This document shows, piece after piece, positions 1 through 64,000 of a stretch of DNA of 64,000 nt. The position numbers were made by a program, and so were the translations under genes. Under the pieces are notes generated by a model. That model had not been told where the DNA came from and searched no databases. It was given only the letters and a program-made list of their open reading frames with translations. The stretch spans positions 3,118,577 through 3,182,576 of the forward strand of contig NZ_KB731324.1 in the NCBI RefSeq assembly GCF_000353285.1, read 5' to 3'. The stretch's first letter is position 1. The number at the start of each line of letters is the position of its first letter. Origin of the DNA: Leptolyngbya boryana PCC 6306. Its GTDB lineage: Bacteria > Cyanobacteriota > Cyanobacteriia > Leptolyngbyales > Leptolyngbyaceae.

Positions 1-465
1 TTAATCGTTTTCGATAATCTTCGCTCTCCAGAACTCATCCGCAAAAATGCTTTGCGCCGAGTCACGACCTTGTTAGTTCTAACAGCGCTGCTTGGAAGTT
101 TGAGTTTACCTGAATATGTGTTTGCGCTTGAGAAACCACAATCTCGCTTTTCCATGCTTCAACCCATTGCGACACTAGGGCAAGCTGGCTTTATCGGAGA
201 GTATTGGGCATCTTATCTCATGTGCATTGTGGCTCCGGAGCAAACAAGCTGCACACCTCATGACCAAAGTTTTTTTCGGTGCGGGCGTTGTGTTCAAGCA
301 GTACTTGCCTCGCCTATAATCTATCTCGTTGAGCGCGACTGGCTAGAGTCGTTTCCTGAAGAAATTGAGCAATTTGGTCAACGCTTAGAGAAACAGGGAA
401 AAGTTAAAAAAATTGCTGGATATTGGATGGCTCCCTACCGCAACATGACTGTATCAAAGAATTGA
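1..465 (+). CDS. C-terminal part of a membrane protein, cut by window start
   Basis: The reading frame is open from base 1 to the TGA at 463-465, so the start lies outside the window; the first in-frame start-like codon inside (TTG at 52) is not convincing. The visible 154 residues hold one hydrophobic segment (about residues 22-40) followed by a soluble tail with four Cys residues in a short stretch (CIVAPEQTSC and CGRC). This looks like the last membrane helix and outer domain of a polytopic protein, for example a glycosyltransferase-like membrane enzyme, but I do not recognise the family. Confidence 0.6.
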   Translation, partial: LIVFDNLRSPELIRKNALRRVTTLLVLTALLGSLSLPEYVFALEKPQSRFSMLQPIATLGQAGFIGEYWASYLMCIVAPEQTSCTPHDQSFFRCGRCVQAVLASPIIYLVERDWLESFPEEIEQFGQRLEKQGKVKKIAGYWMAPYRNMTVSKN

Positions 466-532
466 ACAAATCAGTCTTATGGACAATCGCTGAAAGTATT
501 GTTATGCGCCAAAACATACACAAGACGCTGCA

Positions 533-925
533 TTAATTGACGATTCGATAGCGCACGAGCTTTCTGACCTCTTGAATCGGTATCCCAATTTCCTCTGCGA
601 TCATAGATTCAATTTGTCTCGATTCAGTCATCGGGAACTCGTATTCTAATTTTTTCAGATTAGAATCAGTCGTTTTAATCGAGACTGCGGTTGCTTTACG
701 ACGCTGATCAATCTCGGCATGAATCACCAAAATTGTGACAGATAGCTTCATTTCCAACTGCGTATCGGCTTGAAGCTGAGTTGGACTCGTATAAGAGCTG
801 TACAACACTTGAGACGCGATCGCACTTCCCGTCAGCCAGAACAGAATGCCAGCCAGTGCCAGCACCAGCCAAAATTCTGCGCCGATCGATTTAACCTGCC
901 GAATGACTCGCCGGAGCCGTTTCAT
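533..925 (-). CDS. Small single-span membrane protein of unknown function
   Basis: The protein has 130 residues: a basic N-terminus, one hydrophobic helix (about residues 18-36) and a charged soluble domain. The ATG at 925 is preferred over the GTG six bases upstream because an AAGG Shine-Dalgarno lies 5 bases before the ATG. It is divergent from the regulator gene at 1048. No family is recognised; no catalytic motif is visible. Confidence 0.6.
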   Translation of the reverse strand: MKRLRRVIRQVKSIGAEFWLVLALAGILFWLTGSAIASQVLYSSYTSPTQLQADTQLEMKLSVTILVIHAEIDQRRKATAVSIKTTDSNLKKLEYEFPMTESRQIESMIAEEIGIPIQEVRKLVRYRIVN

Positions 926-1047
926 AACCACCTTCTCTAGACCGTGAGCTAGCGTAATCCCTGGAGATAGATTTGAAATCTTGCCAGAGCAGGAAGTTTG
1001 TCAGCCTGGAACTCTCTAATTTGAAAGAGTCGTATTTTTATTCAGCA

Positions 1048-1722
1048 ATGCGAATTCTGCTCGTTGAAGATGATCCTGAACAACTCGAACCCCTCCATAC
1101 CGCACTATCAGAGGTTGGGCATATTGTTGATGCGGTGCAGAACGGCGAAATCGCGCAGTGGATTTTGTCGCAGCGTCACTATGATCTGCTCATTCTGGAT
1201 TGGATGCTGCCCGAGGTGAGTGGAATTGATCTCTGTCTGGGCTACCGCAGTGCTGGAAAAACTTCACCTGTGCTCATCCTCACGGCAAAAGACACGACGA
1301 GCGATAAAATTACTGGCTTAGATGCGGGAGCCGATGATTATCTCGTTAAGCCTGTTGATGTGTTTGAATTGCTAGCACGAGTTCGGGCATTGGGCAGACG
1401 CTCTCCACTGTGGCAAGGGGAAACGCTTCAAATCGAAGACCTCATGCTTAACTTAACCACGCTCTCCATAGAACGTCACGATCGCGCTATTCAACTTTCA
1501 ACCCGAGAATTTCAACTGCTAGAATATCTCATGCGTCATCCGCGTCAAGTTCTGAGTCGAGATCAGTTAGAGCACGCGTTATGGGAGTGGGGTGATGAAC
1601 CAGAGAGTAACGCAATCACTGCCCTTGTGCGGCGACTCCGGCAACGTTTAGAATCCCTTGAAGTTGCAGACTGGATTGAAACCGTTTATGGCATGGGCTA
1701 TCGTCTGAGTCCGAAAGTATAG
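1048..1722 (+). CDS. rppA: OmpR-family response regulator, RppA/NrsR-like
   Basis: The 224-residue protein has a receiver domain (acidic pair D8/D9, phospho-acceptor D51 in LLILDWMLP, Lys in YLVKP) and a C-terminal winged helix ending in ETVYGMGYRL. The helix contains WEWGDEPESNA, which I recall from cyanobacterial RppA regulators; those and NrsR respond to redox or metal signals. The start is the ATG before RILLVEDD; the open frame extends upstream to 973 but that stretch is not protein-like. The partner kinase starts 15 bp downstream. The name is by resemblance only; the signal sensed cannot be read from the sequence. Confidence 0.8.
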   Translation: MRILLVEDDPEQLEPLHTALSEVGHIVDAVQNGEIAQWILSQRHYDLLILDWMLPEVSGIDLCLGYRSAGKTSPVLILTAKDTTSDKITGLDAGADDYLVKPVDVFELLARVRALGRRSPLWQGETLQIEDLMLNLTTLSIERHDRAIQLSTREFQLLEYLMRHPRQVLSRDQLEHALWEWGDEPESNAITALVRRLRQRLESLEVADWIETVYGMGYRLSPKV

Positions 1723-1737
1723 GAGGTTGAGCCGTTT

Positions 1738-3054
1738 ATGTTCACGCGCAGCCGTCGGAATCTTTCTCGTTGGTTTATGCTTTCAATGGGAAGTATTCTG
1801 ATGGTCTTTGCGGTTACTCGCTATTATCTGACTGCGATCGAGCGCTTGAAGTATCTCGATCAACTGCTGTATAAGAAGGCTCAGGTCGTTGCCGCGACAG
1901 TACAGTACAAGCAGCGAGACGGACACCGCCAAATTGACTTCAGAAATGTTCCGTTTCTAGGAGAGTCGCCGTTGCCCCCTGGAAGTGATGCCGTGTATGC
2001 ACGATGGTATGACCCACAAGGACGATTACAGCAGTTTTTTGGAATTGCTTCGCCGCCTGCAATGTTAGAAGATGTTCCAGAGTTACACACGCTGACGATT
2101 GATGCGGGACTCTTGAGCGGTGCCGATGGCGTTGTGCAAAGCGCTGATCAACTGATGTTAGTACGGCAGATTACGCTGCCTGTGCAATATCGAGGGCAAA
2201 TGCTAGGCTACTTGCAAGTTGCAGTTCCCCTTGCCCCCTTACAAAGAGAATTACAGCAAGATTTACTGATATCTTTGATCTCGATTCAAATTGCCCTGAT
2301 TGTGATTGTGGTGACAGCATGGGCATTAAGCGGCGTGGCAATGCAACCAATTCAGGAGTCGTATGATCACTTGCAGAAATTTACAGCAGATGCGTCTCAC
2401 GAACTCCGAACCCCGCTTGCCGCAATTTTAAGTAACGCTCAAGTTGGATTGCTTGCTCCAATGGAAAAGGGAGAAAGCAAGCATCAACGCCTCGAAAAAA
2501 TTGCTGCGACTGCGAAATCAATGACGGTTTTAATTAGCAATCTGCTCTTTTTGGCAAGGCGTTCTGGTCGGATTACTGATGAAGCCCTACAACCGACAGA
2601 TTTGGGTCGCGTCCTACAAGAACTGATCAAAGAATCGACGATTCGGACGGTTGCTCAGCGGGTTCAGTTGAGTCTAGACTTACCCGAACGCGCTGTCACG
2701 ATTCATGCAGACCCAGAACTCCTAAAGCAAGCGATCGCGAATCTGATCACGAATGCCTGTAAGTATACGCCTGCGGATGGAACAGTGAATCTCAGGCTGT
2801 TTGTTCAGTCTCGTCAAGCGATCGTACAAGTAGAAGACACGGGCATTGGAATTCCAGCTGAGCACCTGCCGCATATTTTTGAGCGATTTTATCGGGTCGA
2901 TCAGGATCGCTCTAGAGACCGAGGAGGAACAGGGTTAGGGCTTGCGATCGCCCAACAAATTATTACGGCACATGGCGGAACGATTACCGCTCGAAGTTCA
3001 GTTGGACAGGGTTCAGTATTCCAAATTGTGCTTCCGCTCCAGTCCTCTATCTAA
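1738..3054 (+). CDS. rppB: Sensor histidine kinase, RppB/NrsS-like
   Basis: This 438-residue kinase has an N-terminal membrane helix (about 13-30), an extracytoplasmic domain of about 140 residues, a second helix (about 178-198), a HisKA domain with H221 in [13 protein letters not shown] and a HATPase domain with N, G1 (DTGIGI), F (FERFYRVD) and G2 ([10 protein letters not shown]) boxes. The AGGAGG ribosome site overlaps the stop codon of the regulator, so the two genes form an operon. The architecture and the LSGVAMQPIQ linker match cyanobacterial RppB/NrsS-type kinases. The ligand is unknown. Confidence 0.8.
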   Translation: MFTRSRRNLSRWFMLSMGSILMVFAVTRYYLTAIERLKYLDQLLYKKAQVVAATVQYKQRDGHRQIDFRNVPFLGESPLPPGSDAVYARWYDPQGRLQQFFGIASPPAMLEDVPELHTLTIDAGLLSGADGVVQSADQLMLVRQITLPVQYRGQMLGYLQVAVPLAPLQRELQQDLLISLISIQIALIVIVVTAWALSGVAMQPIQESYDHLQKFTADASHELRTPLAAILSNAQVGLLAPMEKGESKHQRLEKIAATAKSMTVLISNLLFLARRSGRITDEALQPTDLGRVLQELIKESTIRTVAQRVQLSLDLPERAVTIHADPELLKQAIANLITNACKYTPADGTVNLRLFVQSRQAIVQVEDTGIGIPAEHLPHIFERFYRVDQDRSRDRGGTGLGLAIAQQIITAHGGTITARSSVGQGSVFQIVLPLQSSI

Positions 3055-3366
3055 TTTATAACTTTCATCTTCTCTAACTTGATATCTATCTAAAGGCAGT
3101 CGATTTTCTAGCAAAATCCTTTGACTACTATGGCTTCAATGTACAAATAGTATTTCTTTCAACTACTCCTTTAGAGATATCTCAGAGACATTGTTAGAAA
3201 TTATGATCAATTTATTAAGTTTGTCACTTTTGCGTCACTTTTAGTATCGACGCTAAGAATAAGAAATCAATCGCTTGCAGTTCAAGCAGTTCTATCCTCT
3301 AATCGTTCGTTTTACGGACTTGTGAGGTTTATAAATCAGGCATAAGCTGCATTGGAGAAGACAATC
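3055..3366. other. Intergenic region with a paired direct repeat
   Basis: No gene is visible in these 312 bases. The only structure is a GTCACTTTT direct repeat at 3223-3231 and 3234-3242, listed separately. A TAAGAAT-like -10 element lies just after it, so this is the probable promoter of the secreted-protein gene at 3367. Confidence 0.5.
3223..3242 (+). promoter_or_regulatory. Direct repeat, candidate OmpR-type regulator site
   Basis: Two perfect copies of GTCACTTTT are spaced 11 bp start to start, which is about one helical turn. OmpR-family regulators commonly bind such repeats. It is about 125 bp upstream of the secreted-protein gene and lies just behind a regulator/kinase operon, so regulation by the RppA-like protein is a reasonable guess. 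This is inference from spacing only. Confidence 0.35.
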
Positions 3367-3756
3367 ATGAAACGAATTAGGTTACTGATGTCCATCACAG
3401 CTTTGATCGGCACAGCATCTCCGACTATTGCACAAACATCACCTGAAAATCGCTCTCCATCCTCTCAGGATGCCAGCGTTCAGGTCAATCGTAGTGTGCC
3501 TCTGGTCATGGTGCATGGACGTATTAATCAAGTCCGTGAAACTCAGTTTAGCCTCGATTCTAATCTTGGTTTGTTGACTGTGAACAAGCGAGAGATGATC
3601 GACCTACGACCGAATGAGCCTGTAACGGTCGTCGTTGTCCCAGATGCACAGGCGAGTGTATTCGATGCCTATTCGATTACTCGTGCAGATGGGACAAATA
3701 TTACCTTTAATTCAACTGGAACTGTAATTCAGAGAATTGCAGACCAGTTCAACTAA
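3367..3756 (+). CDS. Secreted protein of unknown function
   Basis: The 129-residue product starts with a signal peptide (MKRIRLLMSITALIGTASP, cleavage near TIAQ). The mature part is a small beta-rich domain of about 100 residues without catalytic motifs. The start is the ATG with GGAG about 9 bases upstream; a TTG at 3352 is in frame but overlaps this ribosome site. It lies downstream of the two-component operon and could be its target. The stop codon lies within a 14-bp tandem duplication (3744-3771). Confidence 0.6.
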   Translation: MKRIRLLMSITALIGTASPTIAQTSPENRSPSSQDASVQVNRSVPLVMVHGRINQVRETQFSLDSNLGLLTVNKREMIDLRPNEPVTVVVVPDAQASVFDAYSITRADGTNITFNSTGTVIQRIADQFN

Positions 3757-3771
3757 ACCAGTTCAACTAAA
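3744..3771 (+). repeat. 14-bp tandem duplication across a stop codon
   Basis: The unit CCAGTTCAACTAAA occurs twice, head to tail and without mismatch. The first copy carries the TAA stop of the secreted-protein gene. It is probably a recent replication-slippage event. Confidence 0.8.
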
Positions 3772-3829
3772 CCCTGTTCAAATCAATGAACTTAAGACGC
3801 GATTACTTTTTGGGAACTACGAGGTACTT

Positions 3830-5188
3830 GTGACTAAACTGGACACACCTTATTCCTTAAATTCATCTGCTAGTCATGCAGATTTAAAGTCACCTACCCT
3901 GACGCTCTCAGATGCGATCGCCATTATTGTTGGTATTGTGATTGGAGCAGGCATCTTTGAGACTCCTGCGCTCGTTGCTGCAAATAGCGGTAACGGTTTT
4001 ATTGTCTTACTGACTTGGGTAATTGGGGGGGCTGTCTCCTTTGTTGGAGCGTTGTGCTATGCCGAACTAGCTACAACCTATCCGCACGTTGGAGGAAACT
4101 ATGAGTACCTGAAACGGGCATTTGGTCAGAATGTCGCATTTCTGTTTGCTTGGGCACGCATGACTGTCATTCAAACCGGATCAATTGCTTTACTCGCCTT
4201 TATCTTTGGTGACTATGCGTCTCAACTCTTTAGTTTAGGATCAGGGTCATCTTCAATTTATGCTGTCGGTGCGATCGCACTTCTCACCAGCCTTAATATC
4301 ATTGGCATTCGACAAGGGAAACGGATTCAGAATGGGCTGACTGTGATCACGATTCTAGGATTAGTAACGATTACTATTTTAGGATTATTGCTGGGTCGCC
4401 CCTCACCTCAGTTAGCAGCACCGATCGTTGCTTCGAGTAACTGGGGATCAGCAATGCTGTTTGTCCTATTGTCCTATGGGGGTTGGAATGAAGCCGCTTA
4501 TATCTCTGCGGAAATTCAAAGACCTCAGCGGAATATTGTGCGATCGCTGCTCTGGAGCATTGGCATTATCACTGCTTTGTACGTGTTGATTAATGCGGCA
4601 TTTTTGCGCGGATTGGGTGTGTCGGGAATGGCACAATCTCAAGCGATCGCAGCCGATTTGATGCGACAAATCTTGGGGGAGCCAGGAGCCGTTTTGATCA
4701 GTGCGCTGATTGCGATGACTGCGTTAGGCTCGTTGAATGCTTCAATTTTTACGGGAGCGAGAACGAACTATGCTTTCGGGCAAGATGTCGCTTTGTTCAA
4801 CTTTCTAGGACGCTGGCGGTCTCAGGCAGGAACTCCCATGACCGGGTTTTTAGTTCAGGGTGCGATCGCGCTGCTGCTTGTCTTCATGGGAACCTTCACT
4901 CGCAACGGATTTGAAGCGATGGTCGATTACACTGCTCCGGTGTTTTGGTTCTTCTTTCTCCTGAGTGGGATTTCCTTAGTTCTGCTCAGAATGAAAGATC
5001 CGCATCGTCTTCGGCCGTTTCGCGTGCCATTCTACCCAGTGACACCCCTGTTATTTTGTGCCGTCTGTAGCTATCTACTGTACTCCAGCCTCGTTTATAC
5101 AGGCTTAGGTGCGAGCGTTGGCATCATTGTTGTGGCTCTGGGTATTCCGTTTTTGTATTGGTCTCGGATTCAACATCGTCGTTCATAA
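3830..5188 (+). CDS. APC-family amino acid permease
   Basis: The 452-residue protein is hydrophobic throughout, with about 12 membrane helices. Its first helix carries the APC-family substrate motif (IVIGAGIFETPALVA), and the GGWNEAAYISAEIQ segment is typical of LAT/SLC7-type permeases. It should take up amino acids or related compounds across the plasma membrane. I chose GTG at 3830 because GAGG lies 5 bases upstream and the longer open frame overlaps the preceding gene. The substrate cannot be told. Confidence 0.8.
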   Translation: MTKLDTPYSLNSSASHADLKSPTLTLSDAIAIIVGIVIGAGIFETPALVAANSGNGFIVLLTWVIGGAVSFVGALCYAELATTYPHVGGNYEYLKRAFGQNVAFLFAWARMTVIQTGSIALLAFIFGDYASQLFSLGSGSSSIYAVGAIALLTSLNIIGIRQGKRIQNGLTVITILGLVTITILGLLLGRPSPQLAAPIVASSNWGSAMLFVLLSYGGWNEAAYISAEIQRPQRNIVRSLLWSIGIITALYVLINAAFLRGLGVSGMAQSQAIAADLMRQILGEPGAVLISALIAMTALGSLNASIFTGARTNYAFGQDVALFNFLGRWRSQAGTPMTGFLVQGAIALLLVFMGTFTRNGFEAMVDYTAPVFWFFFLLSGISLVLLRMKDPHRLRPFRVPFYPVTPLLFCAVCSYLLYSSLVYTGLGASVGIIVVALGIPFLYWSRIQHRRS

Positions 5189-5209
5189 AACAACTTAGGA
5201 GTTAGAACT

Positions 5210-5842
5210 ATGCAATTCAAACGTTTGTTTGCTGGATTGGTCATTGGGCTGAGTGTTGTGGGAGTGGGTGTAGGATGCACTCAACAGCGCGATTTTCAAG
5301 CCGATGCTCAAACGAATCCTGCTACGACTCAACCACCCCAATCACCAGCTCCAGCCCGCTCTCCAGATGTTCCTTATGTCCCGACTCCTCAAGCTGTGGT
5401 CGATCGGATGCTACAAATCGCAAATGTGAACAGCAACGATGTGGTGTATGACTTGGGAAGTGGAGATGGTCGGATTCCGATTACTGCCGTTCGGCAATTT
5501 AATGTAAAACGAGCGATCGGAGTCGATATCAATCCTCAACGGGTACAAGAAGCCAACCAAAATGCTCAACAAGCAAACGTCACCGATCGCGTAGAGTTTC
5601 GAGAGCAAGATTTATTCGAGACAGATTTTCGAGAAGCGACTGTTGTCACCCTTTACTTACTTCCTGAAGTCAATTTACGGTTACGCCCGAAATTGCTCAG
5701 TGAACTCAAACCTGGTACTCGCATTGTTTCTCACGCTTTTGACATGGGCGATTGGAAACCGGAACGTGTTGAAAATGTCGATGGGCGAGTGATCTATTAC
5801 TGGACAGTTCCAGAAAATGTTCCCGCCAATCTTAAACAATAA
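5210..5842 (+). CDS. Lipoprotein with class I SAM-methyltransferase domain
   Basis: The 210-residue protein begins with a lipoprotein signal with lipid-modifiable C23, then a Pro/Gln-rich linker to about residue 58. A class I methyltransferase fold follows: motif I VVYDLGSGDGR (D81-G87), an acidic loop GVDIN and motif EQDLFE. The last strand and helix of a full methyltransferase are short. An exported SAM-dependent enzyme would lack cofactor, so the export signal or the activity is puzzling; related cyanobacterial proteins are known but uncharacterised to my knowledge. AGGAG lies 8 bases before the ATG. Confidence 0.75.
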   Translation: MQFKRLFAGLVIGLSVVGVGVGCTQQRDFQADAQTNPATTQPPQSPAPARSPDVPYVPTPQAVVDRMLQIANVNSNDVVYDLGSGDGRIPITAVRQFNVKRAIGVDINPQRVQEANQNAQQANVTDRVEFREQDLFETDFREATVVTLYLLPEVNLRLRPKLLSELKPGTRIVSHAFDMGDWKPERVENVDGRVIYYWTVPENVPANLKQ

Positions 5843-5900
5843 ACTCACTCAATCAATCACTGCACTCACTCACTCACTCAGTTTAATCACTACTCTCACC
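5843..5900 (+). repeat. Simple-sequence tract rich in CACT/CAAT tetramers
   Basis: The stretch after the methyltransferase stop contains four consecutive copies of CACT plus scattered CAAT and CACT units. This is a slippage-prone microsatellite in the leader of the fasciclin gene. Confidence 0.6.
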
Positions 5901-5921
5901 TCAATTTTTTGGAGACATATC

Positions 5922-6530
5922 ATGAGACAACAACTGAAAAAAACAATTGCTGCAACTGCTTTAGGTGCGATTCTGATGCCGATCGTTGCTGCTTGTGGGG
6001 GACAACCCACCGCAGAAGCACCCACGCAACCTGCTCCCGAAGCGACGACTGCTCCGGTTGCTCCGGCTCCGGGTACTCAAGGTTCCCCGGCTCCAGGCAC
6101 ACAAGCAAACGCTGGCAATGTAACGGATCTGATTGGGAGCAACCCTTCGCTCAGCACACTTTCTTCTGTAATCAATGAAGCAGATTTGAGCAATACATTA
6201 GGAGAAGGTGGACCTTACACCGTATTTGCACCCTCGGATCAAGCATTTGCAGCTCTCCCTGCTGAAACTCGTGAGCGTCTGCTTCGAGAGGAGAATCGAC
6301 AGTTACTTCGCCAAATTCTGACTTACCACGTGGTTCCGGGCAGCTTAACCGCGAATCAATTGCAGCCAGGTCAAGTTCAAACGCAAGCCGGGAACTCAGT
6401 CAACGTGCAAGTGGATGGACAGCAGGTTCGGGTGAATGAAGCGCGAGTTATCCAACCGGATTTACAAGCATCAAACGGCGTGGTGCATATTGTCGATCGC
6501 ATTATCTTACCGCCCAATGTCAATCTGTAA
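5922..6530 (+). CDS. Fasciclin (FAS1)-domain lipoprotein
   Basis: The 202-residue protein has a lipoprotein signal with C25 in IVAACGG, a Pro/Ala/Thr linker to about residue 60 and one FAS1 domain. Recognisable FAS1 motifs are YTVFAPSDQAFAALP, LLRQILTYHVVPG and the final VVHIVDRIILPP. FAS1 proteins mediate surface adhesion or protein contacts outside the cell. GGAG lies 9 bases before the ATG. It is 80 bases after the methyltransferase lipoprotein and in the same direction. Confidence 0.85.
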   Translation: MRQQLKKTIAATALGAILMPIVAACGGQPTAEAPTQPAPEATTAPVAPAPGTQGSPAPGTQANAGNVTDLIGSNPSLSTLSSVINEADLSNTLGEGGPYTVFAPSDQAFAALPAETRERLLREENRQLLRQILTYHVVPGSLTANQLQPGQVQTQAGNSVNVQVDGQQVRVNEARVIQPDLQASNGVVHIVDRIILPPNVNL

Positions 6531-6568
6531 CATGAATCTGTAACGGATGCGTGAGAGGGAAACTTGTG

Positions 6569-7378
6569 ATGAAAGGATTAGCTGGAAAGAATGCGCTCAT
6601 TACAGGAGCAAGTTCCGGGATTGGACAAGCGATTGCAATTCGTCTCGCTCAGGAAGGCTGCAACATTGCGATTAACTATCGCAAGACGGTTGAGGAAGCT
6701 GAAACGACCGAGGAGATTGCACTGCAAAAAGCTTGTGGTCAAGTAAATGATTGTGGAGTCAAATCACTTTTGGTTCAAGGGGATGTGTCCAAAGAGGAAG
6801 ACATTCTCAACATGATCAACACGACCATTGATCAATTTGGCAGCTTGGATATTTTGATCAACAATGCCGGGGTGCAAACAGAGTCTCCCTCTCACGAAAT
6901 TGAGGTCGATGAGTTCGATCGCATTCTATCGATTAACTTGCGGGGTGCATTTTTATGTGCGCGAGAAGCGATTAAGCATTTCATTGCTCGCAACCAACCT
7001 GGCACGATTATCAATATCTCTAGCGTTCATGAAGTCATTCCTCGACCGTCGTATTTAACTTACTCGATGAGTAAAGGCGGCATGGGAAACCTGACGAAAA
7101 CCTTAGCGCTGGAATATGCCGATCGCGGAATTCGAGTCAATGCGATCGCGCCTGGGGCAACGATTACTCCAATCAATGAAGCTTGGACAGAGGATTCAGA
7201 GCAAAAAGCGATCGTGGAAAGCCACATTCCAATGGGTCGCGCCGGAACCTCTGAGGAAATGGCTGCTGCGGTTGCCTTTCTCGCTTCTTCAGAAGCAGCT
7301 TACATCACGGGGCAAACCTTGTTTATTGATGGTGGACTCACGCTCTATGCCGATTTTCGAGAATCGTGGTCTGCCTAA
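6569..7378 (+). CDS. SDR oxidoreductase, glucose 1-dehydrogenase-like
   Basis: The 269-residue protein is a classical short-chain dehydrogenase: TGASSGIG (residues 13-20) binds the dinucleotide, NNAG follows, and the Ser-Tyr-Lys set is visible in NISSV and YSMSK. The C-terminal ITGQTLFIDGGLTLY is typical of glucose 1-dehydrogenase-like members. It would oxidise a sugar or polyol with NAD(P). ATG at 6569 or the GTG just before it could start translation. The invertase gene follows after 57 bp, which suggests a joint role in sugar metabolism. Confidence 0.8.
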   Translation: MKGLAGKNALITGASSGIGQAIAIRLAQEGCNIAINYRKTVEEAETTEEIALQKACGQVNDCGVKSLLVQGDVSKEEDILNMINTTIDQFGSLDILINNAGVQTESPSHEIEVDEFDRILSINLRGAFLCAREAIKHFIARNQPGTIINISSVHEVIPRPSYLTYSMSKGGMGNLTKTLALEYADRGIRVNAIAPGATITPINEAWTEDSEQKAIVESHIPMGRAGTSEEMAAAVAFLASSEAAYITGQTLFIDGGLTLYADFRESWSA

Positions 7379-7435
7379 ATTGAAAGCTGATCAAGCGATT
7401 TCTCAATCCAAAGTAGACTTTATTGCGCCAACTCA

Positions 7436-8800
7436 ATGAACATTCAACAATCTTCGGAGCACCACTTAAACGAGGCAAGAGAGCTTCTCAATCAGTCAAT
7501 TCTGTATTATCGGGGTCAGCCCATCGGCACGATCGCCGCACAAGATCCCACAGTCGATGCTCTGAACTACGATCAATGTTTTATCCGCGATTTTGTCCCT
7601 TCTGCGTTGGTCTTCCTGATGCAAGGTCAGACAGATATTGTTCGGAACTTCTTGATTGAAACACTGAACTTGCAAAGCCAACCGAAAGAAATGGACTGCT
7701 TTGAGGCAGAAACGGGATTGATGCCTGCAAGTTTCAAAGTCGTTCAAGCAGATGGAAAAGAATGGTTAGAGGCGGATTTTGGAGAAGCAGCGATCGCGCG
7801 AGTGCCGCCAGCCGATTCTTGCCTCTGGTGGCTGATTTTACTTCGAGCTTACGTTCAAGCAACCGGAGATGTCGCACTCGCACATCAGCCCGAATTTCAA
7901 ACGGGAATCAAGCTCATTCTTGATCTTTGTTTGGCGCATCGGTTCTCGCTCTATCCTACGCTGCTGGTTCCTGATGGGGCTTTTATGATCGATCGACGCA
8001 TGGGTGTGTACGGTCATCCCCTAGAGATTCAGGTGCTTTTCTATGCAGGGTTGCGAGTTGCACAAGAGTTTCTGCTGCCAGAAGAAGAACGCTATCTCAA
8101 GGCAGTAACACAGCGTCTCAGCGCATTACATTATCATGTCTGGGAATACTACTGGATTGATCTCAACCGCCTCAATCAAATCTACCGGTTTGAGGTAGAT
8201 GAATATGGTGAAAACATTGCGAATAAGTTTAATATCTATCCAGCATCGATTCCCGCTTGGTTAACAGATTGGTTGCCTGAAACAGGAGGCTACTTAGCTG
8301 GAAATTTGGGACCTGGACGGCTCGATTTTCGCTTTTTCGCATTGGGAAATCTGTTAGCGATCGTCTTCTCACTCGCAGATGAAGCTGAATCTCAAAGGAT
8401 TATGAATTTGTTTGAGCAGCGTTGGCAAGATCTCATTGGCTATATGCCTGTGAAGCTTTGCTATCCTGCGATCGAGGGAGAAGAATGGCGAACACTCACC
8501 GGGTGTGACCCAAAAAATTCGCCTTGGTCGTATCACAATGGGGGCAATTGGGCAGTACTGCTTTGGGCATTTGCGATCGCGGCTCAAAAAACAGGTCGAG
8601 TCGAGTTAGCAGAACGTGCCATTCAAATTGCCGAACATCGTTTAGTGCAAGACAACTATCCAGAATACTATGACGGTCGCTCTGGACACTTGATTGGAAG
8701 AGAAGCTCGATTATCTCAAACCTGGAGCATTGCAGGCTTGCTCGCTGCCAAAGAATTCATTGCCCATCCGGCTCATTTAGCTCTGATTAGTCTTGAATAA
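7436..8800 (+). CDS. invA: Alkaline/neutral invertase, GH100
   Basis: The 454-residue enzyme matches the full length of cyanobacterial GH100 invertases, which split sucrose into glucose and fructose in the cytosol. Seen are [49 protein letters not shown] and [18 protein letters not shown], all family hallmarks including the catalytic-acid region. In Anabaena such invertases channel sucrose carbon. The ATG lies 57 bp after the SDR gene. Confidence 0.92.
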
Positions 8801-9017
8801 CTGTTTGAAACACCGTTTCATCTGCTGTCGGGTCAACTGAACTTGCCTTGAAGAGGATTTGATCACCAGAATCTGGCTCGTAATCCAGGATGAGAAATGC
8901 CAGAATTAAGCGATCGGTTTCGCTTTGATGAATGGAATGGAAGACTCTTTGACGCTCACAGTTTTGATAAGTACCACCGTTGGTGTTGGCATCGGCGCTC
9001 AGGTCATCGCTCGATAT
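8787..9017 (-). pseudogene. Possible gene remnant antisense to the invertase/antiporter junction
   Basis: A minus-strand frame is open from 9017 to a TAA at 8787-8789. It has no ATG, GTG or TTG. Its last 45 or so residues read like real protein (SETDRLILAFLILDYEPDSG, then about 25 more residues ending VFQTVIQD). The upstream half runs antisense to the antiporter start and looks less protein-like. It may be the tail of a decayed gene. I do not recognise the family. Confidence 0.3.
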
Positions 9018-10841
9018 TTACAGATTCCTAGTATTGTCTTCCTCCTGCTATTGGGTTTGGCTCTAGGATCGAGTGGACTCCGTTGGATCGACCCGTCTCT
9101 TTTAGGCAGTGGGTTGGAAGTCATTGTCTCTCTGTCGATCGCGATTATTTTATTTGAGGGAGGTTTGAGCTTACAGATTCGTGATCTGAGAAGCGTTTCG
9201 ATCAGCCTTCGCAATCTGATTACGATCGGGGTCGCCATTACACTGGTTGGCGGTGCCATTGCAGCTCATACCTGGCTCGATTTTCCCTGGTCGATCGCCT
9301 TCCTCTATGCGTCTTTAGTCGTCGTCACAGGTCCAACGGTCGTGACTCCACTCTTAAAGCTTGTGGGAGTAGAGCGACGAGTCGCAACGCTATTAGAAGG
9401 AGAAGGAATTCTAATTGATCCGATCGGTGCAATTCTTGCGGTGATCACGCTCAATATTGTGTTGAGTGGCAAGGCAGTTCCGCTCGTTTTAAGTAACACA
9501 GCAATCCCACTTCTAATTTTGAAAGGATTGCTCCTGCGCTTAGGAATCGGAGTCGCGATCGGATTGATTTTTGGGAGCTTGCTGAGCTTGCTTCTCAAAC
9601 AGTCTAAGATTCTTCCGCAAGAACTCAAGAATCTGATTGTATTAGCAGTAGTGTGGGGATCGTTTAGCCTAGCGCAAGCGTTACGCAGTGAGTCGGGGTT
9701 GCTGGCTGTTGTGATCATTGGCATCGTTCTACGCGCCGCTGCTACACCTGATGAGCGGTTGCTGAGGCAATTTAATGAGCAGCTCGGAATTTTGACAAAC
9801 TCAGTGCTATTTATTCTGCTTGCTGCTGATTTATCGATCGAGCAGCTTTTCGATTTAGGGCAAGAAGGGGTAATCGTAGTTTTGGCATTAATGCTGATTG
9901 TTCGTCCTATCAATGTTCTAATCTCGACTTGGAATCGCGGCTTTAGCTGGCAACAGCAGTTCTTTTTGTCCTGGGTTGCGCCGCGTGGCATCGTAGCAGC
10001 ATCAATGGCATCGTTATTTGCCATTTCTCTGAGCAATCAAGGGATGAGTGGGGGTGATGCGCTTAAAGCATTGGTGTTTCTCACGATTCTGATCACCGTT
10101 TTTGTGCAAGGAGTGACAGCAGGCTGGATTGCACGATGGCTTGGCTTACATACGAATCAAGTCAGAACAGTGATTGTAGGCGGGGATTCATTCGCCCGAT
10201 TGTTGTCACGATTATTGCAGCAAAAAGGAGAAGCAGCGATGCTGATCGACTTTGATGTAAACACAACCAATTTAGAGCCGATTGATGAAAATCCTGCGTT
10301 GAGCGATCGCTTAAATTTAGAAGAACTAGAAGCAGAAGGCATCTCTTCATTTAGCTCGTTTCTCGCTTTAAGTTCTAGCCCGGAAGTCAACGGTATTTTA
10401 GCTCAACGGGCTGCGGAACTGTTTCGTCCTGATCTGATTGCAATTTTGTCTCCATCACCGCTAGGAGATGGAAACAGCCTGAGTGCAATCACGCCAGGGA
10501 TTCAGGCTGCGTTTGCTCCCCAGATTCCTCTCGATCAGTGGAATCAATGGCTCGACCAGGATGAAGCGCAGGTTGTCGAAATTGTTTTACGATCGCCGAC
10601 GCTTGCAGCACAGCAAGCAGAGCTACAAACCTTAATCGCCTCGAATAACCTCATGCCCCTGATCGTTGAGCGAAACCAGGAGGTGCGAATTGTTATTTCA
10701 AATGAAGAATGGCAGGCGGGAGATCGTATTACCTGCTTACTGCACAAATCCGCAGACGCAATGATTTCGCTTGAGAAATCGCCGTTTGTCAAGGTTGCCC
10801 TGAACACCAGCGAATGGCAGATGGTCGCTAAGACTAACTGA
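8928..10841 (+). CDS. CPA1-type cation/proton antiporter with C-terminal TrkA-N-like domain
   Basis: About 11-12 membrane helices fill residues 10-400, with FLLLLGLALGSSGLRW and the GEGILIDPIGA motif typical of NhaP-like sodium/proton exchangers. A soluble part follows, beginning VRTVIVGGDSFARLLSRLL, like a nucleotide-binding TrkA-N domain. It should export Na+ or K+ in exchange for protons. Start codons TTG 8925, ATG 8928 and ATG 8937 are all possible and none has a good ribosome site. A protein-like stretch continues in the +1 frame after the stop (10842-10929), so the C-terminus may be truncated. Confidence 0.85.
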   Translation: MNGMEDSLTLTVLISTTVGVGIGAQVIARYLQIPSIVFLLLLGLALGSSGLRWIDPSLLGSGLEVIVSLSIAIILFEGGLSLQIRDLRSVSISLRNLITIGVAITLVGGAIAAHTWLDFPWSIAFLYASLVVVTGPTVVTPLLKLVGVERRVATLLEGEGILIDPIGAILAVITLNIVLSGKAVPLVLSNTAIPLLILKGLLLRLGIGVAIGLIFGSLLSLLLKQSKILPQELKNLIVLAVVWGSFSLAQALRSESGLLAVVIIGIVLRAAATPDERLLRQFNEQLGILTNSVLFILLAADLSIEQLFDLGQEGVIVVLALMLIVRPINVLISTWNRGFSWQQQFFLSWVAPRGIVAASMASLFAISLSNQGMSGGDALKALVFLTILITVFVQGVTAGWIARWLGLHTNQVRTVIVGGDSFARLLSRLLQQKGEAAMLIDFDVNTTNLEPIDENPALSDRLNLEELEAEGISSFSSFLALSSSPEVNGILAQRAAELFRPDLIAILSPSPLGDGNSLSAITPGIQAAFAPQIPLDQWNQWLDQDEAQVVEIVLRSPTLAAQQAELQTLIASNNLMPLIVERNQEVRIVISNEEWQAGDRITCLLHKSADAMISLEKSPFVKVALNTSEWQMVAKTN

Positions 10842-10929
10842 CCAACTTAAGCGCCAAATTGACGCGATCGAACAACTGACGAATTCAATAGAGAAGCTCG
10901 TCAATCCTCAAAAGCAACAGTCAATCTAA
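10842..10929 (+). pseudogene. Out-of-frame possible C-terminal extension of the antiporter
   Basis: Read in the +1 frame relative to the antiporter, the DNA after its stop encodes LTDQLKRQIDAIEQLTNSIE and then about ten more residues before TAA at 10927-10929. The pattern of hydrophobic and charged residues is that of a short amphipathic helix. No start codon lies close upstream in this frame. It may be a lost tail of the antiporter. Confidence 0.35.
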
Positions 10930-11010
10930 GCCTAGAAGAATTCATTATTCTGATAGATGCGATACGCGAGTCTTCCATTCTATTGTGCGAGATAATATTC
11001 TTGCACTGAT

Positions 11011-11859
11011 ATGGCGACCCCCAATATTCCTCCTAATCTAAAACAGCCTGTACAACAGACTGTTGCTCATCCAAAGTTTGAAAGGCTGGCTCGATTCGGT
11101 TATGCAGCAAAGGGGATTGTTTACTTTGTAGTAGGACTGCTGGCAGCACAAGCTGCGATCGGGAGCGGAGGACGCACTACAGATACGAGTGGAGCCTTAC
11201 AAGAAATTGTGGTGCAGCCGTTTGGAAAATTTCTGCTTGGGTTGGTGACGATCGGCATCATTGGCTATGTCCTGTGGCGATTTGCTCAGGCATTGCTTGA
11301 TCCAGAGCATACAGGGCAGTCAAATTCTACACAGCGCGTTGTGCAGCGTATCGGATATTTGATCAGTGCGCTCAGCTATTCAGGGTTAGCTTTCACTGCG
11401 GTTAAACTCATCTTAGGCAGTGGTGGGACAAATGGAGGAGCGACGGAAGACTGGACAAAACTGGTCTTGGCTCAACCTTTGGGGCAATGGCTTGTGGGGT
11501 TAGCAGGCGCGATCGTATTGGGTGTTGGATTGTCGTATTTTTATCAGGCTTACACTGCAAAGTTTCAAAGATATTTCAAGCTCAATCAAATGAATGCAAC
11601 CGAACGCAAGTGGGCAAAGCGGCTAGGACAGTTTGGGATTGTCGCGCGTGGGGTTGTTTTTTGCATCATTGGTCTGTTTGTGATCATTGCGGCACTGCGC
11701 TCCGATGCAACTGAAGTCAAAGGATTGGGGGAAGCTTTAGCCGTTTTGGCACAACAGCCTTATGGAACGTGGATTCTGGGAATTGTGGCGCTAGGCTTGA
11801 TTGCTTATAGTATGTACTCGCTAATCGAAGCTCGATATCGCAGTCTCATTCGCTCTTGA
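11011..11859 (+). CDS. DUF1206 membrane protein
   Basis: The 282-residue protein consists of three related two-helix units, each starting with an LARFGYAAKGIVYFVVGLLA-like sequence (around residues 26, 110 and 200), which is the DUF1206 repeat. The function of this family is unknown. It sits at the start of a run of envelope genes. The ATG has no strong ribosome site. Confidence 0.85.
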   Translation: MATPNIPPNLKQPVQQTVAHPKFERLARFGYAAKGIVYFVVGLLAAQAAIGSGGRTTDTSGALQEIVVQPFGKFLLGLVTIGIIGYVLWRFAQALLDPEHTGQSNSTQRVVQRIGYLISALSYSGLAFTAVKLILGSGGTNGGATEDWTKLVLAQPLGQWLVGLAGAIVLGVGLSYFYQAYTAKFQRYFKLNQMNATERKWAKRLGQFGIVARGVVFCIIGLFVIIAALRSDATEVKGLGEALAVLAQQPYGTWILGIVALGLIAYSMYSLIEARYRSLIRS

Positions 11860-11893
11860 GATGTCTGTTAGTTTTCTGGGACATTAACAACCT

Positions 11894-12745
11894 CTAGTCA
11901 ATGCGACTCAAGGAAAACACAGTGACTTCTGGAGGACAGTACCACCGTCCCGGTGGAAAGGTTCCTAATCCTCGATTGACATAGAGCCGATTCTCACCCA
12001 CCGAATGCAGACCTTGCGCCCATTGCCAATGCTGTACAACTTTGGGCCACTTTAAATCCAGGAACGGCACCCACTTCCATAATGGCTCGGGAATGCGATC
12101 GCGTGAAGCCTGAATCCAAGTGGGAACGGCTCCCACTCCTGGAATTGCAATTTGTCCACCATGCGTATGTCCAGAAAGCTGCAAATCGACGCGCCACTGG
12201 CTCAGAGGCACTGCACTGTCAGGATTGTGAGAGAGCACTAGACGAGGAACCGTTGGATTTAGAGTCTCAAACACAGAAGCAGGAGCAAAGTCAGACGACC
12301 AGAAATCGGGTAAGCCAACGATCGCGAAGTCTTCCCCAAACGGATAAGCAATCTGATTCCAAAGAACTTGAATTCCGGCATCGGTTAAGGCGCGACTAAT
12401 CTTAATTTTTGATTCAGGGAGTTCCAGATCATGATTGCCTAACACGGCATAAATACCCGATCGACTCTGTAATCGGCGGAGATGTCGAGCAAGTTGATCA
12501 ATAGGTTTCGGGGTATGCGTAACATAATCGCCCGTAAGAACGATGAGATCCGGTTCAAGACAATTCGCGGTCTCGATCGCTTGGTTCAACAATTCATCAG
12601 ACAACAGCAAGCCATCGTAATGAAAATCAGAAAGCTGAACTACTTTAATGCCATTTAAGCGATCGGGTAGTCCAGAAACTTCGATTTCAACGGTTTCCAC
12701 ACTTAGAGGTTCTGACAAAAACGGGATCTGGGACACGCTCTTCAC
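11894..12745 (-). CDS. Calcineurin-like metallophosphoesterase, YaeI/YkuE-like
   Basis: All metal-binding motifs of the superfamily are seen in order: LSDFHYDG (D-x-H), TGDYV (GD), LGNHDLE (GNHD), and SGHTHGGQI near residue 195. Length and order fit bacterial YaeI/YkuE-type enzymes, some of which hydrolyse lipid A precursors or act on membrane lipids. There is no membrane anchor. The start is GTG at 12745 or the TTG before it; neither has a clear ribosome site. Confidence 0.85.
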   Translation of the reverse strand: MKSVSQIPFLSEPLSVETVEIEVSGLPDRLNGIKVVQLSDFHYDGLLLSDELLNQAIETANCLEPDLIVLTGDYVTHTPKPIDQLARHLRRLQSRSGIYAVLGNHDLELPESKIKISRALTDAGIQVLWNQIAYPFGEDFAIVGLPDFWSSDFAPASVFETLNPTVPRLVLSHNPDSAVPLSQWRVDLQLSGHTHGGQIAIPGVGAVPTWIQASRDRIPEPLWKWVPFLDLKWPKVVQHWQWAQGLHSVGENRLYVNRGLGTFPPGRWYCPPEVTVFSLSRID

Positions 12746-12935
12746 CAAATTCAGACTGCTTTCAGCCTAACAAACTGGAAAAGAACTCGAAAGACGGAAA
12801 ACCAGAGTTGCAGTGCTCTAAAAGCTTAGGTAAGTCGTTTCACTCCGTTCAAGGAAAGTTCTATCCGATGAAGGACTCTAGCGATCGTACCCGACTGATA
12901 GATTGAACAACACCCGGCACGTTCTCCTAGAAGCC

Positions 12936-14207
12936 ATGACTTGGACAACTTTCTTTCTTCTCTTTGCCGCTGCGATCGTCGTCTGGATGATTCTCTATCT
13001 TCGCGGCGTTTTCGAGCCGCAAATCTGTTATCGCTTTGATCGTCGCATCGCACTCGATAGTCCAAATTTTCTGCCGATGTTAGTCGGCTTCTCCAAGTCG
13101 ATCGCGACACAAGCGCGGCTCACTCAGTTTTGGTCACAGCCAGACCAGATTTATGCAGCGCGACTAGAAGCAATCCAAAAAGCACAGCACTTGATTCAGT
13201 TTGAGACTTTTTTCATGACTCCAGGGTATCGTGCCGATCAGTTTGCTCAGGCATTGATTGAGCGATCGAGATGTGGGGTGAAAGTCCAAGTTTTAGTCGA
13301 TCACGTTGGCACCGCTCAGATCCCTGCTTCGTATTGGAAACAGCTTCGAGGAGCGGGGGTTGAGGTTCGTTTTTTTCATCCTCCTAGGCTCAAAGTTCCG
13401 CTGCAATACTTGAGCCGGACTCATCGTAAACTGCTGATTATTGATGGAACGATCGCCTTGATTGGAGGAATGGGCGTATCCGATGATTGGGACGGCAATC
13501 CTAAAATTGGCGATCGAGCACCCTGGCTCGACGGCGAAATTCAGCTAGAAAGTACGATCGTCTCTGTCCTCATGAGCATTTTCCTGCGTCACTGGCTCTA
13601 TGCAGGAGGTCAAGCCATGATAGAGCATTTACCTGTACAGCAAGCCTCACGGGCGGCAAAGCCAATGTTAGTGATTGCCAGTGATGCCGATAGTAAGTTG
13701 TCACTGATCAACGCGCTCATTTGGTTTGGTCTACAAGCGGCACAGCACCGAATTTGGATTGCGAGTCCCTACTTTATTTTGGAGCGCAATACTCGTAATG
13801 CAATCATTGCGGCTAAAAAGCGGGGTGTAGATGTGCAGATCGTGACGACTGGTGTCCACAATGATAAGCCACCTGTTTACTATGCAGTTCGTGAGCGCTA
13901 TCACGCGCTCTTAAGAGCTGATATTGCAGTTTATGAGTATCAACCGAGCATGATGCACGCCAAGTTGATGCTTGTTGATCAAGATTGGATTAACTTTGGC
14001 AGTGCAAACTTTGATCCTCGGAGCTTTTTTCACAATGATGAACTGAATCTTGCCTGGTTTGCTCCAGACTTTGCTCCGACTGTTGAACAATTTTTTACAG
14101 ATGCGTTTAGCAAGAGCGATCGCATTGAACTATCAAGCTGGAGAAAACGACCCTGGTGGCAAAAAATGATCGGTCAACTTGCGCTTTTGCTACGCTGGCA
14201 ACTCTAG
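12936..14207 (+). CDS. Phospholipase D-family cardiolipin synthase
   Basis: The 423-residue protein has an N-terminal membrane helix and two HKD motifs: THRKLLIIDGTIALIGG and MHAKLMLVDQDWINFGSANF, the latter followed by a Phe-Asp-Pro-Arg-Ser stretch. This arrangement is that of bacterial cardiolipin synthases, which join two phosphatidylglycerol molecules at the membrane. The ATG at 12936 is chosen because the first in-frame ATG precedes the membrane helix; the open frame extends to a TTG at 12903. It is divergent from the phosphoesterase. Confidence 0.85.
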   Translation: MTWTTFFLLFAAAIVVWMILYLRGVFEPQICYRFDRRIALDSPNFLPMLVGFSKSIATQARLTQFWSQPDQIYAARLEAIQKAQHLIQFETFFMTPGYRADQFAQALIERSRCGVKVQVLVDHVGTAQIPASYWKQLRGAGVEVRFFHPPRLKVPLQYLSRTHRKLLIIDGTIALIGGMGVSDDWDGNPKIGDRAPWLDGEIQLESTIVSVLMSIFLRHWLYAGGQAMIEHLPVQQASRAAKPMLVIASDADSKLSLINALIWFGLQAAQHRIWIASPYFILERNTRNAIIAAKKRGVDVQIVTTGVHNDKPPVYYAVRERYHALLRADIAVYEYQPSMMHAKLMLVDQDWINFGSANFDPRSFFHNDELNLAWFAPDFAPTVEQFFTDAFSKSDRIELSSWRKRPWWQKMIGQLALLLRWQL

Positions 14208-14293
14208 AAATTGCTCGATGATCCTCTCTCCTTTGGAAGTCGTCATCTAGCTCAAGTCTGAGTAGACTCAACAAACAGTCGAGGAGAGCAACC

Positions 14294-15577
14294 ATGCGTC
14301 AACTGATCATCCAAGTACCGCAAGGGCAAGGAAAAGCAGTTCTACAGATCGCAGAGTCTTGTGATGCAGTGAATCTTGCAAAAATTGAAGCTCAAAGCGC
14401 AGACCGAAACATTGATCTTGTCATCGTTCATGTTTCTAATCGACAAGTTGAAGATTTGCTTGCTAAGCTCGAAGATCTACCAGAGGTTCATATTACCTTG
14501 CTGCCATCCGGGATCATTGCTCTACGTCCCCCTGCGTCTGAAGCTGCGCAACAAGTTAAAAATGTCAGAGCGCGTAGCCCGATCGAAATCTTCTTATCAG
14601 GATTGCAGAGTGTCGGATCTTGGCGCAGCTTTCTCGCCTATGCTGCGGTGGCAGGAGTAGTCGTGTGGATTGGACTGTATACGAATACAAGCTATCTTCT
14701 GGTTGCTGCAATACTGATTGCACCCTTTGCAGGCCCCGCTATGAATAGTGCGATCGCAACTGCACGCGGAGATTTACAACTCCTGAAACGCAGTATTCTT
14801 CGGTATGTTACAGCGTTAATGGTGACAATCGCGATCGCATTTCTATTAAGCTTGCTTCTTCAACAGCAGATCTCAACGCCTCTCATGGTAGAGAACAGTC
14901 AGATTTCAACCGTAGCGGTCTTGATCCCTTTAGCAGCAGGAGCAGCAGGAGCATTAAACTTAGTTCAGTCGGAGCGAAGTAGCTTAGTCTCTGGAGCCGC
15001 CGCCGGAATGTTAGTGGCGGCATCGCTTGCACCACCAGCGGGAATTGTCGGAATGGCAAGCGCGATTGGACGATGGGATATGACCATGAGTGGATTGTTT
15101 TTACTTGTCTTGCAGCTATTTGGCATTCATGTATCAGCGACGTTGATTTTTCGGGCGTATGGACTGACCTCGCAAGGAAGCCGCTATTCGCGTGGCAATC
15201 AACAAGTTTTTCCGATCGCACTCGGTATTTCTCTGGTTTCACTCGCTGCAATTGCAACCTTGCAGTTCTGGAATTCACCCGAGTTTGAACGATCTAGTCG
15301 CGCTCAGCGCGCCAATGCAGAAGTGCAACAAGCCGTTGAGCAGACCGAATTTGCACAATTAGTCGAAGCGAACGTGCGCTTTACCCGCTCAGAGATCCCA
15401 GGACAAAACTCCCTACTAGCTGAGGTCTATGTTCAACGTCAACCTGAAAGCACACTTTCTAGCCAGCAGATTCGCGATCGCTTAACTCAAACTATTCAAA
15501 CTCGTCTGCTCACTCAAAGATTCAATGTGACCCCCCTCGTCAGTGTGACTGTTTTAGAAGCACCCAAAACCCAATAA
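14294..15577 (+). CDS. DUF389/TIGR00341-family membrane protein
   Basis: The first 80 residues form a small alpha/beta domain; about six membrane helices follow (residues 115-330) with the DUF389 hallmark LVAAILIAPFAGPAMNSAIA. A soluble tail of about 95 residues ends the protein. The function of this family is not established. GAGGAG precedes the ATG by about 8 bases. It lies between a cardiolipin synthase and an MscS channel in the same direction. Confidence 0.85.
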   Translation: MRQLIIQVPQGQGKAVLQIAESCDAVNLAKIEAQSADRNIDLVIVHVSNRQVEDLLAKLEDLPEVHITLLPSGIIALRPPASEAAQQVKNVRARSPIEIFLSGLQSVGSWRSFLAYAAVAGVVVWIGLYTNTSYLLVAAILIAPFAGPAMNSAIATARGDLQLLKRSILRYVTALMVTIAIAFLLSLLLQQQISTPLMVENSQISTVAVLIPLAAGAAGALNLVQSERSSLVSGAAAGMLVAASLAPPAGIVGMASAIGRWDMTMSGLFLLVLQLFGIHVSATLIFRAYGLTSQGSRYSRGNQQVFPIALGISLVSLAAIATLQFWNSPEFERSSRAQRANAEVQQAVEQTEFAQLVEANVRFTRSEIPGQNSLLAEVYVQRQPESTLSSQQIRDRLTQTIQTRLLTQRFNVTPLVSVTVLEAPKTQ

Positions 15578-15657
15578 TCGCACTCCTAGAGACAGAGGTT
15601 ATTTTTCCGCTACTTTTCTAAAATTCATATTCAAGTTGTCGTGCATAAAAAACGGTT

Positions 15658-16677
15658 ATGAATTTTGAGCTATCAGCACTGTGGAAACAGCTTGAGGCAA
15701 TGGTGCGTGGCTCTATTGCCTTGTTTCCCAGCTTAATATTCGCAGTTATTGTCTTTTTTATTTTCTTTTTTATTGCAAGATCAGTTAAGCGGATCGTCCG
15801 ACGTGCGACCGGAAATCGACGACATGCCCGCAACCTCGGATTAGTGTTAGGGCGCTTAGCACAAGGAACGATTATTCTGATTGGATTATTTGTCGCGTTG
15901 TCGATCGTCATTCCATCGTTTCAAGCTGGTGACTTAGTTCAATTACTTGGAATCAGTGGGGTTGCAATCGGCTTTGCGTTTCGCGATATCTTACAAAACT
16001 TTTTGGCAGGAATTCTTATTCTATTAACGGAACCCTTTCGGATTGGAGATCAGATCGTTTTCAAAAACTTTGAAGGAACTGTTGAAAACATCGAAACTCG
16101 TGCAACGACGATTAGAACTTATGATAATCGCCGCATTGTGATTCCGAATTCAGAACTCTTTACCAATTCAGTCACGGTCAATACTGCCTTTGACACTCGC
16201 CGCATGGAATATGATGTCGGCATCGGCTATGGAGACGACATTGAACACGCGAAACGTCTAATCTACGAAGCACTCGATGAGATTGCGGAAGTCTTACAGG
16301 ATCCGGCTCCCGATGTATTAGTTATGGAACTTGCAGACAGCACTGTCGATATTCGAGTGCGCTGGTGGATTAAGCCACCCCGCCGGATTGATGATCTGCG
16401 ATCGCGCGATCAGGTTCTCACCGCAATCAAGCACAAATTAACTGCAAACGGCATTGATTTACCTTTTCCCACCCAGCAAATTTTGTTCCATGATCAGACC
16501 GAGGAAACAGATGGCGATCGCACTCAGCAGCGCGAAGGATGGCCGGCTGGACAAAAGCAATCTCCTCGCTCTCGCAGCGTTGGTGGAGCGCTCCGAAGCT
16601 TAGCTAAACACAATGGCAAACAGGACAACTCCCACCACCCCACACAAAATGATATGCGTCAACCAGCAGACCAGTAA
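15658..16677 (+). CDS. MscS-family mechanosensitive channel
   Basis: This is a short MscS type: two N-terminal helices (residues 18-40 and 60-85), the pore helix region LLGISGVAIGFAFRDILQNF, then the beta domain with IVIPNSELFTNS and the C-terminal alpha/beta domain. Such channels release solutes on hypo-osmotic shock. After residue 280 a polar tail of about 60 residues, rich in Gln, Arg and Ser, is added and looks disordered. Confidence 0.9.
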   Translation: MNFELSALWKQLEAMVRGSIALFPSLIFAVIVFFIFFFIARSVKRIVRRATGNRRHARNLGLVLGRLAQGTIILIGLFVALSIVIPSFQAGDLVQLLGISGVAIGFAFRDILQNFLAGILILLTEPFRIGDQIVFKNFEGTVENIETRATTIRTYDNRRIVIPNSELFTNSVTVNTAFDTRRMEYDVGIGYGDDIEHAKRLIYEALDEIAEVLQDPAPDVLVMELADSTVDIRVRWWIKPPRRIDDLRSRDQVLTAIKHKLTANGIDLPFPTQQILFHDQTEETDGDRTQQREGWPAGQKQSPRSRSVGGALRSLAKHNGKQDNSHHPTQNDMRQPADQ

Positions 16678-16814
16678 GTCCCTTGGGTCAGTGGATTGGT
16701 TCTGAGGTCATTTTGTCCGGGATTAGAATGCAGAGTATCCTGCAAGGATTCTGGCGATCTGATCACCCCTCTACCCCAAATCTATCTCAATTCCTCAAAC
16801 CGCGATCTCTGAGC

Positions 16815-16862
16815 AAACCGCTCTGAAGTAAAGTGACCGTCAGCTTACTCCAGAGCGGTTTT
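16815..16862 (+). terminator. Hairpin terminator-like structure after mscS
   Basis: AAACCGCTCTG pairs with CAGAGCGGTTT and the stem continues inwards (AGTAA with TTACT) to give about 17 pairs with one mismatch. Only a short T run follows. It probably ends the DUF389-mscS transcript. Confidence 0.6.
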
Positions 16863-16993
16863 TGAGTGCGATCCAACTTGCACCCAGACCATTCGATTGC
16901 GCATCGAATTTGATTGATATTTCAAACCTAGCGACAGACAGGACGGTAGCTGAACTCAATCAACTTTGCTACAGGGGAACCCCTTGATTTAAC

Positions 16994-17059
16994 TTGTAGT
17001 ATATTGTAGTATGTAAATAACACAATCTCAGCTAAAATCAACAATCTCAATTGAAATCG
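16994..17059 (+). repeat. Two tandem direct-repeat pairs upstream of rtcB
   Basis: A decamer TTGTAGTATA/TTGTAGTATG is repeated head to tail at 16994-17013. An imperfect 19-mer beginning ACAATCTCA is repeated at 17022-17040 and 17041-17059. The region is AT-rich and about 180-240 bp ahead of rtcB, so a regulator site is possible. Confidence 0.5.
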
Positions 17060-17235
17060 ATATGTAAAGGCGTGGGACGCTTTGCTGTGGCTAGCATGTG
17101 ACGCTTCGAGGCTTTCAAGCCGATGAATGGCTGGAGACAATATTGGGAAAATTTCCCACATCTTTCCTTCAGTTTTGCTCATCGATCGCAGTGACCAGAT
17201 TGTGTGCAAGACGACAACGCTTAGGAGACAACACG

Positions 17236-18417
17236 ATGCCTTACGAAGCTCTCACTTTATCAACTCGCGCTCCGGTGCTCTCCTGGGCAGGTCATGAGTT
17301 AGGACACACCGAAGCACAAATGGCTCGAAATGTTGCTGCTCTCCCCTTTGTGTTCAAACATGTTGCGCTGATGCCTGATGTGCATTTGGGCAAGGGTGCC
17401 TTGGTTGGATCGGTTGTGGCAACCCAAGATGCAATTATCCCAGCCGCGATCGGGGTAGACATTGGTTGCGGTATGGCAGCAATTAAAACTCCATACAATG
17501 CCACCCAGCTAGAAGGAAAGCTCAAACAGATTCGTCTCGACATCGAAGCAGCAATCCCAACTGGATTCAACGAGAACAAAGAAATTGAAAAGACTGTGCT
17601 CAACTGGCAAGGCTGGCAACAGTTCAAGCAGCTTCACCCTGGCGTCGAGAACCTTGAAAGCAAAGCCCTCAAGCAAATGGGTTCGCTAGGTGGAGGAAAC
17701 CACTTTATCGAGGTTTGCCTGGATGCTGAGGAACAAGTGTGGCTGATGCTGCATTCTGGTTCGCGGCATATTGGGAATGCGCTAGCACAGCGGCATATTG
17801 ATACTGCAAAAGGACTAGCAAAGCTAGCAGGGGAGAAGCTTCCTGATCCAGATTTAGCTTACTTTGTTCGCGGCACCGCTGAGTTCGCTGCTTATTGGCA
17901 TGATTTACAGTGGGCACAGGGGTATGCGCTTTACAACCGGAAAGTGATGCTGCTGCGATTCCAGCGGATTGTCGATCGACATTTAGCGGGTGGTAAGCCG
18001 ATGAAGCCCTTGCTGGAGGTAAATTGTCACCACAACTATGCCGAACGAGAACTACACTTCGGTGAAGAAGTATATGTGACTCGCAAAGGCGCAGTCCGTG
18101 CTCGCGAAACCGATTACGGCATTATTCCAGGCAGCATGGGAGCGAAGTCGTTTATCGTGAAAGGAAAGGGCAATGCTCACAGCTATTGCTCCTGCTCTCA
18201 CGGTGCAGGGCGGTTAATGTCAAGAAACAAAGCAAAGACGGCGTTTACTCTAGATGACTTAATCGCTCAAACGGCGGGAGTCGAATGTCGCAAGGATGCT
18301 GGCGTGCTGGATGAAATTCCAGGGGCATACAAGCCGATCGAGCAGGTGATGGCAAATCAGAGCGATCTTGTCGAGATCGTTGCGACGCTGAAGCAGGTGG
18401 TTTGTGTCAAAGGTTGA
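17236..18417 (+). CDS. rtcB: RtcB RNA-splicing/repair ligase
   Basis: The 393-residue protein has the RtcB metal and guanylylation motifs: MPDVHLGKG, GVDIGCGM, GGGNHFIE, NCHHNYAE, and SYCSCSHGAGR, whose His is the GMP-accepting residue. RtcB joins 2',3'-cyclic phosphate and 5'-hydroxyl RNA ends with GTP and Mn2+. The start is the ATG with AGGAG 8 bases upstream. No archease or RtcA gene is adjacent. Length is in the short bacterial class. Confidence 0.93.
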   Translation: MPYEALTLSTRAPVLSWAGHELGHTEAQMARNVAALPFVFKHVALMPDVHLGKGALVGSVVATQDAIIPAAIGVDIGCGMAAIKTPYNATQLEGKLKQIRLDIEAAIPTGFNENKEIEKTVLNWQGWQQFKQLHPGVENLESKALKQMGSLGGGNHFIEVCLDAEEQVWLMLHSGSRHIGNALAQRHIDTAKGLAKLAGEKLPDPDLAYFVRGTAEFAAYWHDLQWAQGYALYNRKVMLLRFQRIVDRHLAGGKPMKPLLEVNCHHNYAERELHFGEEVYVTRKGAVRARETDYGIIPGSMGAKSFIVKGKGNAHSYCSCSHGAGRLMSRNKAKTAFTLDDLIAQTAGVECRKDAGVLDEIPGAYKPIEQVMANQSDLVEIVATLKQVVCVKG

Positions 18418-18759
18418 ATTAGAGAGGGGATTCAAGTGGAGAGTGGGGAGTAGAAGTGATTGGGCAGTCCTTGGTCGTAAGCAGCAGTTGAGTTTCAATT
18501 GTCTTCACCGATCAGCATGGGGACTGCTCAATTGAACGGCGAATAAGACCAGGCTGAAGCTGTTCTCGGTAGCATTTTGCACTCAGTTCGTGTTGCTTTG
18601 GATGAAAGTGTTCCGTTTCTTCGCTGCTTCGTAACTCTTCACTGTGTCAGTAATCTCAGTTCTACCGATCGACCACAACAGTTCTGTCCAACTACAGATC
18701 AAGTTGCTGAATTAAGTGCGTTAAGCTTCACAAAAGTTTATATCAGCACCTTTTATCCT
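18418..18759. other. Intergenic region after rtcB
   Basis: No gene is seen. A long stem with a 50-base loop lies at 18459-18532. An open frame from 18577 joins the following gene but has poor protein character before the ATG at 18760. Confidence 0.4.
18459..18532 (+). other. Long-loop inverted repeat downstream of rtcB
   Basis: ATTGGGCAGTCC and GGACTGCTCAAT form a 12-pair stem with one G-U pair around a 50-base loop. There is no T run, so it is more likely an RNA structure or an operator than a terminator. Confidence 0.4.
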
Positions 18760-19023
18760 ATGACTCCGAATTTGTTAGAAGCCACCCATGAGTACTGGCA
18801 CAAACTGAATGAACTCGAAGCCGCTTACCAACGAGGGGAAGTCACGCTAGAAGAAGTTGATGCCAAAGTTAAAGGCTTGATGACCGAGTTAGGGCAATCG
18901 CGACGAGCAGCGTTTAGCGATTTCTTCAGTAGAGTGCGTCGTTTGTGGGAGGAGCAGCGAGAGACGATCGTTGGCGTTTTGGGATTGGGTGTTTTAACTT
19001 ATGGGTGGCTTGTGGTTCACTAA
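18760..19023 (+). CDS. Small tail-anchored membrane protein, unknown
   Basis: The 87-residue protein is charged and helical (ELEAAYQRGEVTLEEVDAKV) with a single C-terminal membrane helix (VGVLGLGVLTYGWLVV) that ends at the C-terminus. The orientation suggests a tail anchor with the body in the cytoplasm. The start is the ATG at 18760; upstream in-frame sequence is not protein-like. No family is recognised. Confidence 0.6.
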   Translation: MTPNLLEATHEYWHKLNELEAAYQRGEVTLEEVDAKVKGLMTELGQSRRAAFSDFFSRVRRLWEEQRETIVGVLGLGVLTYGWLVVH

Positions 19024-19074
19024 ACAACTCGCGATCGCGAATCGTCAACTTCTAACACAAGGAGGATGAAGAAA

Positions 19075-19098
19075 ATGAACCTAGGTACGAATGATTAA
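19075..19098 (+). CDS. Seven-codon micro-ORF with consensus ribosome site
   Basis: AAGGAGG at 19059-19065 is a perfect Shine-Dalgarno, 9 bases before ATG at 19075, which opens MNLGTND and stops at TAA. An ATG at 19066 is in the same frame and adds three residues. It lies 40 bp before the catalase-family ATG and could be a leader peptide or a relic. Confidence 0.25.
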   Translation: MNLGTND

Positions 19099-19137
19099 AC
19101 GATAACCATTTGAATTCGCCCTCAGGCTCCTTGCTGA

Positions 19138-20242
19138 ATGCTCAACTCAAATCAATACGTTCGCTACTCCCCCAATGTAGAAGTCAAGCAACCGGATGAA
19201 GATAGACTGATCTGCCAAATTCTAGACTCCGTTGCTCGGCAAGGACAAAAGGTGTTCGACAAACATCGTCATGCAATGCGCGGTGCTCATGCGAAAAGTC
19301 ATGGCGGACTGAAGGGAGAACTGCAAATTTACGATAACTTACCCGCTCATCTTGCCCAAGGGCTGTTTCGCGAACCTCGCACTTATCCAGTGATGATTCG
19401 TTTCTCAAGTGTTCCGGGTGATATTCTGCCGGATAGTCTTTCGACCTTTCGTGGCATGGCAATTAAGGTCCTTGGTGTAGAAGAACCGAAGCTTCTCTCT
19501 ACTGAACCTGATGCAGTCACTCAAGATTTTCTGATGATTAACAGTCCGATTTTTCCATCCGGGAATCTTGCTCGCTTTCTTCCTGAACAGTTGCTTCAGG
19601 AAAAAGTAGTGGTCAGTGCCCCAGAAGAAGCGCAACAACTATTGGGGATAACTGCCCGCACAGTGAATGCAGTCACTCAAAAAGTCGGCATCAATCTCTA
19701 TCCGACTGCGCTAGGGATTACGCAACCAGAGACTCATATCTTAGGAGAAACGTACTATACTTCTGCTGCTTTGCGCTATGGAGACTACATTGCTAAGTTC
19801 AGTGCAGTTCCCATATCGACAAGTCTTCAGCCGCTCCAAGGTAAACGAATTGAGATGCAGAATGCTTCTACTCTACGCGATTTGATTGTAGAGTTTTTTC
19901 CAGAGGCAGTCGGCTGAATATGAATTGCGTGTCCAACTTTGTACCAATCTAGAAACGATGCCGATCGAAGATGCTTCGGTTCGTTGGTCGGAGCAGGACA
20001 GCCCTTATCAAGCGATCGCTAAAATCACAATTGGGATGCAGGAAGCCTATAGTCCAGCCCGTCAGGTGTATGTGGACGATGTATTGTCCTTCAATGCCTG
20101 GCATACCATTGCAGCGCATCAGCCGCTCGGTGCAATTCAGCGCCTTCGCAGAGAGGTCTATGAGGCTTCGAGTCGTTACCGCCATGAGATGAACCAACAG
20201 CCAAAGAGAGAGCCGCGCAGTATTGAGGAGATGCCTGATTAA
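19138..20242 (+). pseudogene. Catalase-family heme protein, interrupted by a +1 frameshift
   Basis: The first frame encodes 259 residues with the catalase-fold start (FDKHRHAMRGAHAKSHGG, VMIRFSSVPGDILPD, FRGMAIKVLG, QDFLMINSPIF) and ends at TGA 19915-19917. The next frame, from the same point to 20242, encodes the rest (AEYELRVQLCTNLETMPIED, WHTIAAHQPLGAIQRLRREVY), as in intact relatives of about 360 residues. Dropping one T from the T6 run at 19894-19899 joins the two frames into 367 residues. It is either broken, made by slippage on the T run, or a sequencing error. Relatives are heme-dependent peroxidase or SrpA-like proteins. Confidence 0.85.
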
Positions 20243-20273
20243 ATCAGCCACAGTCAAACCAAAGCAGAATAAA

Positions 20274-20311
20274 AAACTTCAGGGAAGTGGGCAACTGCTT
20301 CCCTGAAGTTT
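20274..20311. terminator. Bidirectional terminator between convergent genes
   Basis: AAACTTCAGGGAAG pairs perfectly over 14 bp with CTTCCCTGAAGTTT around a 10-base loop. On the minus strand it is followed by a T run, so it best serves the site-2 protease gene. On the plus strand it ends the catalase transcript. Confidence 0.8.
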
Positions 20312-20393
20312 CTACTCTAGTCACTGTGATTGATTTCAGCCCTGTTATCGATGCGGGTCAACAATCACATCATTCATCTGTTTCAGGCTGAGT

Positions 20394-21515
20394 CTAAGCC
20401 GGAGCAGCTTGTACGCGATTCTGGAGCAGATTCACAATGGCAGTTTTTTCGAGCAAGCCCACTAGGACGTTGTTCTCTTGGACAACAGAGAGTGCGGTTA
20501 ACTTGCGTTCTTCTAGCAAAGTGACTACTTCCGACAGAGGACGATCGCTCTGTACCATGAGAGATGGGTCAAGCGGTTTCACGAGGGTTTGAACCAAAGT
20601 TTCAGACCACAGATCACTCGGAATCGCTTTCAAATCCTCAATGGAAAGCGTACCCAGCAGTTGACCCTCTGCGTTTGTGACTAAAAACTTCTGCCACACC
20701 CGCTGATCCAGAATCCGCTGATCGGCAAACTCTCGTAATGTTGACGAAGCAGCAACAACCGGGCTATTTGTGCTGACGGCATCGGATGCTGTCAGCCCTG
20801 CTAAGCGATCCAACACCACGCCATACTGAGCAGCTTGGCTAGCATTCTGAAGCAAGAACCAGCCAATTAGGATGTTCCAGAAGTTCACCCCACCGCCAAA
20901 AACAACCAAGGGTAGCAGTCCCGATGCGATCGCTAACCAACCAATCAGTTGACCGACCCGACCCGCAACCTTCATCCCCTTGTAAGGGTTACCCGTCACT
21001 TTCCAGACCAAAGCTTTCAAAATGTTGCCGCCATCGAGCGGTAAACCCGGAATCAGATTAAAGAGCGCTAACGCTAAGTTCACCGAAACCAACACGCCCA
21101 AGATTGCAGCAGGTGCCCCAGAGATGCCCGTACCAACTGCCAAAAGGGTTGCCAAACCAGCAAGGAGCAAACTGACTAAAGGCCCTGCGATCGCAACTTG
21201 AAATGCTTCAGCGGGAGTTTGCGACTCTTTGTCTAAGCTCGCTAATCCCCCGAATAGAAACAACGTGATCGATTTGACACCCACACCCTGCTTCAGCGCC
21301 ACAAAGCTGTGACCGAGTTCATGAGCCAGCACAGAACCAAACAATAGCAGTGCTGTGAGCAATCCTAATCCCCAAGACAGCCCAGAAGGCAAATTGGGAA
21401 ATTGGGCTGCCAGTCCTGAGCCATAGCTAAAAGTGACTAAGCCCAACACTAAAAACCAGGATGGGTTGACATAGAAAGGAATTCCAAACAAACTGCCGAC
21501 ACGAATATTATTCAT
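20394..21515 (-). CDS. M50 site-2 metalloprotease with tandem CBS domains
   Basis: The 373-residue protein has about six membrane helices with the zinc motif HELGH (H65-H69) and the second motif NLIPGLPLDGGN (D161 as third ligand). From about residue 245 there is a pair of CBS domains that could bind adenine nucleotides. Proteins of this class cut other proteins within the membrane. GGAGG lies 8 bases before the ATG (complement of 21524-21528). The substrate is not known. Confidence 0.9.
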   Translation of the reverse strand: MNNIRVGSLFGIPFYVNPSWFLVLGLVTFSYGSGLAAQFPNLPSGLSWGLGLLTALLLFGSVLAHELGHSFVALKQGVGVKSITLFLFGGLASLDKESQTPAEAFQVAIAGPLVSLLLAGLATLLAVGTGISGAPAAILGVLVSVNLALALFNLIPGLPLDGGNILKALVWKVTGNPYKGMKVAGRVGQLIGWLAIASGLLPLVVFGGGVNFWNILIGWFLLQNASQAAQYGVVLDRLAGLTASDAVSTNSPVVAASSTLREFADQRILDQRVWQKFLVTNAEGQLLGTLSIEDLKAIPSDLWSETLVQTLVKPLDPSLMVQSDRPLSEVVTLLEERKLTALSVVQENNVLVGLLEKTAIVNLLQNRVQAAPA

Positions 21516-21843
21516 ATCGGGTACCTCCGATGTAGCAGACGATTTTGATCGCCCTGGGTTCTGTCTTCTCTAATGTAACGAAGTGTAAAACGCTTTCTAA
21601 TTTTTCTATTGCCGTAATTACCGCCCTTTGAATGAACTGACGGGAGCGATGCAGCCGCTCTTGGTCTTCCACCTAAATTGATCGAGATTGAAGCTTGGCA
21701 AGATGCGCTCCAAGCCACAGTTCAACATGCTGAATCAGCAACGATGCCAACGCCTCAGCAGATTGAACGAATGCACAGCTATCTAACTTTGGTGATCCCA
21801 TCTTGCTGGCAGAAGCGCTCTCTGCGTTGCCAGTCCTTCAGGA
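21516..21843. other. Intergenic region with a protein-like plus-strand stretch
   Basis: The gap holds the protease promoter and, on the plus strand from about 21636, an open frame reading LIEIEAWQDALQATVQHAES and PTPQQIERMHSYLTLVIPSC. It runs on into the next gene antisense. It has no good start and may be a gene remnant (see findings). Confidence 0.35.
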
Positions 21844-22167
21844 CTACAACGCATCAGGACGGAAGATTGAATCGACTAGTTCTTCGATCGATTCTAGATC
21901 TAAAGAATTCTGTAGCTCACCCTCAAACCATTTCACCTCTTCCGGATCTGTCCCTGGCAGTTGATAGACCAACAATACACCCGTCACGCGCGCGACTGTC
22001 AATGGGTCAGGAGTAAGATGACTAAGCAGTGCTTGCGCTTTTTGATAGAGCTGTTGAATCGCTTCTGCATCCTGTGGATGTTCAAGCTCGATCGACATCT
22101 GCTGTAGACTTTCCTGAACAGCTTGGACGAGTTCTGCATCTTCGGTAGGGTCGAGTGAATTAGACAT
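21844..22167 (-). CDS. Small acidic protein of unknown function
   Basis: The 107-residue product is acidic, rich in Glu and Leu and helical, with no Cys, His pairs or membrane segment. The ATG at 22167 is chosen over a TTG at 22179; neither has a ribosome site. It precedes the protease in the same direction with a gap of 328 bp. Similar short proteins occur in cyanobacteria as far as I recall, but none with a known role. Confidence 0.55.
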   Translation of the reverse strand: MSNSLDPTEDAELVQAVQESLQQMSIELEHPQDAEAIQQLYQKAQALLSHLTPDPLTVARVTGVLLVYQLPGTDPEEVKWFEGELQNSLDLESIEELVDSIFRPDAL

Positions 22168-22716
22168 CAGGCTTGGCAAAAATAATAGCAGGTTTCATCT
22201 ATCTTAATGCTTTGCTCTCATTCATTGACTCGGCTTGGCACTACAATCAAAGCAATCTAGTTCTGAGCAAGCCCCTATATCCTGCGCAATCAACGGGTTG
22301 CGGTTTTTTCCGTGTTGATGAATTTGTCTAAAAGCTCCTGATGGTCTGAGCTTCTACCGTTTCTATCTAAAATGGCTCAAGTTTTTTTTTGAGAAACCCC
22401 AAGAAAGACGACCGGAAATTCATTACACCCGAATCTATTCTGCTTTTCGGCGTTATGAGGCATAGGGAGGTTTCGATGTTATTTTCGCAGGGTCAGTTTT
22501 GCATCTTCATCAGCAGGAGGTGCTTGATCTTGGCATAATTCACAGCAATAGGACAACGACTCTTTTTTTGCGACACACCCTCATTGCTCGACTGAATCTA
22601 TGCGTCCGACAATGCTCAACAAATCTATAAGATAACAAGGTTTGATTCGGGTTAGCCTTAGCGTAGGAAGGCTGTATCTGTCAGAATTCCTGTTCTATTG
22701 TTGCGGCTAGCGAGTT
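22168..22716. other. 549-bp leader region of the regulator operon; structured
   Basis: No gene of usual size is seen. There are several short hairpins: ATCAACGG/CCGTGTTGAT near 22289-22319, AAGCTC/GAGCTT at 22333-22353, and AGCCTT/AAGGCT at 22654-22673. A run of nine T ends the first group at 22382-22390. A 20-codon ORF with GGGAGG upstream starts at 22476. It could hold a small RNA or a leader. Confidence 0.35.
22476..22538 (+). CDS. 20-codon micro-ORF upstream of the regulator operon
   Basis: GGGAGG (22465-22470) precedes ATG 22476 by 5 bases; the frame encodes 20 residues including two Arg before a Cys and stops at TAA. It is a weak candidate for a leader peptide. Confidence 0.2.
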   Translation: MLFSQGQFCIFISRRCLILA

Positions 22717-25083
22717 ATGAAAATTCTACTCATAGAGGACGATTCGCTAATTTCTGAACCGCTTGTCAAGGCTTTGACTGATCAACACTATGTCGTAGAT
22801 GTTGCAACTGATGGGCAGGTTGGATGGTCACTATTGGAATCCTTTACCTATGACTTAGTTTTGCTAGATGTAGTATTACCAAAATTGGACGGCATTAATT
22901 TATGTCGAAAACTACGGTCACAAGGAAATCAGACTCCCATTCTTTTATTAACGGCTCAAAATGCTAGCACAAACAAAGTGACGGGGTTAGATGCTGGGGC
23001 AGATGACTACGTGCCTAAACCATTTAATTTGCAGGAGTTGTTGGCACGTATTCGGGCTTTACTTAGACGAGGCGGCGCTGCCTTACCTCCCTTGCTGAAA
23101 TGGCGAAATTTAGAGCTTGATCCCAGTACCTGCGAAGTGAGCTGTAATGGTAAAATCGCGCGGTTAACGCCAAAAGAATACAGTCTGCTAGAGTTATTTC
23201 TCCGCAACCCACATCGCATCTTTAATACGGGTGCGCTGATTGATCACGTTTGGTCATTTGAGGAAACCCCAAGCGAGGATACTATCCGCTCCCATATCAA
23301 AGGACTACGGCAAAAACTGAAAACAGCAGGGCTTCTAGGTGATCCGATCGAAACTGTTTATGCTATTGGCTATCGGCTTAGATCTCCAGAGGAAAATCAG
23401 AGAGAAGGCAAGAAACAAAGGAACAAAGAGACAAAAAGCGAAGACGAAAGCGCACCGACGATCGCAACACAAACCACTACTGCTGGGATGAACAGCATCT
23501 GGAATGAGGTTAAAGAGACTGTTGCCCATCGAATTGCAACTGTTGAGCAGGCAGCAGCGCTGTTGCTACAAAACAAACTGAATCCAGAATTGCGGCAGCA
23601 AGCTGAACAGGAGATCCATAAGTTGGCAGGGTCGCTGGGTATGTTTGGCGCAGATCAAGGCTCTCGATTAGCCCAAGAAATTGAACCGCTTTTCCAAAAA
23701 GGGCGATCGCTGACTCATCACGAGATGCAGCAACTCTCTAAACTTATCACTGCTTTGCGTCAGGAGCTAGAACACTTGGATGCTGAGCATTTAACGAACG
23801 AGCAGCAAACAGGCACTTCAGTTAGTGAACCAATTGATCAACGTCCTTGGCTACTGATTGTCAGCTCAAATTCAACCCTCACCGCACAATTACAGGAAGC
23901 ATCGCCTAGTTGGGGTTTACGAGTTCAGGTCATTGCCAATCCCGTTACTGCTAGAGAGCAGATTTCTGAAACGCATCCCGATGTTGTACTCCTTGATTTT
24001 GCTGTTACTGCTAGCGCAAATAACTTCATGTTGTTGTCCGAACTCAGTGCTTGTACGCCACCAGTGCCTACATTAGTCTTGACCCAGCAAGATAAATTAA
24101 TCGATCGAGTCAGGATCGCCCGGTTAGGTGGACGTTGGCTTCAACAGCCTGTCACTGCACCTCAAGTCTTAGAAGCAGTCAATCAAGCGCTGCAACATGC
24201 CCGTCCAAGGCAAGCCAGGGTACTGGTTGTAGATGATGATGCGCAAGTATTAGTGGCACTTCAGCGGTTACTCATTCCCTGGGGGCTTCATGTTTCGGTC
24301 CTCGACAATCCACTTTCATTTCTAGATGTTCTGGAAGCGAATCCGCCTGATCTGCTGATTCTGGACATTGAAATGCCACACATTAGCGGAATCGAACTCT
24401 GTCAGGTTGTTCGCAATGATTCGCGCTGGAGTAATCTGCCGATTCTATTTCTCACAGCTCATACGGATGCTGAAACCATGCATCAAGTCTTTGCTGTGGG
24501 CGCAGATGATTATGTGAGCAAGCCGATCATTGGACCAGAGTTAGTAACACGGATCTTTAATCGATTAGAGCGCACTCATTTCCTCAAGAGCTTAGCAGAG
24601 ATTGATGCGCTAACTGGCATCGCAAATCGCCGCAAATCTACCACAGCATTAACTCAGTTACTTGAGTGGTGTGATCAGTGCCAGCAGCCATTTTGTTTAG
24701 CGCTGATAGAGTTAGCTAATCTAAAGGACATCAATCAGCAGTATGGTCATGCAGTCGGAGACGAAGTGTTAGCGCGCTTCGGAGAATTATTGCGGCGATC
24801 GTTCTGCAATGAAGATGTTGTCGGTCGTTGGGGCGGGACAGAATTTGTTATCGGTATGCCTGGTATGACTAAAACGGATGGAAGTCAACGTGTTTTTGAT
24901 TTTCAGCAATCCTGGCAGCAGTTTAAGGTGGAGGTGAGTGGAACTTCGTTGCACGTCAGCCTAAAACTAAAAGTTGTTCAGTATCCTCAAGAGGGTGCGG
25001 ATCTTCAGTTGTTATACCAAGCCGCCCGCTCTAGCTTAAATGAGGCTGAGAATTTGACGCGCTCTGAGGAGCATCCACAATGA
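22717..25083 (+). CDS. Multi-receiver regulator: REC, winged helix, Hpt, REC, REC, degenerate GGDEF
   Basis: The 788-residue protein has, in order: an intact receiver (1-120), an OmpR-type winged helix (130-223, ending [12 protein letters not shown]), a charged linker, an Hpt domain with H301 in [13 protein letters not shown], a pseudo-receiver (375-495), an intact receiver (500-620, [19 protein letters not shown]) and a GGDEF-type domain (629-780). In the second receiver the acidic pair is replaced (IVSSNS) and the conserved Lys is Gln (LQQP). The GGDEF signature reads RWGGTEF, so a cyclase with this change is probably inactive. It overlaps the next gene by ATGA. Confidence 0.9.
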
Positions 25084-28000
25084 AAGCGCCATTACCAGAC
25101 AACGAATCTGATAGGCTGAATGCTCTCCAACAATACAACGTTCTAGATACTATTTCTGAAGCTGCATTTGATGATTTAACTCAGCTAGCAGCATTTATCT
25201 GTGGTACGCCAATTGCTTTAATTAGTCTAATCGATGATTGTCGTCAGTGGTTCAAATCTAAATTTGGGTTGGAGGCTACAGAAACGCCTCGTGATGTTGC
25301 ATTCTGTGCCCATGCTATCTTGCAGCCTAGCGATGTGTTGATTGTTTCAGATACGCTCCAAGACGATCGATTTGCGACGAATCCTCTTGTAACAAGTGAG
25401 CCTCATATCCGATTTTATGCAGGCGCACCGCTCATTACTTCAGATGGCTATTCCCTGGGAACGCTTTGTGTTATCGATCGCATTCCTCGGCAGCTCAATT
25501 CTGATCAGATTCAAGCCTTACAAGCCTTGAGTCGTCAGGTCATTTCTCAACTAGAGTTACGACGTAATTTGGTTAGGGTGGAACAAACAACAACCGAATT
25601 GCAGCAAGCAGAGCAAACTCGCATCCAGCTTCTTGCCCAAGAGCAGGCTGCCCGCAATCAGATTACAGATATCTTAGAGAGTATTACTGATGCTTTTTTT
25701 GCGTTAGATCACGATTGGCAGTTTACTTATCTCAATCGGCAGGCAGAGTTGTTGTTGCAACGAAAGCGAGAAGCCTTGCTGGGGAAAGTTTTATGGGATG
25801 AGTTTCCAGAAACGATCGATTCAACTTTCTATCAGGAGTATCAGCGTGCTATTGCAGAGCAGATTAGTGTTCGATTTGAAGCATTTTATCCACCTTTGAA
25901 CCAGTGGACTGAGGTTTATGCCTACCCTGCCAAAGATGGGTTATCGGTCTACTTTCGTAACATCAATCAACGGAAAGAAGCAGAGCGAACGCTACACGAG
26001 ACACTGACATTCCAGCGAGCGATTTTAAACAGCGCGAACTACAGCATCATCTCGACTAACGTTGAGGGCACGATTCTTACCTTTAACACCACAGCAGAGC
26101 AATGGCTCGGTTATACAACCGCAGAAATTATTGGACAAACAACGCCTCTATTGATTCATGACTGGCAGGAAATTGTGCTGCGATCGCAAATGCTGTCACA
26201 GGAATTAGGAGAACGAATCGAGCCAGGATTTGATGTATTTATTACCAAGGCACGTCGTGGCGTAATCGATGAGTATGAGTGGACTTACATTCGCAAAAAT
26301 GGTTCGCGCTTTCCTGTGTTATTGTCAATCACAGCGCTCAAGAATGCAGACGATCAGATTACAGGATTTTTGGGAATTGCTAGCGACATCACCGAGCGAA
26401 AAGCGGCTGAAGAGCAACTTCGGAATTTAAGTAAGGCGTTAGAAAGTGCGATCGAAGCAATTGCTCGATTAAATACACAAGGACAATATGTTCAAATCAA
26501 TCTCGCCTATGCTGCGATGTTAGGCTATCAGCCTGAAGAACTATTAGGCGTGAAATGGCAGCAAACAGTTCACTCAGAGGATATTGCTGTTGTAGAGGTT
26601 GCCTATCAGCAAATGCTGGAGCATGGTAAGGCGGAAACAGAAGCAAGAGCGATTCGCAAAGATGGCGGCGTTCTCGATAAGCAAATTGTGATGGTAAAAG
26701 CCTATGACCAGCAGCAGCAGTTTAACGGTAACTATTGCTTTGTAAAAGACATCAGTGAGCGACGTGAAATTGAGCGCATGAAGGATGAATTTATTTCAAT
26801 CGTGAGTCATGAACTCAGGACTCCGCTCACCTCAATTTCCGCTGCTTTGGATCTCTTAGCTGAAGGCGTTTTGCAAAATCAGCCCGAAGACGCGCAACAA
26901 ATGCTGCAAATTGCTGCAAACAACACCGATCGATTGGTGCGCCTGATTAATGATATTTTGGATATTGAGCGGATTGAGTCTGGCAAAATTGTCATGACTA
27001 GACAAGTCTGCGACGCTGCTGATTTGATCAATCAATCGGTAGAAGCCATTCAAGAGATTGCAGAACAAGCCGAAATCACGCTCTCGATCGCGCCGCTCAC
27101 AGTTCGTCTTTGGGCTGACTCCGACCGAATAATTCAAGTCCTAACAAACTTACTCAGCAATGCGATCAAATTCTCCTCTCCTGGTAGCACAATTTGGTTG
27201 AGCGCAGAATTAATCACCAATGAGGCTTTAGAAGCCAACTATAATCAGGCTGGAGAAGATCAGCAAAGTTCTGCCAACTGGCTTCTCATCAAAGTCATCG
27301 ATCAAGGACGTGGTATCCCATCCGATAAACTAGAATCCATCTTTGAGCGCTTTCAACAAGTGGATGCTTCGGATTCACGTCGTCGAGGAGGTACTGGATT
27401 AGGATTAGCGATCTGTCGCAGCATCCTTCAGCAACATGAAGGAAAAATCTGGGCAGAAAGTACATTAGGAATGGGCAGCACTTTCTGTTTTACCTTACCG
27501 ATTCTTAATGCTTCTGAAAGTTCGCAGAATTTAAGTTTGATGTCCGACTTAGTCGATTCGGCACTAGATACCAAATCACAAACTCCGCTGGTGTTAGTTT
27601 GTGATGATGATGCTTCGATTCGCAAAGTGGTGCGAGTGATGTTGGAGCGGCAGGGCTATCAGGTGCTGACAGTTGCTTCAGGACAGGAAGCTGTAGAACA
27701 GGCACGTGCCCATCAGCCGAATGTGATTTTACTGAATCTGCTGATGCCCGGTATGAATGGATGGGAAACGTTGACAGTTTTGAAACAGCAATCTGAAACG
27801 CAGGCTATTCCTGTCATTATTCTGAGTGGACTGCTACCCGATGCTAGAGAGGCACCTTATGATGGCGTGAGTGATTGGGTCGTAAAACCGCCAGATCCTA
27901 GAGTGCTCCGGCAAGCACTCGATCGAGCTTTAGTCAATCAGACCCAATCTTTGAAAGTTTTGATTATTGAAGATGATTTGGATTTAGCGCAAGTTCTCAC

Positions 28001-28355
28001 AACTTTATTGTCTCGCTATCACATCGAAACATTTCACGCTCAAACCGGACGAGATGCGATTCAACTCAGCCAGCAGGTGCTTCCTGATCTGCTAGTCCTT
28101 GACTTAGGACTACCGACTGATGATGGTTTTGCTGTTGTAGACTGGCTGCGTCAGCATAATCGCCTCTGCCAAATGCCGTTGGTCATTTATACGGCTCGCG
28201 ATCTAAATGACGATGAACGGGAACGGTTAAGACTCGGGCAAACCCTATTTTTGACCAAAGGACGCATTACTTCACAAGAATTTGAGCAGCAGGTGATTAA
28301 TCTGCTCAACCGAATGATTCGATCAAAGGCAGGAGACAGTCTCGATGACGACTAG
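25080..28355 (+). CDS. Hybrid histidine kinase: GAF, three PAS, HisKA, HATPase, two REC
   Basis: The 1091-residue cytoplasmic protein has a GAF domain (residues 20-165), three PAS domains (195-310, 310-445, 450-560), a HisKA with H576 in [18 protein letters not shown], a HATPase (670-810, with [18 protein letters not shown] and TGLGLAIC) and two receivers. In the first receiver (835-950) the phospho-acceptor is Asn886 (VILLNLLMP) instead of Asp, so it cannot be phosphorylated there. The second (960-1080) is intact (LLVLDLGLP). No membrane helix is present. It overlaps both flanking genes (ATGA at 25080, and 11 bases with the next). Confidence 0.92.
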
Positions 28356-28722
28356 ACACATTTTGATTATTGATGATGAATACGATATTCGGGCAGTGGC
28401 TCAACTCACTTTGAAGACGGTAGGGGGTTGGGAGGTATCGAGCGCTTCTTCTGGTCACGAGGGAATTGCCAAAGCAGCCAGCGAGCAGCCAGACGTGATC
28501 TTGCTCGATGTCATGATGCCTGAAATGGATGGAATCGAAACCTTTCGTGCTCTTCAAGCGAACCCAACAACTCAGGCGATTCCGGTCATTTTGATGACTG
28601 CAAAGGTGCAAGCGGCGGAGCAACGGCGATTTGCAGAACTAGAGGTGGCAGGAATGATCACGAAACCTTTTAAGGCAATGAGACTGCCAGAACAGATTTC
28701 CAAGATACTCGGTTGGAGCTAA
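28345..28722 (+). CDS. Stand-alone receiver protein
   Basis: The 125-residue protein is a single receiver domain with IIDDEYD, phospho-acceptor in [16 protein letters not shown] and ITKPFK. It has no output domain, like CheY or Spo0F, and so probably shuttles phosphate in the relay. It starts within the end of the hybrid kinase gene (11-base overlap), so translation is coupled. Confidence 0.9.
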
Positions 28723-28861
28723 GCGTGATGGCTGCCAGTTTAATTGTTCATCTACACAAGTTCTGCACTTTTCAGATCTAACGTAGAAACTATCGGAGGT
28801 GGAAGCGTCATTCTTTTGCATCCGAAGATCGTTTCTTCAAGGCTTGACTGCCTGACCTACC

Positions 28862-29146
28862 GTGAACTCCCTAACTCTTCGTCACTTGAGCGCTCTCCTC
28901 TACCCGATTCGACAACGACTAGAGTCGATCGAAATTTCTAATCCTCAAACCGCACGATCGCTCTGCAAAATCATCCCGGCTCGTTGTCCGTTTGAACGGC
29001 AAATCAAACTGTTTGATTACACGCTTGTTCGGATTCCACCGCTTTGTAAATTAAATCCCTTCTACGATCAAATCGTCAGTCTTCGCTTTAAATCTTTAGT
29101 TTATCTAGCAGACCAGTGTGGCGAAGATGTAACGCTTTATTCTTAG
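28862..29146 (+). CDS. Mo-dependent nitrogenase C-terminal-like small protein
   Basis: The 94 residues match the cyanobacterial family annotated as Mo-dependent nitrogenase C-terminus: RLESIEISNPQTARSLCKII, CPFER, IPPLCKLNPFYDQIV, FKSLVYLADQCGED. The motif order and four Cys are typical. The family is found as free-standing short proteins and its role is unclear. The start is GTG at 28862. No nitrogenase structural gene is nearby. Confidence 0.8.
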   Translation: MNSLTLRHLSALLYPIRQRLESIEISNPQTARSLCKIIPARCPFERQIKLFDYTLVRIPPLCKLNPFYDQIVSLRFKSLVYLADQCGEDVTLYS

Positions 29147-29190
29147 CTCCATTTTGTGGGGAAGGGGTTCTCTCTAAAACTGAGGTTCTG

Positions 29191-29853
29191 ATGCCAACAA
29201 CACACACACCCGAAGAAATTCCAGCAATGCTCCTCAAACAGCCTTGCTCCTCAGAGCATTTGACAAATGGTGATAAAAATAAATCGATTAAAATGCCACA
29301 AAATGATGCATCAGATCAAGCTCGTCTAAATCAGGGTCGAGTTGCGATCTTTGTTGACGGTTCAAATTTATTTTATGCTGCTTTACAGCTTGGAATTGAG
29401 ATTGACTACTCAAAGCTACTGGGTCAACTCACTGCGAACTGTCGACTACTGCGAGCTTTTTTCTATACAGGTGTCGATCGTACCAATGAAAAGCAACAAG
29501 GTTTTTTGCTTTGGATGCGTCGTAATGGTTACCGAGTGATCACAAAGGATCTGATTCAATTGCCAGATGGTTCCAAAAAAGCGAACTTGGATGTCGAAAT
29601 TGCGGTAGATATGCTAACTTTGGCAGACCACATCGATACTGTTATCTTAGTCAGCGGTGATGGAGATTTAGCCTATGCTGTCAATTCCATTGCTTATCAA
29701 GGCGTTCGTGTCGCTGTCGTCAGCTTGCGCTCAATGACAAGTGATAGCTTGATCAATGTTGCTGACTCCTACATCGATCTTGACACAATCAAGGAGAACA
29801 TTCAAAAGCCTACTGGTGCTGGCTATACAGACTGTGTCACTAGGACCACATAA
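29191..29853 (+). CDS. NYN-domain protein, LabA/DUF88-like
   Basis: After about 50 disordered residues, residues 50-205 form a NYN (PIN-like) domain: VAIFVDGSNLFYAA, KANLDVEIAVDMLTLAD and LVSGDGDLAYAVN hold the conserved Asp residues of a putative metal-dependent ribonuclease site. LabA in Synechococcus, of this family, affects circadian gene expression. ATG 29191 has GAGG 5 bases upstream; a longer frame begins at 29116 but overlaps the previous gene. Substrate unknown. Confidence 0.8.
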   Translation: MPTTHTPEEIPAMLLKQPCSSEHLTNGDKNKSIKMPQNDASDQARLNQGRVAIFVDGSNLFYAALQLGIEIDYSKLLGQLTANCRLLRAFFYTGVDRTNEKQQGFLLWMRRNGYRVITKDLIQLPDGSKKANLDVEIAVDMLTLADHIDTVILVSGDGDLAYAVNSIAYQGVRVAVVSLRSMTSDSLINVADSYIDLDTIKENIQKPTGAGYTDCVTRTT

Positions 29854-30192
29854 TTTAAGATCTACTTGCTCAAGCTAGTATGACAGGTGTAGAAATCATG
29901 GTTTACTTAATTTTTCGAGGTTCTCTCAAGCAAACCTTACGGAGACACTCAGTTATCGCGTCTCCCCGTTACTAAAGTGATATAGCCCTACTTAACGCTG
30001 AAATCGCTCAAAAGTTAAATGCTATTTACAACGTTTGTCCCACGTACCCGGTTAAAAGTCGAGCTTTAAGGAAGGTTTGTTTGCAGATACCAAAACTGCT
30101 AACCTCTCAAATCAGCGACAGCAAGCAACCTCAAATCCAGCAACCGTGACTTAGTGTCGGCTGCATTTGACGAGTTAGACTGCGTGACTAAC
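29854..30192. other. Intergenic region after the NYN gene
   Basis: A hairpin (ACGGAGAC with GTCTCCCCGT) lies at 29938-29969 and probably ends the NYN transcript. Otherwise nothing is seen. The tract is convergent with the gene at 30193. Confidence 0.45.
29938..29969 (+). terminator. Hairpin after the NYN gene
   Basis: GGAGAC pairs with GTCTCC, with flanking A-C-G and C-G-T that extend the stem across a short mismatch; the loop is about 14 bases. There is no long T run, so the assignment is moderate. Confidence 0.4.
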
Positions 30193-30858
30193 TCATTTTT
30201 GAAGCTCCCTAGCCTTTGCTTTCTTAAGGCTTTCATATCTACTTTGAAGCTCTCGAAAATTGTGTTCAATTAATGGAAAAAGCTTTGGCGGGAATGGTTC
30301 ATTTAAATCCATTGGATTAACGTTTTGAAGTTCTTTGATAGAACGAATTGTTTTATAAACTGCAACATGCTTGATGTACTTTAGTAACTCATCGATTAAC
30401 TCTTTGCTATTTGCTGAATTTTCAGCTAAATGGATCTTTGTCTCTATAATTTCAACTATCTCTTGGTGATTTTTAAGAATAAATTCTTTCTCTATAGCCT
30501 CACTTGCAGCATCAGGTAAAACATCTTGCTCAGAACTGAGAGACTTGATTCTTTTCCACATTACAGTATCTTTTTCCAATCTTAAATAGATAGGCCAGTA
30601 GAATTCGGAGATTTGCCTTTCTATAAATTCTAGTTCTGCATTGTATCGAGCTACAACAAGCTGATTCTCTAACTCAGATATCTGTTGTTTCTGCTGATTC
30701 TCCAATTCAGCAATAAGCTGTCTTTGATAATACTTTTCATTGGTTTCGTTCTTGAATACCTCAAAACGTTTGTTGAGCCAGTAACCTGCTACTAGCACAA
30801 TGCCACCAAGTAAAACTTTATCAATAACTAATTCAATGATCTTTTCAGAAAGAGCCAT
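30193..30858 (-). CDS. Membrane-anchored coiled-coil protein, unknown
   Basis: The 221-residue protein has an N-terminal membrane helix (about 13-28: LLGGIVLVAGYWL), a Gln/Glu-rich coiled coil (about 40-70), then a helical, charged domain. The codons and flanks are more AT-rich than the surrounding genes, and an insertion sequence lies next to it, so it may be acquired. GGGGGAG lies about 9 bases before the ATG. I do not recognise the family. Confidence 0.6.
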   Translation of the reverse strand: MALSEKIIELVIDKVLLGGIVLVAGYWLNKRFEVFKNETNEKYYQRQLIAELENQQKQQISELENQLVVARYNAELEFIERQISEFYWPIYLRLEKDTVMWKRIKSLSSEQDVLPDAASEAIEKEFILKNHQEIVEIIETKIHLAENSANSKELIDELLKYIKHVAVYKTIRSIKELQNVNPMDLNEPFPPKLFPLIEHNFRELQSRYESLKKAKARELQK

Positions 30859-31278
30859 TTAGCAATTCTCCCCCGGACTACCTGAAACTTAATGAAATTA
30901 TCCGTATCAACCGAAAAAGTCCGATTACTTGAGCATTAGTATCTAAAGATACGCCTCAAACTGTACCTCAATCGAGCAATGAGCAGTCTAACAATTGCTA
31001 AAACTGCCTCTCTTAGCCTAATTATCTGAATCTAAACGTCGCCGAGAATGATCGACATACTATCCTGTCAGGAGGATTTAGGCTACTTGGATTTGGCATA
31101 ATATCCTAAATTAGAAAATTAGACTGACTTTTTCCGTCTAATGCCTAGATTGAAAACATTAGGTTAATCCATGTTTCGCATATTACTCCCAAACATGAGG
31201 ATTAGACCGGAAATTTACGTATTTCTCTTTAGAAATTGCACTATATCTGTCTGAGATCTCGTTCAACGCCATTTACTG
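30859..31278. other. AT-rich intergenic tract, no gene seen
   Basis: These 420 bases hold only short inverted repeats, for example CATGTTT with CAAACATG at about 31170-31197. No ORF or RNA gene is supported. Confidence 0.4.
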
Positions 31279-31288
31279 GATGCGAGGT
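31279..31288 (+). repeat. Left target-site duplication of the ISAs1 element
   Basis: GATGCGAGGT is repeated exactly at 32509-32518 and abuts the terminal inverted repeat. ISAs1 elements make duplications of about 8-10 bp, which agrees. Confidence 0.9.
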
Positions 31289-32508
31289 TAGGGCAAACGC
31301 ATGAAAATTATTGAGACAGGATTTTGAGAAGATAACCATCATCCCATCCCGCCTTTTTTCGTTTCGCTGCAATGCCTGCCTTCGTCGTTTTGTCTTGTCC
31401 TAATAAGTTGAGCGCAATGTGACGCAACAGGGAAAAGTTTTGCGGTGCGTAATCCTTGCGGATACGGCAAGCATCTTCATCAAAAGCAACGTCTAACACC
31501 CAGTGCAAATGGCTTTCCACCGTCCAATGGGTGCGGATGGCAGCTAAGAGTTTCGCCGCGTCTGGGTCGAGACTACTGATGTAGTAGTGCGTTTCGCTGC
31601 TCGTTTGTCCCTCAATTTTGCGTTCGCGCTGAAGCATTACTACGGTCTTCAGTCCTTTCCACTGCGGCTTCTGCATCAAATAATCCAGTTCTGTGTCTGC
31701 CAACGTCCAGCACCGCCGAATCTCAATGCGTCCGTGTCCTTTGTCTATCGTTTGCACAAAGTCATGCGCGACATCTTGGAATTGCACGGCTTGAGCTTGC
31801 TCAAATAACCACTGCACATCTTCAAACAAGCTGCCTTGATTGCCTTTGAGAGCAAGCACATAGTCTGCACCGCGCTCAATGATTGTCGCAGCGATCTCTT
31901 TCTGTGTCCCCATCGCATCAATCGTGACGATACAGCCTTCGAGAGCTAGGACTTCTAGCAATTCTGGAATTGCTGTAATCTCATTCGACTTTGCATCGAC
32001 TTTCTGTTGTCCTAACACCAAGCGATTCTCACTTGCCCAAGCACTCACCATATGAATCGCACCTTTGCCGTTGGCAGTATCATAAGAGTGGCGCACCTTC
32101 TTGCCATCAATGGCGATGACTTCGCCCTTACTCAAGGTGCTAATGGCACGAATCCAACCCAGAAAACATTGCTGCATCGCTTCTGGGTCAAGTCGAGCAA
32201 ACACCCGCGCAAATGTATCATGCGACGGAATGCCGTTCGGCAACTTCAGAAAACTGCTCAACCACGATTGTTTCGATTGCCCATACAGTTCGATATCCAC
32301 CCAACTCTCTGCCCCACAGATGACGGCACAAATCGTGATTGTGATGATGTCGATAAGTAAATGATCTTTGCCACGCTCATCGCGAGGGTCTGCCAAATCA
32401 GCAAAGTGCGTGAGAATCCGCGCATCCGTAGGTTGAGTCATGAGCAGTGTCTCTCAAGCGGGTTACACTGCTTTTAGCCTACGTCACTTTTTTCTTGCGT
32501 TTGCCCTA
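31289..32508 (-). mobile_element. Complete ISAs1-family insertion sequence
   Basis: The element is 1220 bp. Its ends are inverted repeats starting TAGGGCAAACGCA on both sides (31289-31301 and complement of 32496-32508). It is flanked by a perfect 10-bp direct repeat GATGCGAGGT at 31279-31288 and 32509-32518, the target duplication. A single uninterrupted transposase gene fills it. The intact ends, duplication and reading frame suggest a recent insertion. Confidence 0.95.
31308..32441 (-). CDS. ISAs1-family DDE transposase
   Basis: The 377-residue protein has the N-terminal DDE-associated domain (FADLADPRDERGKDHLLID, ICGAESW) and the catalytic core with GEVIAIDGKKVRHS, IVTIDAMGTQKEIA and TVESHLHWVLDVAFDEDACR, which carry the DDE triad of the ISAs1 group. 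No stop or frameshift interrupts it, so the element could still move. Confidence 0.95.
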   Translation of the reverse strand: MTQPTDARILTHFADLADPRDERGKDHLLIDIITITICAVICGAESWVDIELYGQSKQSWLSSFLKLPNGIPSHDTFARVFARLDPEAMQQCFLGWIRAISTLSKGEVIAIDGKKVRHSYDTANGKGAIHMVSAWASENRLVLGQQKVDAKSNEITAIPELLEVLALEGCIVTIDAMGTQKEIAATIIERGADYVLALKGNQGSLFEDVQWLFEQAQAVQFQDVAHDFVQTIDKGHGRIEIRRCWTLADTELDYLMQKPQWKGLKTVVMLQRERKIEGQTSSETHYYISSLDPDAAKLLAAIRTHWTVESHLHWVLDVAFDEDACRIRKDYAPQNFSLLRHIALNLLGQDKTTKAGIAAKRKKAGWDDGYLLKILSQ

Positions 32509-32518
32509 GATGCGAGGT
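32509..32518 (+). repeat. Right target-site duplication of the ISAs1 element
   Basis: GATGCGAGGT is an exact copy of 31279-31288, directly outside the right inverted repeat. Confidence 0.9.
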
Positions 32519-32629
32519 GAATAGCATAACTCAACATGCAAAAATCTGCTATGACATAGCCATCACAGATTTTCTCTAGAGCGTAACTATGCTCATGCAC
32601 ATAAGGATAGGATGGAATGTAATCGATAC

Positions 32630-34015
32630 TTAGACATTCGCCTGCTGCGCTGCAGCAGCTTGTTTCAAATCATTCTGATTGACCCACACCGTTTTTCTTC
32701 CATCTGAAATCCGACACAAATAAAATGCTTTATCATGCACCACTCGTTCGACCTTCTGAATTGTCCAACCTGACTTTCCTTTATATTGCACGGACTCTCC
32801 GACTCTCGGAGTCCAACCAATCTTCGCGATCGGCGTTAATCTCGCATCTGTATAATGCCAAAGCCAAACCGCACCCTTTACAACCCAAGGCGTGACGTGA
32901 TCTGCAATCACAGACAATGCTAATGTTCCAAGCACCATCCAAGGTAAAACTTGATAATACAGCGGCAACTGCTGATGCACATACAAATTCAACGTGCGAT
33001 CGACAACAAAATTGTGAATCAGAAAATAGCTATAGCTATGAATGCCAAGCCAAATCATTATTACACCTAACTTTAAGCGATCGCTGAAAAATCGAAACAC
33101 GACCATGCAACAGAGCGTTAAACCGATAGCCAGCAAGAAATCATCAAAAATCCAGCCAAAGCGATAAAACTGAGCGACAAATCCGATCGCATAAACTGCT
33201 ATACCAATCGAAAATGCTCTAGAAGACTTCCAAAAGATCGCGCCTTTACCCTGCGAATACTGCCGAGCGACTACCATTCCTAAAACGAAAGTACTGAGCT
33301 TTGCAATGAAATGCACAAATGGTTGCCAACCTGCCGATGCACTGACGATCGCATAAGTGGGATGACCCTTGAAGACATAAACCGCTAAGGCTCGATACAC
33401 CAATGTAATCACAGTTGTCGTCAGCAACAAATTGCGCGATCCCCATCGATTCATCAGATACCAAAGCACTGGGAAAATCAACGCAAAACTCATAATCAAT
33501 GGGACGAACCACCAAGGACCATTTGTGGGAAGAAGCAGTTCTCCACCATAATCAAACAAAATTGGGAACGACATGCCTGCGAATGTATGCCAAGCATCAG
33601 GAATATAGCTATTCGTCAACTCCCCAACCGTCCAAAGTACTGGGTAAGCCAACCACGCGACTGTCCAGAACGGTAGTAAAATTCTTAAAATTCGTCGCTT
33701 GAGAAAGCTACCTACTTCGATCGGTTGCCCTTTCAGTGATAGCACCAAGCTGAATCCACTTACCAAAACAAACACATCGACAAATTGATAGCCAAACCAA
33801 ACAGGTAAACTCAAAACTTGAGTCAACCAACTATCACCCATCTGACGCGTCGCTAAAAATATCTGTTGCAAATTCGCAGCAAGTCCGGTTGGTTGAGGTG
33901 TAAAAGCATATTTCGTAAATAACAACTGAGCATGATAAAGCAACAGCAATACTGCTGCAAAAATCCGAATGCCTTCGAGCCATGCTAACCGCTGTAATTT
34001 CTTAGAACTTGCCAT
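32630..34015 (-). CDS. Acyltransferase-3 family membrane protein with extra C-terminal domain
   Basis: About ten membrane helices fill residues 10-390, starting LAWLEGIRIFAAVLLLLYHA, the conserved N-terminal region of the acyltransferase-3 fold that carries the key His. It should O-acylate a sugar or polysaccharide at the membrane. After residue 395 there is a soluble tail of about 65 residues (PRVGESVQYKGKSGWTIQKV, CRISDGRKTVWV) that looks like a small SH3-like beta domain, unusual for this family. GAGGAG lies 7 bases before the ATG at 34015. Confidence 0.8.
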   Translation of the reverse strand: MASSKKLQRLAWLEGIRIFAAVLLLLYHAQLLFTKYAFTPQPTGLAANLQQIFLATRQMGDSWLTQVLSLPVWFGYQFVDVFVLVSGFSLVLSLKGQPIEVGSFLKRRILRILLPFWTVAWLAYPVLWTVGELTNSYIPDAWHTFAGMSFPILFDYGGELLLPTNGPWWFVPLIMSFALIFPVLWYLMNRWGSRNLLLTTTVITLVYRALAVYVFKGHPTYAIVSASAGWQPFVHFIAKLSTFVLGMVVARQYSQGKGAIFWKSSRAFSIGIAVYAIGFVAQFYRFGWIFDDFLLAIGLTLCCMVVFRFFSDRLKLGVIMIWLGIHSYSYFLIHNFVVDRTLNLYVHQQLPLYYQVLPWMVLGTLALSVIADHVTPWVVKGAVWLWHYTDARLTPIAKIGWTPRVGESVQYKGKSGWTIQKVERVVHDKAFYLCRISDGRKTVWVNQNDLKQAAAAQQANV

Positions 34016-34523
34016 CCAGTTTCTCCTCAAATCCCCTTTCTAGGCTCTTGATGCGTTTCCAGGTAGTAGTGTGGCATCGTTTCTATAAATCGACGGACAA
34101 ATCTGCCTATTGGCGGATTTTGAAAATCATGATTTCTAATATGACGCAAGGAATGACTTAACTACTTTTAATCACTCTTCATTCCTGACCAATGTTACCG
34201 AGCCGATGCTTTACCATTTTGCAGACTCAGTATATTCAACTCCTTTACAGAATTTCATCTCGCGTAAGAATGACAGATGCAATACTGAAAGGAGGATAGC
34301 TTTGACACATGATCTTTTACGCAACGTGATGCCCCATCGAAAATCTCTGGAAGAAGATCAGGGTTAATGTAAGTGAATTGGAAGCACCGAAATATATTAA
34401 TCGGGAAACCCGTACATTTACGTAATTGTGTCATCAGAAGAAAATAAAGTTCCAAGATCTTACCGTATAGATCCTTGGACGAATCCGATTCAATCTGTGC
34501 AACACATATAAGACGATTACATC
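34016..34523. other. Intergenic region with a short strong-ribosome-site ORF
   Basis: Apart from the 21-codon frame at 34302 (listed separately), no gene, terminator or RNA is recognised in the 508 bases. Divergent promoters for the acyltransferase and the gene at 34524 are expected here. Confidence 0.4.
34302..34367 (+). CDS. 21-codon small ORF with strong ribosome site
   Basis: GGAGG at 34291-34295 is 6 bases from TTG 34302. The frame reads MTHDLLRNVMPHRKSLEEDQ then Gly and stops at TAA. The start codon is weak but the spacing is ideal. It could be a real small protein or the head of a decayed gene; no relative is known to me. Confidence 0.3.
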   Translation: MTHDLLRNVMPHRKSLEEDQG

Positions 34524-34820
34524 ATGAGTATTAAATTCACCGCTGAAGACTTGTCACGATTGGACGATTTCCGCCTTGAGCGCTTTCATGAACTTTATGC
34601 CCAGACACTTGTAGGCTGTAGATTAGAGCTAAAATTCGATGCGTTGCTCATTCATTGTTCAGAGCCTTGGTGCGTCGATCAATTGATGGAAGAACTCGAT
34701 CGCATGGTAAACGCTGTGTCGCTGGTACTGGGTACAAAGTATCTGTCGATCTGCTATGCGGCAGAGGAAGTTTATCGGACGAAGACCCGATTACACCGTC
34801 AACAATGCATGTCGCACTAA
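34524..34820 (+). CDS. Hypothetical small protein
   Basis: The 98-residue protein is soluble with four Cys residues (C34, C46, C51, C78 approx.) and an alpha/beta pattern. No family is recognised. It ends 30 bp before thiD on the same strand, so they may be co-transcribed, but no link in function is evident. Confidence 0.55.
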   Translation: MSIKFTAEDLSRLDDFRLERFHELYAQTLVGCRLELKFDALLIHCSEPWCVDQLMEELDRMVNAVSLVLGTKYLSICYAAEEVYRTKTRLHRQQCMSH

Positions 34821-34850
34821 AATAGAGAAAACTCTCGTTTCAGTTGTCCC

Positions 34851-35666
34851 ATGACTCTTACTTCGATTCCGATCGCCTTAACTATTGCGGGTTCAGATAG
34901 TGGAGGGGGGGCTGGAATTCAAGCTGATCTCCGCACGTTTGCTTTTCATCGCGTGCATGGAGCGAGTGCGATTACTTGCGTTACGGCACAGAATACCTTA
35001 GGTGTGTCACGAGTTGATGCTTTACCTTCAGCAGCCGTAGCCGCTCAGATTCAGGCTGTCGTGCAAGATATCGGAGTGCAAGCTGCTAAAACCGGAATGT
35101 TACTGAATCAAGAAATCATCGCTACGGTTTCTGAACAGGTTGCCGCTTGTAAAATTGTTAATTTAGTTGTTGATCCAGTGATGGTGTCTCGAACTGGAGC
35201 GCAATTGATTGATGATTCTGCGATCGCGGTTTTACGATCGCACCTGATTCCACAAGCGGCAATTCTGACCCCAAATCGCTACGAGGCTCAATTACTCAGT
35301 GGGCTTGAAATTCTCACCTTAGAGGACATGCAGGCTGCCTCTGAGAAAATTTTTGAATTGGGAGCAAAGTCAGTTCTCGTCAAAGGTGGCGGAATGAGTG
35401 GAGAACTGCGAGGAGTTGATGTTTGGTTTGATGGCAATGCGTGCGAAACCTTAACCACTCAAGTCGTGAATACACCGCACACGCATGGGACAGGATGTAC
35501 ATTGTCGGCAGCGATCGCGGCAAATTTGGCATTGGGGAAAGACCTACGATCGGCAGTTCACCTTGCTAAGAGCTATGTGACGACTGCATTGAAATATTCA
35601 TTAGCAATTGGAAAAGGTCAAGGTCCAGTCGGGCATTTTTTCCCCTTGTTACTCTCAGATAGTTAA
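34851..35666 (+). CDS. thiD: Hydroxymethylpyrimidine/phosphomethylpyrimidine kinase
   Basis: The 271-residue enzyme shows the ThiD signature: IAGSDSGGGAGIQADLRTF, ITCVTAQNT, VVDPVMVS and the C-terminal anion-hole motif HTHGTGCTLSAAIAANLA. It phosphorylates HMP and then HMP-P in thiamine synthesis. No TPP riboswitch is visible upstream. Length is normal for the family, without a fused ThiE domain. Confidence 0.93.
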   Translation: MTLTSIPIALTIAGSDSGGGAGIQADLRTFAFHRVHGASAITCVTAQNTLGVSRVDALPSAAVAAQIQAVVQDIGVQAAKTGMLLNQEIIATVSEQVAACKIVNLVVDPVMVSRTGAQLIDDSAIAVLRSHLIPQAAILTPNRYEAQLLSGLEILTLEDMQAASEKIFELGAKSVLVKGGGMSGELRGVDVWFDGNACETLTTQVVNTPHTHGTGCTLSAAIAANLALGKDLRSAVHLAKSYVTTALKYSLAIGKGQGPVGHFFPLLLSDS

Positions 35667-35690
35667 GAGGAGATTGCACAGATAGCAACA

Positions 35691-35732
35691 GGGGGAGTAG
35701 GGACAATCATTGCATCCCCACTCCCCCTTTTT
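35691..35732. terminator. Strong terminator between thiD and groEL
   Basis: GGGGGAGTAGGG pairs with CCCCACTCCCCC around a loop of 13 bases, followed on the plus strand by five T. It ends the thiD transcript and, as the genes converge, may also stop transcripts from groEL. Confidence 0.85.
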
Positions 35733-35753
35733 CGACACTTAGCGCGATGGGAA

Positions 35754-37421
35754 TTACATCATCCCCATACCACCCATGCCGCCCATACCACCCATACCAC
35801 CCATGCCGCCCATGCCGCCCATATCAGGCGCAGCAGCAGATTTGGGTTCGGGTTTCTCAACGACCAATGCTTCAGTAGTCAACACCATGCCTGCGATCGA
35901 AGCTGCATCTTGAAGTGCAGTTCGCACAACTTTCGCAGGGTCAACAATGCCCGCTGCCAGCAAGTCTTCATACTTGTCGGTCAGCGCATTGTAGCCGTGG
36001 CTAAAGCTCATTTCGCGGACTTTCTCAACAATCACAGAGCCTTCAGCACCCGCGTTATCAGCAATCTGACGGAGCGGAGCATCGAGCGAGCGAATCACAA
36101 TATCCACACCGATTTGCTCTTCAGCATTCAGCGTCGATTTCAATTCAACTAGCTTTCCAGCGAGGTGAACGAGAGAAACACCGCCTCCCGGAACGATTCC
36201 TTCTTCGACTGCGGCTTTTGTCGCATTCAAAGCATCTTCAATTCGGAGTTTGCGATTTTTTAACTCAGTTTCAGTAGCAGCACCGACTTTGATCACTGCA
36301 ACACCACCGGATAATTTCGCAATCCGCTCAGAGATCTTTTCTCTGTCGTAGTCAGAATCACTGCGCTCAACTTCTTGACGCAATTGAGCGACGCGCTTCT
36401 CAATATTCTCGCTGTTGGCGACATCTGAAACGATCGTGGTGGAATCTTTCGTGACCGTGATTTTTCTAGCGGTTCCGAGCATGTCAGCCGAAACTGCATC
36501 TAAGCTCAGACCGATTTCTTCGGAGATCACCTGCCCATCGGTCAGAACTGCGATGTCTTGCAGCATCTGCTTCCGACGATCGCCGAATCCAGGTGCTTTG
36601 ATTGCAACTGTATTCAATACACCGCGCAGACGGTTGACCACCAACGTTGCTAATGCTTCACCTTCAACGTCTTCTGCGATGATCAACAGAGGTTGACCAG
36701 CACGGGCAACTTTTTCGAGAACTGGAACTAATTCTTGAATCGAACCAATTTTCTTATCACAGAGCAGAATTGCAGCATTCTCATACTCAGCAATCAAGCG
36801 CTCAGTGTCGGTGACAAAGTAAGGAGAGAGATAACCGCGATCGATTTGCATCCCTTCGACGATATCCATTTCAGTCGCTAAGGATTTCGATTCTTCAACC
36901 GTAATCACACCGTCGCGTCCGACTTTATCCATCGCTGCTGCGATCATTTGTCCGACTTCATCATCATTTCCGGCGGAAACAGTTGCGACTTGTGCAATTT
37001 CGTTGCCTTCAACGGGTTTTGCGACCGCTTGGATTTCAGTGACCAGTTTCGCGATCGCTTTTTCCATGCCACGGCGCAAGCTGATCGGATTGGTGCCTGC
37101 TGCAACGTTTTTCATGCCTTCGCGAATCATCGCTTGAGCGAGAACCGTTGCGGTCGTTGTTCCATCCCCTGCCAAGTCCTTCGTTTTAGAAGCGACTTCA
37201 CGAATCAAGGATGCGCCTGTGTTTTCTAGCGGATCTTCAAGTTCGATTTCTTTTGCGATCGTCACACCGTCATTGACGATTTGAGGCGCACCGAATTTTT
37301 TCTCAAGTAACACGTTCCGTCCGCGAGGACCGAGGGTGACGCGCACTGCATCTGCTAACGCATTCACGCCCCGTTCTAACGCCTGTCTGGATTCGTCATC
37401 AAAGACAACAATCTTTGCCAT
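35754..37421 (-). CDS. groL: Chaperonin GroEL, monocistronic
   Basis: The 555-residue protein is a full-length GroEL with ATP-site [38 protein letters not shown] and the C-terminal Gly-Gly-Met repeat tail. It assembles as a 14-mer and folds proteins with GroES. There is no groES gene upstream; cyanobacteria usually have a second groEL outside the groESL operon, and this is likely that copy. A perfect CIRCE operator lies 31 bases ahead of the start. Confidence 0.96.
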
Positions 37422-37451
37422 AGGTATGTCTCAGTTCTCCACCTAGAAATT

Positions 37452-37478
37452 TAGCACTCACTGGGACAGAGTGCTAAA
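37452..37478 (-). promoter_or_regulatory. CIRCE operator (HrcA site)
   Basis: TTAGCACTC, nine bases, then GAGTGCTAA matches the consensus exactly. HrcA binds it and represses chaperone genes until heat shock. It is positioned in the leader of groEL. Confidence 0.95.
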
Positions 37479-37538
37479 AGAAGACAGATCGGAAAACCGT
37501 CCTTACGGCATTGAAGGTTGAATTTTGAATTGGAAAAT

Positions 37539-38870
37539 TCAGGAGAATAATTCTTCAGCAGAAGATGGATGGATCGCGATCGCGTGATCGAGTTCAGCTT
37601 TCGTCAGTCCTTTCTGCATCGCGAGTGCAAATCCTTGAATGATCTCGATCGCATCGTCGCCCACGATGTGAATTCCAAGAATGCGATCGTCATGAGTTAC
37701 AAATTTGATTAAGCTCTGACGCTTTTCTTGACTTAAGGTTCGCAGTAAGGGCGTGAATTCAGTTTGATAACATTTGATGCGATCGCCAAATTTTTCTTGC
37801 GCTTCAGATTCGGTCATGCCAACCGTTGCAGCTTCAGGACGAGAACACACGCCAGAAGGAATCAAATGGTAATCGATTGCCATCTGTGACTTGCCAAACA
37901 CAGTTTCGGCAAAGGCTCGTCCTTCAGCGCGGGCGACCGGAGTGAGTTGCTTGCGATTCGTGCAGTCTCCAACCGCGTAAATATGCGGCAGATTTGTGCG
38001 GCTAAATTCATCAACGGCGATCGCTTTATTGTCTTGTTCAATTCCTATGGTGTCCAAATTGAGATGTTCTAAATTGGGGATACGTCCGGTCGCACAGAGC
38101 AACGTATCTACCGTCAGCAGGTCTGAGCGATCTCCGGTGAGTTGAATTTGAATGTTATCTCCAACTCGTTCAATTTTTTCCGCAGTTGTATTGCAATAGC
38201 TATGGATTCCGCGATCGACTAATTCATTTCTCACAGTATTACGAACAGTGTCGTCAAACCCTTCTAAAATGCAACACTCTCGATTCATCAAAAAGACTTC
38301 AACTCCCAATCCGCGCATCAGACTAGAGAATTCTACGCCAATGTAGCCACCACCTAGAATGGCTAACCGTTTGGGGAGTTTCTCAAGATGGAACATTTCA
38401 TCTGAAGTCACTGCATGTTCGATGCCTGAAATGTTAGGCTTTGTTGCTTTTCCACCAACTGCAATCAGAATTTTATCGGCTGTAAATTTTTGATCATTCA
38501 CGCTGATCGTGTGTTCATCAACAAACGCGGCCGCTCCTTGCAAGAGTTCGACTCCTTTGTCTTTGAGCTTAGATTGATAAACATGGCGTAAGCGATCGAG
38601 TTCACGATCTCGGATTTGCTTGAACTGTTGCCAGCTAAATTTGGGAGTTTCTTGTGACCAGCCATACTCTTGGGCAAGGTGTGCGAACTCTGCAAAATCG
38701 GCAGCATAGACCATGAGTTTTTTAGGAATACAGCCGAGATTTACACAGGTTCCACCAACGTGGGCAGATTCCGCGATCGCAACTTTCGCGCCATAGCTCG
38801 CCGCTTTTTTGGCTGCGGATAGTCCACCTGGACCTGCACCAATTACAAATAAATCATAGCGATAGGTCAT
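37539..38870 (-). CDS. gor: Glutathione reductase-type flavoprotein
   Basis: The 443-residue protein has the FAD motif GAGPGGLSAA, the redox-active disulfide GGTCVNLGCIPKK (C42/C47), the NAD(P) motif GGGYIGVEF and the C-terminal HPSSAEE with the catalytic His-Glu. It reduces glutathione disulfide with NADPH. The start is the ATG before TYRYDLFVIG; the longer open frame to 38969 is not protein-like. The residues that choose NADPH over NADH (MNRE) are atypical, so cofactor use is uncertain. Confidence 0.88.
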   Translation of the reverse strand: MTYRYDLFVIGAGPGGLSAAKKAASYGAKVAIAESAHVGGTCVNLGCIPKKLMVYAADFAEFAHLAQEYGWSQETPKFSWQQFKQIRDRELDRLRHVYQSKLKDKGVELLQGAAAFVDEHTISVNDQKFTADKILIAVGGKATKPNISGIEHAVTSDEMFHLEKLPKRLAILGGGYIGVEFSSLMRGLGVEVFLMNRECCILEGFDDTVRNTVRNELVDRGIHSYCNTTAEKIERVGDNIQIQLTGDRSDLLTVDTLLCATGRIPNLEHLNLDTIGIEQDNKAIAVDEFSRTNLPHIYAVGDCTNRKQLTPVARAEGRAFAETVFGKSQMAIDYHLIPSGVCSRPEAATVGMTESEAQEKFGDRIKCYQTEFTPLLRTLSQEKRQSLIKFVTHDDRILGIHIVGDDAIEIIQGFALAMQKGLTKAELDHAIAIHPSSAEELFS

Positions 38871-39013
38871 GGCGAGAATTCCTTTTTGAGTAGCGTAATT
38901 GAGTTCGCAGAGCGATCCCAACTGTCGCAAGAGAGGAATGAGGCGCAACTCTGGGTAGAGGTTAGCCAAGCGATAAATCCATAAAATTTAGACCGCACAT
39001 CGAGAGAAAAGCT

Positions 39014-39226
39014 ATGAGTCAGGAATTGAAGAAAGGCGATCACGTTGAGTGGAATACTTCGGGCGGTAAAACCGAGGGCGAAGTTAAGGAAAAGATTACA
39101 GAACCTACTGACTTTAAAAATCACCACTTTGAGGCTTCAGAAGAAAATCCTGAATACTTAGTTGAAACTTCTAAAAGCCATAAGGAAGCGATTCATAAAC
39201 CCGAGCAATTAAAAAAGAAAGAATGA
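39014..39226 (+). CDS. DUF2945 (hypervirulence-associated TUDOR-like) protein
   Basis: The 70-residue protein contains KKGDHVEWNTSGGKTEGEV and PEYLVETSKSHKEAIHKPE, the DUF2945 signature. The fold is a small TUDOR-like barrel; its role in bacteria is unknown. It is divergent from glutathione reductase and 114 bp ahead of uvsE. Confidence 0.85.
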   Translation: MSQELKKGDHVEWNTSGGKTEGEVKEKITEPTDFKNHHFEASEENPEYLVETSKSHKEAIHKPEQLKKKE

Positions 39227-39340
39227 CCTCAAATCGAGTTGATCGGAGATCTTTAATTAAGGAGAAGACGTTAAAGTTACCTAAAGAACTCTGGATTCTA
39301 AAGATCTCAACTTCTACGTTTATCTCAATCCTCAATCATC

Positions 39341-40318
39341 ATGACTCCCGAACTTGGTTTAGTGTGTGTGTCTGCATCGAAAACGGTGCGATTCAAAACG
39401 ATGACGCGGAAGCGATTCTTACAATTTGAACTCGCAGAGCAAGAGCAAGTTCTACGTGAACTCTATACCGAAAACTTGCACCGATTAGCGATCGCGATCA
39501 AGTTCTGTGCTGAGCATCATATTCGGCTCTATCGTTTAAGCTCTGGCTTATTTCCCTTTGCCGATGAGCCTATCGGATCTGCCATCTTAGATGAGTTTGC
39601 AGAAGGGCTGAGCTTAGTGGGAGATCAGTCACGACAATTGGGCATCCGCTTAGTGTTTCATCCCGATCAGTTCGTTGTGCTCAACTCCGATCGCCCTGAA
39701 GTCATCGAAAATAGCATCAAAATTTTGACGATGCATGCGCATGTTTTTGATTTGTTAGGACTGCCGAAATCGCCTTGGGCATTGATCAACATCCATGGTG
39801 GAAAAGGCGATCGCGTAGAGCGATTGCTAGATACGATCGCAAACTTACCCGACAATATCCGACTCCGACTCACGCTCGAAAACGACGAGTATACTTACAG
39901 CGCAGAGCAAATGGTTTCGATTTGCTCTGCTGCTAAAATTCCGCACGTGTTCGATGCCCATCATCATGTGATCTATGCGCAAGTCGATAGCTATGAGCAC
40001 GAAAGCGTAGGCGCAATGCTGGAAGCAGCTCGATCGACCTGGGAGGTTCCAGAATGGCAGCTTGTCCATATCTCGAATGGAGCAGATAGCTTCCTCGATC
40101 AGCGTCACAGCGATTACATTACTGTGATGCCAAGCTCTTATCGACAAGCGCCTTGGATCGAGATTGAAGCAAAGCAAAAAGAATTAGCGATTCAGAAACT
40201 TCAGCAGGAATGGTTATATTCTGATCTCAATGTTCTCTCGCCAGTAGAGGCAGAGCCATCGCCCTCTAAAGTCGCGTCCGTTTCTCGTGCGGCTCAAAAG
40301 GTCAGCCTTCGGAAATGA
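39341..40318 (+). CDS. uvsE: UV-damage endonuclease UvsE
   Basis: The 325-residue TIM-barrel protein shows YRLSSGLFPFAD, RLVFHPDQFVVLNSD, NIHGGKGDR, LENDEYTY and FDAHHH, the metal-binding residues of UVDE enzymes. It nicks DNA 5' of UV photoproducts as an alternative to UvrABC. Length is normal, with about 40 disordered residues at the C-terminus. ATG at 39341 is the only sensible start. Confidence 0.93.
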   Translation: MTPELGLVCVSASKTVRFKTMTRKRFLQFELAEQEQVLRELYTENLHRLAIAIKFCAEHHIRLYRLSSGLFPFADEPIGSAILDEFAEGLSLVGDQSRQLGIRLVFHPDQFVVLNSDRPEVIENSIKILTMHAHVFDLLGLPKSPWALINIHGGKGDRVERLLDTIANLPDNIRLRLTLENDEYTYSAEQMVSICSAAKIPHVFDAHHHVIYAQVDSYEHESVGAMLEAARSTWEVPEWQLVHISNGADSFLDQRHSDYITVMPSSYRQAPWIEIEAKQKELAIQKLQQEWLYSDLNVLSPVEAEPSPSKVASVSRAAQKVSLRK

Positions 40319-40371
40319 TCGAATGAACCCGTTTCGGCTCAGGTCGGTTGACTCAATCGCTTTCCTGCAAA

Positions 40372-40495
40372 TGCCTTTGCGAATAGAATTCGCGGCTAGA
40401 CAAACCAAGTCCGCCGTCGTGGACTGCTCCAACTCTGGCTGTTAACCTGCAAAAGCAGGTTTTGTCTGTGTAGCCCCGAATTCCATTCGGCAGGC
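40372..40495. repeat. Cyanobacterial palindromic repeat element with internal hairpins
   Basis: The outer arms (TGCCTTTGCGAATAGAATTC and the complement around CGAATTCCATTCGGCAGGCA) pair over about 30 bases with few mismatches, through GCGGCTA/TAGCCCC and GACAAACC/GGTTTTGTC. Inside are two smaller hairpins: AGTCC with GGACT at 40409-40425 and AACCTGC with GCAGGTT at 40444-40461. This resembles the dispersed structured repeats that I recall from several filamentous cyanobacteria. It is about 124 bp and lies between two convergent genes. Confidence 0.8.
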
Positions 40496-40536
40496 AATTT
40501 AGATTCATACAGAAAGTCTAATTTGCGCTTGATCCA

Positions 40537-40570
40537 GAGAAGTTTGATCAGCGAATCAATCAAACTTCTC
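40537..40570. terminator. Bidirectional hairpin between uvsE and pentapeptide gene
   Basis: GAGAAGTTTGAT and ATCAAACTTCTC form a perfect 12-bp stem with a 10-base loop. The genes on both sides converge on it. No T run follows on either strand. Confidence 0.6.
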
Positions 40571-40576
40571 AATTCA

Positions 40577-41065
40577 CTAATCGCAATACAGCGTCTCGCG
40601 CGTTTCGCGTCCCGTCACCGGATTCGTACCTTGTGCAACCTTGCACAGCAGCTTCTGCACGTCGGGGCGTAACTCTACATCGGTAAAATCTGCGCCATCA
40701 ATAATTGCCCCTTCAAACTTCGCATTCGAGGCAAAGGCACCCGCCAAATTTGCATTCGTCAAATTCGCGCGCGTCAAGCGGGCTGAATCTAACGTACTAT
40801 TTCTCAAATCTGCCCCTTCCAGATTTGCCCGTTCCAGATTTGTCGCAAAAAATCGCACGCCTTTGAGATTCGTGTGGCTCAAATTACTTTCGCGCATATT
40901 CGCCTTGGTAAATTCCGAATCCGTTAAATCTTGACCGGAAAAATCCGCCCCGACCAATGATTCTCGGTTGTAATCTAACGCGAGCACGGGTGTAGCGAAA
41001 ACAACCCAAGTCGCAATTAGAACGACGACGGCACAAACCAAACCTTTTAAGCGTTTAGAACTCAT
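40577..41065 (-). CDS. Pentapeptide-repeat protein, thylakoid-lumen type
   Basis: The 162-residue protein has a signal-like N-terminus (residues 8-28, ending VLALDYNRES), about 14 A(D/N)Lxx-type pentapeptides (GADFS, TKANMRESNLSHTNLKGVRF, ANLTNANLAGAF) and a C-terminal module (LCKVAQGTNPVTGRETRETL, C-D) seen in lumenal pentapeptide proteins of cyanobacteria and chloroplasts. The repeats form a right-handed square helix. The function is not established. Confidence 0.88.
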   Translation of the reverse strand: MSSKRLKGLVCAVVVLIATWVVFATPVLALDYNRESLVGADFSGQDLTDSEFTKANMRESNLSHTNLKGVRFFATNLERANLEGADLRNSTLDSARLTRANLTNANLAGAFASNAKFEGAIIDGADFTDVELRPDVQKLLCKVAQGTNPVTGRETRETLYCD

Positions 41066-41080
41066 CGGAAAAATCAGGGA

Positions 41081-41521
41081 ATGTTGAAAGAGAACTGCTT
41101 TAAAATCGTACCTGTGGATCAGCAGAATTCGACATCAGAAATTGGAACATCCGGCGAAAACTTTGTCGCAGACTGGCTACAAACACAAGGAGCAACTATT
41201 CTGGCGCGCAACTGGACTTGTCGATCGGGCGAATTAGACCTCGTTGCGCAAACGCAAGACCAAGTCGTGGCATTTGTCGAAGTCAAAACTCGCAGTCGCG
41301 GCAATTGGGACAATCATGGCGCATTGGCGATTACGGCTGCTAAACAGCGCAAAATCATCACCGCCGCCCAACTTTTTCTCTTAAAGCATCCGCATCTCGC
41401 GCATCTTGCCTGTCGCTTTGATGTCGCCTTGGTACGAAAAAGGGGAAATCCAAGAACTTCCCCCCACCTCACCAAAAATCAATTCGTGCTACAAGACTAT
41501 ATCTGTGATGCGTTTTTCTAA
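41081..41521 (+). CDS. YraN/UPF0102 family nuclease-like protein
   Basis: The 146-residue protein has the PD-(D/E)XK-like motif: GENFVADWL, SGELDLVAQTQDQVVAFVEV, KTR, and AITAAKQRKI. The family is widespread and its role uncertain, probably in DNA processing. The ATG at 41081 leads; the start of the homologous part is at TSGENF. It ends tail-to-tail with the next gene, overlapping by 4 bases. Confidence 0.88.
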   Translation: MLKENCFKIVPVDQQNSTSEIGTSGENFVADWLQTQGATILARNWTCRSGELDLVAQTQDQVVAFVEVKTRSRGNWDNHGALAITAAKQRKIITAAQLFLLKHPHLAHLACRFDVALVRKRGNPRTSPHLTKNQFVLQDYICDAFF

Positions 41522-41907
41522 GCTAGTGTTTCAGGACAATAGCCTAAGCCTTGTACAAACTGTTTGCGAAATTCTTCAATTTCTTCGCGATCTGGGTTGC
41601 CATGAGACACAACCGCGACTTGATACCGCTGCATGACCTCGATCGGGGATTGACCCGTCTCTAAGCCCCAGAGCACCATCTGAATCCGAATGCTGGGGTG
41701 ACAGACGATACCCAACTCGTTCAGGAATGCTTGAAAGTCACCTTCTGTTTGTTCATCGAGCGATTTAGCCAGTTTCACCCTCACGACCCAACCATCAATC
41801 TGATGAATGACAGTTATGAAACTGAGCGGCAGAAACTTTGAGTTGTGCAGATGTTCCACAATTCTCAGAGTTAGACTGGCATTCGCGAGGGAGTAGACAT
41901 ATTCCAT
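41518..41907 (-). CDS. Hypothetical protein
   Basis: The 129-residue protein is soluble, with two halves: residues 1-60 of beta character with SLTLRIVEHLHNSKFLPLSF, and residues 60-129 of helices. I recognise no family. The start may be ATG 41907 or an upstream codon at 41925. It overlaps the YraN stop by 4 bases and its own promoter faces queA. Confidence 0.55.
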   Translation of the reverse strand: MEYVYSLANASLTLRIVEHLHNSKFLPLSFITVIHQIDGWVVRVKLAKSLDEQTEGDFQAFLNELGIVCHPSIRIQMVLWGLETGQSPIEVMQRYQVAVVSHGNPDREEIEEFRKQFVQGLGYCPETLA

Positions 41908-42089
41908 AGAACACAAACCCAGCAAATGCTACTCTTCTATTCTGATTGAGGATCGCCTTTTCACATAGGGGCAAAGCCCCCGATATTGGCTAGGGAATCT
42001 CACCCATTTTTAGGATTCTATATTTAAAGGCTCAAAATTATCAGAAAATACTAACCACTCACCTGTGACGACCAATTAGGACTGAGACC

Positions 42090-43163
42090 GTGGAAGCTGA
42101 TCAACTCCTCTCGGCTTATGATTACCATTTACCCGAAGACCGCATCGCCCAGAATCCCGCTGAGCCAAGGGATAGCGCGCGATTGCTCGTTCTCAAAACA
42201 TTGACGGAACATTGTCATCAAGTGTTTCATGATCTAGTCGAGATTCTGCAACCCGGCGATTTGCTGGTGCTGAATAATACCCAAGTGATTCCGGCTCGTC
42301 TGCATGGACACAAATCGACTGGAACTGAGGTAGAGATTTTGTTGTTGGAGGAACAGCAGCAGAATCAGTGGTTGTCATTGGTGAAGCCGGGACGAAGGCT
42401 GAAGCCTGGCAATCAAATTACCTTTACCCCTCGATCGCAGACGGACATCAAGCTGAATGCCCAAATTTTAGCCAGCGATCCAGAAACACGCGGCAGGATT
42501 TTACAGTTTGAAGTGTCGGATGGACGATCGCTGCTCGAAGTGATTGATCATTTTGGTGAAGTGCCGTTGCCGCCTTATATTCACGACACTGAAGCAGAAG
42601 CCGATCGCTATCAGACGGTGTATGCCGATCGCTTAGGCGCTGTCGCTGCGCCGACTGCGGGATTGCATTTCACGCCCGAACTGTTAGAGCGCTTAGAACA
42701 AAAGGGTATCGATCGGGCTTTTGTGACGCTGCATGTTGGGGTAGGAACCTTCCGACCTGTGGAGGTTGAAAATATTACTGAACATCAGATGCATGGAGAA
42801 TGGATCGAAGTTTCGCCGGAGACGGTAGAGAAGATTCGGGAGACAAAAGCGAAAGGCGGACGAGTGATTGCCGTGGGGACGACGGTTGTACGATCGCTGG
42901 AAGGCGCTTCGCAATCGGGTCAACTTGAACCCTATTGTGGCAAAACGAATTTATTTATTTATCCGGGCTATCAGTGGCGTGTGGTCGATGGCATGATCAC
43001 AAACTTCCACTTGCCGAAATCGAGTTTGCTGATGCTTGTTAGTGCCTTGATCGGGCGAGAACGCTTGTTATCGGTGTATCAAGATGCGATCGACAATCAG
43101 TATCGGTTTTATTCATTTGGCGATGCGATGCTGATTTTGCCAGAAGCAAAACTCAGGAATTAG
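42090..43163 (+). CDS. queA: S-adenosylmethionine:tRNA ribosyltransferase-isomerase
   Basis: The 357-residue enzyme contains the QueA hallmarks [63 protein letters not shown] and [19 protein letters not shown]. It adds the ribosyl group of SAM to preQ1 in the anticodon of tRNA in queuosine synthesis. Start is GTG at 42090. No other queuosine gene is adjacent. Confidence 0.94.
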
Positions 43164-43231
43164 TTTCTAGTCGCTCTGGATTGGGCATTTGCGATGTATA
43201 CAAGAGGTTGATCGCAAGTTGCAGCTTTGAG

Positions 43232-45676
43232 CTACATGAGATTCATTGGATCGACATCGATCGTTAAACTCACCGTCGAAGGACACTGCGATCTCAGTTC
43301 CATCACATTCGGAATGCGATCGCTGGTGAGTTTGAGAAGAATCTGCCAGCGATATCGTTGGTTAATTTTTGCGATCGTGGCGGGAGCAGGCCCCAATACT
43401 TCATCTTCAGAGTGTAAAAGCTGATCAGCGAGTAGCTCCGCCGTACTTCGGACAGTCTGCTCATTCAATCCACTCAGGCGGAGTAACACTAACCGCCCGT
43501 AAGGGGGATAGTTCAACGCTGCACGCTGCTCTAGTTCAGTGGCAACAAAAGGCTCATATTGCTGACGTTGAACGGCTTGAATCACTGGATGTTCAGGCGC
43601 ATAAGTTTGAAGAATCACCCGTCCAGGTTCGGTTCCGCGTCCGGCGCGTCCGGCAACTTGAACTAACGTTTGAAAAGCTCTCTCACTAGCTCGAAAGTCT
43701 GCTAAGTTCAGTAACCCGTCGGCTGAGATAATCCCGACTAAAGTTACTTGGGGTAAGTCAATCCCCTTAGTGAGCATCTGAGTTCCGACAAGCAGATCTG
43801 CATCTCCGTGAGCAAATTGACTCAGCAAAGCTCGATGCGCTCCTTTTGCGCGCGTTGTATCGCTATCGAATCGAATCGTTTTCAATTCGGGGAAAAGTTT
43901 AGCGATTTCTTGAACAACTCGTTGAGTGCCACTGCCAAAGTTTTTGAAATACGAAGAACTACAGCTAGGACAACGCTGCGGTTGAAGCTGAGTATAGTTA
44001 CAATAATGACATCTTAAAATCGGTTGAGCAGTTTCGTGAACGTGATGATAGGACAGTGAAACATCACAATTGGGACATTCCATCACATAGCCACAACTCC
44101 GACAAGACACAAACGTGCTATGCCCACGACGATGAATGAATAACAAGCCTTTTTGATTGTTTTCTTTGAGCTTTTTCAACTGAGCTTGCAGCGATCGACT
44201 AAAAATCGAAGGATTGCGATCGTGCAATTCTTTCCGCATATCAACAATGTCGATTTTCGGCAAAGGGCGATCTAAGATTCGCTTCGGTAAAGATAGATAA
44301 GTAGACGATTGTGAGTCTAACCAAGTCTCTAGCGAAGGTGTTGCTGAGCCGAGAATTAAGGGACAGTTTTCTAATTCAGCCCGCCATTGTGCAACCGATC
44401 GAGCATGGTAACAAGGTGCAGGTTGATCTTGCTTAAAACTCGAATCATGTTCTTCGTCTAAGACGATTAATCCGAGATTGGGCAACGGCGCGAACACTGC
44501 CGATCGCGTTCCAATCACCACTTGAGGCGACCCTGTGAGCATTTGTCGCCAAGTGTCGAACCGTTCACCATCGGATAAAGCACTGTGATACACACAAACG
44601 CGATCGCCAAATCTTGCCCGAAAGCGATCCGTCAATTGCGGCGTTAACCCAATCTCAGGGACTAAGACTAAAGCAGATTGACCGCGTTGCAACATCGGCG
44701 CGATCGCTTGCAAGTAAACCTCAGTCTTGCCTGATCCCGTGACCCCATGCAGCAAAATTTTTTCAAATGCTGTGACTGTATGAATCTTTTTCAGCACTTC
44801 TGCTTGATGATGCGTCAGCACTTTTGCCGCATCCTGCTCAACATCCGGTGCATGTTCACTTCGCAGCACTTCTCGCCCCTGAAGCAGCACACAGCCCTGC
44901 TCTTGTAAGCGCTTTACAGTGGGTGAAGTCGTTCGGCAGTGCTGCAACAGATCTGTCAGCCACATTTCACCGCCATTGCGCTTAAGCACTTCTAAAATCT
45001 CACGTTGTCGGACACTGCTTTGTGTGGCGGAGCCATCGCTCAACTCACCCTGAGTTGAGACTAAAATCACCGCTTGCCGCAATTGGGGACGAATCGTGGC
45101 AGGTGGCTCCAGATAGCTCTCGACCCAATTCAGCTTGAGCAGGTCTTGTAAGCCCCGATTCGCGCCTTTGACTTGCCGTTGCACAAATTGCCAGGAATAA
45201 TCTTTTGTTTTGCTCGACTTGAGCAGTTTGAGAATCTGTTGGGCTGCACTATTCAGACTGGCTTCACTGGCATCGGGCTTGATCAAGCGAATGCGTCTTT
45301 GCGATCGCGCCAATAATCCCGGCGGCAACGCCACGCGTACCACCTGCATTAATGAAGTTTGATAGTAGCGTGCGACTTGATCGAGCAATGACCAATAAGA
45401 GGCAGGAAAGAAGCCAGCACTGACGATCGAATCAATCGATCGAATTTGCTCGGGCAATAAATCCGGCGGTTGATTCCCAACGCGCACCGCAATCCCACCG
45501 ACCTGTTGTGCGCCAAAAGGCACACTCAAAATGTCACCCGGCTGCACCAATAAATCCGGACGCGACTGATAAGTATAGACTCCTTGCGACCCTGGACAAT
45601 CGACTAACACATCGACCCAAGCAGGTGACACCCCATACTCTGCCTTTAATTCCGCCACAGACTGCAACTCAGACAT
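43232..45676 (-). CDS. priA: Primosomal protein N' (PriA helicase)
   Basis: The 814-residue protein shows an N-terminal 3'-DNA-binding domain, helicase motifs (GVTGSGKTEVYLQ as Walker A, VLDEEHDSSFK as DEEH, LLFIHRRG, VQVAGRAGRG) and zinc sites with eight Cys (CRSCGYVMECPNCD, CHYC, CPSC). It restarts stalled replication forks. Length is near the usual for cyanobacterial PriA. Confidence 0.95.
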   Translation of the reverse strand: MSELQSVAELKAEYGVSPAWVDVLVDCPGSQGVYTYQSRPDLLVQPGDILSVPFGAQQVGGIAVRVGNQPPDLLPEQIRSIDSIVSAGFFPASYWSLLDQVARYYQTSLMQVVRVALPPGLLARSQRRIRLIKPDASEASLNSAAQQILKLLKSSKTKDYSWQFVQRQVKGANRGLQDLLKLNWVESYLEPPATIRPQLRQAVILVSTQGELSDGSATQSSVRQREILEVLKRNGGEMWLTDLLQHCRTTSPTVKRLQEQGCVLLQGREVLRSEHAPDVEQDAAKVLTHHQAEVLKKIHTVTAFEKILLHGVTGSGKTEVYLQAIAPMLQRGQSALVLVPEIGLTPQLTDRFRARFGDRVCVYHSALSDGERFDTWRQMLTGSPQVVIGTRSAVFAPLPNLGLIVLDEEHDSSFKQDQPAPCYHARSVAQWRAELENCPLILGSATPSLETWLDSQSSTYLSLPKRILDRPLPKIDIVDMRKELHDRNPSIFSRSLQAQLKKLKENNQKGLLFIHRRGHSTFVSCRSCGYVMECPNCDVSLSYHHVHETAQPILRCHYCNYTQLQPQRCPSCSSSYFKNFGSGTQRVVQEIAKLFPELKTIRFDSDTTRAKGAHRALLSQFAHGDADLLVGTQMLTKGIDLPQVTLVGIISADGLLNLADFRASERAFQTLVQVAGRAGRGTEPGRVILQTYAPEHPVIQAVQRQQYEPFVATELEQRAALNYPPYGRLVLLRLSGLNEQTVRSTAELLADQLLHSEDEVLGPAPATIAKINQRYRWQILLKLTSDRIPNVMELRSQCPSTVSLTIDVDPMNLM

Positions 45677-46250
45677 ATCGCAAATGAAGAGAAAAACTTA
45701 AGAAAATCCGCAGCTTTGCAAACTCGCGGTATTAAATAATCAGAGGAGTTGAGAAGTTTATTAGTTCAAATACACTAACCATTAATTCTAATTTTAACGT
45801 GTGATGAGTTTACAGGATCACTCGCCCTATCGCACGACTCTACCTACGATAGATTCACAAAAAACGCTCTGGCTTTTCCGACCATTGGTAGAGATGTAAA
45901 CCGAAACAGGTATGAGAGTCTGTTATAGCAGCTAGGGATTCATTTGAAATCCTAAATCTCTGGAATCTTCATCCACGCTGAACTATATTGCTGGGGATCA
46001 TGCCAGCCTATGTGGACGAAGTGAGTGATTTGATCTCCAAATCTCAACTCATTTCTAAAAGTTTCCAAAAAGTTTCTATAAAACGCCGAAATTCGTCATA
46101 AGTTCAGGAGGAGTTGATTATTTTGTCATTTATAAATTGAAACGAAAACATAGCATTCAAAACTGTCGATCGCTGACTTAAGGTTCTGTCTAGTTTGACA
46201 CTTAAATTAGCTCAAATAGCCCCCCTGTAAAACTTCATTGATATAACACT
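45677..46250. other. Long leader of the sigma factor gene
   Basis: These 574 bases contain no convincing gene. A 32-codon frame opens at ATG 45999 but has no ribosome site and weak protein character. AT-rich tracts just ahead of 46251 suggest promoters, as expected for a regulated group 2 sigma factor. Confidence 0.35.
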
Positions 46251-47435
46251 ATGAGCGAACAAAGCAACAGTTCCCCAACCGTAGCCCTCTCTCAGGATAT
46301 GGACTTTGCAATGGACGTTGCTGAGTTAGATTCAGTAGACTCATTGCAATTAGAAGCTGACTTAGAAGACAGCACCCCGATCGAGATTGAGCCGGATATT
46401 CTTGAGCTTACGTCTGTTGGAAATTCATCAGAGGATGAGGTCGATCAAATCGCATCAGCTCGCTCCTCTGGCTATAACAAGACCGTTGCCGATGATGCAG
46501 TGGGAGCTTTCTTTAAAGAAATGGCACGGTATCCACTCCTGAAAGCGGATGAGGAAGTGGAGCTTGCAAGACGGGTACAGTACTTAGTTGAAGTCGATAG
46601 CGCTCGACGCAAGCTGTATCAAGAATTAGGTCATGCTCCTACCAAGGCTCAATTAGCTGAACACTTTGGACTCACTGAACGGCAATTGGATCATCGCTTA
46701 CACCGGAGTCGAGTAGCGAAACGGAAGATGATTCGATCGAATCTTCGTTTAGTCGTGTCGATCGCGAAACGGTATCTAAATCGCGGTGTGCCGTTTCTTG
46801 ATTTGATTCAAGAAGGTGCATTGGGACTCAACCGCGCAACAGAAAAGTTTGATCCCGATAAGGGATATAAGTTTTCGACCTATGCATATTGGTGGATTCG
46901 GCAGGGGATTACCAGAACGATCGCAAATGATGCTCGTACGATTCGCTTACCGATTCACATTGTCGAAAAGCTGAATAAGCTGAAGAAAGCACATCGCGAC
47001 CTGAAACGAGAGTTAAATCGCAATCCGACCGAAGCAGAACTGGCTCAATCTTTAGAATTGACCGTTGAGCAATTGCAGCATTTACATCAAGTTCGTCGTC
47101 AGTCGTTATCGCTGAATCATCGAGTTGGTAAAGGCGAAGATACAGAATTGATGGACTTACTCGAAGATGGCGATACTCAATCACCCGAATCTCAGATGAG
47201 TGAAACGATGTTACGCCAAGAGATTTGGGAGGTATTGGGCAATGTCTTAACCGAACGCGAAAAAGATATTATTTCTTTGCGCTACGGATTGACGACGAGT
47301 AAGCCTTGTACGCTTGAAGAAGTTGGCGGCATGTTCAACTTGTCACGAGAGCGGGTTCGCCAAATCCAAAGTAAGGCAATGCGCAAGTTACGCCGTCCTC
47401 AGATTGCAGAACGGTTAAAAGGGTGGTTGGGCTAG
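46251..47435 (+). CDS. sigC: Group 2 RNA polymerase sigma factor, SigC-like
   Basis: The 394-residue protein has an acidic N-terminus (residues 1-75) and then the sigma-70 regions: 1.2 (DDAVGAFFKEMARYPLL), 2 (NLRLVVSIAKRYLNRG, LIQEGALGLNRATEKFDPDK, FSTYAYWWIRQGITRTI), 3 (ARTIRLPIHI) and 4 (VGGMFNLSRERVRQIQSKAM). Region 2.4 and 4.2 are of RpoD type. It lacks the long non-conserved domain of the principal sigma. The SigC name rests on overall resemblance and length. Confidence 0.8.
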   Translation: MSEQSNSSPTVALSQDMDFAMDVAELDSVDSLQLEADLEDSTPIEIEPDILELTSVGNSSEDEVDQIASARSSGYNKTVADDAVGAFFKEMARYPLLKADEEVELARRVQYLVEVDSARRKLYQELGHAPTKAQLAEHFGLTERQLDHRLHRSRVAKRKMIRSNLRLVVSIAKRYLNRGVPFLDLIQEGALGLNRATEKFDPDKGYKFSTYAYWWIRQGITRTIANDARTIRLPIHIVEKLNKLKKAHRDLKRELNRNPTEAELAQSLELTVEQLQHLHQVRRQSLSLNHRVGKGEDTELMDLLEDGDTQSPESQMSETMLRQEIWEVLGNVLTEREKDIISLRYGLTTSKPCTLEEVGGMFNLSRERVRQIQSKAMRKLRRPQIAERLKGWLG

Positions 47436-47574
47436 AAAAATTAGCAATCACTGCGATCGCTGTTACTCAGGCAGAAATGTGTTGGTAGCAGCGATCGTGC
47501 TTTATATGAACATGCTCATCTTTCAAGCGCTCCAATCTTGATAGATTCCAAAAGATTCGACTGCTGAAGTATCC

Positions 47575-48249
47575 TCATACCCGAAGTCGGTAGCCGACTC
47601 CTCGAACGGTTTCGATCGTTTCACTTCCCAATTTTTTTCGCAATTGTTTGATGTAAGCATCAATGATGTTCGAGCCGGGATCATAGGTGTATCCCCAGAC
47701 TCGATCAAGTAGTTGTTCTCGACTCATCACCTGCATCGGGTGACGGAGAAATACCTCGGCTAAGGCAAATTCTTTAGAAGACATTTCGATCAAGGTGCTG
47801 CCTCGCCAAACCTGCCGCGTGAGCAAATCCAGCACAATTTCGCCCGCTTGAAACGTTGTTTCTTTGCCTGCTTTACTTTTGAGAATCACGCTATCTCTCA
47901 ATTGCACTTTCACGCGAGCAAGAAGTTCTGTAAATTCAAACGGTTTAGTCACATAGTCATTCGCGCCACCTTCTAAGGCTGCGACTGTATCTTCCACTTC
48001 ATCCTGTGCTGTGAGCACAATGATTCGCAGTCGTTCACCTCTACCTCGTACTTCTTCCAAGACTTGCCAACCGTTTTTTCCTGGAAGCCCTAAATCTAAA
48101 ATCAGTAAATCAAAATCATGGCTGTGTGCCATGCCGATCGCTTCATGCCCATTCGTTGCGATCGTGCAAGTAAATCCATTTGCTCGAAATCCCTTCTCTA
48201 AAAAGGCTGCAATTCGCGATTCATCTTCTGCAATTAAGATTCGATTCAT
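47575..48249 (-). CDS. OmpR-family response regulator
   Basis: The 224-residue protein has a receiver (IAEDES, LLILDLGLPGKNG with the phospho-acceptor Asp, YVTKPFE) and a winged helix (SSKEFALAEVFLRHPMQV, VWGYTYDPGSNIIDAYIKQL, VRGVGYRLRV). It resembles regulators of the CusR/MprA type, often linked to envelope or metal stress. Start ATG 48249 overlaps the kinase stop by one base, so the two genes are translationally coupled. Confidence 0.88.
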   Translation of the reverse strand: MNRILIAEDESRIAAFLEKGFRANGFTCTIATNGHEAIGMAHSHDFDLLILDLGLPGKNGWQVLEEVRGRGERLRIIVLTAQDEVEDTVAALEGGANDYVTKPFEFTELLARVKVQLRDSVILKSKAGKETTFQAGEIVLDLLTRQVWRGSTLIEMSSKEFALAEVFLRHPMQVMSREQLLDRVWGYTYDPGSNIIDAYIKQLRKKLGSETIETVRGVGYRLRV

Positions 48250-49649
48250 CAATGCGTTCCTCGCAACGGCAATGTGATTGTAAACGTCGAACCTTCTCCA
48301 AGTCGGCTACAGAGATCGATATGACCTTGATGAGCTTTGATAATGGCTTGTACGATCGATAATCCCAAACCTGACCCTTCAGATCGTCGCTCACTATTTG
48401 ATCCACGCGCAAACCGATCGAAAATTCGAGCTTGATCATCGAGATCAATTCCTTCACCCGTGTCTCTGACCCAAAATCGGACGGTTTCTTCAACAATTGC
48501 AGAACCAATTGCAATCACATCGCCTTTTTGCGTGTACTGGCTTGCATTCTGAGCGAGATTGAGAACGGCTTGGGTGATGCGTTGTCGATCGCAGAAAACT
48601 TCTCCCGTTCCAACCGATTCAAGTTTCCAGCTTCGATCTGCCAATGCCTCAGCTTTCGCAAAAATTTCTTCTGTTAAGGTTGCGACATCATAGTGATCTG
48701 CTCGTAAGAAGTTCGGACGCTCAATTCGCATCAACAAGAGTAAATCACTGACAAATCGATTCATCCGTTTGAGTTCGTCTCGGACAAGCGCGATCGTTTC
48801 TCGGCGCTCCTCTGGATCGTCTCCGAGTAATTCTAGATGTCCTTGAATGATGGTGATCGGCGTTCGCAGTTCATGGCTCACGTCTTTGATGAAATCTTGC
48901 TGGCTTGTGAATGCGGCTTGAAGTCGATCGAGCATCTGATTAAACGTGAGCGTGAGTTCAGCAATCTCGTCTGTTCCTTGAACTGAGAGCCGTTGAGTGA
49001 GATCCGTTTCGCTGATGTTTCGAGCCGTTTCTGTCACTTGGCGCAAAGGAGACAGGATTTTTCCAGCCGTGAGCCACGCGATCGCGCTAAACAAAATCAG
49101 CCCAACTAAAGTCACTTGCACGACAAGTCTCAGCGTTAGCTCTGCCATGTGATACTGCATCGTTGCATCATGCACCGCAATAATTCTTCCTGGTTGCCCA
49201 TTCAGCGGACGCATAACTGAGACGAGATAACCATCAAGCTGCTGAGGAGCATTTTCAGGGAGTTGCTTCCAGCGATCGAGTACAGCTTGGTTGTTTTGGA
49301 CAAATTGCGCAGATTGTGGAGTATGGAGAATCTGACCCTTAGAGAAGACCAGTAGATAACGGTTTGGAGTCGAAACTTGACGGCTTGAGAAGGTTTGAAT
49401 TGCTTGTGTTAGCGCTTCTGGATTGGAAGGTTGAACGCTAGACTGCTCAAATGCTTGAATGTCTCGTTGAAGTTGTCCGCCTAGCTCTTTCTGAGTCGAG
49501 TCACAAAAGATTTTATACGTCGCGTAAACTGAAACAAAAGTAATGCTAGCCGTCAGTAGAAAGTACCAAGCCAAAATCCGCGATCGCACACCGACAAAGC
49601 TCTGCTGCTTTCGAGACTGTTTCATTGCAACCCGTCGATGATGCGACAT
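48249..49649 (-). CDS. Sensor histidine kinase with HAMP
   Basis: The 466-residue membrane kinase has two helices (about 25-45 and 180-200) with a 135-residue extracytoplasmic domain between, a HAMP domain (residues 200-255), HisKA with His in [14 protein letters not shown] and a HATPase (NLAQNASQYTQ, DTGEGIDLDD, FARGSNSERRSEGSGLGLSI). It lies head to tail behind ccdA and a thioredoxin-like gene, so the sensed signal may be envelope thiol or redox state. Start ATG 49649 is 11 bases from GAGG; ATG 49625 is possible. Confidence 0.88.
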   Translation of the reverse strand: MSHHRRVAMKQSRKQQSFVGVRSRILAWYFLLTASITFVSVYATYKIFCDSTQKELGGQLQRDIQAFEQSSVQPSNPEALTQAIQTFSSRQVSTPNRYLLVFSKGQILHTPQSAQFVQNNQAVLDRWKQLPENAPQQLDGYLVSVMRPLNGQPGRIIAVHDATMQYHMAELTLRLVVQVTLVGLILFSAIAWLTAGKILSPLRQVTETARNISETDLTQRLSVQGTDEIAELTLTFNQMLDRLQAAFTSQQDFIKDVSHELRTPITIIQGHLELLGDDPEERRETIALVRDELKRMNRFVSDLLLLMRIERPNFLRADHYDVATLTEEIFAKAEALADRSWKLESVGTGEVFCDRQRITQAVLNLAQNASQYTQKGDVIAIGSAIVEETVRFWVRDTGEGIDLDDQARIFDRFARGSNSERRSEGSGLGLSIVQAIIKAHQGHIDLCSRLGEGSTFTITLPLRGTH

Positions 49650-49668
49650 TTGGATTTTACCTCAAATT

Positions 49669-50514
49669 TTACAGAAACCAATGAATTCCGCTCACCAGAT
49701 AAAACCCGCCTGCAAGAATCAAGGCTGCACTTCCGAGACGAACAACCCATTCAGAATGCTGAAGTAAAGCGCGGCTCTGTTTGACCAGACCTGTATAGAG
49801 ACTTGCAAAGAAAATCACGGCTGTATAACCGATCGCATAGCTCACCATCGTAACCGTACTGATGAATTGCGATCCGGTTGCGGCTCCTGCTGCTAAGACT
49901 GCAAACAAGACAGGACTAGAGCAAGGCGAGCTAATTAAGGCAAATGTTACTCCTACGCCATAGGAACCTGCACTCGATACTGATGGATTCAACTTAGGGA
50001 GAGGTAAGTGAAATAGACCTGCAAAGCTGCACCCCATGAGAAAAATCAACGCCCCTACTGCAATATTGATATATCCTCGAAAATCAACCAGCACAGCCGT
50101 TGCAAATGACGAGAACAATCCCAGTAAGCTAAAAACTGTGATCACTCCAAGCGTAAAGAGTCCTGCTTTCGTTGCGGCATCTCGACGTGAATGAATATTG
50201 AGTGTTCCGATATAGCTGAGATTGACAGGAAGCAATGAGAGTACACAAGGCGAAATACTCGCAAGTAAACCACCCAAAAATGCAAGTGGAATCAACACGA
50301 AAGCATTACTCAGATTTTGCTGCTGAAACCATTGGTAATAGGGATTTTCAATTTGAGAAACCCACTGTCCTAGTAACTCATAGAGGCTGCCAAAGTGAGG
50401 TGCAATCAGTGCGAGTCCAACAGCACTCAAAAACAATGCAGTGTAAAAGAAAGCGCTTGACGTTACACATTGTTTGAGACGATCAAGGCGAGACGGTTTT
50501 TTCGATAAGGTCAT
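49669..50514 (-). CDS. ccdA: CcdA/DsbD-type thiol transporter
   Basis: The 281-residue protein has six or seven membrane helices and the two redox Cys: ASISPCVLSLLPVNLSYIGT and ISSPCSSPVLFAVL. It moves reducing equivalents from cytosolic thioredoxin to the outside, for cytochrome c maturation or other thiol proteins. ATG 50514 is the first in-frame start after the preceding gene. It follows the thioredoxin-like gene by 67 bp and ends 20 bp before the kinase start, so all four genes may be one operon. Confidence 0.9.
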   Translation of the reverse strand: MTLSKKPSRLDRLKQCVTSSAFFYTALFLSAVGLALIAPHFGSLYELLGQWVSQIENPYYQWFQQQNLSNAFVLIPLAFLGGLLASISPCVLSLLPVNLSYIGTLNIHSRRDAATKAGLFTLGVITVFSLLGLFSSFATAVLVDFRGYINIAVGALIFLMGCSFAGLFHLPLPKLNPSVSSAGSYGVGVTFALISSPCSSPVLFAVLAAGAATGSQFISTVTMVSYAIGYTAVIFFASLYTGLVKQSRALLQHSEWVVRLGSAALILAGGFYLVSGIHWFL

Positions 50515-50581
50515 GGCAAATTCTTCTCCACATTTCAAGGATGTTGGTCGGAGTTTCCGTAAGACTCCGACCTCTGAAATT

Positions 50582-51058
50582 TCATCGCTGGCGGACTTGA
50601 GTGATGGCATTGTCGATCGCCTTCACATAAGCTTGAGTGTCGAAGTTCTTGCGAAATGTCTGGATGACTTGACCATTTTTTGGATTAATCAGCGCGATCG
50701 TTGCTGTTTGCGACTTGTTCGCAGCAAAGAAGTTTGACAGTCCCAGTGCTCGTGCTTTGGCTTCTGAGGCTTGAGTCTTCCCGCGATCGGTCACATCTAA
50801 GATCACAAAATTTGCCCGACCTTGATACCGCTGTTGTAATGAAGTCACAATGGGGGCGAGTGTTTTGCACGCGGGACACCAATCCGCATGAATTTGAACG
50901 AGTATCGGTTTATCTTGAGCCGTGGGAGACTGAGCCTGAACAGGTTGGACAATGCTCGGCGGTTGGCTGATCGAATCAGAAGAACGAGTCAGCAGACTGA
51001 ATGCGATCGCGCTGCCACCAATTCCTAGAGCAATCAAAGGAATGAGATACTTTTTCAT
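50582..51058 (-). CDS. Membrane-anchored thioredoxin-like protein
   Basis: The 158-residue protein has an N-terminal membrane helix (residues 4-22), a linker to about residue 48 and a thioredoxin domain with the active site WCPACK (C61/C64). The fold continues with VILDVTDRGKT and TIALINPKNGQVIQ. It faces the periplasm or the thylakoid lumen and is a probable partner of CcdA. The ATG at 51058 precedes the anchor directly; an upstream frame to 51100 is less likely. Confidence 0.9.
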   Translation of the reverse strand: MKKYLIPLIALGIGGSAIAFSLLTRSSDSISQPPSIVQPVQAQSPTAQDKPILVQIHADWCPACKTLAPIVTSLQQRYQGRANFVILDVTDRGKTQASEAKARALGLSNFFAANKSQTATIALINPKNGQVIQTFRKNFDTQAYVKAIDNAITQVRQR

Positions 51059-51138
51059 AAATCGTTGTTTCCCGTGAGTTGAAGGTTTCAGTTGCCTCAC
51101 AGGTTCTACTATCGGACTCGGGGATGAATGACAAATGA

Positions 51139-51175
51139 ACGGTTTATGAAAGATCTTTCATGTTCTCAAAACCGT
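51139..51175. promoter_or_regulatory. Nested palindrome between thioredoxin-like gene and 51233 gene
   Basis: ATGAAAGATCTTTCAT (51146-51161) is a perfect 16-bp palindrome, flanked by ACGGTTT and AAACCGT. It lies between the divergent thioredoxin-ccdA-kinase group and the gene at 51233, 81 and 58 bp from the starts. It is a candidate operator. The regulator is unknown; the coupled response regulator of the operon is one candidate. Confidence 0.5.
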
Positions 51176-51232
51176 CAATTTTTCAAAGATCTATACTGAG
51201 AGAAGAGAAGTCCGACATAGGGAAATCAGCGA

Positions 51233-52486
51233 ATGTCAGCCACACCAAATGCCGCGATTTTAAAAGCGATCGAATCTCTCAACTATCGCGCCACCGTTGG
51301 GGATGTCGCGTCGCAAGCAGGCTTAAACATCAATCTGGCAGAACAAGGATTGCTTGTCCTCGCATCTCAAGCGGGCGGACATTTGCAAGTTGCTGAATCC
51401 GGAGATGTGGTCTACCAGTTTCCGAAAAATTTTCGCAGTATTCTGCGTGAGAAAGATGCGCGCTTGCGATGGCAAGAACGCTGGGAAAAGATTTGGCGAA
51501 TTCTGTTTTACCTGATTCGGATTTCCTTCGGGATTGTTTTAGTTCTGTTAATCCTCGCTTCATTTCTAGCAATTCTTGCCATTACGATCGCAGCAAATTC
51601 TTCGCGCGATGATAACAATGGCGGCGGTTTCGACATGCCGAATATCTGGTTTAGTCCCGATTTCTTCTGGATTTTCACACCAGATTACAACCAGCGTCGT
51701 CCAACCCGCGAAAAGAGTGAATTAAATTTCCTCGAATCGATTTATTCCTTTTTATTCGGAGATGGCAACCCGAATGCGGATTTAGAAAATCGACGTTGGC
51801 AAGCGATCGCAGCAACAATCCAGACTCATCAAGGCGCAGTAATTTCAGAGCAAATTGCCCCGTATTTAGACGATTTGGGGACGCAATCTGAGCAAGAATA
51901 CGAACAGTACATGCTGCCCGTGTTGGCGCGCTTTGATGGTCGTCCTGAAGTCAGTCCAGAGGGACAATTTATCTATCAATTTCCATCGCTTCAAACAACG
52001 GTGGCACGTGAAGAGCGGCAATGGTTGCCAGCATTTTTGCGCGAGTCGCTTTATCAGTTTAGTCAGGCGAGTTCTGGACAAATTACTTTAGCGATCGGGC
52101 TGGGTGTAACGTTGCTGGTTCTCGCACTCGTGCTGACGGCGATTGTCAGTGGAGGTGCGCTTAAAATTCTTGCCTTTCTCTCGCTCGGCTATAGTGCCGC
52201 ATTTCTCACTATTCCAACGATTCGATATTTCTGGATCAAAGGGCGAAATCAGAAAATTTTGACCCGAAATCACGATCGCGAATCTCGTGCGAACTTCCTC
52301 GCTCAAGCCAGTTCAATGATTCAGCAAAAGCTAGCGTATGCGCGTGGATTTGCAGCGAAGCATGTAATTCAAGAATCCGATGTAATCTATTCGAGCGATC
52401 GCGATTTGATTGAACAAGACATTGATCGATCAGCGCAAATCGATGCAGAATGGCAGCGCCGTTTAGAAGGTCGATCTCAACCCTAA
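51233..52486 (+). CDS. Two-domain membrane protein, unknown
   Basis: The 417-residue protein begins with a small winged-helix-like domain (residues 1-65: AAILKAIESLNYRATVGDVA, VVYQFPKNF), then helices (about 80-110), a Gly/Asn/Pro-rich loop, a second copy of the winged-helix-like domain (about 175-255, again ending FIYQFPSLQTT) and further helices (285-340), with a charged tail. The internal duplication is clear from the two YQFP motifs. Function is unknown. Confidence 0.7.
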   Translation: MSATPNAAILKAIESLNYRATVGDVASQAGLNINLAEQGLLVLASQAGGHLQVAESGDVVYQFPKNFRSILREKDARLRWQERWEKIWRILFYLIRISFGIVLVLLILASFLAILAITIAANSSRDDNNGGGFDMPNIWFSPDFFWIFTPDYNQRRPTREKSELNFLESIYSFLFGDGNPNADLENRRWQAIAATIQTHQGAVISEQIAPYLDDLGTQSEQEYEQYMLPVLARFDGRPEVSPEGQFIYQFPSLQTTVAREERQWLPAFLRESLYQFSQASSGQITLAIGLGVTLLVLALVLTAIVSGGALKILAFLSLGYSAAFLTIPTIRYFWIKGRNQKILTRNHDRESRANFLAQASSMIQQKLAYARGFAAKHVIQESDVIYSSDRDLIEQDIDRSAQIDAEWQRRLEGRSQP

Positions 52487-52492
52487 ACAATT

Positions 52493-52527
52493 GAGGAGTT
52501 AGAGTTTTTCAAGAACTCTAACTCCTC
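52493..52527. terminator. Bidirectional hairpin between convergent genes
   Basis: GAGGAGTTAGAGTT and AACTCTAACTCCTC form a perfect 14-bp stem with a 7-base loop. It lies between two convergent genes. No T run is seen on either strand. Confidence 0.65.
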
Positions 52528-52607
52528 GAAAGGCAACAAATTTTACTATTCAGGCGATGTGCGACTTTTTCATGTCCTAGCAGTTGAAAGTTACACATCG
52601 CCCACGA

Positions 52608-53813
52608 TTATTGGTCAGTTTTAATGGTTGTCACTCCAGCGCCACCTCGGTAATATTCCGCCAAGATTTGCAGATAAGTCTTACCCTGACGTGCCATGTT
52701 GTAAGCTCCCCATTGGCTCATACCGACACCATGACCAAATCCTCGACCATTCACCACAAATTGCATTGAAGGTTTGCCACCAGCTTTGCTCGCTGCCAAT
52801 TGTTGAGGGTTAAATGCGAATAAGGTACTTCTCAGATTCAAAGCACTTTGAATTCTTTCACCGGAAACCGTGACCGTTTTACGATCGCCCACAATTCTCA
52901 TTTCTCGAACTCGTCCACAAGCTGTCGCCCGCACTGGAATCACTTGTTGAACCGTTCCCACCCCAAAAATATTGCCAAGCTCAGCCGCAGAAAGCGTTCT
53001 TGACCACTCACTCACAGGTGTGCCTTTATCAAAGTCGTTCTTAACCATTTGTAGGTAAGGACGCGACGATGACCAAACGTTTTCAGAGGGTTCTGTACAG
53101 CCCCCGGCAGAGGAATGGAAATACGCTTCCACCAATCGACCATTGTGAACTAAAACTTGTCCTGCCGTTTCGGCAACTGCTTGCAGTGTGCCTTGTGACT
53201 CAGTTTGCAGCCCTTTATAAACCTGAGAGGTCTGAGTATCGTAGAGATCGTAAGGTTTTCCCGCCCGAATCGATGACTCACGTCTTTCTAAGGCATAACT
53301 CCGAGCCGTTACAGCTTGAGCCTTGAGCGCTTCTTTCGGCCAGTTGCCATTCATTTCTGCGCCCAAGACGCTGAGCAAATACTGCTCTAATTCAACATTA
53401 TTTACAACGGTCAAACTGCCACCTGAAGCAATCAGCCGCACAGTGCCGCGATACCAACGATTGCCAATCCAGACTACACCGTTATCTTTCGGTCGAATCG
53501 TAAGGGCACCGGATCGCCATTTGTCTAATGCCACTTGACCATTTTGTGCCTGTGCAGCAAAACCGTTCATGCCTTGGATTTCGCCTAGCAACGTTGTCTC
53601 AGCCGCATCTAACACTTGAGCATTGGTCGAACTGCCAACAGTAATTTGCGAAACGCCATTCTCGATCGCGACTCTTAAATTCACAGTCTCTCTTGCCTCA
53701 GCAGGCATGAAGGGCACTGCCCAAAGTAAGAGCGCAAAACCCCAAATTTTCGGACGATTTAGTTTTGCGGCTAGAGACGAAAGGGGCGATCGAAAATTCA
53801 TTTGATTAACCAT
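52608..53813 (-). CDS. SpoIID/LytB-domain protein
   Basis: The 401-residue secreted protein has a signal peptide (ending AEA) and a SpoIID domain: VNNVELEQYLLSVLGAEMNG, LKAQAVTARSYALERR, GLQTESQGTLQAVAETAGQV, and FVNGRGFGHGVGMSQWGAY with the catalytic Glu and His region. SpoIID-type enzymes cut denuded glycan strands of peptidoglycan. The start is ATG 53813 or 53801. It is divergent from RNase Z. Confidence 0.88.
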   Translation of the reverse strand: MVNQMNFRSPLSSLAAKLNRPKIWGFALLLWAVPFMPAEARETVNLRVAIENGVSQITVGSSTNAQVLDAAETTLLGEIQGMNGFAAQAQNGQVALDKWRSGALTIRPKDNGVVWIGNRWYRGTVRLIASGGSLTVVNNVELEQYLLSVLGAEMNGNWPKEALKAQAVTARSYALERRESSIRAGKPYDLYDTQTSQVYKGLQTESQGTLQAVAETAGQVLVHNGRLVEAYFHSSAGGCTEPSENVWSSSRPYLQMVKNDFDKGTPVSEWSRTLSAAELGNIFGVGTVQQVIPVRATACGRVREMRIVGDRKTVTVSGERIQSALNLRSTLFAFNPQQLAASKAGGKPSMQFVVNGRGFGHGVGMSQWGAYNMARQGKTYLQILAEYYRGGAGVTTIKTDQ

Positions 53814-54049
53814 ATTGCTACGGGTTTTCACTAACAACAAACAGCGGTCACACGAGGCTATCTGGATCAATCTGCCACGATTTCTCGAATTTCTAACATT
53901 TGTTAATATATGTCACTTCGTCTCGGCTGTAATCCGGATCACGGAAACCACATGAAATTTTCATCGGTTCTTTGGCTCTGACCGCCTCGGTTACAGGCAA
54001 GTTCCTGTGGCAGTATGAAGATAGTGTATTGAGTTCAGGTGAGTCGGCT

Positions 54050-55096
54050 TTGCAGATCACATTTTTAGGAACGAGTTCTGGTGTACCCACACGATCGCGG
54101 AATGTCAGTGCGATCGCGCTACGCTTACCGCAGCGGGCTGAAGTTTGGCTATTTGATTGTGGAGAAGGCACGCAGCACCAGTTTCTGCGCAGTGATTTGC
54201 GAGTCAGCCAGATTCGTCGAATTTTTGTCACTCACGTTCATGGCGATCATATTTTCGGCTTAATGGGATTGCTGGCAAGCTGTGGACTTGCTGGAAATCC
54301 TCAACAGATCGATATTTATGGGCCACCGGATCTCGATCCCTATCTCAAAGCCTGTAAACGCTACTCGCAAACCCATTTTTCTTATCCCGTGAAGTTTCAT
54401 CCGGTCAGTCCAGGACTGGTGTTTGAAGATGAAGAATTTACGGTGACCTGTCAGCTTTTGAAACATCGGGTTCCAGCCTTCGGCTATCGCATTACCGAGA
54501 AAGATCGTCCGGGGCATTTCAATGCTGAGCTTGCTAAAGAGTTAGGGATTCCCTCAGGCCCGATTTATGGAAAGTTGAAGCGCGGAGAAACGGTCACGCT
54601 AGAAGACGGGCGAACGATCGATGGCAAAATTCTTTGCGGTGAGCCAGAAATTGGGCGAAAGGTTGTTTATTGTACGGATACTGTTTTTTGTGAAAGCGCG
54701 ATCGAACTGGCTCAAGGTGCAGACGTACTAATTCACGAAGCGACCTTTGCCCATCAAGATGCCGAGATGGCATTTCAACGGCTGCATTCAACTTCGACAA
54801 TGGCAGCGCAGACGGCATTACTCGCTCAGGTGCAGACTTTGATCATGACGCATTTCAGCCCGCGATATGCGCCGGGAAATGCGATCGGCATCCAAGATCT
54901 GCTCAATGAAGCACGGGCAATTTTTCCGAATACAGAACTCGCCTCGGATTTTTGGACGTATGAAGTTCCGAGACGAATTGCTGCGACTAAAACCAGCCCA
55001 GCGGAATCATCTCGATCGGAGCCGGAAGCATCTCGCCTCGAAAGTCCAACAACTGCACCAGCAGCAAGTAGCCCACGCCCAAAATCAAAGAAATAA
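54050..55096 (+). CDS. rnz: Ribonuclease Z
   Basis: The 348-residue metallo-beta-lactamase fold protein has the zinc motif FVTHVHGDHIFGL and HEATFAHQD, MTHFSPRY, with the SGVPTRSRN and GYRITEKDRPGHFN parts of RNase Z. It cuts tRNA precursors 3' of the acceptor stem. Homologues start at QITFLGTSSG, so TTG 54050 is chosen; an AGGTGA lies upstream. A tail of about 38 residues rich in Ser, Pro and Glu follows the catalytic part. Its 3' end is antisense to a small gene (54987-55139). Confidence 0.92.
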   Translation: MQITFLGTSSGVPTRSRNVSAIALRLPQRAEVWLFDCGEGTQHQFLRSDLRVSQIRRIFVTHVHGDHIFGLMGLLASCGLAGNPQQIDIYGPPDLDPYLKACKRYSQTHFSYPVKFHPVSPGLVFEDEEFTVTCQLLKHRVPAFGYRITEKDRPGHFNAELAKELGIPSGPIYGKLKRGETVTLEDGRTIDGKILCGEPEIGRKVVYCTDTVFCESAIELAQGADVLIHEATFAHQDAEMAFQRLHSTSTMAAQTALLAQVQTLIMTHFSPRYAPGNAIGIQDLLNEARAIFPNTELASDFWTYEVPRRIAATKTSPAESSRSEPEASRLESPTTAPAASSPRPKSKK

Positions 55097-55139
55097 TCCC
55101 AGTCATCACAGCGACAAATTTCGATCGATTCATCATCAT
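54987..55139 (-). CDS. Small single-span membrane protein, antisense to the rnz end
   Basis: The 50-residue product has one strong membrane helix (VAVMTGIISLILGVGYLLLV) followed by QLLDFRGEMLPAPIEMIPLG, Trp and Phe. It begins with three ATG codons in a row; GGGGA lies 2 to 8 bases ahead. Its 110 last bases lie opposite the end of rnz (54987-55096) in a different frame. The sequence has the pattern of a real small membrane protein and similar ones exist in cyanobacteria as far as I recall. It is too short for usual gene callers. Confidence 0.65.
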   Translation of the reverse strand: MMMNRSKFVAVMTGIISLILGVGYLLLVQLLDFRGEMLPAPIEMIPLGWF

Positions 55140-55263
55140 TTCCCCAAGCTTCTAAACAAAGTTTACAAAATATAGAAGTATCGAGTCGCATGATCGCAAA
55201 AAATGCTGAAGCGGGAATTGTAAAGAGTGATTAAATGGCTACTCAGTAGTGATCGAGGCACTT

Positions 55264-56244
55264 ATGGATTCTGCTGTTGCAACTCGCCTTCAACTTCCCA
55301 CGATCGAACGCTCAATCGCGCTTCAGACCTACGAACTCAGTAAGACTTACCGCACTGGGTTCTGGATGAATAAAAAAGTGAAATCTCTCAATTCTGTCAG
55401 TCTCACAGTATACGAGGGAGAGACGTTTGGACTGCTCGGACAAAATGGAGCCGGAAAAACTACTTTACTCAAAACGCTGCTTGGCATTGTCCGCCCCACT
55501 TCAGGACGCGCCATGATTTTAGGTGCATCTTTGGGCGATCGTGCTGTCAAACAGCGGATTGGATATCTGCCCGAAAATCCTTATTTCTACGATTATTTAA
55601 CGGGTTGGGAAATTCTCAACTACACCGGAGACTTGTTCGGAATTGAGCGATCGCGCCAAAAGAAACGCATTCCTGAGCTGTTAGATCTCGTCGGTCTCGC
55701 TCAATCTGCGGCGAAGAAGAAACAGTTGCGGCAATACTCGAAAGGAATGCTACAACGCATCGGTATGGCACAAGCATTAATCAACGATCCAGATTTGGTC
55801 TTTCTCGATGAACCGATGTCTGGACTCGATCCGCTCGGTCGCTATCAGATGAGAGAGATTATTGTGTCACTCAAAGCTCAGGGCAAAACTATCTTCTTTA
55901 ATAGCCATGTGCTATCCGATGTGGAGAAGATCTGCGATCGCGTTGCTCTACTTGCTCAAGGCGAACTCATTGCTCTAGGTTCGATGCAAGAACTCCTTGG
56001 AACGGCTGAAAAATATTATGTGATGGTGAAAGGCGGCAGACCAGAAATGTTGCAGCCGTGGCTGCCAGACATGGAGTTTCAGGATGGACTTTGGGCAGGA
56101 CATCTCAACGGTGCAGCAGCCGATTTTATCGATAGCCTCGCTTTGATGAATGCTCAGTTAATTTCGATGTCGCTAGCTCGTCCATCGCTTGAAGAATTTT
56201 TTGTCAAGCAATTGCGCGATCGTGGCATTCATTCGAGTTCGTGA
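55264..56244 (+). CDS. ABC transporter ATPase, CcmA-type, orphan
   Basis: The 326-residue ATPase shows Walker A GQNGAGKT (residues 59-66), the signature YSKGMLQRIGMAQAL, Walker B LVFLDEPMSGLDP and H-loop FNSHVLSD. The C-terminal 100 residues are the extension seen in ATPases of ABC-2 exporters. No permease gene lies next to it. The ATG at 55264 has GAGG 5 bases upstream; a GTG at 55249 is in frame. The following gene may start within its last bases. Confidence 0.92.
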   Translation: MDSAVATRLQLPTIERSIALQTYELSKTYRTGFWMNKKVKSLNSVSLTVYEGETFGLLGQNGAGKTTLLKTLLGIVRPTSGRAMILGASLGDRAVKQRIGYLPENPYFYDYLTGWEILNYTGDLFGIERSRQKKRIPELLDLVGLAQSAAKKKQLRQYSKGMLQRIGMAQALINDPDLVFLDEPMSGLDPLGRYQMREIIVSLKAQGKTIFFNSHVLSDVEKICDRVALLAQGELIALGSMQELLGTAEKYYVMVKGGRPEMLQPWLPDMEFQDGLWAGHLNGAAADFIDSLALMNAQLISMSLARPSLEEFFVKQLRDRGIHSSS

Positions 56245-56279
56245 GCGCTAGGCTAGAAGAAAGTTACTCTCTCTCGTTC

Positions 56280-56552
56280 ATGCATTGTCAGCTTTGCGAT
56301 CGCGATGTCCCCGCACTTACTGAACACCATCTAGTTCCCAGACAACATACCAAACGCAAAAAACTTGATCCGGGTGAAACGATCGAGATTTGCCCGGCCT
56401 GCCATCGCCAAATTCATACTCTATTCGACAATCGCCAACTGGCTCAAGAACTCAATACGGTTGAGCGCTTGAAGTATGATCCAGCGATGGCGAAATTTTT
56501 GGCGTGGGTGAGGAAGCAGAATCCCGATCGTAAGGTGAGAGTTAAGCAGTAG
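56280..56552 (+). CDS. Small HNH-nuclease domain protein
   Basis: The 90-residue protein has a zinc-type HNH motif: CQLCDRDVPALTEHHLVPR, then CPACHRQIHTLFDN, giving four Cys and the His-Asn-His set. It may nick or cut DNA or RNA. The start could be GTG at 56241, overlapping the ABC ATPase stop, or this ATG at 56280, which leads straight into the zinc ribbon. The ribosome sites are not decisive. Confidence 0.8.
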   Translation: MHCQLCDRDVPALTEHHLVPRQHTKRKKLDPGETIEICPACHRQIHTLFDNRQLAQELNTVERLKYDPAMAKFLAWVRKQNPDRKVRVKQ

Positions 56553-56553
56553 A

Positions 56554-56585
56554 GGGGTGGGGAGTAGAGGCCTACTCCCCACCCC
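56554..56585. terminator. Bidirectional terminator-like hairpin
   Basis: GGGGTGGGGAGTAG and CTACTCCCCACCCC pair over 14 bases with a 4-base loop. It lies between the convergent HNH gene and DUF2267 protein. Its stem includes the GTGGGGAGT unit seen elsewhere in the window. Confidence 0.7.
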
Positions 56586-56593
56586 CTATCTAA

Positions 56594-57469
56594 TTAAGCC
56601 GTCTCCCACAAGCGACGAATTTCATCCGGCAAGAAACTTGCAACCTCTTGAATTCGCTCCTGTGATAGCTCATCTTTCGTTGCTGAAAAGACTGCTGAAA
56701 CAACTTGCTCTGGTGACGTATTCGGCTGCAATCCTCCTTCTTGTCTGACTCGGAACAAGAAAGTCTCTGACTTAATCTTCAACGGTGGACGGATATGACT
56801 GAGGAAATGCACGATCGGATTGGTATCCTCCCACAAATCGGAAACTTCCGTTGCTAGTGGAGTCGCCGTATAAAGCGTTCTGTCAGGATTACCTTCGTCG
56901 AGAGGAACATGTAACTCTTGTGAAATATTCTCAACTGCCTCATTCGTCATCATGTCGCGCATGGTTCGGAAGACGACTTCTGTCACATCGCGTGCATCAT
57001 AGAGGTCAGAAAATCCGCCTTTGAGCGCTACTTTTTCAAGGAATGGCGTATCTTTTGTCGCGATCGGAACAGTTGTCCCAGATTGCAGAGATTCAGGCGG
57101 CTTAGCTTCCATTTCTTCGAGCATTTTCCGACCTTTCTCAGTCAGTTCAGCTTTTTTGAACTCAATCAGATGAGGCAACGGGCCATCTGCTGCGCCATAT
57201 GTATTGGCAATTCTTAAACCAAACTCTTCGCGATCGACAACATTCGGTACATCATCCTGGTTTCCATAAGCATTTCCAGAAAATTCAGCATTGATGTACT
57301 GGCGTTGATTGAGAAAATCTAAATGTCCTAGCAGATCAACGGGAGTCAGCTTGATCCCTGCAAAATCAGTTTCATCAAATTTCACCGGATCAGGCCCTGG
57401 CCCTTGATCGCTCTCGTCGATTTTTTTCAGCATGATATAAACCACGTCATCCCGGATGGCGATCGGCAT
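56594..57469 (-). CDS. DUF2267-domain protein
   Basis: The 291-residue protein has an N-terminal part of unknown fold (VYIMLKKIDESDQ, GHLDFLNQRQYINAEF, LTEKGRKMLEEM) and a C-terminal DUF2267-like domain with two units. Each has an EVVFRTMRD or VVSAVFSATK helix and ends in a Leu-Pro-containing turn (ASFLPDEIRRLWE). The function is unknown. It is cytosolic without membrane helices. ATG 57469 is the only clear start. Confidence 0.7.
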   Translation of the reverse strand: MPIAIRDDVVYIMLKKIDESDQGPGPDPVKFDETDFAGIKLTPVDLLGHLDFLNQRQYINAEFSGNAYGNQDDVPNVVDREEFGLRIANTYGAADGPLPHLIEFKKAELTEKGRKMLEEMEAKPPESLQSGTTVPIATKDTPFLEKVALKGGFSDLYDARDVTEVVFRTMRDMMTNEAVENISQELHVPLDEGNPDRTLYTATPLATEVSDLWEDTNPIVHFLSHIRPPLKIKSETFLFRVRQEGGLQPNTSPEQVVSAVFSATKDELSQERIQEVASFLPDEIRRLWETA

Positions 57470-57685
57470 AATAATTCTCCTTTATCGCTTAGCCTCTCAA
57501 CTATTCCGCGATCGACCAAATCCTTTCATCTCTCAGGTGAAGCATTTGCTATCTCTACCAATAGACAGACAAAATGGTTCAAACCTTGGTTTCCCTGCTA
57601 AAAGTAAAGAAATCCCCAAGACTAGGGCAATCCCTATCAGGAAACGCTACCGTAACTCTAAACTGGACTCTAGACCTATTTGCTT

Positions 57686-58153
57686 ATGGAAACTTACCAA
57701 CCTGATCTCGAAACTGAAACGCCTGAAGAAGCTGCGATTACAGGGATCAAGCTTATAGAAGTGATTGAAACTGTCATTGGTAGCTTGGATCAAAACAAGA
57801 GCGCAATGGTGAGCCACAGTGAGGGCAGCTCTGTATGGAAATTCAAATACGGCAGCGTAGAAACATTTGTGCAACTGACCGGAACTTCTGACGATGATGC
57901 ATTTTCTGTTTGGGCACATATTCTGAATCTTCCCGTCCAAAACGAGCCGCAATTGATGCGAAAGCTACTTGAGATGAATTGGCTCAGTACGTTTGAAGCT
58001 CATTTTGCGATCGTCGATTCCAAAGTCGCAGTCGTTTCTTCTCGAACTGTTGCAGAGCTATCTCCTGGCGAAATTTCTCGGCTGATCACAATTGTGGCAA
58101 CGATCGCTGATGATAACGATGATGCTTTGCAAGCAGAGTTTGGAGCAGCCTGA
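57686..58153 (+). CDS. YbjN-domain protein
   Basis: The 155-residue protein has the YbjN fold, related to type III secretion chaperones: VSHSEGSSVWKFKYGSVETF, HILNLPVQNEPQLMRKLLEM, and AHFAIVDSKVAVVSSRTVAE. In cyanobacteria these proteins are common and of unknown role. Start is ATG 57686, two codons after a CTT-ATG with weak site. It diverges from DUF2267 protein. Confidence 0.8.
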   Translation: METYQPDLETETPEEAAITGIKLIEVIETVIGSLDQNKSAMVSHSEGSSVWKFKYGSVETFVQLTGTSDDDAFSVWAHILNLPVQNEPQLMRKLLEMNWLSTFEAHFAIVDSKVAVVSSRTVAELSPGEISRLITIVATIADDNDDALQAEFGAA

Positions 58154-58187
58154 TTTGATATCGGCTAGTTGTTCGTCAAGTTGAAAA

Positions 58188-58254
58188 CGGTGGGGAGTGG
58201 GGAGCAAGAGCCATTGCTAGTTTTCTCCCTATTCCCCCACCCAATCTAACCGTT
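58188..58254. terminator. G-rich imperfect hairpin between ybjN-like and rpiA
   Basis: AACGGTGGGGAGTGGGGAG can pair with CTCCCTATTCCCCCACC further down, with interruptions, over a loop of about 20 bases. The outer AAACGG and CCGTTT also match. The genes converge here. Confidence 0.55.
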
Positions 58255-58958
58255 TAAAACTCTCTCACACTTGGCTGCCCATCTTTGACTTCGCCCACCA
58301 TAATGATGTCTGCTACACCGACGAACAAGCCGTTTTCTAGCACACCGGGAAGGTTATTCAACGTCTTTTCTAGCTCGGCGGGTTGATCAATGCGATCGAA
58401 CTTCACATCAATAACGAGATTGCCTTGATCCGTGACAACCGGACCTGCTTTCTTCACGCCCATGCGAAGCTGAGGCTTACCGCCTAGTTTCTCGATCGCT
58501 TTCATCACCGGAGTTACTGCCATCGGTAACACTTCAACCGGAAGCAAGAACGTTGAACCCAAGTGATCCACCAATTTGCCGCTATCGACAACCACAATGA
58601 ATTGGTCGGCTAAGCTATCGACAATTTTTTCTTGAGTATGAGCGGCACCGCCACCTTTGATCAGATTTTTTTGCGGATCTACCTCGTCTGCACCATCGAT
58701 CGCGATATCAATTTTCTCGACTTCATCCAAAGTGACCAAAGGAATTCCGTACTGACGCGCTAAAACGATCGCTTGAAACGAGGTGGGAATTCCCTTGATA
58801 TTTTGCAGATCGCCAGATTGAAGCCGTTCTCCGATCGCCTGAATCGCATAAGCAGTCGTAGAACCAGTCCCCAATCCGACGATCGAATTGGATTGGACTT
58901 TGGCAGCAGCGGCATAACCGACTTGCTGTTTCATCAATGTTACGGGGTCTGCGTTCAT
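58254..58958 (-). CDS. rpiA: Ribose 5-phosphate isomerase A
   Basis: The 234-residue enzyme contains [48 protein letters not shown] and [16 protein letters not shown], the RpiA active-site sequences. It interconverts ribose-5-P and ribulose-5-P in the Calvin and pentose phosphate pathways. The ATG before [10 protein letters not shown] is used; an in-frame ATG at 58985 adds nine residues. Confidence 0.95.
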
Positions 58959-58997
58959 GATTGGTTTCGATAAAAAAGTTTCCAATCATTCACTCTA

Positions 58998-59903
58998 CTA
59001 GAAGAGGGGCAGGTTAAAGCCCAAACTCAGCCCGAATGACAGATTGTTTATATCGATCGCAGCATTTGACGATCGTCCAAACAAATACGACGCAGATCCG
59101 GCTAAAAATACATCTGGATTAATGTTGTAAATCACGATCGCACTAATCTGATGTTCGGTATCTGAACGAGAAACGCCTTGCGTAAAATTCTTAAACGACA
59201 AGCGATAATCTAATGCGCCCTGCACTTGCGGCGAAATGTCATAGCGCAATCTTGTGCCGATCGTATTGGTAATCCGACTGTCTTCACTTGGATTCGTAAA
59301 GCTCGAGCGAAATTCATAAAACGAATCGAGTCGAGCTTGCTTGCCTAACTGATCTTGCCGTCCCACAATCAACTGCACCGCATTATCTCGCGTCAGCAAA
59401 TCGCCACTCCCTGGACGGCGCAAGCTGTCTTGCACCCATCCCAACTGTCCGAATGTTCCAGGTGCAAGTCTTTGTTGTACTGCAATGTTGTACTGCTCAA
59501 TGTTGTAGTTAGAATCGCCTTCAGATGCAAATCGGACAATTCCACCGCCTGCTGAGGCAATTAGTCTGGTATTCTCGCCGAGCTTGGGTGTGATGAGCAG
59601 GTGAGCCGTATTCGTGAAAACAGTATCAGATTGTTTCAGGGCTTCAAGTGCAGTGATATTGGAGCTAGAAAACACCGACGATCGCACAAGCAACTGCACA
59701 TCTGGTTGACGACGAGTTTGGGCAGGTCGATCGATGATTTCAATTTCTCCGAGTTCAGATTGAGTATCTTCGGGGTCAAGGGGTTGAATATCGTCTATCG
59801 GCGCACGATCCAGTGGAGAAGACACTGGATCGGGTTGGGCAAAACTAGGAGAAATCGTTCCTAGCGTTGCCAAAATTGTCAGCACAGCGAGAATGTAGCG
59901 CAT
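58998..59903 (-). CDS. Outer-membrane beta-barrel-like protein
   Basis: The 301-residue protein has a signal peptide (to about residue 22, SFAQP) and a Pro/Asp-rich linker. Residues 70-301 consist of alternating beta strands with aromatic belts (GTFGQLGWVQDSLRR, FYEFRSSFTNPSEDS) and end in the barrel-type terminal Phe (LSLGFNLPLF). It follows the FecR-domain gene after 18 bp, so the two are likely co-transcribed. The barrel may be a surface porin or an assembly partner. No family is certain. Confidence 0.7.
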   Translation of the reverse strand: MRYILAVLTILATLGTISPSFAQPDPVSSPLDRAPIDDIQPLDPEDTQSELGEIEIIDRPAQTRRQPDVQLLVRSSVFSSSNITALEALKQSDTVFTNTAHLLITPKLGENTRLIASAGGGIVRFASEGDSNYNIEQYNIAVQQRLAPGTFGQLGWVQDSLRRPGSGDLLTRDNAVQLIVGRQDQLGKQARLDSFYEFRSSFTNPSEDSRITNTIGTRLRYDISPQVQGALDYRLSFKNFTQGVSRSDTEHQISAIVIYNINPDVFLAGSASYLFGRSSNAAIDINNLSFGLSLGFNLPLF

Positions 59904-59921
59904 TGGAATTTACCAAGTGAA

Positions 59922-60944
59922 TTAATTGGGGCGAACGAAGACAGGAACGCCAACTGGAGAATTGGGATTGGGGTTGGGATTAGTATTGGGATTGGTGTCG
60001 GGAGTGATGGGTGGAGTGGTTGGCACAACGACATCTACAGGCGGTTGCCGTTCAGGTCGAGGCGTGGTGACATCGCGCCGATCTTGAAAGTCTCGCAGCG
60101 GATCGTCAGAATCGGTTGTGATGCAATTTGTGCTGAGCGTGCTTGCTCCTCCCCGAGCATTTAAGGTGCAGAGTCCTTCGAGTTTGCGTGCTTGCAGATT
60201 TAACGCCGCGATCGTGGCAACGCGCACCAGATTTAAAGTGGCTTGAACTTTCGCAGGCTCTTGAGCAATCAAGCTTTCTTGGGCGGGTGCTAAACCTGTC
60301 GAAAGTGAACTCGTTTGATAAAACTTTCTCAAGTCAAACGTATTGATTTTCCCAATCACGCCATTTTGTACCGTGACGGTTTCTCCACCATTAATCACAA
60401 TGAAGTTGCCTTTATTGTCTAAAATCTTGATTGGATTATTCGTGAGATTGAAAAACTGAGTTTTATTGTTTGCACCATCGACGTGAACTACCATGGCTAA
60501 ACTGCGAGTCTGGTATTGCTCGCTGGTTGGAGGAGCATCGATCGCGCTCGGAGGTAATTCTGCGATCGCACTTCCATCTAATGTCTCAATCCGCGTTGCA
60601 ACGGTAGTCGGCGGACTCATGATCAAAGCGGTTCCATTACGCAACTGAAACCCGCGCATTCCGGGGATAAATCGGAAAATTGCATTTGAACCAATTCGGG
60701 CGAGAGAGCCTTCATTAAAAAGGAGTTCGGCTCTCGATCTCGTTGCCGTTTTAATTGCATCTTGGGGCACTAATACATCAGAGAGTCGAGCTGGACGTGC
60801 CGGACGATTGCGCTGAAGCAATTGCGCTTGATTCGTGAGTTTGTAGACTTCACCCCGAGTTAAGAGAGCGGAGGAGGCTTGCACGGGAAGAACACAGGCG
60901 AACGCGAGAAAACTTGCCGCAACGATGCCACGTTGAATCGTCAT
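59922..60944 (-). CDS. Secreted FecR-domain protein
   Basis: The 340-residue protein has a signal peptide (ending VQASS). Residues 30-170 contain the FecR-like region: VPQDAIKTATRSRAELLFNE, GSLARIGSNAIFRFIPG, GFQLRNGTALIMSPP and IRIETLDG-like part. The last 50 residues are disordered, with repeats of Asn-Pro and Thr-Pro. It has no membrane helix other than the signal, and no ECF sigma factor gene is nearby. So it is not a classical anti-sigma FecR but more likely a periplasmic structural protein. It begins a two-gene operon with the barrel protein. Confidence 0.8.
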   Translation of the reverse strand: MTIQRGIVAASFLAFACVLPVQASSALLTRGEVYKLTNQAQLLQRNRPARPARLSDVLVPQDAIKTATRSRAELLFNEGSLARIGSNAIFRFIPGMRGFQLRNGTALIMSPPTTVATRIETLDGSAIAELPPSAIDAPPTSEQYQTRSLAMVVHVDGANNKTQFFNLTNNPIKILDNKGNFIVINGGETVTVQNGVIGKINTFDLRKFYQTSSLSTGLAPAQESLIAQEPAKVQATLNLVRVATIAALNLQARKLEGLCTLNARGGASTLSTNCITTDSDDPLRDFQDRRDVTTPRPERQPPVDVVVPTTPPITPDTNPNTNPNPNPNSPVGVPVFVRPN

Positions 60945-61149
60945 AACAGGATTACCAATTGAATTGATCCATAAAATTTGAATAGGGAGCAGTCGCAAAA
61001 AATATGCAGTCAAGCCGTAGTTCTGTTATCCGCTATCTTGGGAATTCGATCCGGAAAGTGAAATACTCTGCAACAAAATCTATCTGTAGCGAGGGATAAC
61101 TTTGCTGAGAGTTCAACAGGATAGAGAGCGTCGATATGGATAAATAACT

Positions 61150-61350
61150 ATGGCACTCAAACTACACGTTCCAACTCTTAATAGCCCTGAAGCTGCACAA
61201 GATATTAAAGACACGATTTTGACGCATGAACCTGACGCAAAAGTAGATATTAATCTGGAGCAAAAAACAGTCACGGTAGAAGGAAAAGCCTCAGAAGAAA
61301 CCTTCAAACAGGCAATCACGGCAACGGGTCATCAAATTAGTGGATATTAA
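61150..61350 (+). CDS. HMA-fold protein without the metal-binding Cys pair
   Basis: The 66-residue protein has the heavy-metal-associated ferredoxin-like fold: residues 3-66 with KVDINLEQKTVTVEGKASEE and the end ITATGHQISGY. The usual CxxC loop after the first strand is replaced by TLNSPEA, so it cannot bind copper in the standard way. It may be a decayed or repurposed metallochaperone. No ATPase partner is next to it. Confidence 0.8.
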   Translation: MALKLHVPTLNSPEAAQDIKDTILTHEPDAKVDINLEQKTVTVEGKASEETFKQAITATGHQISGY

Positions 61351-61383
61351 GGTGATTCTGCTTGAGTTGTAAAAGCTAGAAAG

Positions 61384-61404
61384 AGTGGGGAGTGGGGAGT
61401 GGGG
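61384..61404 (+). repeat. Tandem heptamer repeat AGTGGGG x3
   Basis: Three perfect copies of AGTGGGG stand in a row. Two-copy or partial versions occur near 18440, 56555 and 58190, so this is a short tandem repeat family of the genome, like the heptamer repeats known from filamentous cyanobacteria. Confidence 0.7.
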
Positions 61405-61541
61405 ATTATTAAGAAAATCACACTCCAGACCTCGCTTTACAACTGATTTAGGTCTAACACCATGCTCATCAGCTCTGAATAAGAGCGATTCATTTCCAGA
61501 AAAATGATAAGGTTTGAATCGCTCCTCAGTCATTTAATTCA

Positions 61542-62090
61542 ATGGCAAAGTTTTATCCGGAACTGACCGAATCTCTTCAGGAATTTATTCAGGCACAGCA
61601 TATTTTCTTTACTGCAACTGCGCCGATTCAAGGACGAATTAATCTTTCTCCAAAGGGCATGAATTCGTTTCGATGTTTGGATGCTCATACAGTTGCTTAT
61701 TTGGATCTCACGGGGAGTGGGAATGAAGCGAGCGCTCACTTGATCGAGAATGGGCGGATGACGATTATGTTTTGCAGTTTCGCCGAGAAACCGATGATTC
61801 TGCGGCTCTACGGCACAGGCTGCGTCATTCGCCCTAGAGATCATGATTGGCAAGATTTTTATTCATTATTTGAGCCGATACCAGGGGCACGACAGGTGGT
61901 GAAGGTTTCTCTGGAGGCAGTGCAAACGTCTTGCGGATTTGGTGTGCCACTGTATGAGCATTTGGGCGATCGAGAAACGCTCGTCGAGTGGGCAGAGAAG
62001 AAAGGAGAAGCCGGAATCCAACAGTATTGGCATGATAAAAATCAGGTCAGTATTGATGGATTACCTACGTATATTTTGAACGAGAAGTAA
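61542..62090 (+). CDS. Pyridoxamine 5'-phosphate oxidase-fold protein
   Basis: The 182-residue protein has the split-barrel flavin-binding fold: FFTATAPIQGRINLSPKG, VAYLDLTGSGNEASAHLIEN, GRMTIMFCSFAEKPMILRLY and a later helix region SCGFGVP. Such proteins bind FMN or F420 and act on small molecules. The members in this subfamily are not characterised. The ATG is well placed. Confidence 0.85.
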   Translation: MAKFYPELTESLQEFIQAQHIFFTATAPIQGRINLSPKGMNSFRCLDAHTVAYLDLTGSGNEASAHLIENGRMTIMFCSFAEKPMILRLYGTGCVIRPRDHDWQDFYSLFEPIPGARQVVKVSLEAVQTSCGFGVPLYEHLGDRETLVEWAEKKGEAGIQQYWHDKNQVSIDGLPTYILNEK

Positions 62091-62121
62091 CGATCTTTTG
62101 CCTAAATCGATAACGATCAGT

Positions 62122-62193
62122 ATGATTCAGAGAAAAAGATACGGAGAGATTGCGATCGCGCATGAAGCTCTCTGTATCTATTCTCTGATTCAT
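62122..62193 (+). promoter_or_regulatory. Long hairpin in the leader of the TIR gene
   Basis: ATGATTCAGAGAAAAAGATA and the following CGGAGAG pair with CTCTCTGTATCTATTCTCTG and ATTCAT over about 26 positions, with two mismatches, one bulge and one G-U. The loop is about 19 bases and contains GCGATCGC. It ends 8 bases before the ATG at 62202. It could act as a terminator-like or translational control structure; no ribosome site is visible. Confidence 0.6.
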
Positions 62194-62201
62194 CAATTAT
62201 C

Positions 62202-62816
62202 ATGAGCATCACTGTTTTCTTCTCTTATGCCCACGAAGATGAAAGCCTACGTGACAAGTTAGCCAACCATCTCAGCATTCTCAAACGCTTGGGGAAGATT
62301 GAGGCTTGGTACGATCGACAAATCCTACCCAGTACTGAATGGGATAAGCAGATCAACACCCATTTGGAAACCGCTAACATCATTTTGCTGCTCATTAGCG
62401 ATGATTTTCTAGCATCAGATTACTGCTGGGATGTTGAAGTGAATCGAGCAATGGTACGACATGAAGCGAAGGAAGCTTGTGTGATTCCAATTATTTTACG
62501 CCCGTGTGATTGGCAAGGTGCGCCATTTGGGAAGCTACAAGGATTGCCGAAAGATATGCGTCCTGTAACAACTTGGGACAACATTGATAGTGCTTTCACA
62601 GATATTGCGAAAGGGATTCGACGGCTTGCAGAAGAATTGGTACGAAAAAAAGAACCTCACTCTGATCAGAAACCTCTCTCCAGTTCAGCGAACTCTGAAA
62701 CTACCGCTAGCGCTCTAACTCAAAATACCTTTAACATCTCAAACAGTACGATCTCCAATTTAGTTGGATCTGGCTCAATTCATTACGAAACAGCACCTCA
62801 GAACAGTGATCCCTAA
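62202..62816 (+). CDS. TIR-domain protein
   Basis: Residues 1-150 form a TIR domain: VFFSYAHEDESLRDKLANHL, WYDRQILPSTEWDKQINTHL, IILLLISDDFLASDYCWDVE (the last Glu matches the catalytic Glu of NAD+-cleaving TIRs), then VIPIILRPCDWQ. Bacterial TIR proteins often degrade NAD+ or make signalling molecules in antiphage defence. A polar tail follows with NTFNISNSTISNLVGSGSIH, a beta-rich stretch of unknown role. No ThsA or other defence partner is adjacent. The start ATG has no ribosome site and is preceded by a long hairpin. Confidence 0.88.
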   Translation: MSITVFFSYAHEDESLRDKLANHLSILKRLGKIEAWYDRQILPSTEWDKQINTHLETANIILLLISDDFLASDYCWDVEVNRAMVRHEAKEACVIPIILRPCDWQGAPFGKLQGLPKDMRPVTTWDNIDSAFTDIAKGIRRLAEELVRKKEPHSDQKPLSSSANSETTASALTQNTFNISNSTISNLVGSGSIHYETAPQNSDP

Positions 62817-62862
62817 AACACCTTGCTGAGAAGATGCATTGATTCAAGCAGCCCTTGCTCTA

Positions 62863-63165
62863 TCAATCAATATGCACACTAAGTTCTAAAGGTGGTGTAT
62901 TAATGCGGATGCAGGTTCCGTTAAAGCAGAACCCATCCTTGCAATTCTGACAGTCAGAAGACTCAGCGCGTTTTGGCAAGCGATTCAGGGCATCAGCCCG
63001 AATTAATGCCATCCCTACTTCAGACAAACTTCGAGACTTTAGTAAAGTATCAAAAGAAATCGAACCTTCTGTCGCTAATACCTTATTCTCCTCTTCTGTC
63101 AGTGTTAACCCAAGTGCTTCTAGAATTGCAGTGTGAATGACGGTATGGCGTTCTGAGTTACTCAT
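62863..63165 (-). CDS. Small protein with Cys-rich C-terminus
   Basis: The 100-residue protein has a helical N-terminal part (residues 1-65) and a Cys-rich end CQNCKDGFCFNGTCI, with four Cys in 14 residues. The rest is PPLELSVHID. It could be a metal-binding or disulfide-rich peptide, or a precursor that is modified. There is no signal peptide. It is convergent with the TIR gene. Confidence 0.6.
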   Translation of the reverse strand: MSNSERHTVIHTAILEALGLTLTEEENKVLATEGSISFDTLLKSRSLSEVGMALIRADALNRLPKRAESSDCQNCKDGFCFNGTCIRINTPPLELSVHID

Positions 63166-63322
63166 ATCGAAATCCAATTAGCTTAAGTTTTCCAGTAAGT
63201 GTTAGACACTCAACATTGTTTGTTAATATACATCGCGATAAAATAGGCGGAGCGACGACTCAACAAAAAGTAATTTTTGAGCTTTGACGCGAATGATTCT
63301 GGGGTGCATGGATAAACAATAA

Positions 63323-64000
63323 GTGAAGAATAACTTTGGTCAAGCCAATATCAAGGGCATGAACTGGAAACATGCCGACCTTCAATTTGCTGACTTTCAT
63401 CAGTGTCAGGCTGGATTGTCATTCACTCAAGGTATTGGCTTGCAGCTTATTCTATACGGACTTGCTGCATTCACTGGTTTCATATCTGGAGTCGCTGGGA
63501 TTGGTGCGACTAATTTATTAAGCTTACAAAACATTCATCGATTTACCTACTTTCCAGGCGTTGCTGTGCTCATTTTTGTCTGGATTGGAATCGTGATTGC
63601 AGTAAAACGAGGATTCGCAGAGTTTATCGGATCAAGTGCGGCACTTTTTTGCGGCGTGGCAATTTTATTTCTACTAAGTCGAAGCGAGTTGTGGGGTAAT
63701 TTTTTGTTTTCGATCGCGATCACTGCCATTCCTGAGTTAGTAGCCTTGCAACTAGGAAGCATCGTTTCCTTAATCGATAAAGGACTTTCTAAATCCATTG
63801 GGGCAATTCTAATAATCATGGCTTCAATTGGCGTGGTCACAGGTCTATCTAGTATTTCACGCTTAAATCCTTATGTGAAACCAGATTGGTTAGATGGTAT
63901 AGTAGCGCTCAGCCTGCTCTTTGCTGCAACAGTTATTGGCAAAAAAGCAGTTCAGCCGAATCAACAATTTTTAGAAACGATTCAATGGGCATCTCGTATT
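63323..64000 (+). CDS. Pentapeptide-repeat membrane protein, cut by window end
   Basis: The frame opens with GTG 63323, directly after a TAA, and runs to the last base without a stop. The visible 226 residues begin with pentapeptide repeats (FGQANIKGMNWKHADLQFAD) and then have about six membrane helices (residues 40-210). Such proteins with repeats around membrane helices are common in cyanobacteria; more repeats may follow outside the window. An ATG at 63361 is an alternative start. Function unknown. Confidence 0.7.
   Translation, partial: MKNNFGQANIKGMNWKHADLQFADFHQCQAGLSFTQGIGLQLILYGLAAFTGFISGVAGIGATNLLSLQNIHRFTYFPGVAVLIFVWIGIVIAVKRGFAEFIGSSAALFCGVAILFLLSRSELWGNFLFSIAITAIPELVALQLGSIVSLIDKGLSKSIGAILIIMASIGVVTGLSSISRLNPYVKPDWLDGIVALSLLFAATVIGKKAVQPNQQFLETIQWASRI

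Follow-up and report, generated by a model that had tools for sequence, protein, structure and literature searches.

Three overlapping genes of Leptolyngbya boryana PCC 6306, found in a stretch of 64,000 nucleotides (below, the window), encode a complex response regulator, a hybrid histidine kinase and a stand-alone receiver, and two of the receivers and the GGDEF domain have lost key residues. A clade of relatives has these changes in common, and purifying selection acts on the altered modules, which favors their retention as non-catalytic modules. Judged from these sequence comparisons, the seemingly broken modules are probably built-in control parts and not products of decay. The genes and their domains are as follows.

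22717..25083, + strand: protein 1, complex response regulator REC1-OmpR wHTH-Hpt-REC2-REC3-GGDEF, 788 aa (ORF list, Pfam)
22723..23055, + strand: REC1, intact (E7, D8, D51, T79, K101; Pfam, residue alignment)
23158..23379, + strand: OmpR/PhoB-type winged-helix DNA-binding domain (Pfam Trans_reg_C)
23500..23763, + strand: Hpt domain with phosphotransfer His H301 (Pfam)
23848..24186, + strand: REC2, pseudo-receiver (S383, S384, Q477; D427 and T456 kept; Pfam, residue alignment)
24214..24570, + strand: REC3, intact (D506, D507, D550, T580, K602; residue alignment)
24595..25062, + strand: GGDEF domain lacking the metal ligands (E665, T708) and the I-site Arg (C697); N673 and D682 kept (Pfam, 107.6 bits)
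25080..28355, + strand: protein 2, hybrid histidine kinase GAF-PAS-PAS-PAS-HisKA-HATPase-RECa-RECb, 1091 aa (ORF list, Pfam)
26778..26984, + strand: HisKA domain with H577 (Pfam)
27117..27503, + strand: HATPase catalytic domain (Pfam)
27591..27920, + strand: REC-a, pseudo-receiver with N886 at the acceptor position (Pfam, alignment)
27957..28304, + strand: REC-b, intact receiver (E964, D965, D1008, T1038, K1060; Pfam, alignment)
28345..28722, + strand: protein 3, stand-alone receiver, intact (D10, D11, D55, T85, K107), 125 aa (ORF list, Pfam)

Frames 1 and 2 share ATGA at 25080, and frames 2 and 3 share 11 bases at 28345. Pfam identified three REC stretches, Trans_reg_C, Hpt and GGDEF in protein 1, GAF, PAS, HisKA, HATPase_c and two REC in protein 2, and one REC in protein 3. 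The total of six receivers, one Hpt and one kinase core in three overlapping genes is that given by the first-pass annotation, which had been made from the sequence alone.

Full-length relatives of protein 1 were found in 50 of 291 genomes of the class (E ≤ 1e-190), so the combination of a winged helix, an Hpt and a dead GGDEF is not the unusual mix it was first taken for. After exclusion of eight duplicate loci, the first alignment of protein 1 contained 59 rows, window included; the second contained 56 full-length rows, and the tree 55, L014 having been dropped as it has no REC2. The intact domains are conserved: the residue set is complete in 53/56 relatives for REC1 and in 54/56 for REC3, and the Hpt His is present in 55/56.

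In REC-a the residue at the acceptor position is Asn886 (codon AAT, 27735-27737), as the first-pass annotation had read it, and D842, D843, S916 and K936 are present. With a Response_reg match and one key residue absent, REC-a is a pseudo-receiver by definition. The acceptor is Asn in 19/19 clade rows and Asp in 12/12 sister rows, and N886 arose by one change on the tree.

REC2, also a pseudo-receiver by definition (Response_reg match, three key residues absent), has S383-S384 at the position of the acidic pair and Q477 at that of the Lys, which bears out the losses first reported there; D427, the acceptor, is still present, as is T456. Only 10/56 relatives have all the key residues in REC2, so the change is not special to this operon. 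REC2 is unrecognised in most of the fused regulator-kinase frames described below and, on that sequence evidence, appears not to be needed everywhere.

The GGDEF motif reads GGTEF, with T708 at the metal-binding acidic position and E709 kept. The loss is deeper than the single acidic residue noted at first: the second metal-site Asp is E665, and the RxxD I-site is absent, with C697 in place of the Arg (D700 is kept). The signature of an active diguanylate cyclase (GG[DE]EF, DxD) was not found in this domain, owing to T708 and E665. The domain is degenerate in all 19/19 clade operons, and the I-site Arg occurs in only 4/17 clade members. N673 and D682, which we take to be guanine contacts, are kept in 17/17 aligned clade domains. 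Tight nucleotide binding is nevertheless disfavored, because a Lys near the C-terminus, present in 19/20 intact members, is found in just 6/17 clade members.

Some altered modules might still be chemically active, N886 by deamidation to Asp, REC2 slowly via D427, or the GGDEF domain as a cyclase. The clade pocket of REC-a would allow for this, as it keeps the acidic pair (DD1 in 19/19, DD2 in 18/19), the Ser and the Lys (19/19 each), and REC-a has a small Gly at T+1; D427 is kept in 14/17 clade members and E709 in 13/17. Asn makes up 16% of Asp-less receivers, and the reversion of such an Asn to Asp is reported for one receiver in the available part of PMC4395418; some activity may persist in receivers altered at DD, T or K, according to the available part of PMC12632262. 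We regard residual activity as improbable all the same, given an Asn fixed in 19/19 rows, a REC2 acidic pair gone in 16/17 clade members, and a GGDEF domain that has both metal ligands changed in the window and an acidic residue at the motif position in 0/17 aligned clade members.

The ratio dN/dS was 0.031-0.131 for REC-a, 0.050-0.242 for REC2 and 0.133-0.372 for GGDEF. All values are far below 1, a sign of purifying selection on the altered modules; the constraint on REC-a equals that on the live REC-b. Decay in one strain, like mere chance, is ruled out by the altered states common to the clade relatives: the first-pass annotation had proposed a check of relatives for conserved changes, and normal residues in all modules are not what these relatives have. 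An older loss is a different matter. The altered modules could be vestiges of an ancestor with an active cyclase and working receivers, whose removal would upset folding or spacing. GGDEF and REC2 are looser than the live domains of protein 1, GGDEF being the least constrained domain measured, and the metal position of its motif is free to vary, with T, G, R, A, V and S all seen among clade members. GGDEF is also missing in shorter relatives and absent from all five Pfam-checked fusions; it was degraded or lost repeatedly (seven state changes on the tree) and, by these comparisons, seems not to be needed everywhere. In CdgK, the pseudo-receiver REC1 could be deleted without phenotype, according to the available part of PMC9927289. 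Against these points stand the low dN/dS of every altered module, the kept pocket of REC-a with its constraint like that of a live receiver, and the invariance of N673 and D682 (17/17), and we consider the vestige explanation unlikely, if less so than residual activity. Retention as control parts is the reading followed below.

A kinase lies in reach in 33 rows of the tree. Where it has receivers, no GGDEF is intact (0/18), versus 9/15 where it has none; of these 15, L085 has a kinase cut by a contig end, and in L147 the nearest kinase lies 1.5 kb off and is perhaps not the partner. A link between receiver-bearing kinases and degenerate GGDEF was rejected, as the tree yields only two independent pairs and the association is not significant. 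Degenerate GGDEF is not linked to the Asn itself, because L095 and L167 combine it with a D-type kinase. Labels of GGDEF that a custom profile had placed on some kinases and fusions were discarded; Pfam identified PAS and no GGDEF in the five fusions checked.

Two observations support the coupled phosphorelay proposed in the first-pass annotation: the gene order is conserved, and proteins 1 and 2 occur naturally as fusions. Regulator, kinase and lone receiver follow each other on one strand in 18/19 clade operons, the 19th being spread across two contigs. The sister set comprises 12 D-type loci, all but L120 and L121 fetched with flanks; in 9/10 of those fetched, regulator and kinase form one frame followed by a lone receiver, and proteins 1 and 2 therefore probably cooperate. 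Pfam confirmed four of these nine fusions and a further one, L052. That the three proteins are not one relay, and that proteins 2 and 3 serve other regulators from an incidental position, would fit a host genome rich in receivers (parts of protein 1 have 159 matches in it at E ≤ 0.001) and the 22/55 tree relatives for which a same-strand search over 4.5 kb gave no kinase. Of 56 protein 1 loci, 32 are followed on their strand by both a kinase and a lone receiver, and 20 have neither of them in same-strand reach, some of these being cut by contig ends. Incidental linkage is very improbable in view of the gene order kept by the clade, the four-base and 11-base overlaps and the regulator-kinase fusions. 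In the upstream DNA of seven relatives, only about the last 100 bases could be aligned, among near ones, and no repeat element could be named.

The operon would thus be a multi-step phosphorelay with a transcription factor at its end, for which we infer the phosphotransfer steps, the gating, the nucleotide binding, a signal and target genes. Protein 2 would autophosphorylate at H577 and pass the phosphate to its own REC-b, to D55 of protein 3, or to both; the lone receiver can be a first acceptor, since the kinases of L089 and L090, in operons of this type, have no receivers. From REC-b and/or D55 the phosphate would move to H301 of the Hpt in protein 1, and from there to D51 of REC1, which would set the DNA-binding form, and to D550 of REC3. 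Binding or gating roles of the dead modules in a branched relay, as suggested in the first-pass annotation, are conjectural. REC-a (N886) may act as an unphosphorylated gate on the kinase, like the ShkA pseudo-receiver, and REC2 as a packing or adaptor receiver beside REC3, like that of PleD. The GGDEF domain would be no cyclase but a dimerisation module, perhaps one that binds guanine nucleotides. By analogy, the whole would be an RcaC-like phosphorelay whose kinase contains a pseudo-receiver of the ShkA kind and whose regulator combines a PleD-like pseudo-receiver with a GGDEF domain that is no cyclase, a reading that we hold to be evenly poised between right and wrong.

A bolder version, and a long shot, is a guanine-nucleotide-gated relay in which the GGDEF domain, devoid of catalysis, would read GTP or (p)ppGpp and set DNA binding, the Asn receiver being the matching gate on the kinase and possibly a slow deamidation switch. 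If true, dead signalling domains would have been conserved as a means of integrating phosphorylation with nucleotide state. How bacterial pseudo-receivers are activated or inactivated remains a mystery, according to the abstract of a 2025 review (PMC12632262). The family offers a natural experiment: a single Asp-to-Asn change fixed in one clade with the pocket otherwise kept, sister kinases that have Asp, kinases of this operon type that lack receivers, regulators whose GGDEF is either intact or degenerate, and fused regulator-kinase forms. Swaps between close relatives could test each altered module.

A literature search, with most subscription papers outside its coverage and so no proof of absence, returned no paper on this architecture and none on the domains of RcaC. 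The operon resembles the RcaE-RcaF-RcaC system of chromatic acclimation in Fremyella diplosiphon in having a kinase, a small receiver without output and a DNA-binding regulator. RcaC has the layout REC-OmpR-Hpt-REC with the key residues D51, H316 and D576. By Pfam, protein 1 fits this order, with a partner kinase and a lone receiver adjoining, and its D51, H301 and D550 are close to those of RcaC, which is compared here from its description. The L-box has nine matches in the window (≤3 mismatches) versus 9.29 expected, nothing above chance. RcaE, RcaF and RcaC are described as acting in series in the available parts of PMC8256508 and PMC8739951, the latter placing RcaF downstream of RcaE, a precedent for a lone receiver as first acceptor. 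Unlike the RcaC relay, protein 1 adds a GGDEF domain, and the kinase is GAF-PAS-PAS-PAS with two C-terminal receivers.

Protein 2 is also like ShkA of Caulobacter crescentus, compared from its description; REC-a lies between the catalytic domain and the true receiver REC-b, as a ShkA-type layout requires. ShkA has a c-di-GMP site and a DDR linker motif; a match to its structure (6qrj) covers the kinase core of protein 2. Such a position of the pseudo-receiver in the ShkA hybrid kinase is given in the available parts of PMC7010744 and PMC12632262. In PleD, GGDEF comes after a receiver and a pseudo-receiver, as outlined in the latter source, and protein 1 likewise carries all three in a single chain. 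The order of the true and pseudo-receivers is swapped, however (pseudo-receiver, receiver, GGDEF), the GGDEF domain of protein 1 lacks metal ligands, and the OmpR and Hpt domains are extra. Confidence in the structure models is low (mean pLDDT 62.0 and 69.2, pTM 0.35 each); the structure search was run with that of protein 1 alone, and use was made of single-domain folds only. The best match of this model is PleD 2wb4 (E 3.3e-24, 22% identity), an agreement confined to domains (TM-score 0.30 on the target, rmsd 20.8).

CdgK of Anabaena sp. PCC 7120 is described in PMC9927289, as far as that text was available, as a two-receiver hybrid kinase, the first receiver being a pseudo-receiver, that feeds an Hpt. 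Protein 2 is likewise a two-receiver hybrid kinase with a pseudo-receiver first and an Hpt in the system; in contrast, CdgK itself bears the Hpt, and its target CdgS is an active cyclase with no DNA-binding domain described in that part of the source. REC-a finally shares the Asn at its acceptor site with the Asp-less receiver RitR (PMC4395418, available part), in which an acidic residue is also gone (Lys10), whereas the pocket of REC-a is otherwise kept.

The operon consists of three overlapping genes on the forward strand, with domain orders assigned by Pfam:

22717..25083, forward strand: protein 1, a complex response regulator (788 aa), REC1-OmpR winged helix-Hpt-REC2-REC3-GGDEF
25080..28355, forward strand: protein 2, a hybrid kinase (1091 aa), GAF-PAS-PAS-PAS-HisKA-HATPase-REC-a-REC-b
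28345..28722, forward strand: protein 3, a single receiver alone

The frames, overlaps, domains and residues named in the first-pass annotation were all confirmed by open reading frames, Pfam and alignments. REC1, REC3, REC-b and protein 3 possess complete key receiver residues. In REC2 the acidic pair is lost and Lys is replaced by Gln (S383, S384, Q477), with D427 and T456 still present. In REC-a the acceptor Asp is changed to Asn (N886), with D842, D843, S916 and K936 retained. The GGDEF motif reads GGTEF and has lost a metal-binding acidic residue; E665 occupies the other metal-site Asp position and C697 the I-site Arg position. The comparison with relatives proposed in the annotation was carried out. 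The observation is real and was well described, and its conservation is more interesting than its rarity.

Three features are distinctive. The first is an Asn receiver, REC-a, throughout the window's clade (19 operons, 19 genomes), with the remaining pocket retained. The acceptor position is Asn in 19/19 clade rows and Asp in 12/12 rows of the sister loci (D-type); a tree computed with the residue columns in question left out shows a single change. Among the Asn rows, the acidic pair (DD1 19/19, DD2 18/19), Ser (19/19) and Lys (19/19) are kept. All 19 Asn rows have Gly at position T+1, where all 12 Asp rows (kinases L114-L125) have Val or Ile. A review states that phosphorylation of BldM may be impeded by a branched Val at T+1 (PMC12632262); given this precedent, REC-a may accept phosphate poorly in both branches, through a different route in each. 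Position K-3 is Trp in all 31 rows of both types.

The second feature is a GGDEF domain with predicted loss of catalysis that nevertheless retains the base-pocket positions. At the metal position of the motif an acidic residue occurs in 0/17 clade members vs 22/39 others, and the other metal Asp is retained in 2/17 vs 24/39; two clade members outside the 17-row alignment (L030, L166) also read GGTEF. N673 (17/17 clade, 37/39 others) and D682 (17/17, 35/39) presumably correspond to guanine-contact positions of PleD. The I-site Arg is present in 4/17 clade members vs 21/39 others. Lys at position 778 is found in 6/17 clade members vs 19/20 with an intact GGDEF, which counts against tight nucleotide binding. 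Seven state changes on the tree indicate that GGDEF was lost repeatedly. An intact GGDEF occurs in 0/18 tree rows with receivers in the kinase vs 9/15 with a receiverless kinase, but this association comprises only two independent contrasts and is explained as well by common descent.

REC2 has the full key residue set in 10/56 relatives, vs 53/56 for REC1 and 54/56 for REC3; its Lys to Gln change is found in 7/17 clade members vs 1/39 others. Nei-Gojobori dN/dS estimates, some with saturated synonymous distances (>1), were 0.031-0.131 for REC-a and 0.064-0.162 for REC-b (five kinase pairs), and in protein 1 (7 pairs from 5 close relatives) 0.041-0.087 for REC1, 0.063-0.092 for REC3, 0.050-0.242 for REC2 and 0.133-0.372 for GGDEF. 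Constraint acts on all three altered modules; on REC-a it is about as strong as on REC-b, and on REC2 and GGDEF it is in general weaker than on the intact receivers in protein 1.

The combination of winged helix, Hpt and GGDEF, considered unusual in the annotation, is not so. Full-length or near-full-length relatives of protein 1 were found in 24/42 genomes of the family (E<=1e-150) and 50/291 of the class (E<=1e-190), the genome of the window included in both; the mix is therefore a standing cyanobacterial type. Among named relatives, Cyanobacteria bacterium FACHB-63 is the nearest found (89% protein 1 identity), and plasmid-borne relatives are present in named Leptolyngbya strains. The 7.26 Mb genome of the window contains two additional full-length paralogues, L145 (contig C3; degenerate GGDEF, GSGEF) and L153 (contig C1; intact, GGEEF). 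In L148 (G025:C13) a stop codon splits the relative into REC-wHTH-Hpt and REC2-REC-GGDEF frames.

The third feature is the natural fusion of kinase and regulator in relatives. Among 56 loci with a full-length protein 1 relative, kinase and lone receiver both lie downstream on the same strand in 32, and neither was found in 20, some of which are accounted for by contig ends. Of the 19 clade operons, 18 keep regulator, kinase and lone receiver in that order on a single strand. More than 2 kb separate regulator from kinase in L013 and L088, the kinase of L092 is in two frames, and the operon of G186 is shared by two contigs (L085, L176). Ten of the 12 sister loci were fetched with flanks, and in nine (L168-L175, L177) one frame joins an OmpR-type DNA-binding regulator, Hpt, PAS, histidine kinase and two receivers, followed by the lone receiver; in the tenth (L167) the genes are separate. 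Pfam identified REC, Trans_reg_C, Hpt, PAS, HisKA and HATPase in a single chain in four of the nine, and the same content in a further fusion, L052, which is without the two receivers; GGDEF was not found by Pfam in these five. Of the evidence gathered here, these fusions speak most strongly for proteins 1 and 2 acting on each other.

The region 22600-22716, immediately 5' of protein 1, can be aligned well between near relatives, which suggests a conserved promoter or operator. An NYN-domain protein and a DDE transposase (29116-29853 and 31308-32441) lie 3' of the operon, and two more OmpR-type regulator/kinase pairs, of the ordinary kind, are located at 973-3054 and 47575-49649.

We take protein 1 to have the layout of RcaC (REC-OmpR-Hpt-REC) plus a second, altered receiver and GGDEF, a likeness in the order of domains. 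RcaE is described as acting on RcaC via RcaF, a small receiver that lacks an output domain (PMC8256508, PMC8739951). Two kinases of this operon type, L089 and L090, are without receivers, which suggests that protein 3 could be the basic, RcaF-like first phosphate acceptor and REC-b an added one. ShkA provides the nearest characterised parallel for REC-a, by analogy with which REC-a might gate the kinase. The ShkA pseudo-receiver, set between catalytic domain and true receiver, is reported to hold the kinase off until c-di-GMP binds (PMC7010744, PMC12632262). For Anabaena CdgK, no effect upon REC1 deletion is reported (PMC9927289), which speaks against ShkA-like gating by REC-a. PleD is the closest system for REC2-REC3-GGDEF and the best fold match of the protein 1 model, domain-wise only; titles in the fold-match listing give PleD structures with ppGpp and with pppGpp. 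Its dimerisation is described as controlled by receiver/pseudo-receiver packing (PMC12632262).
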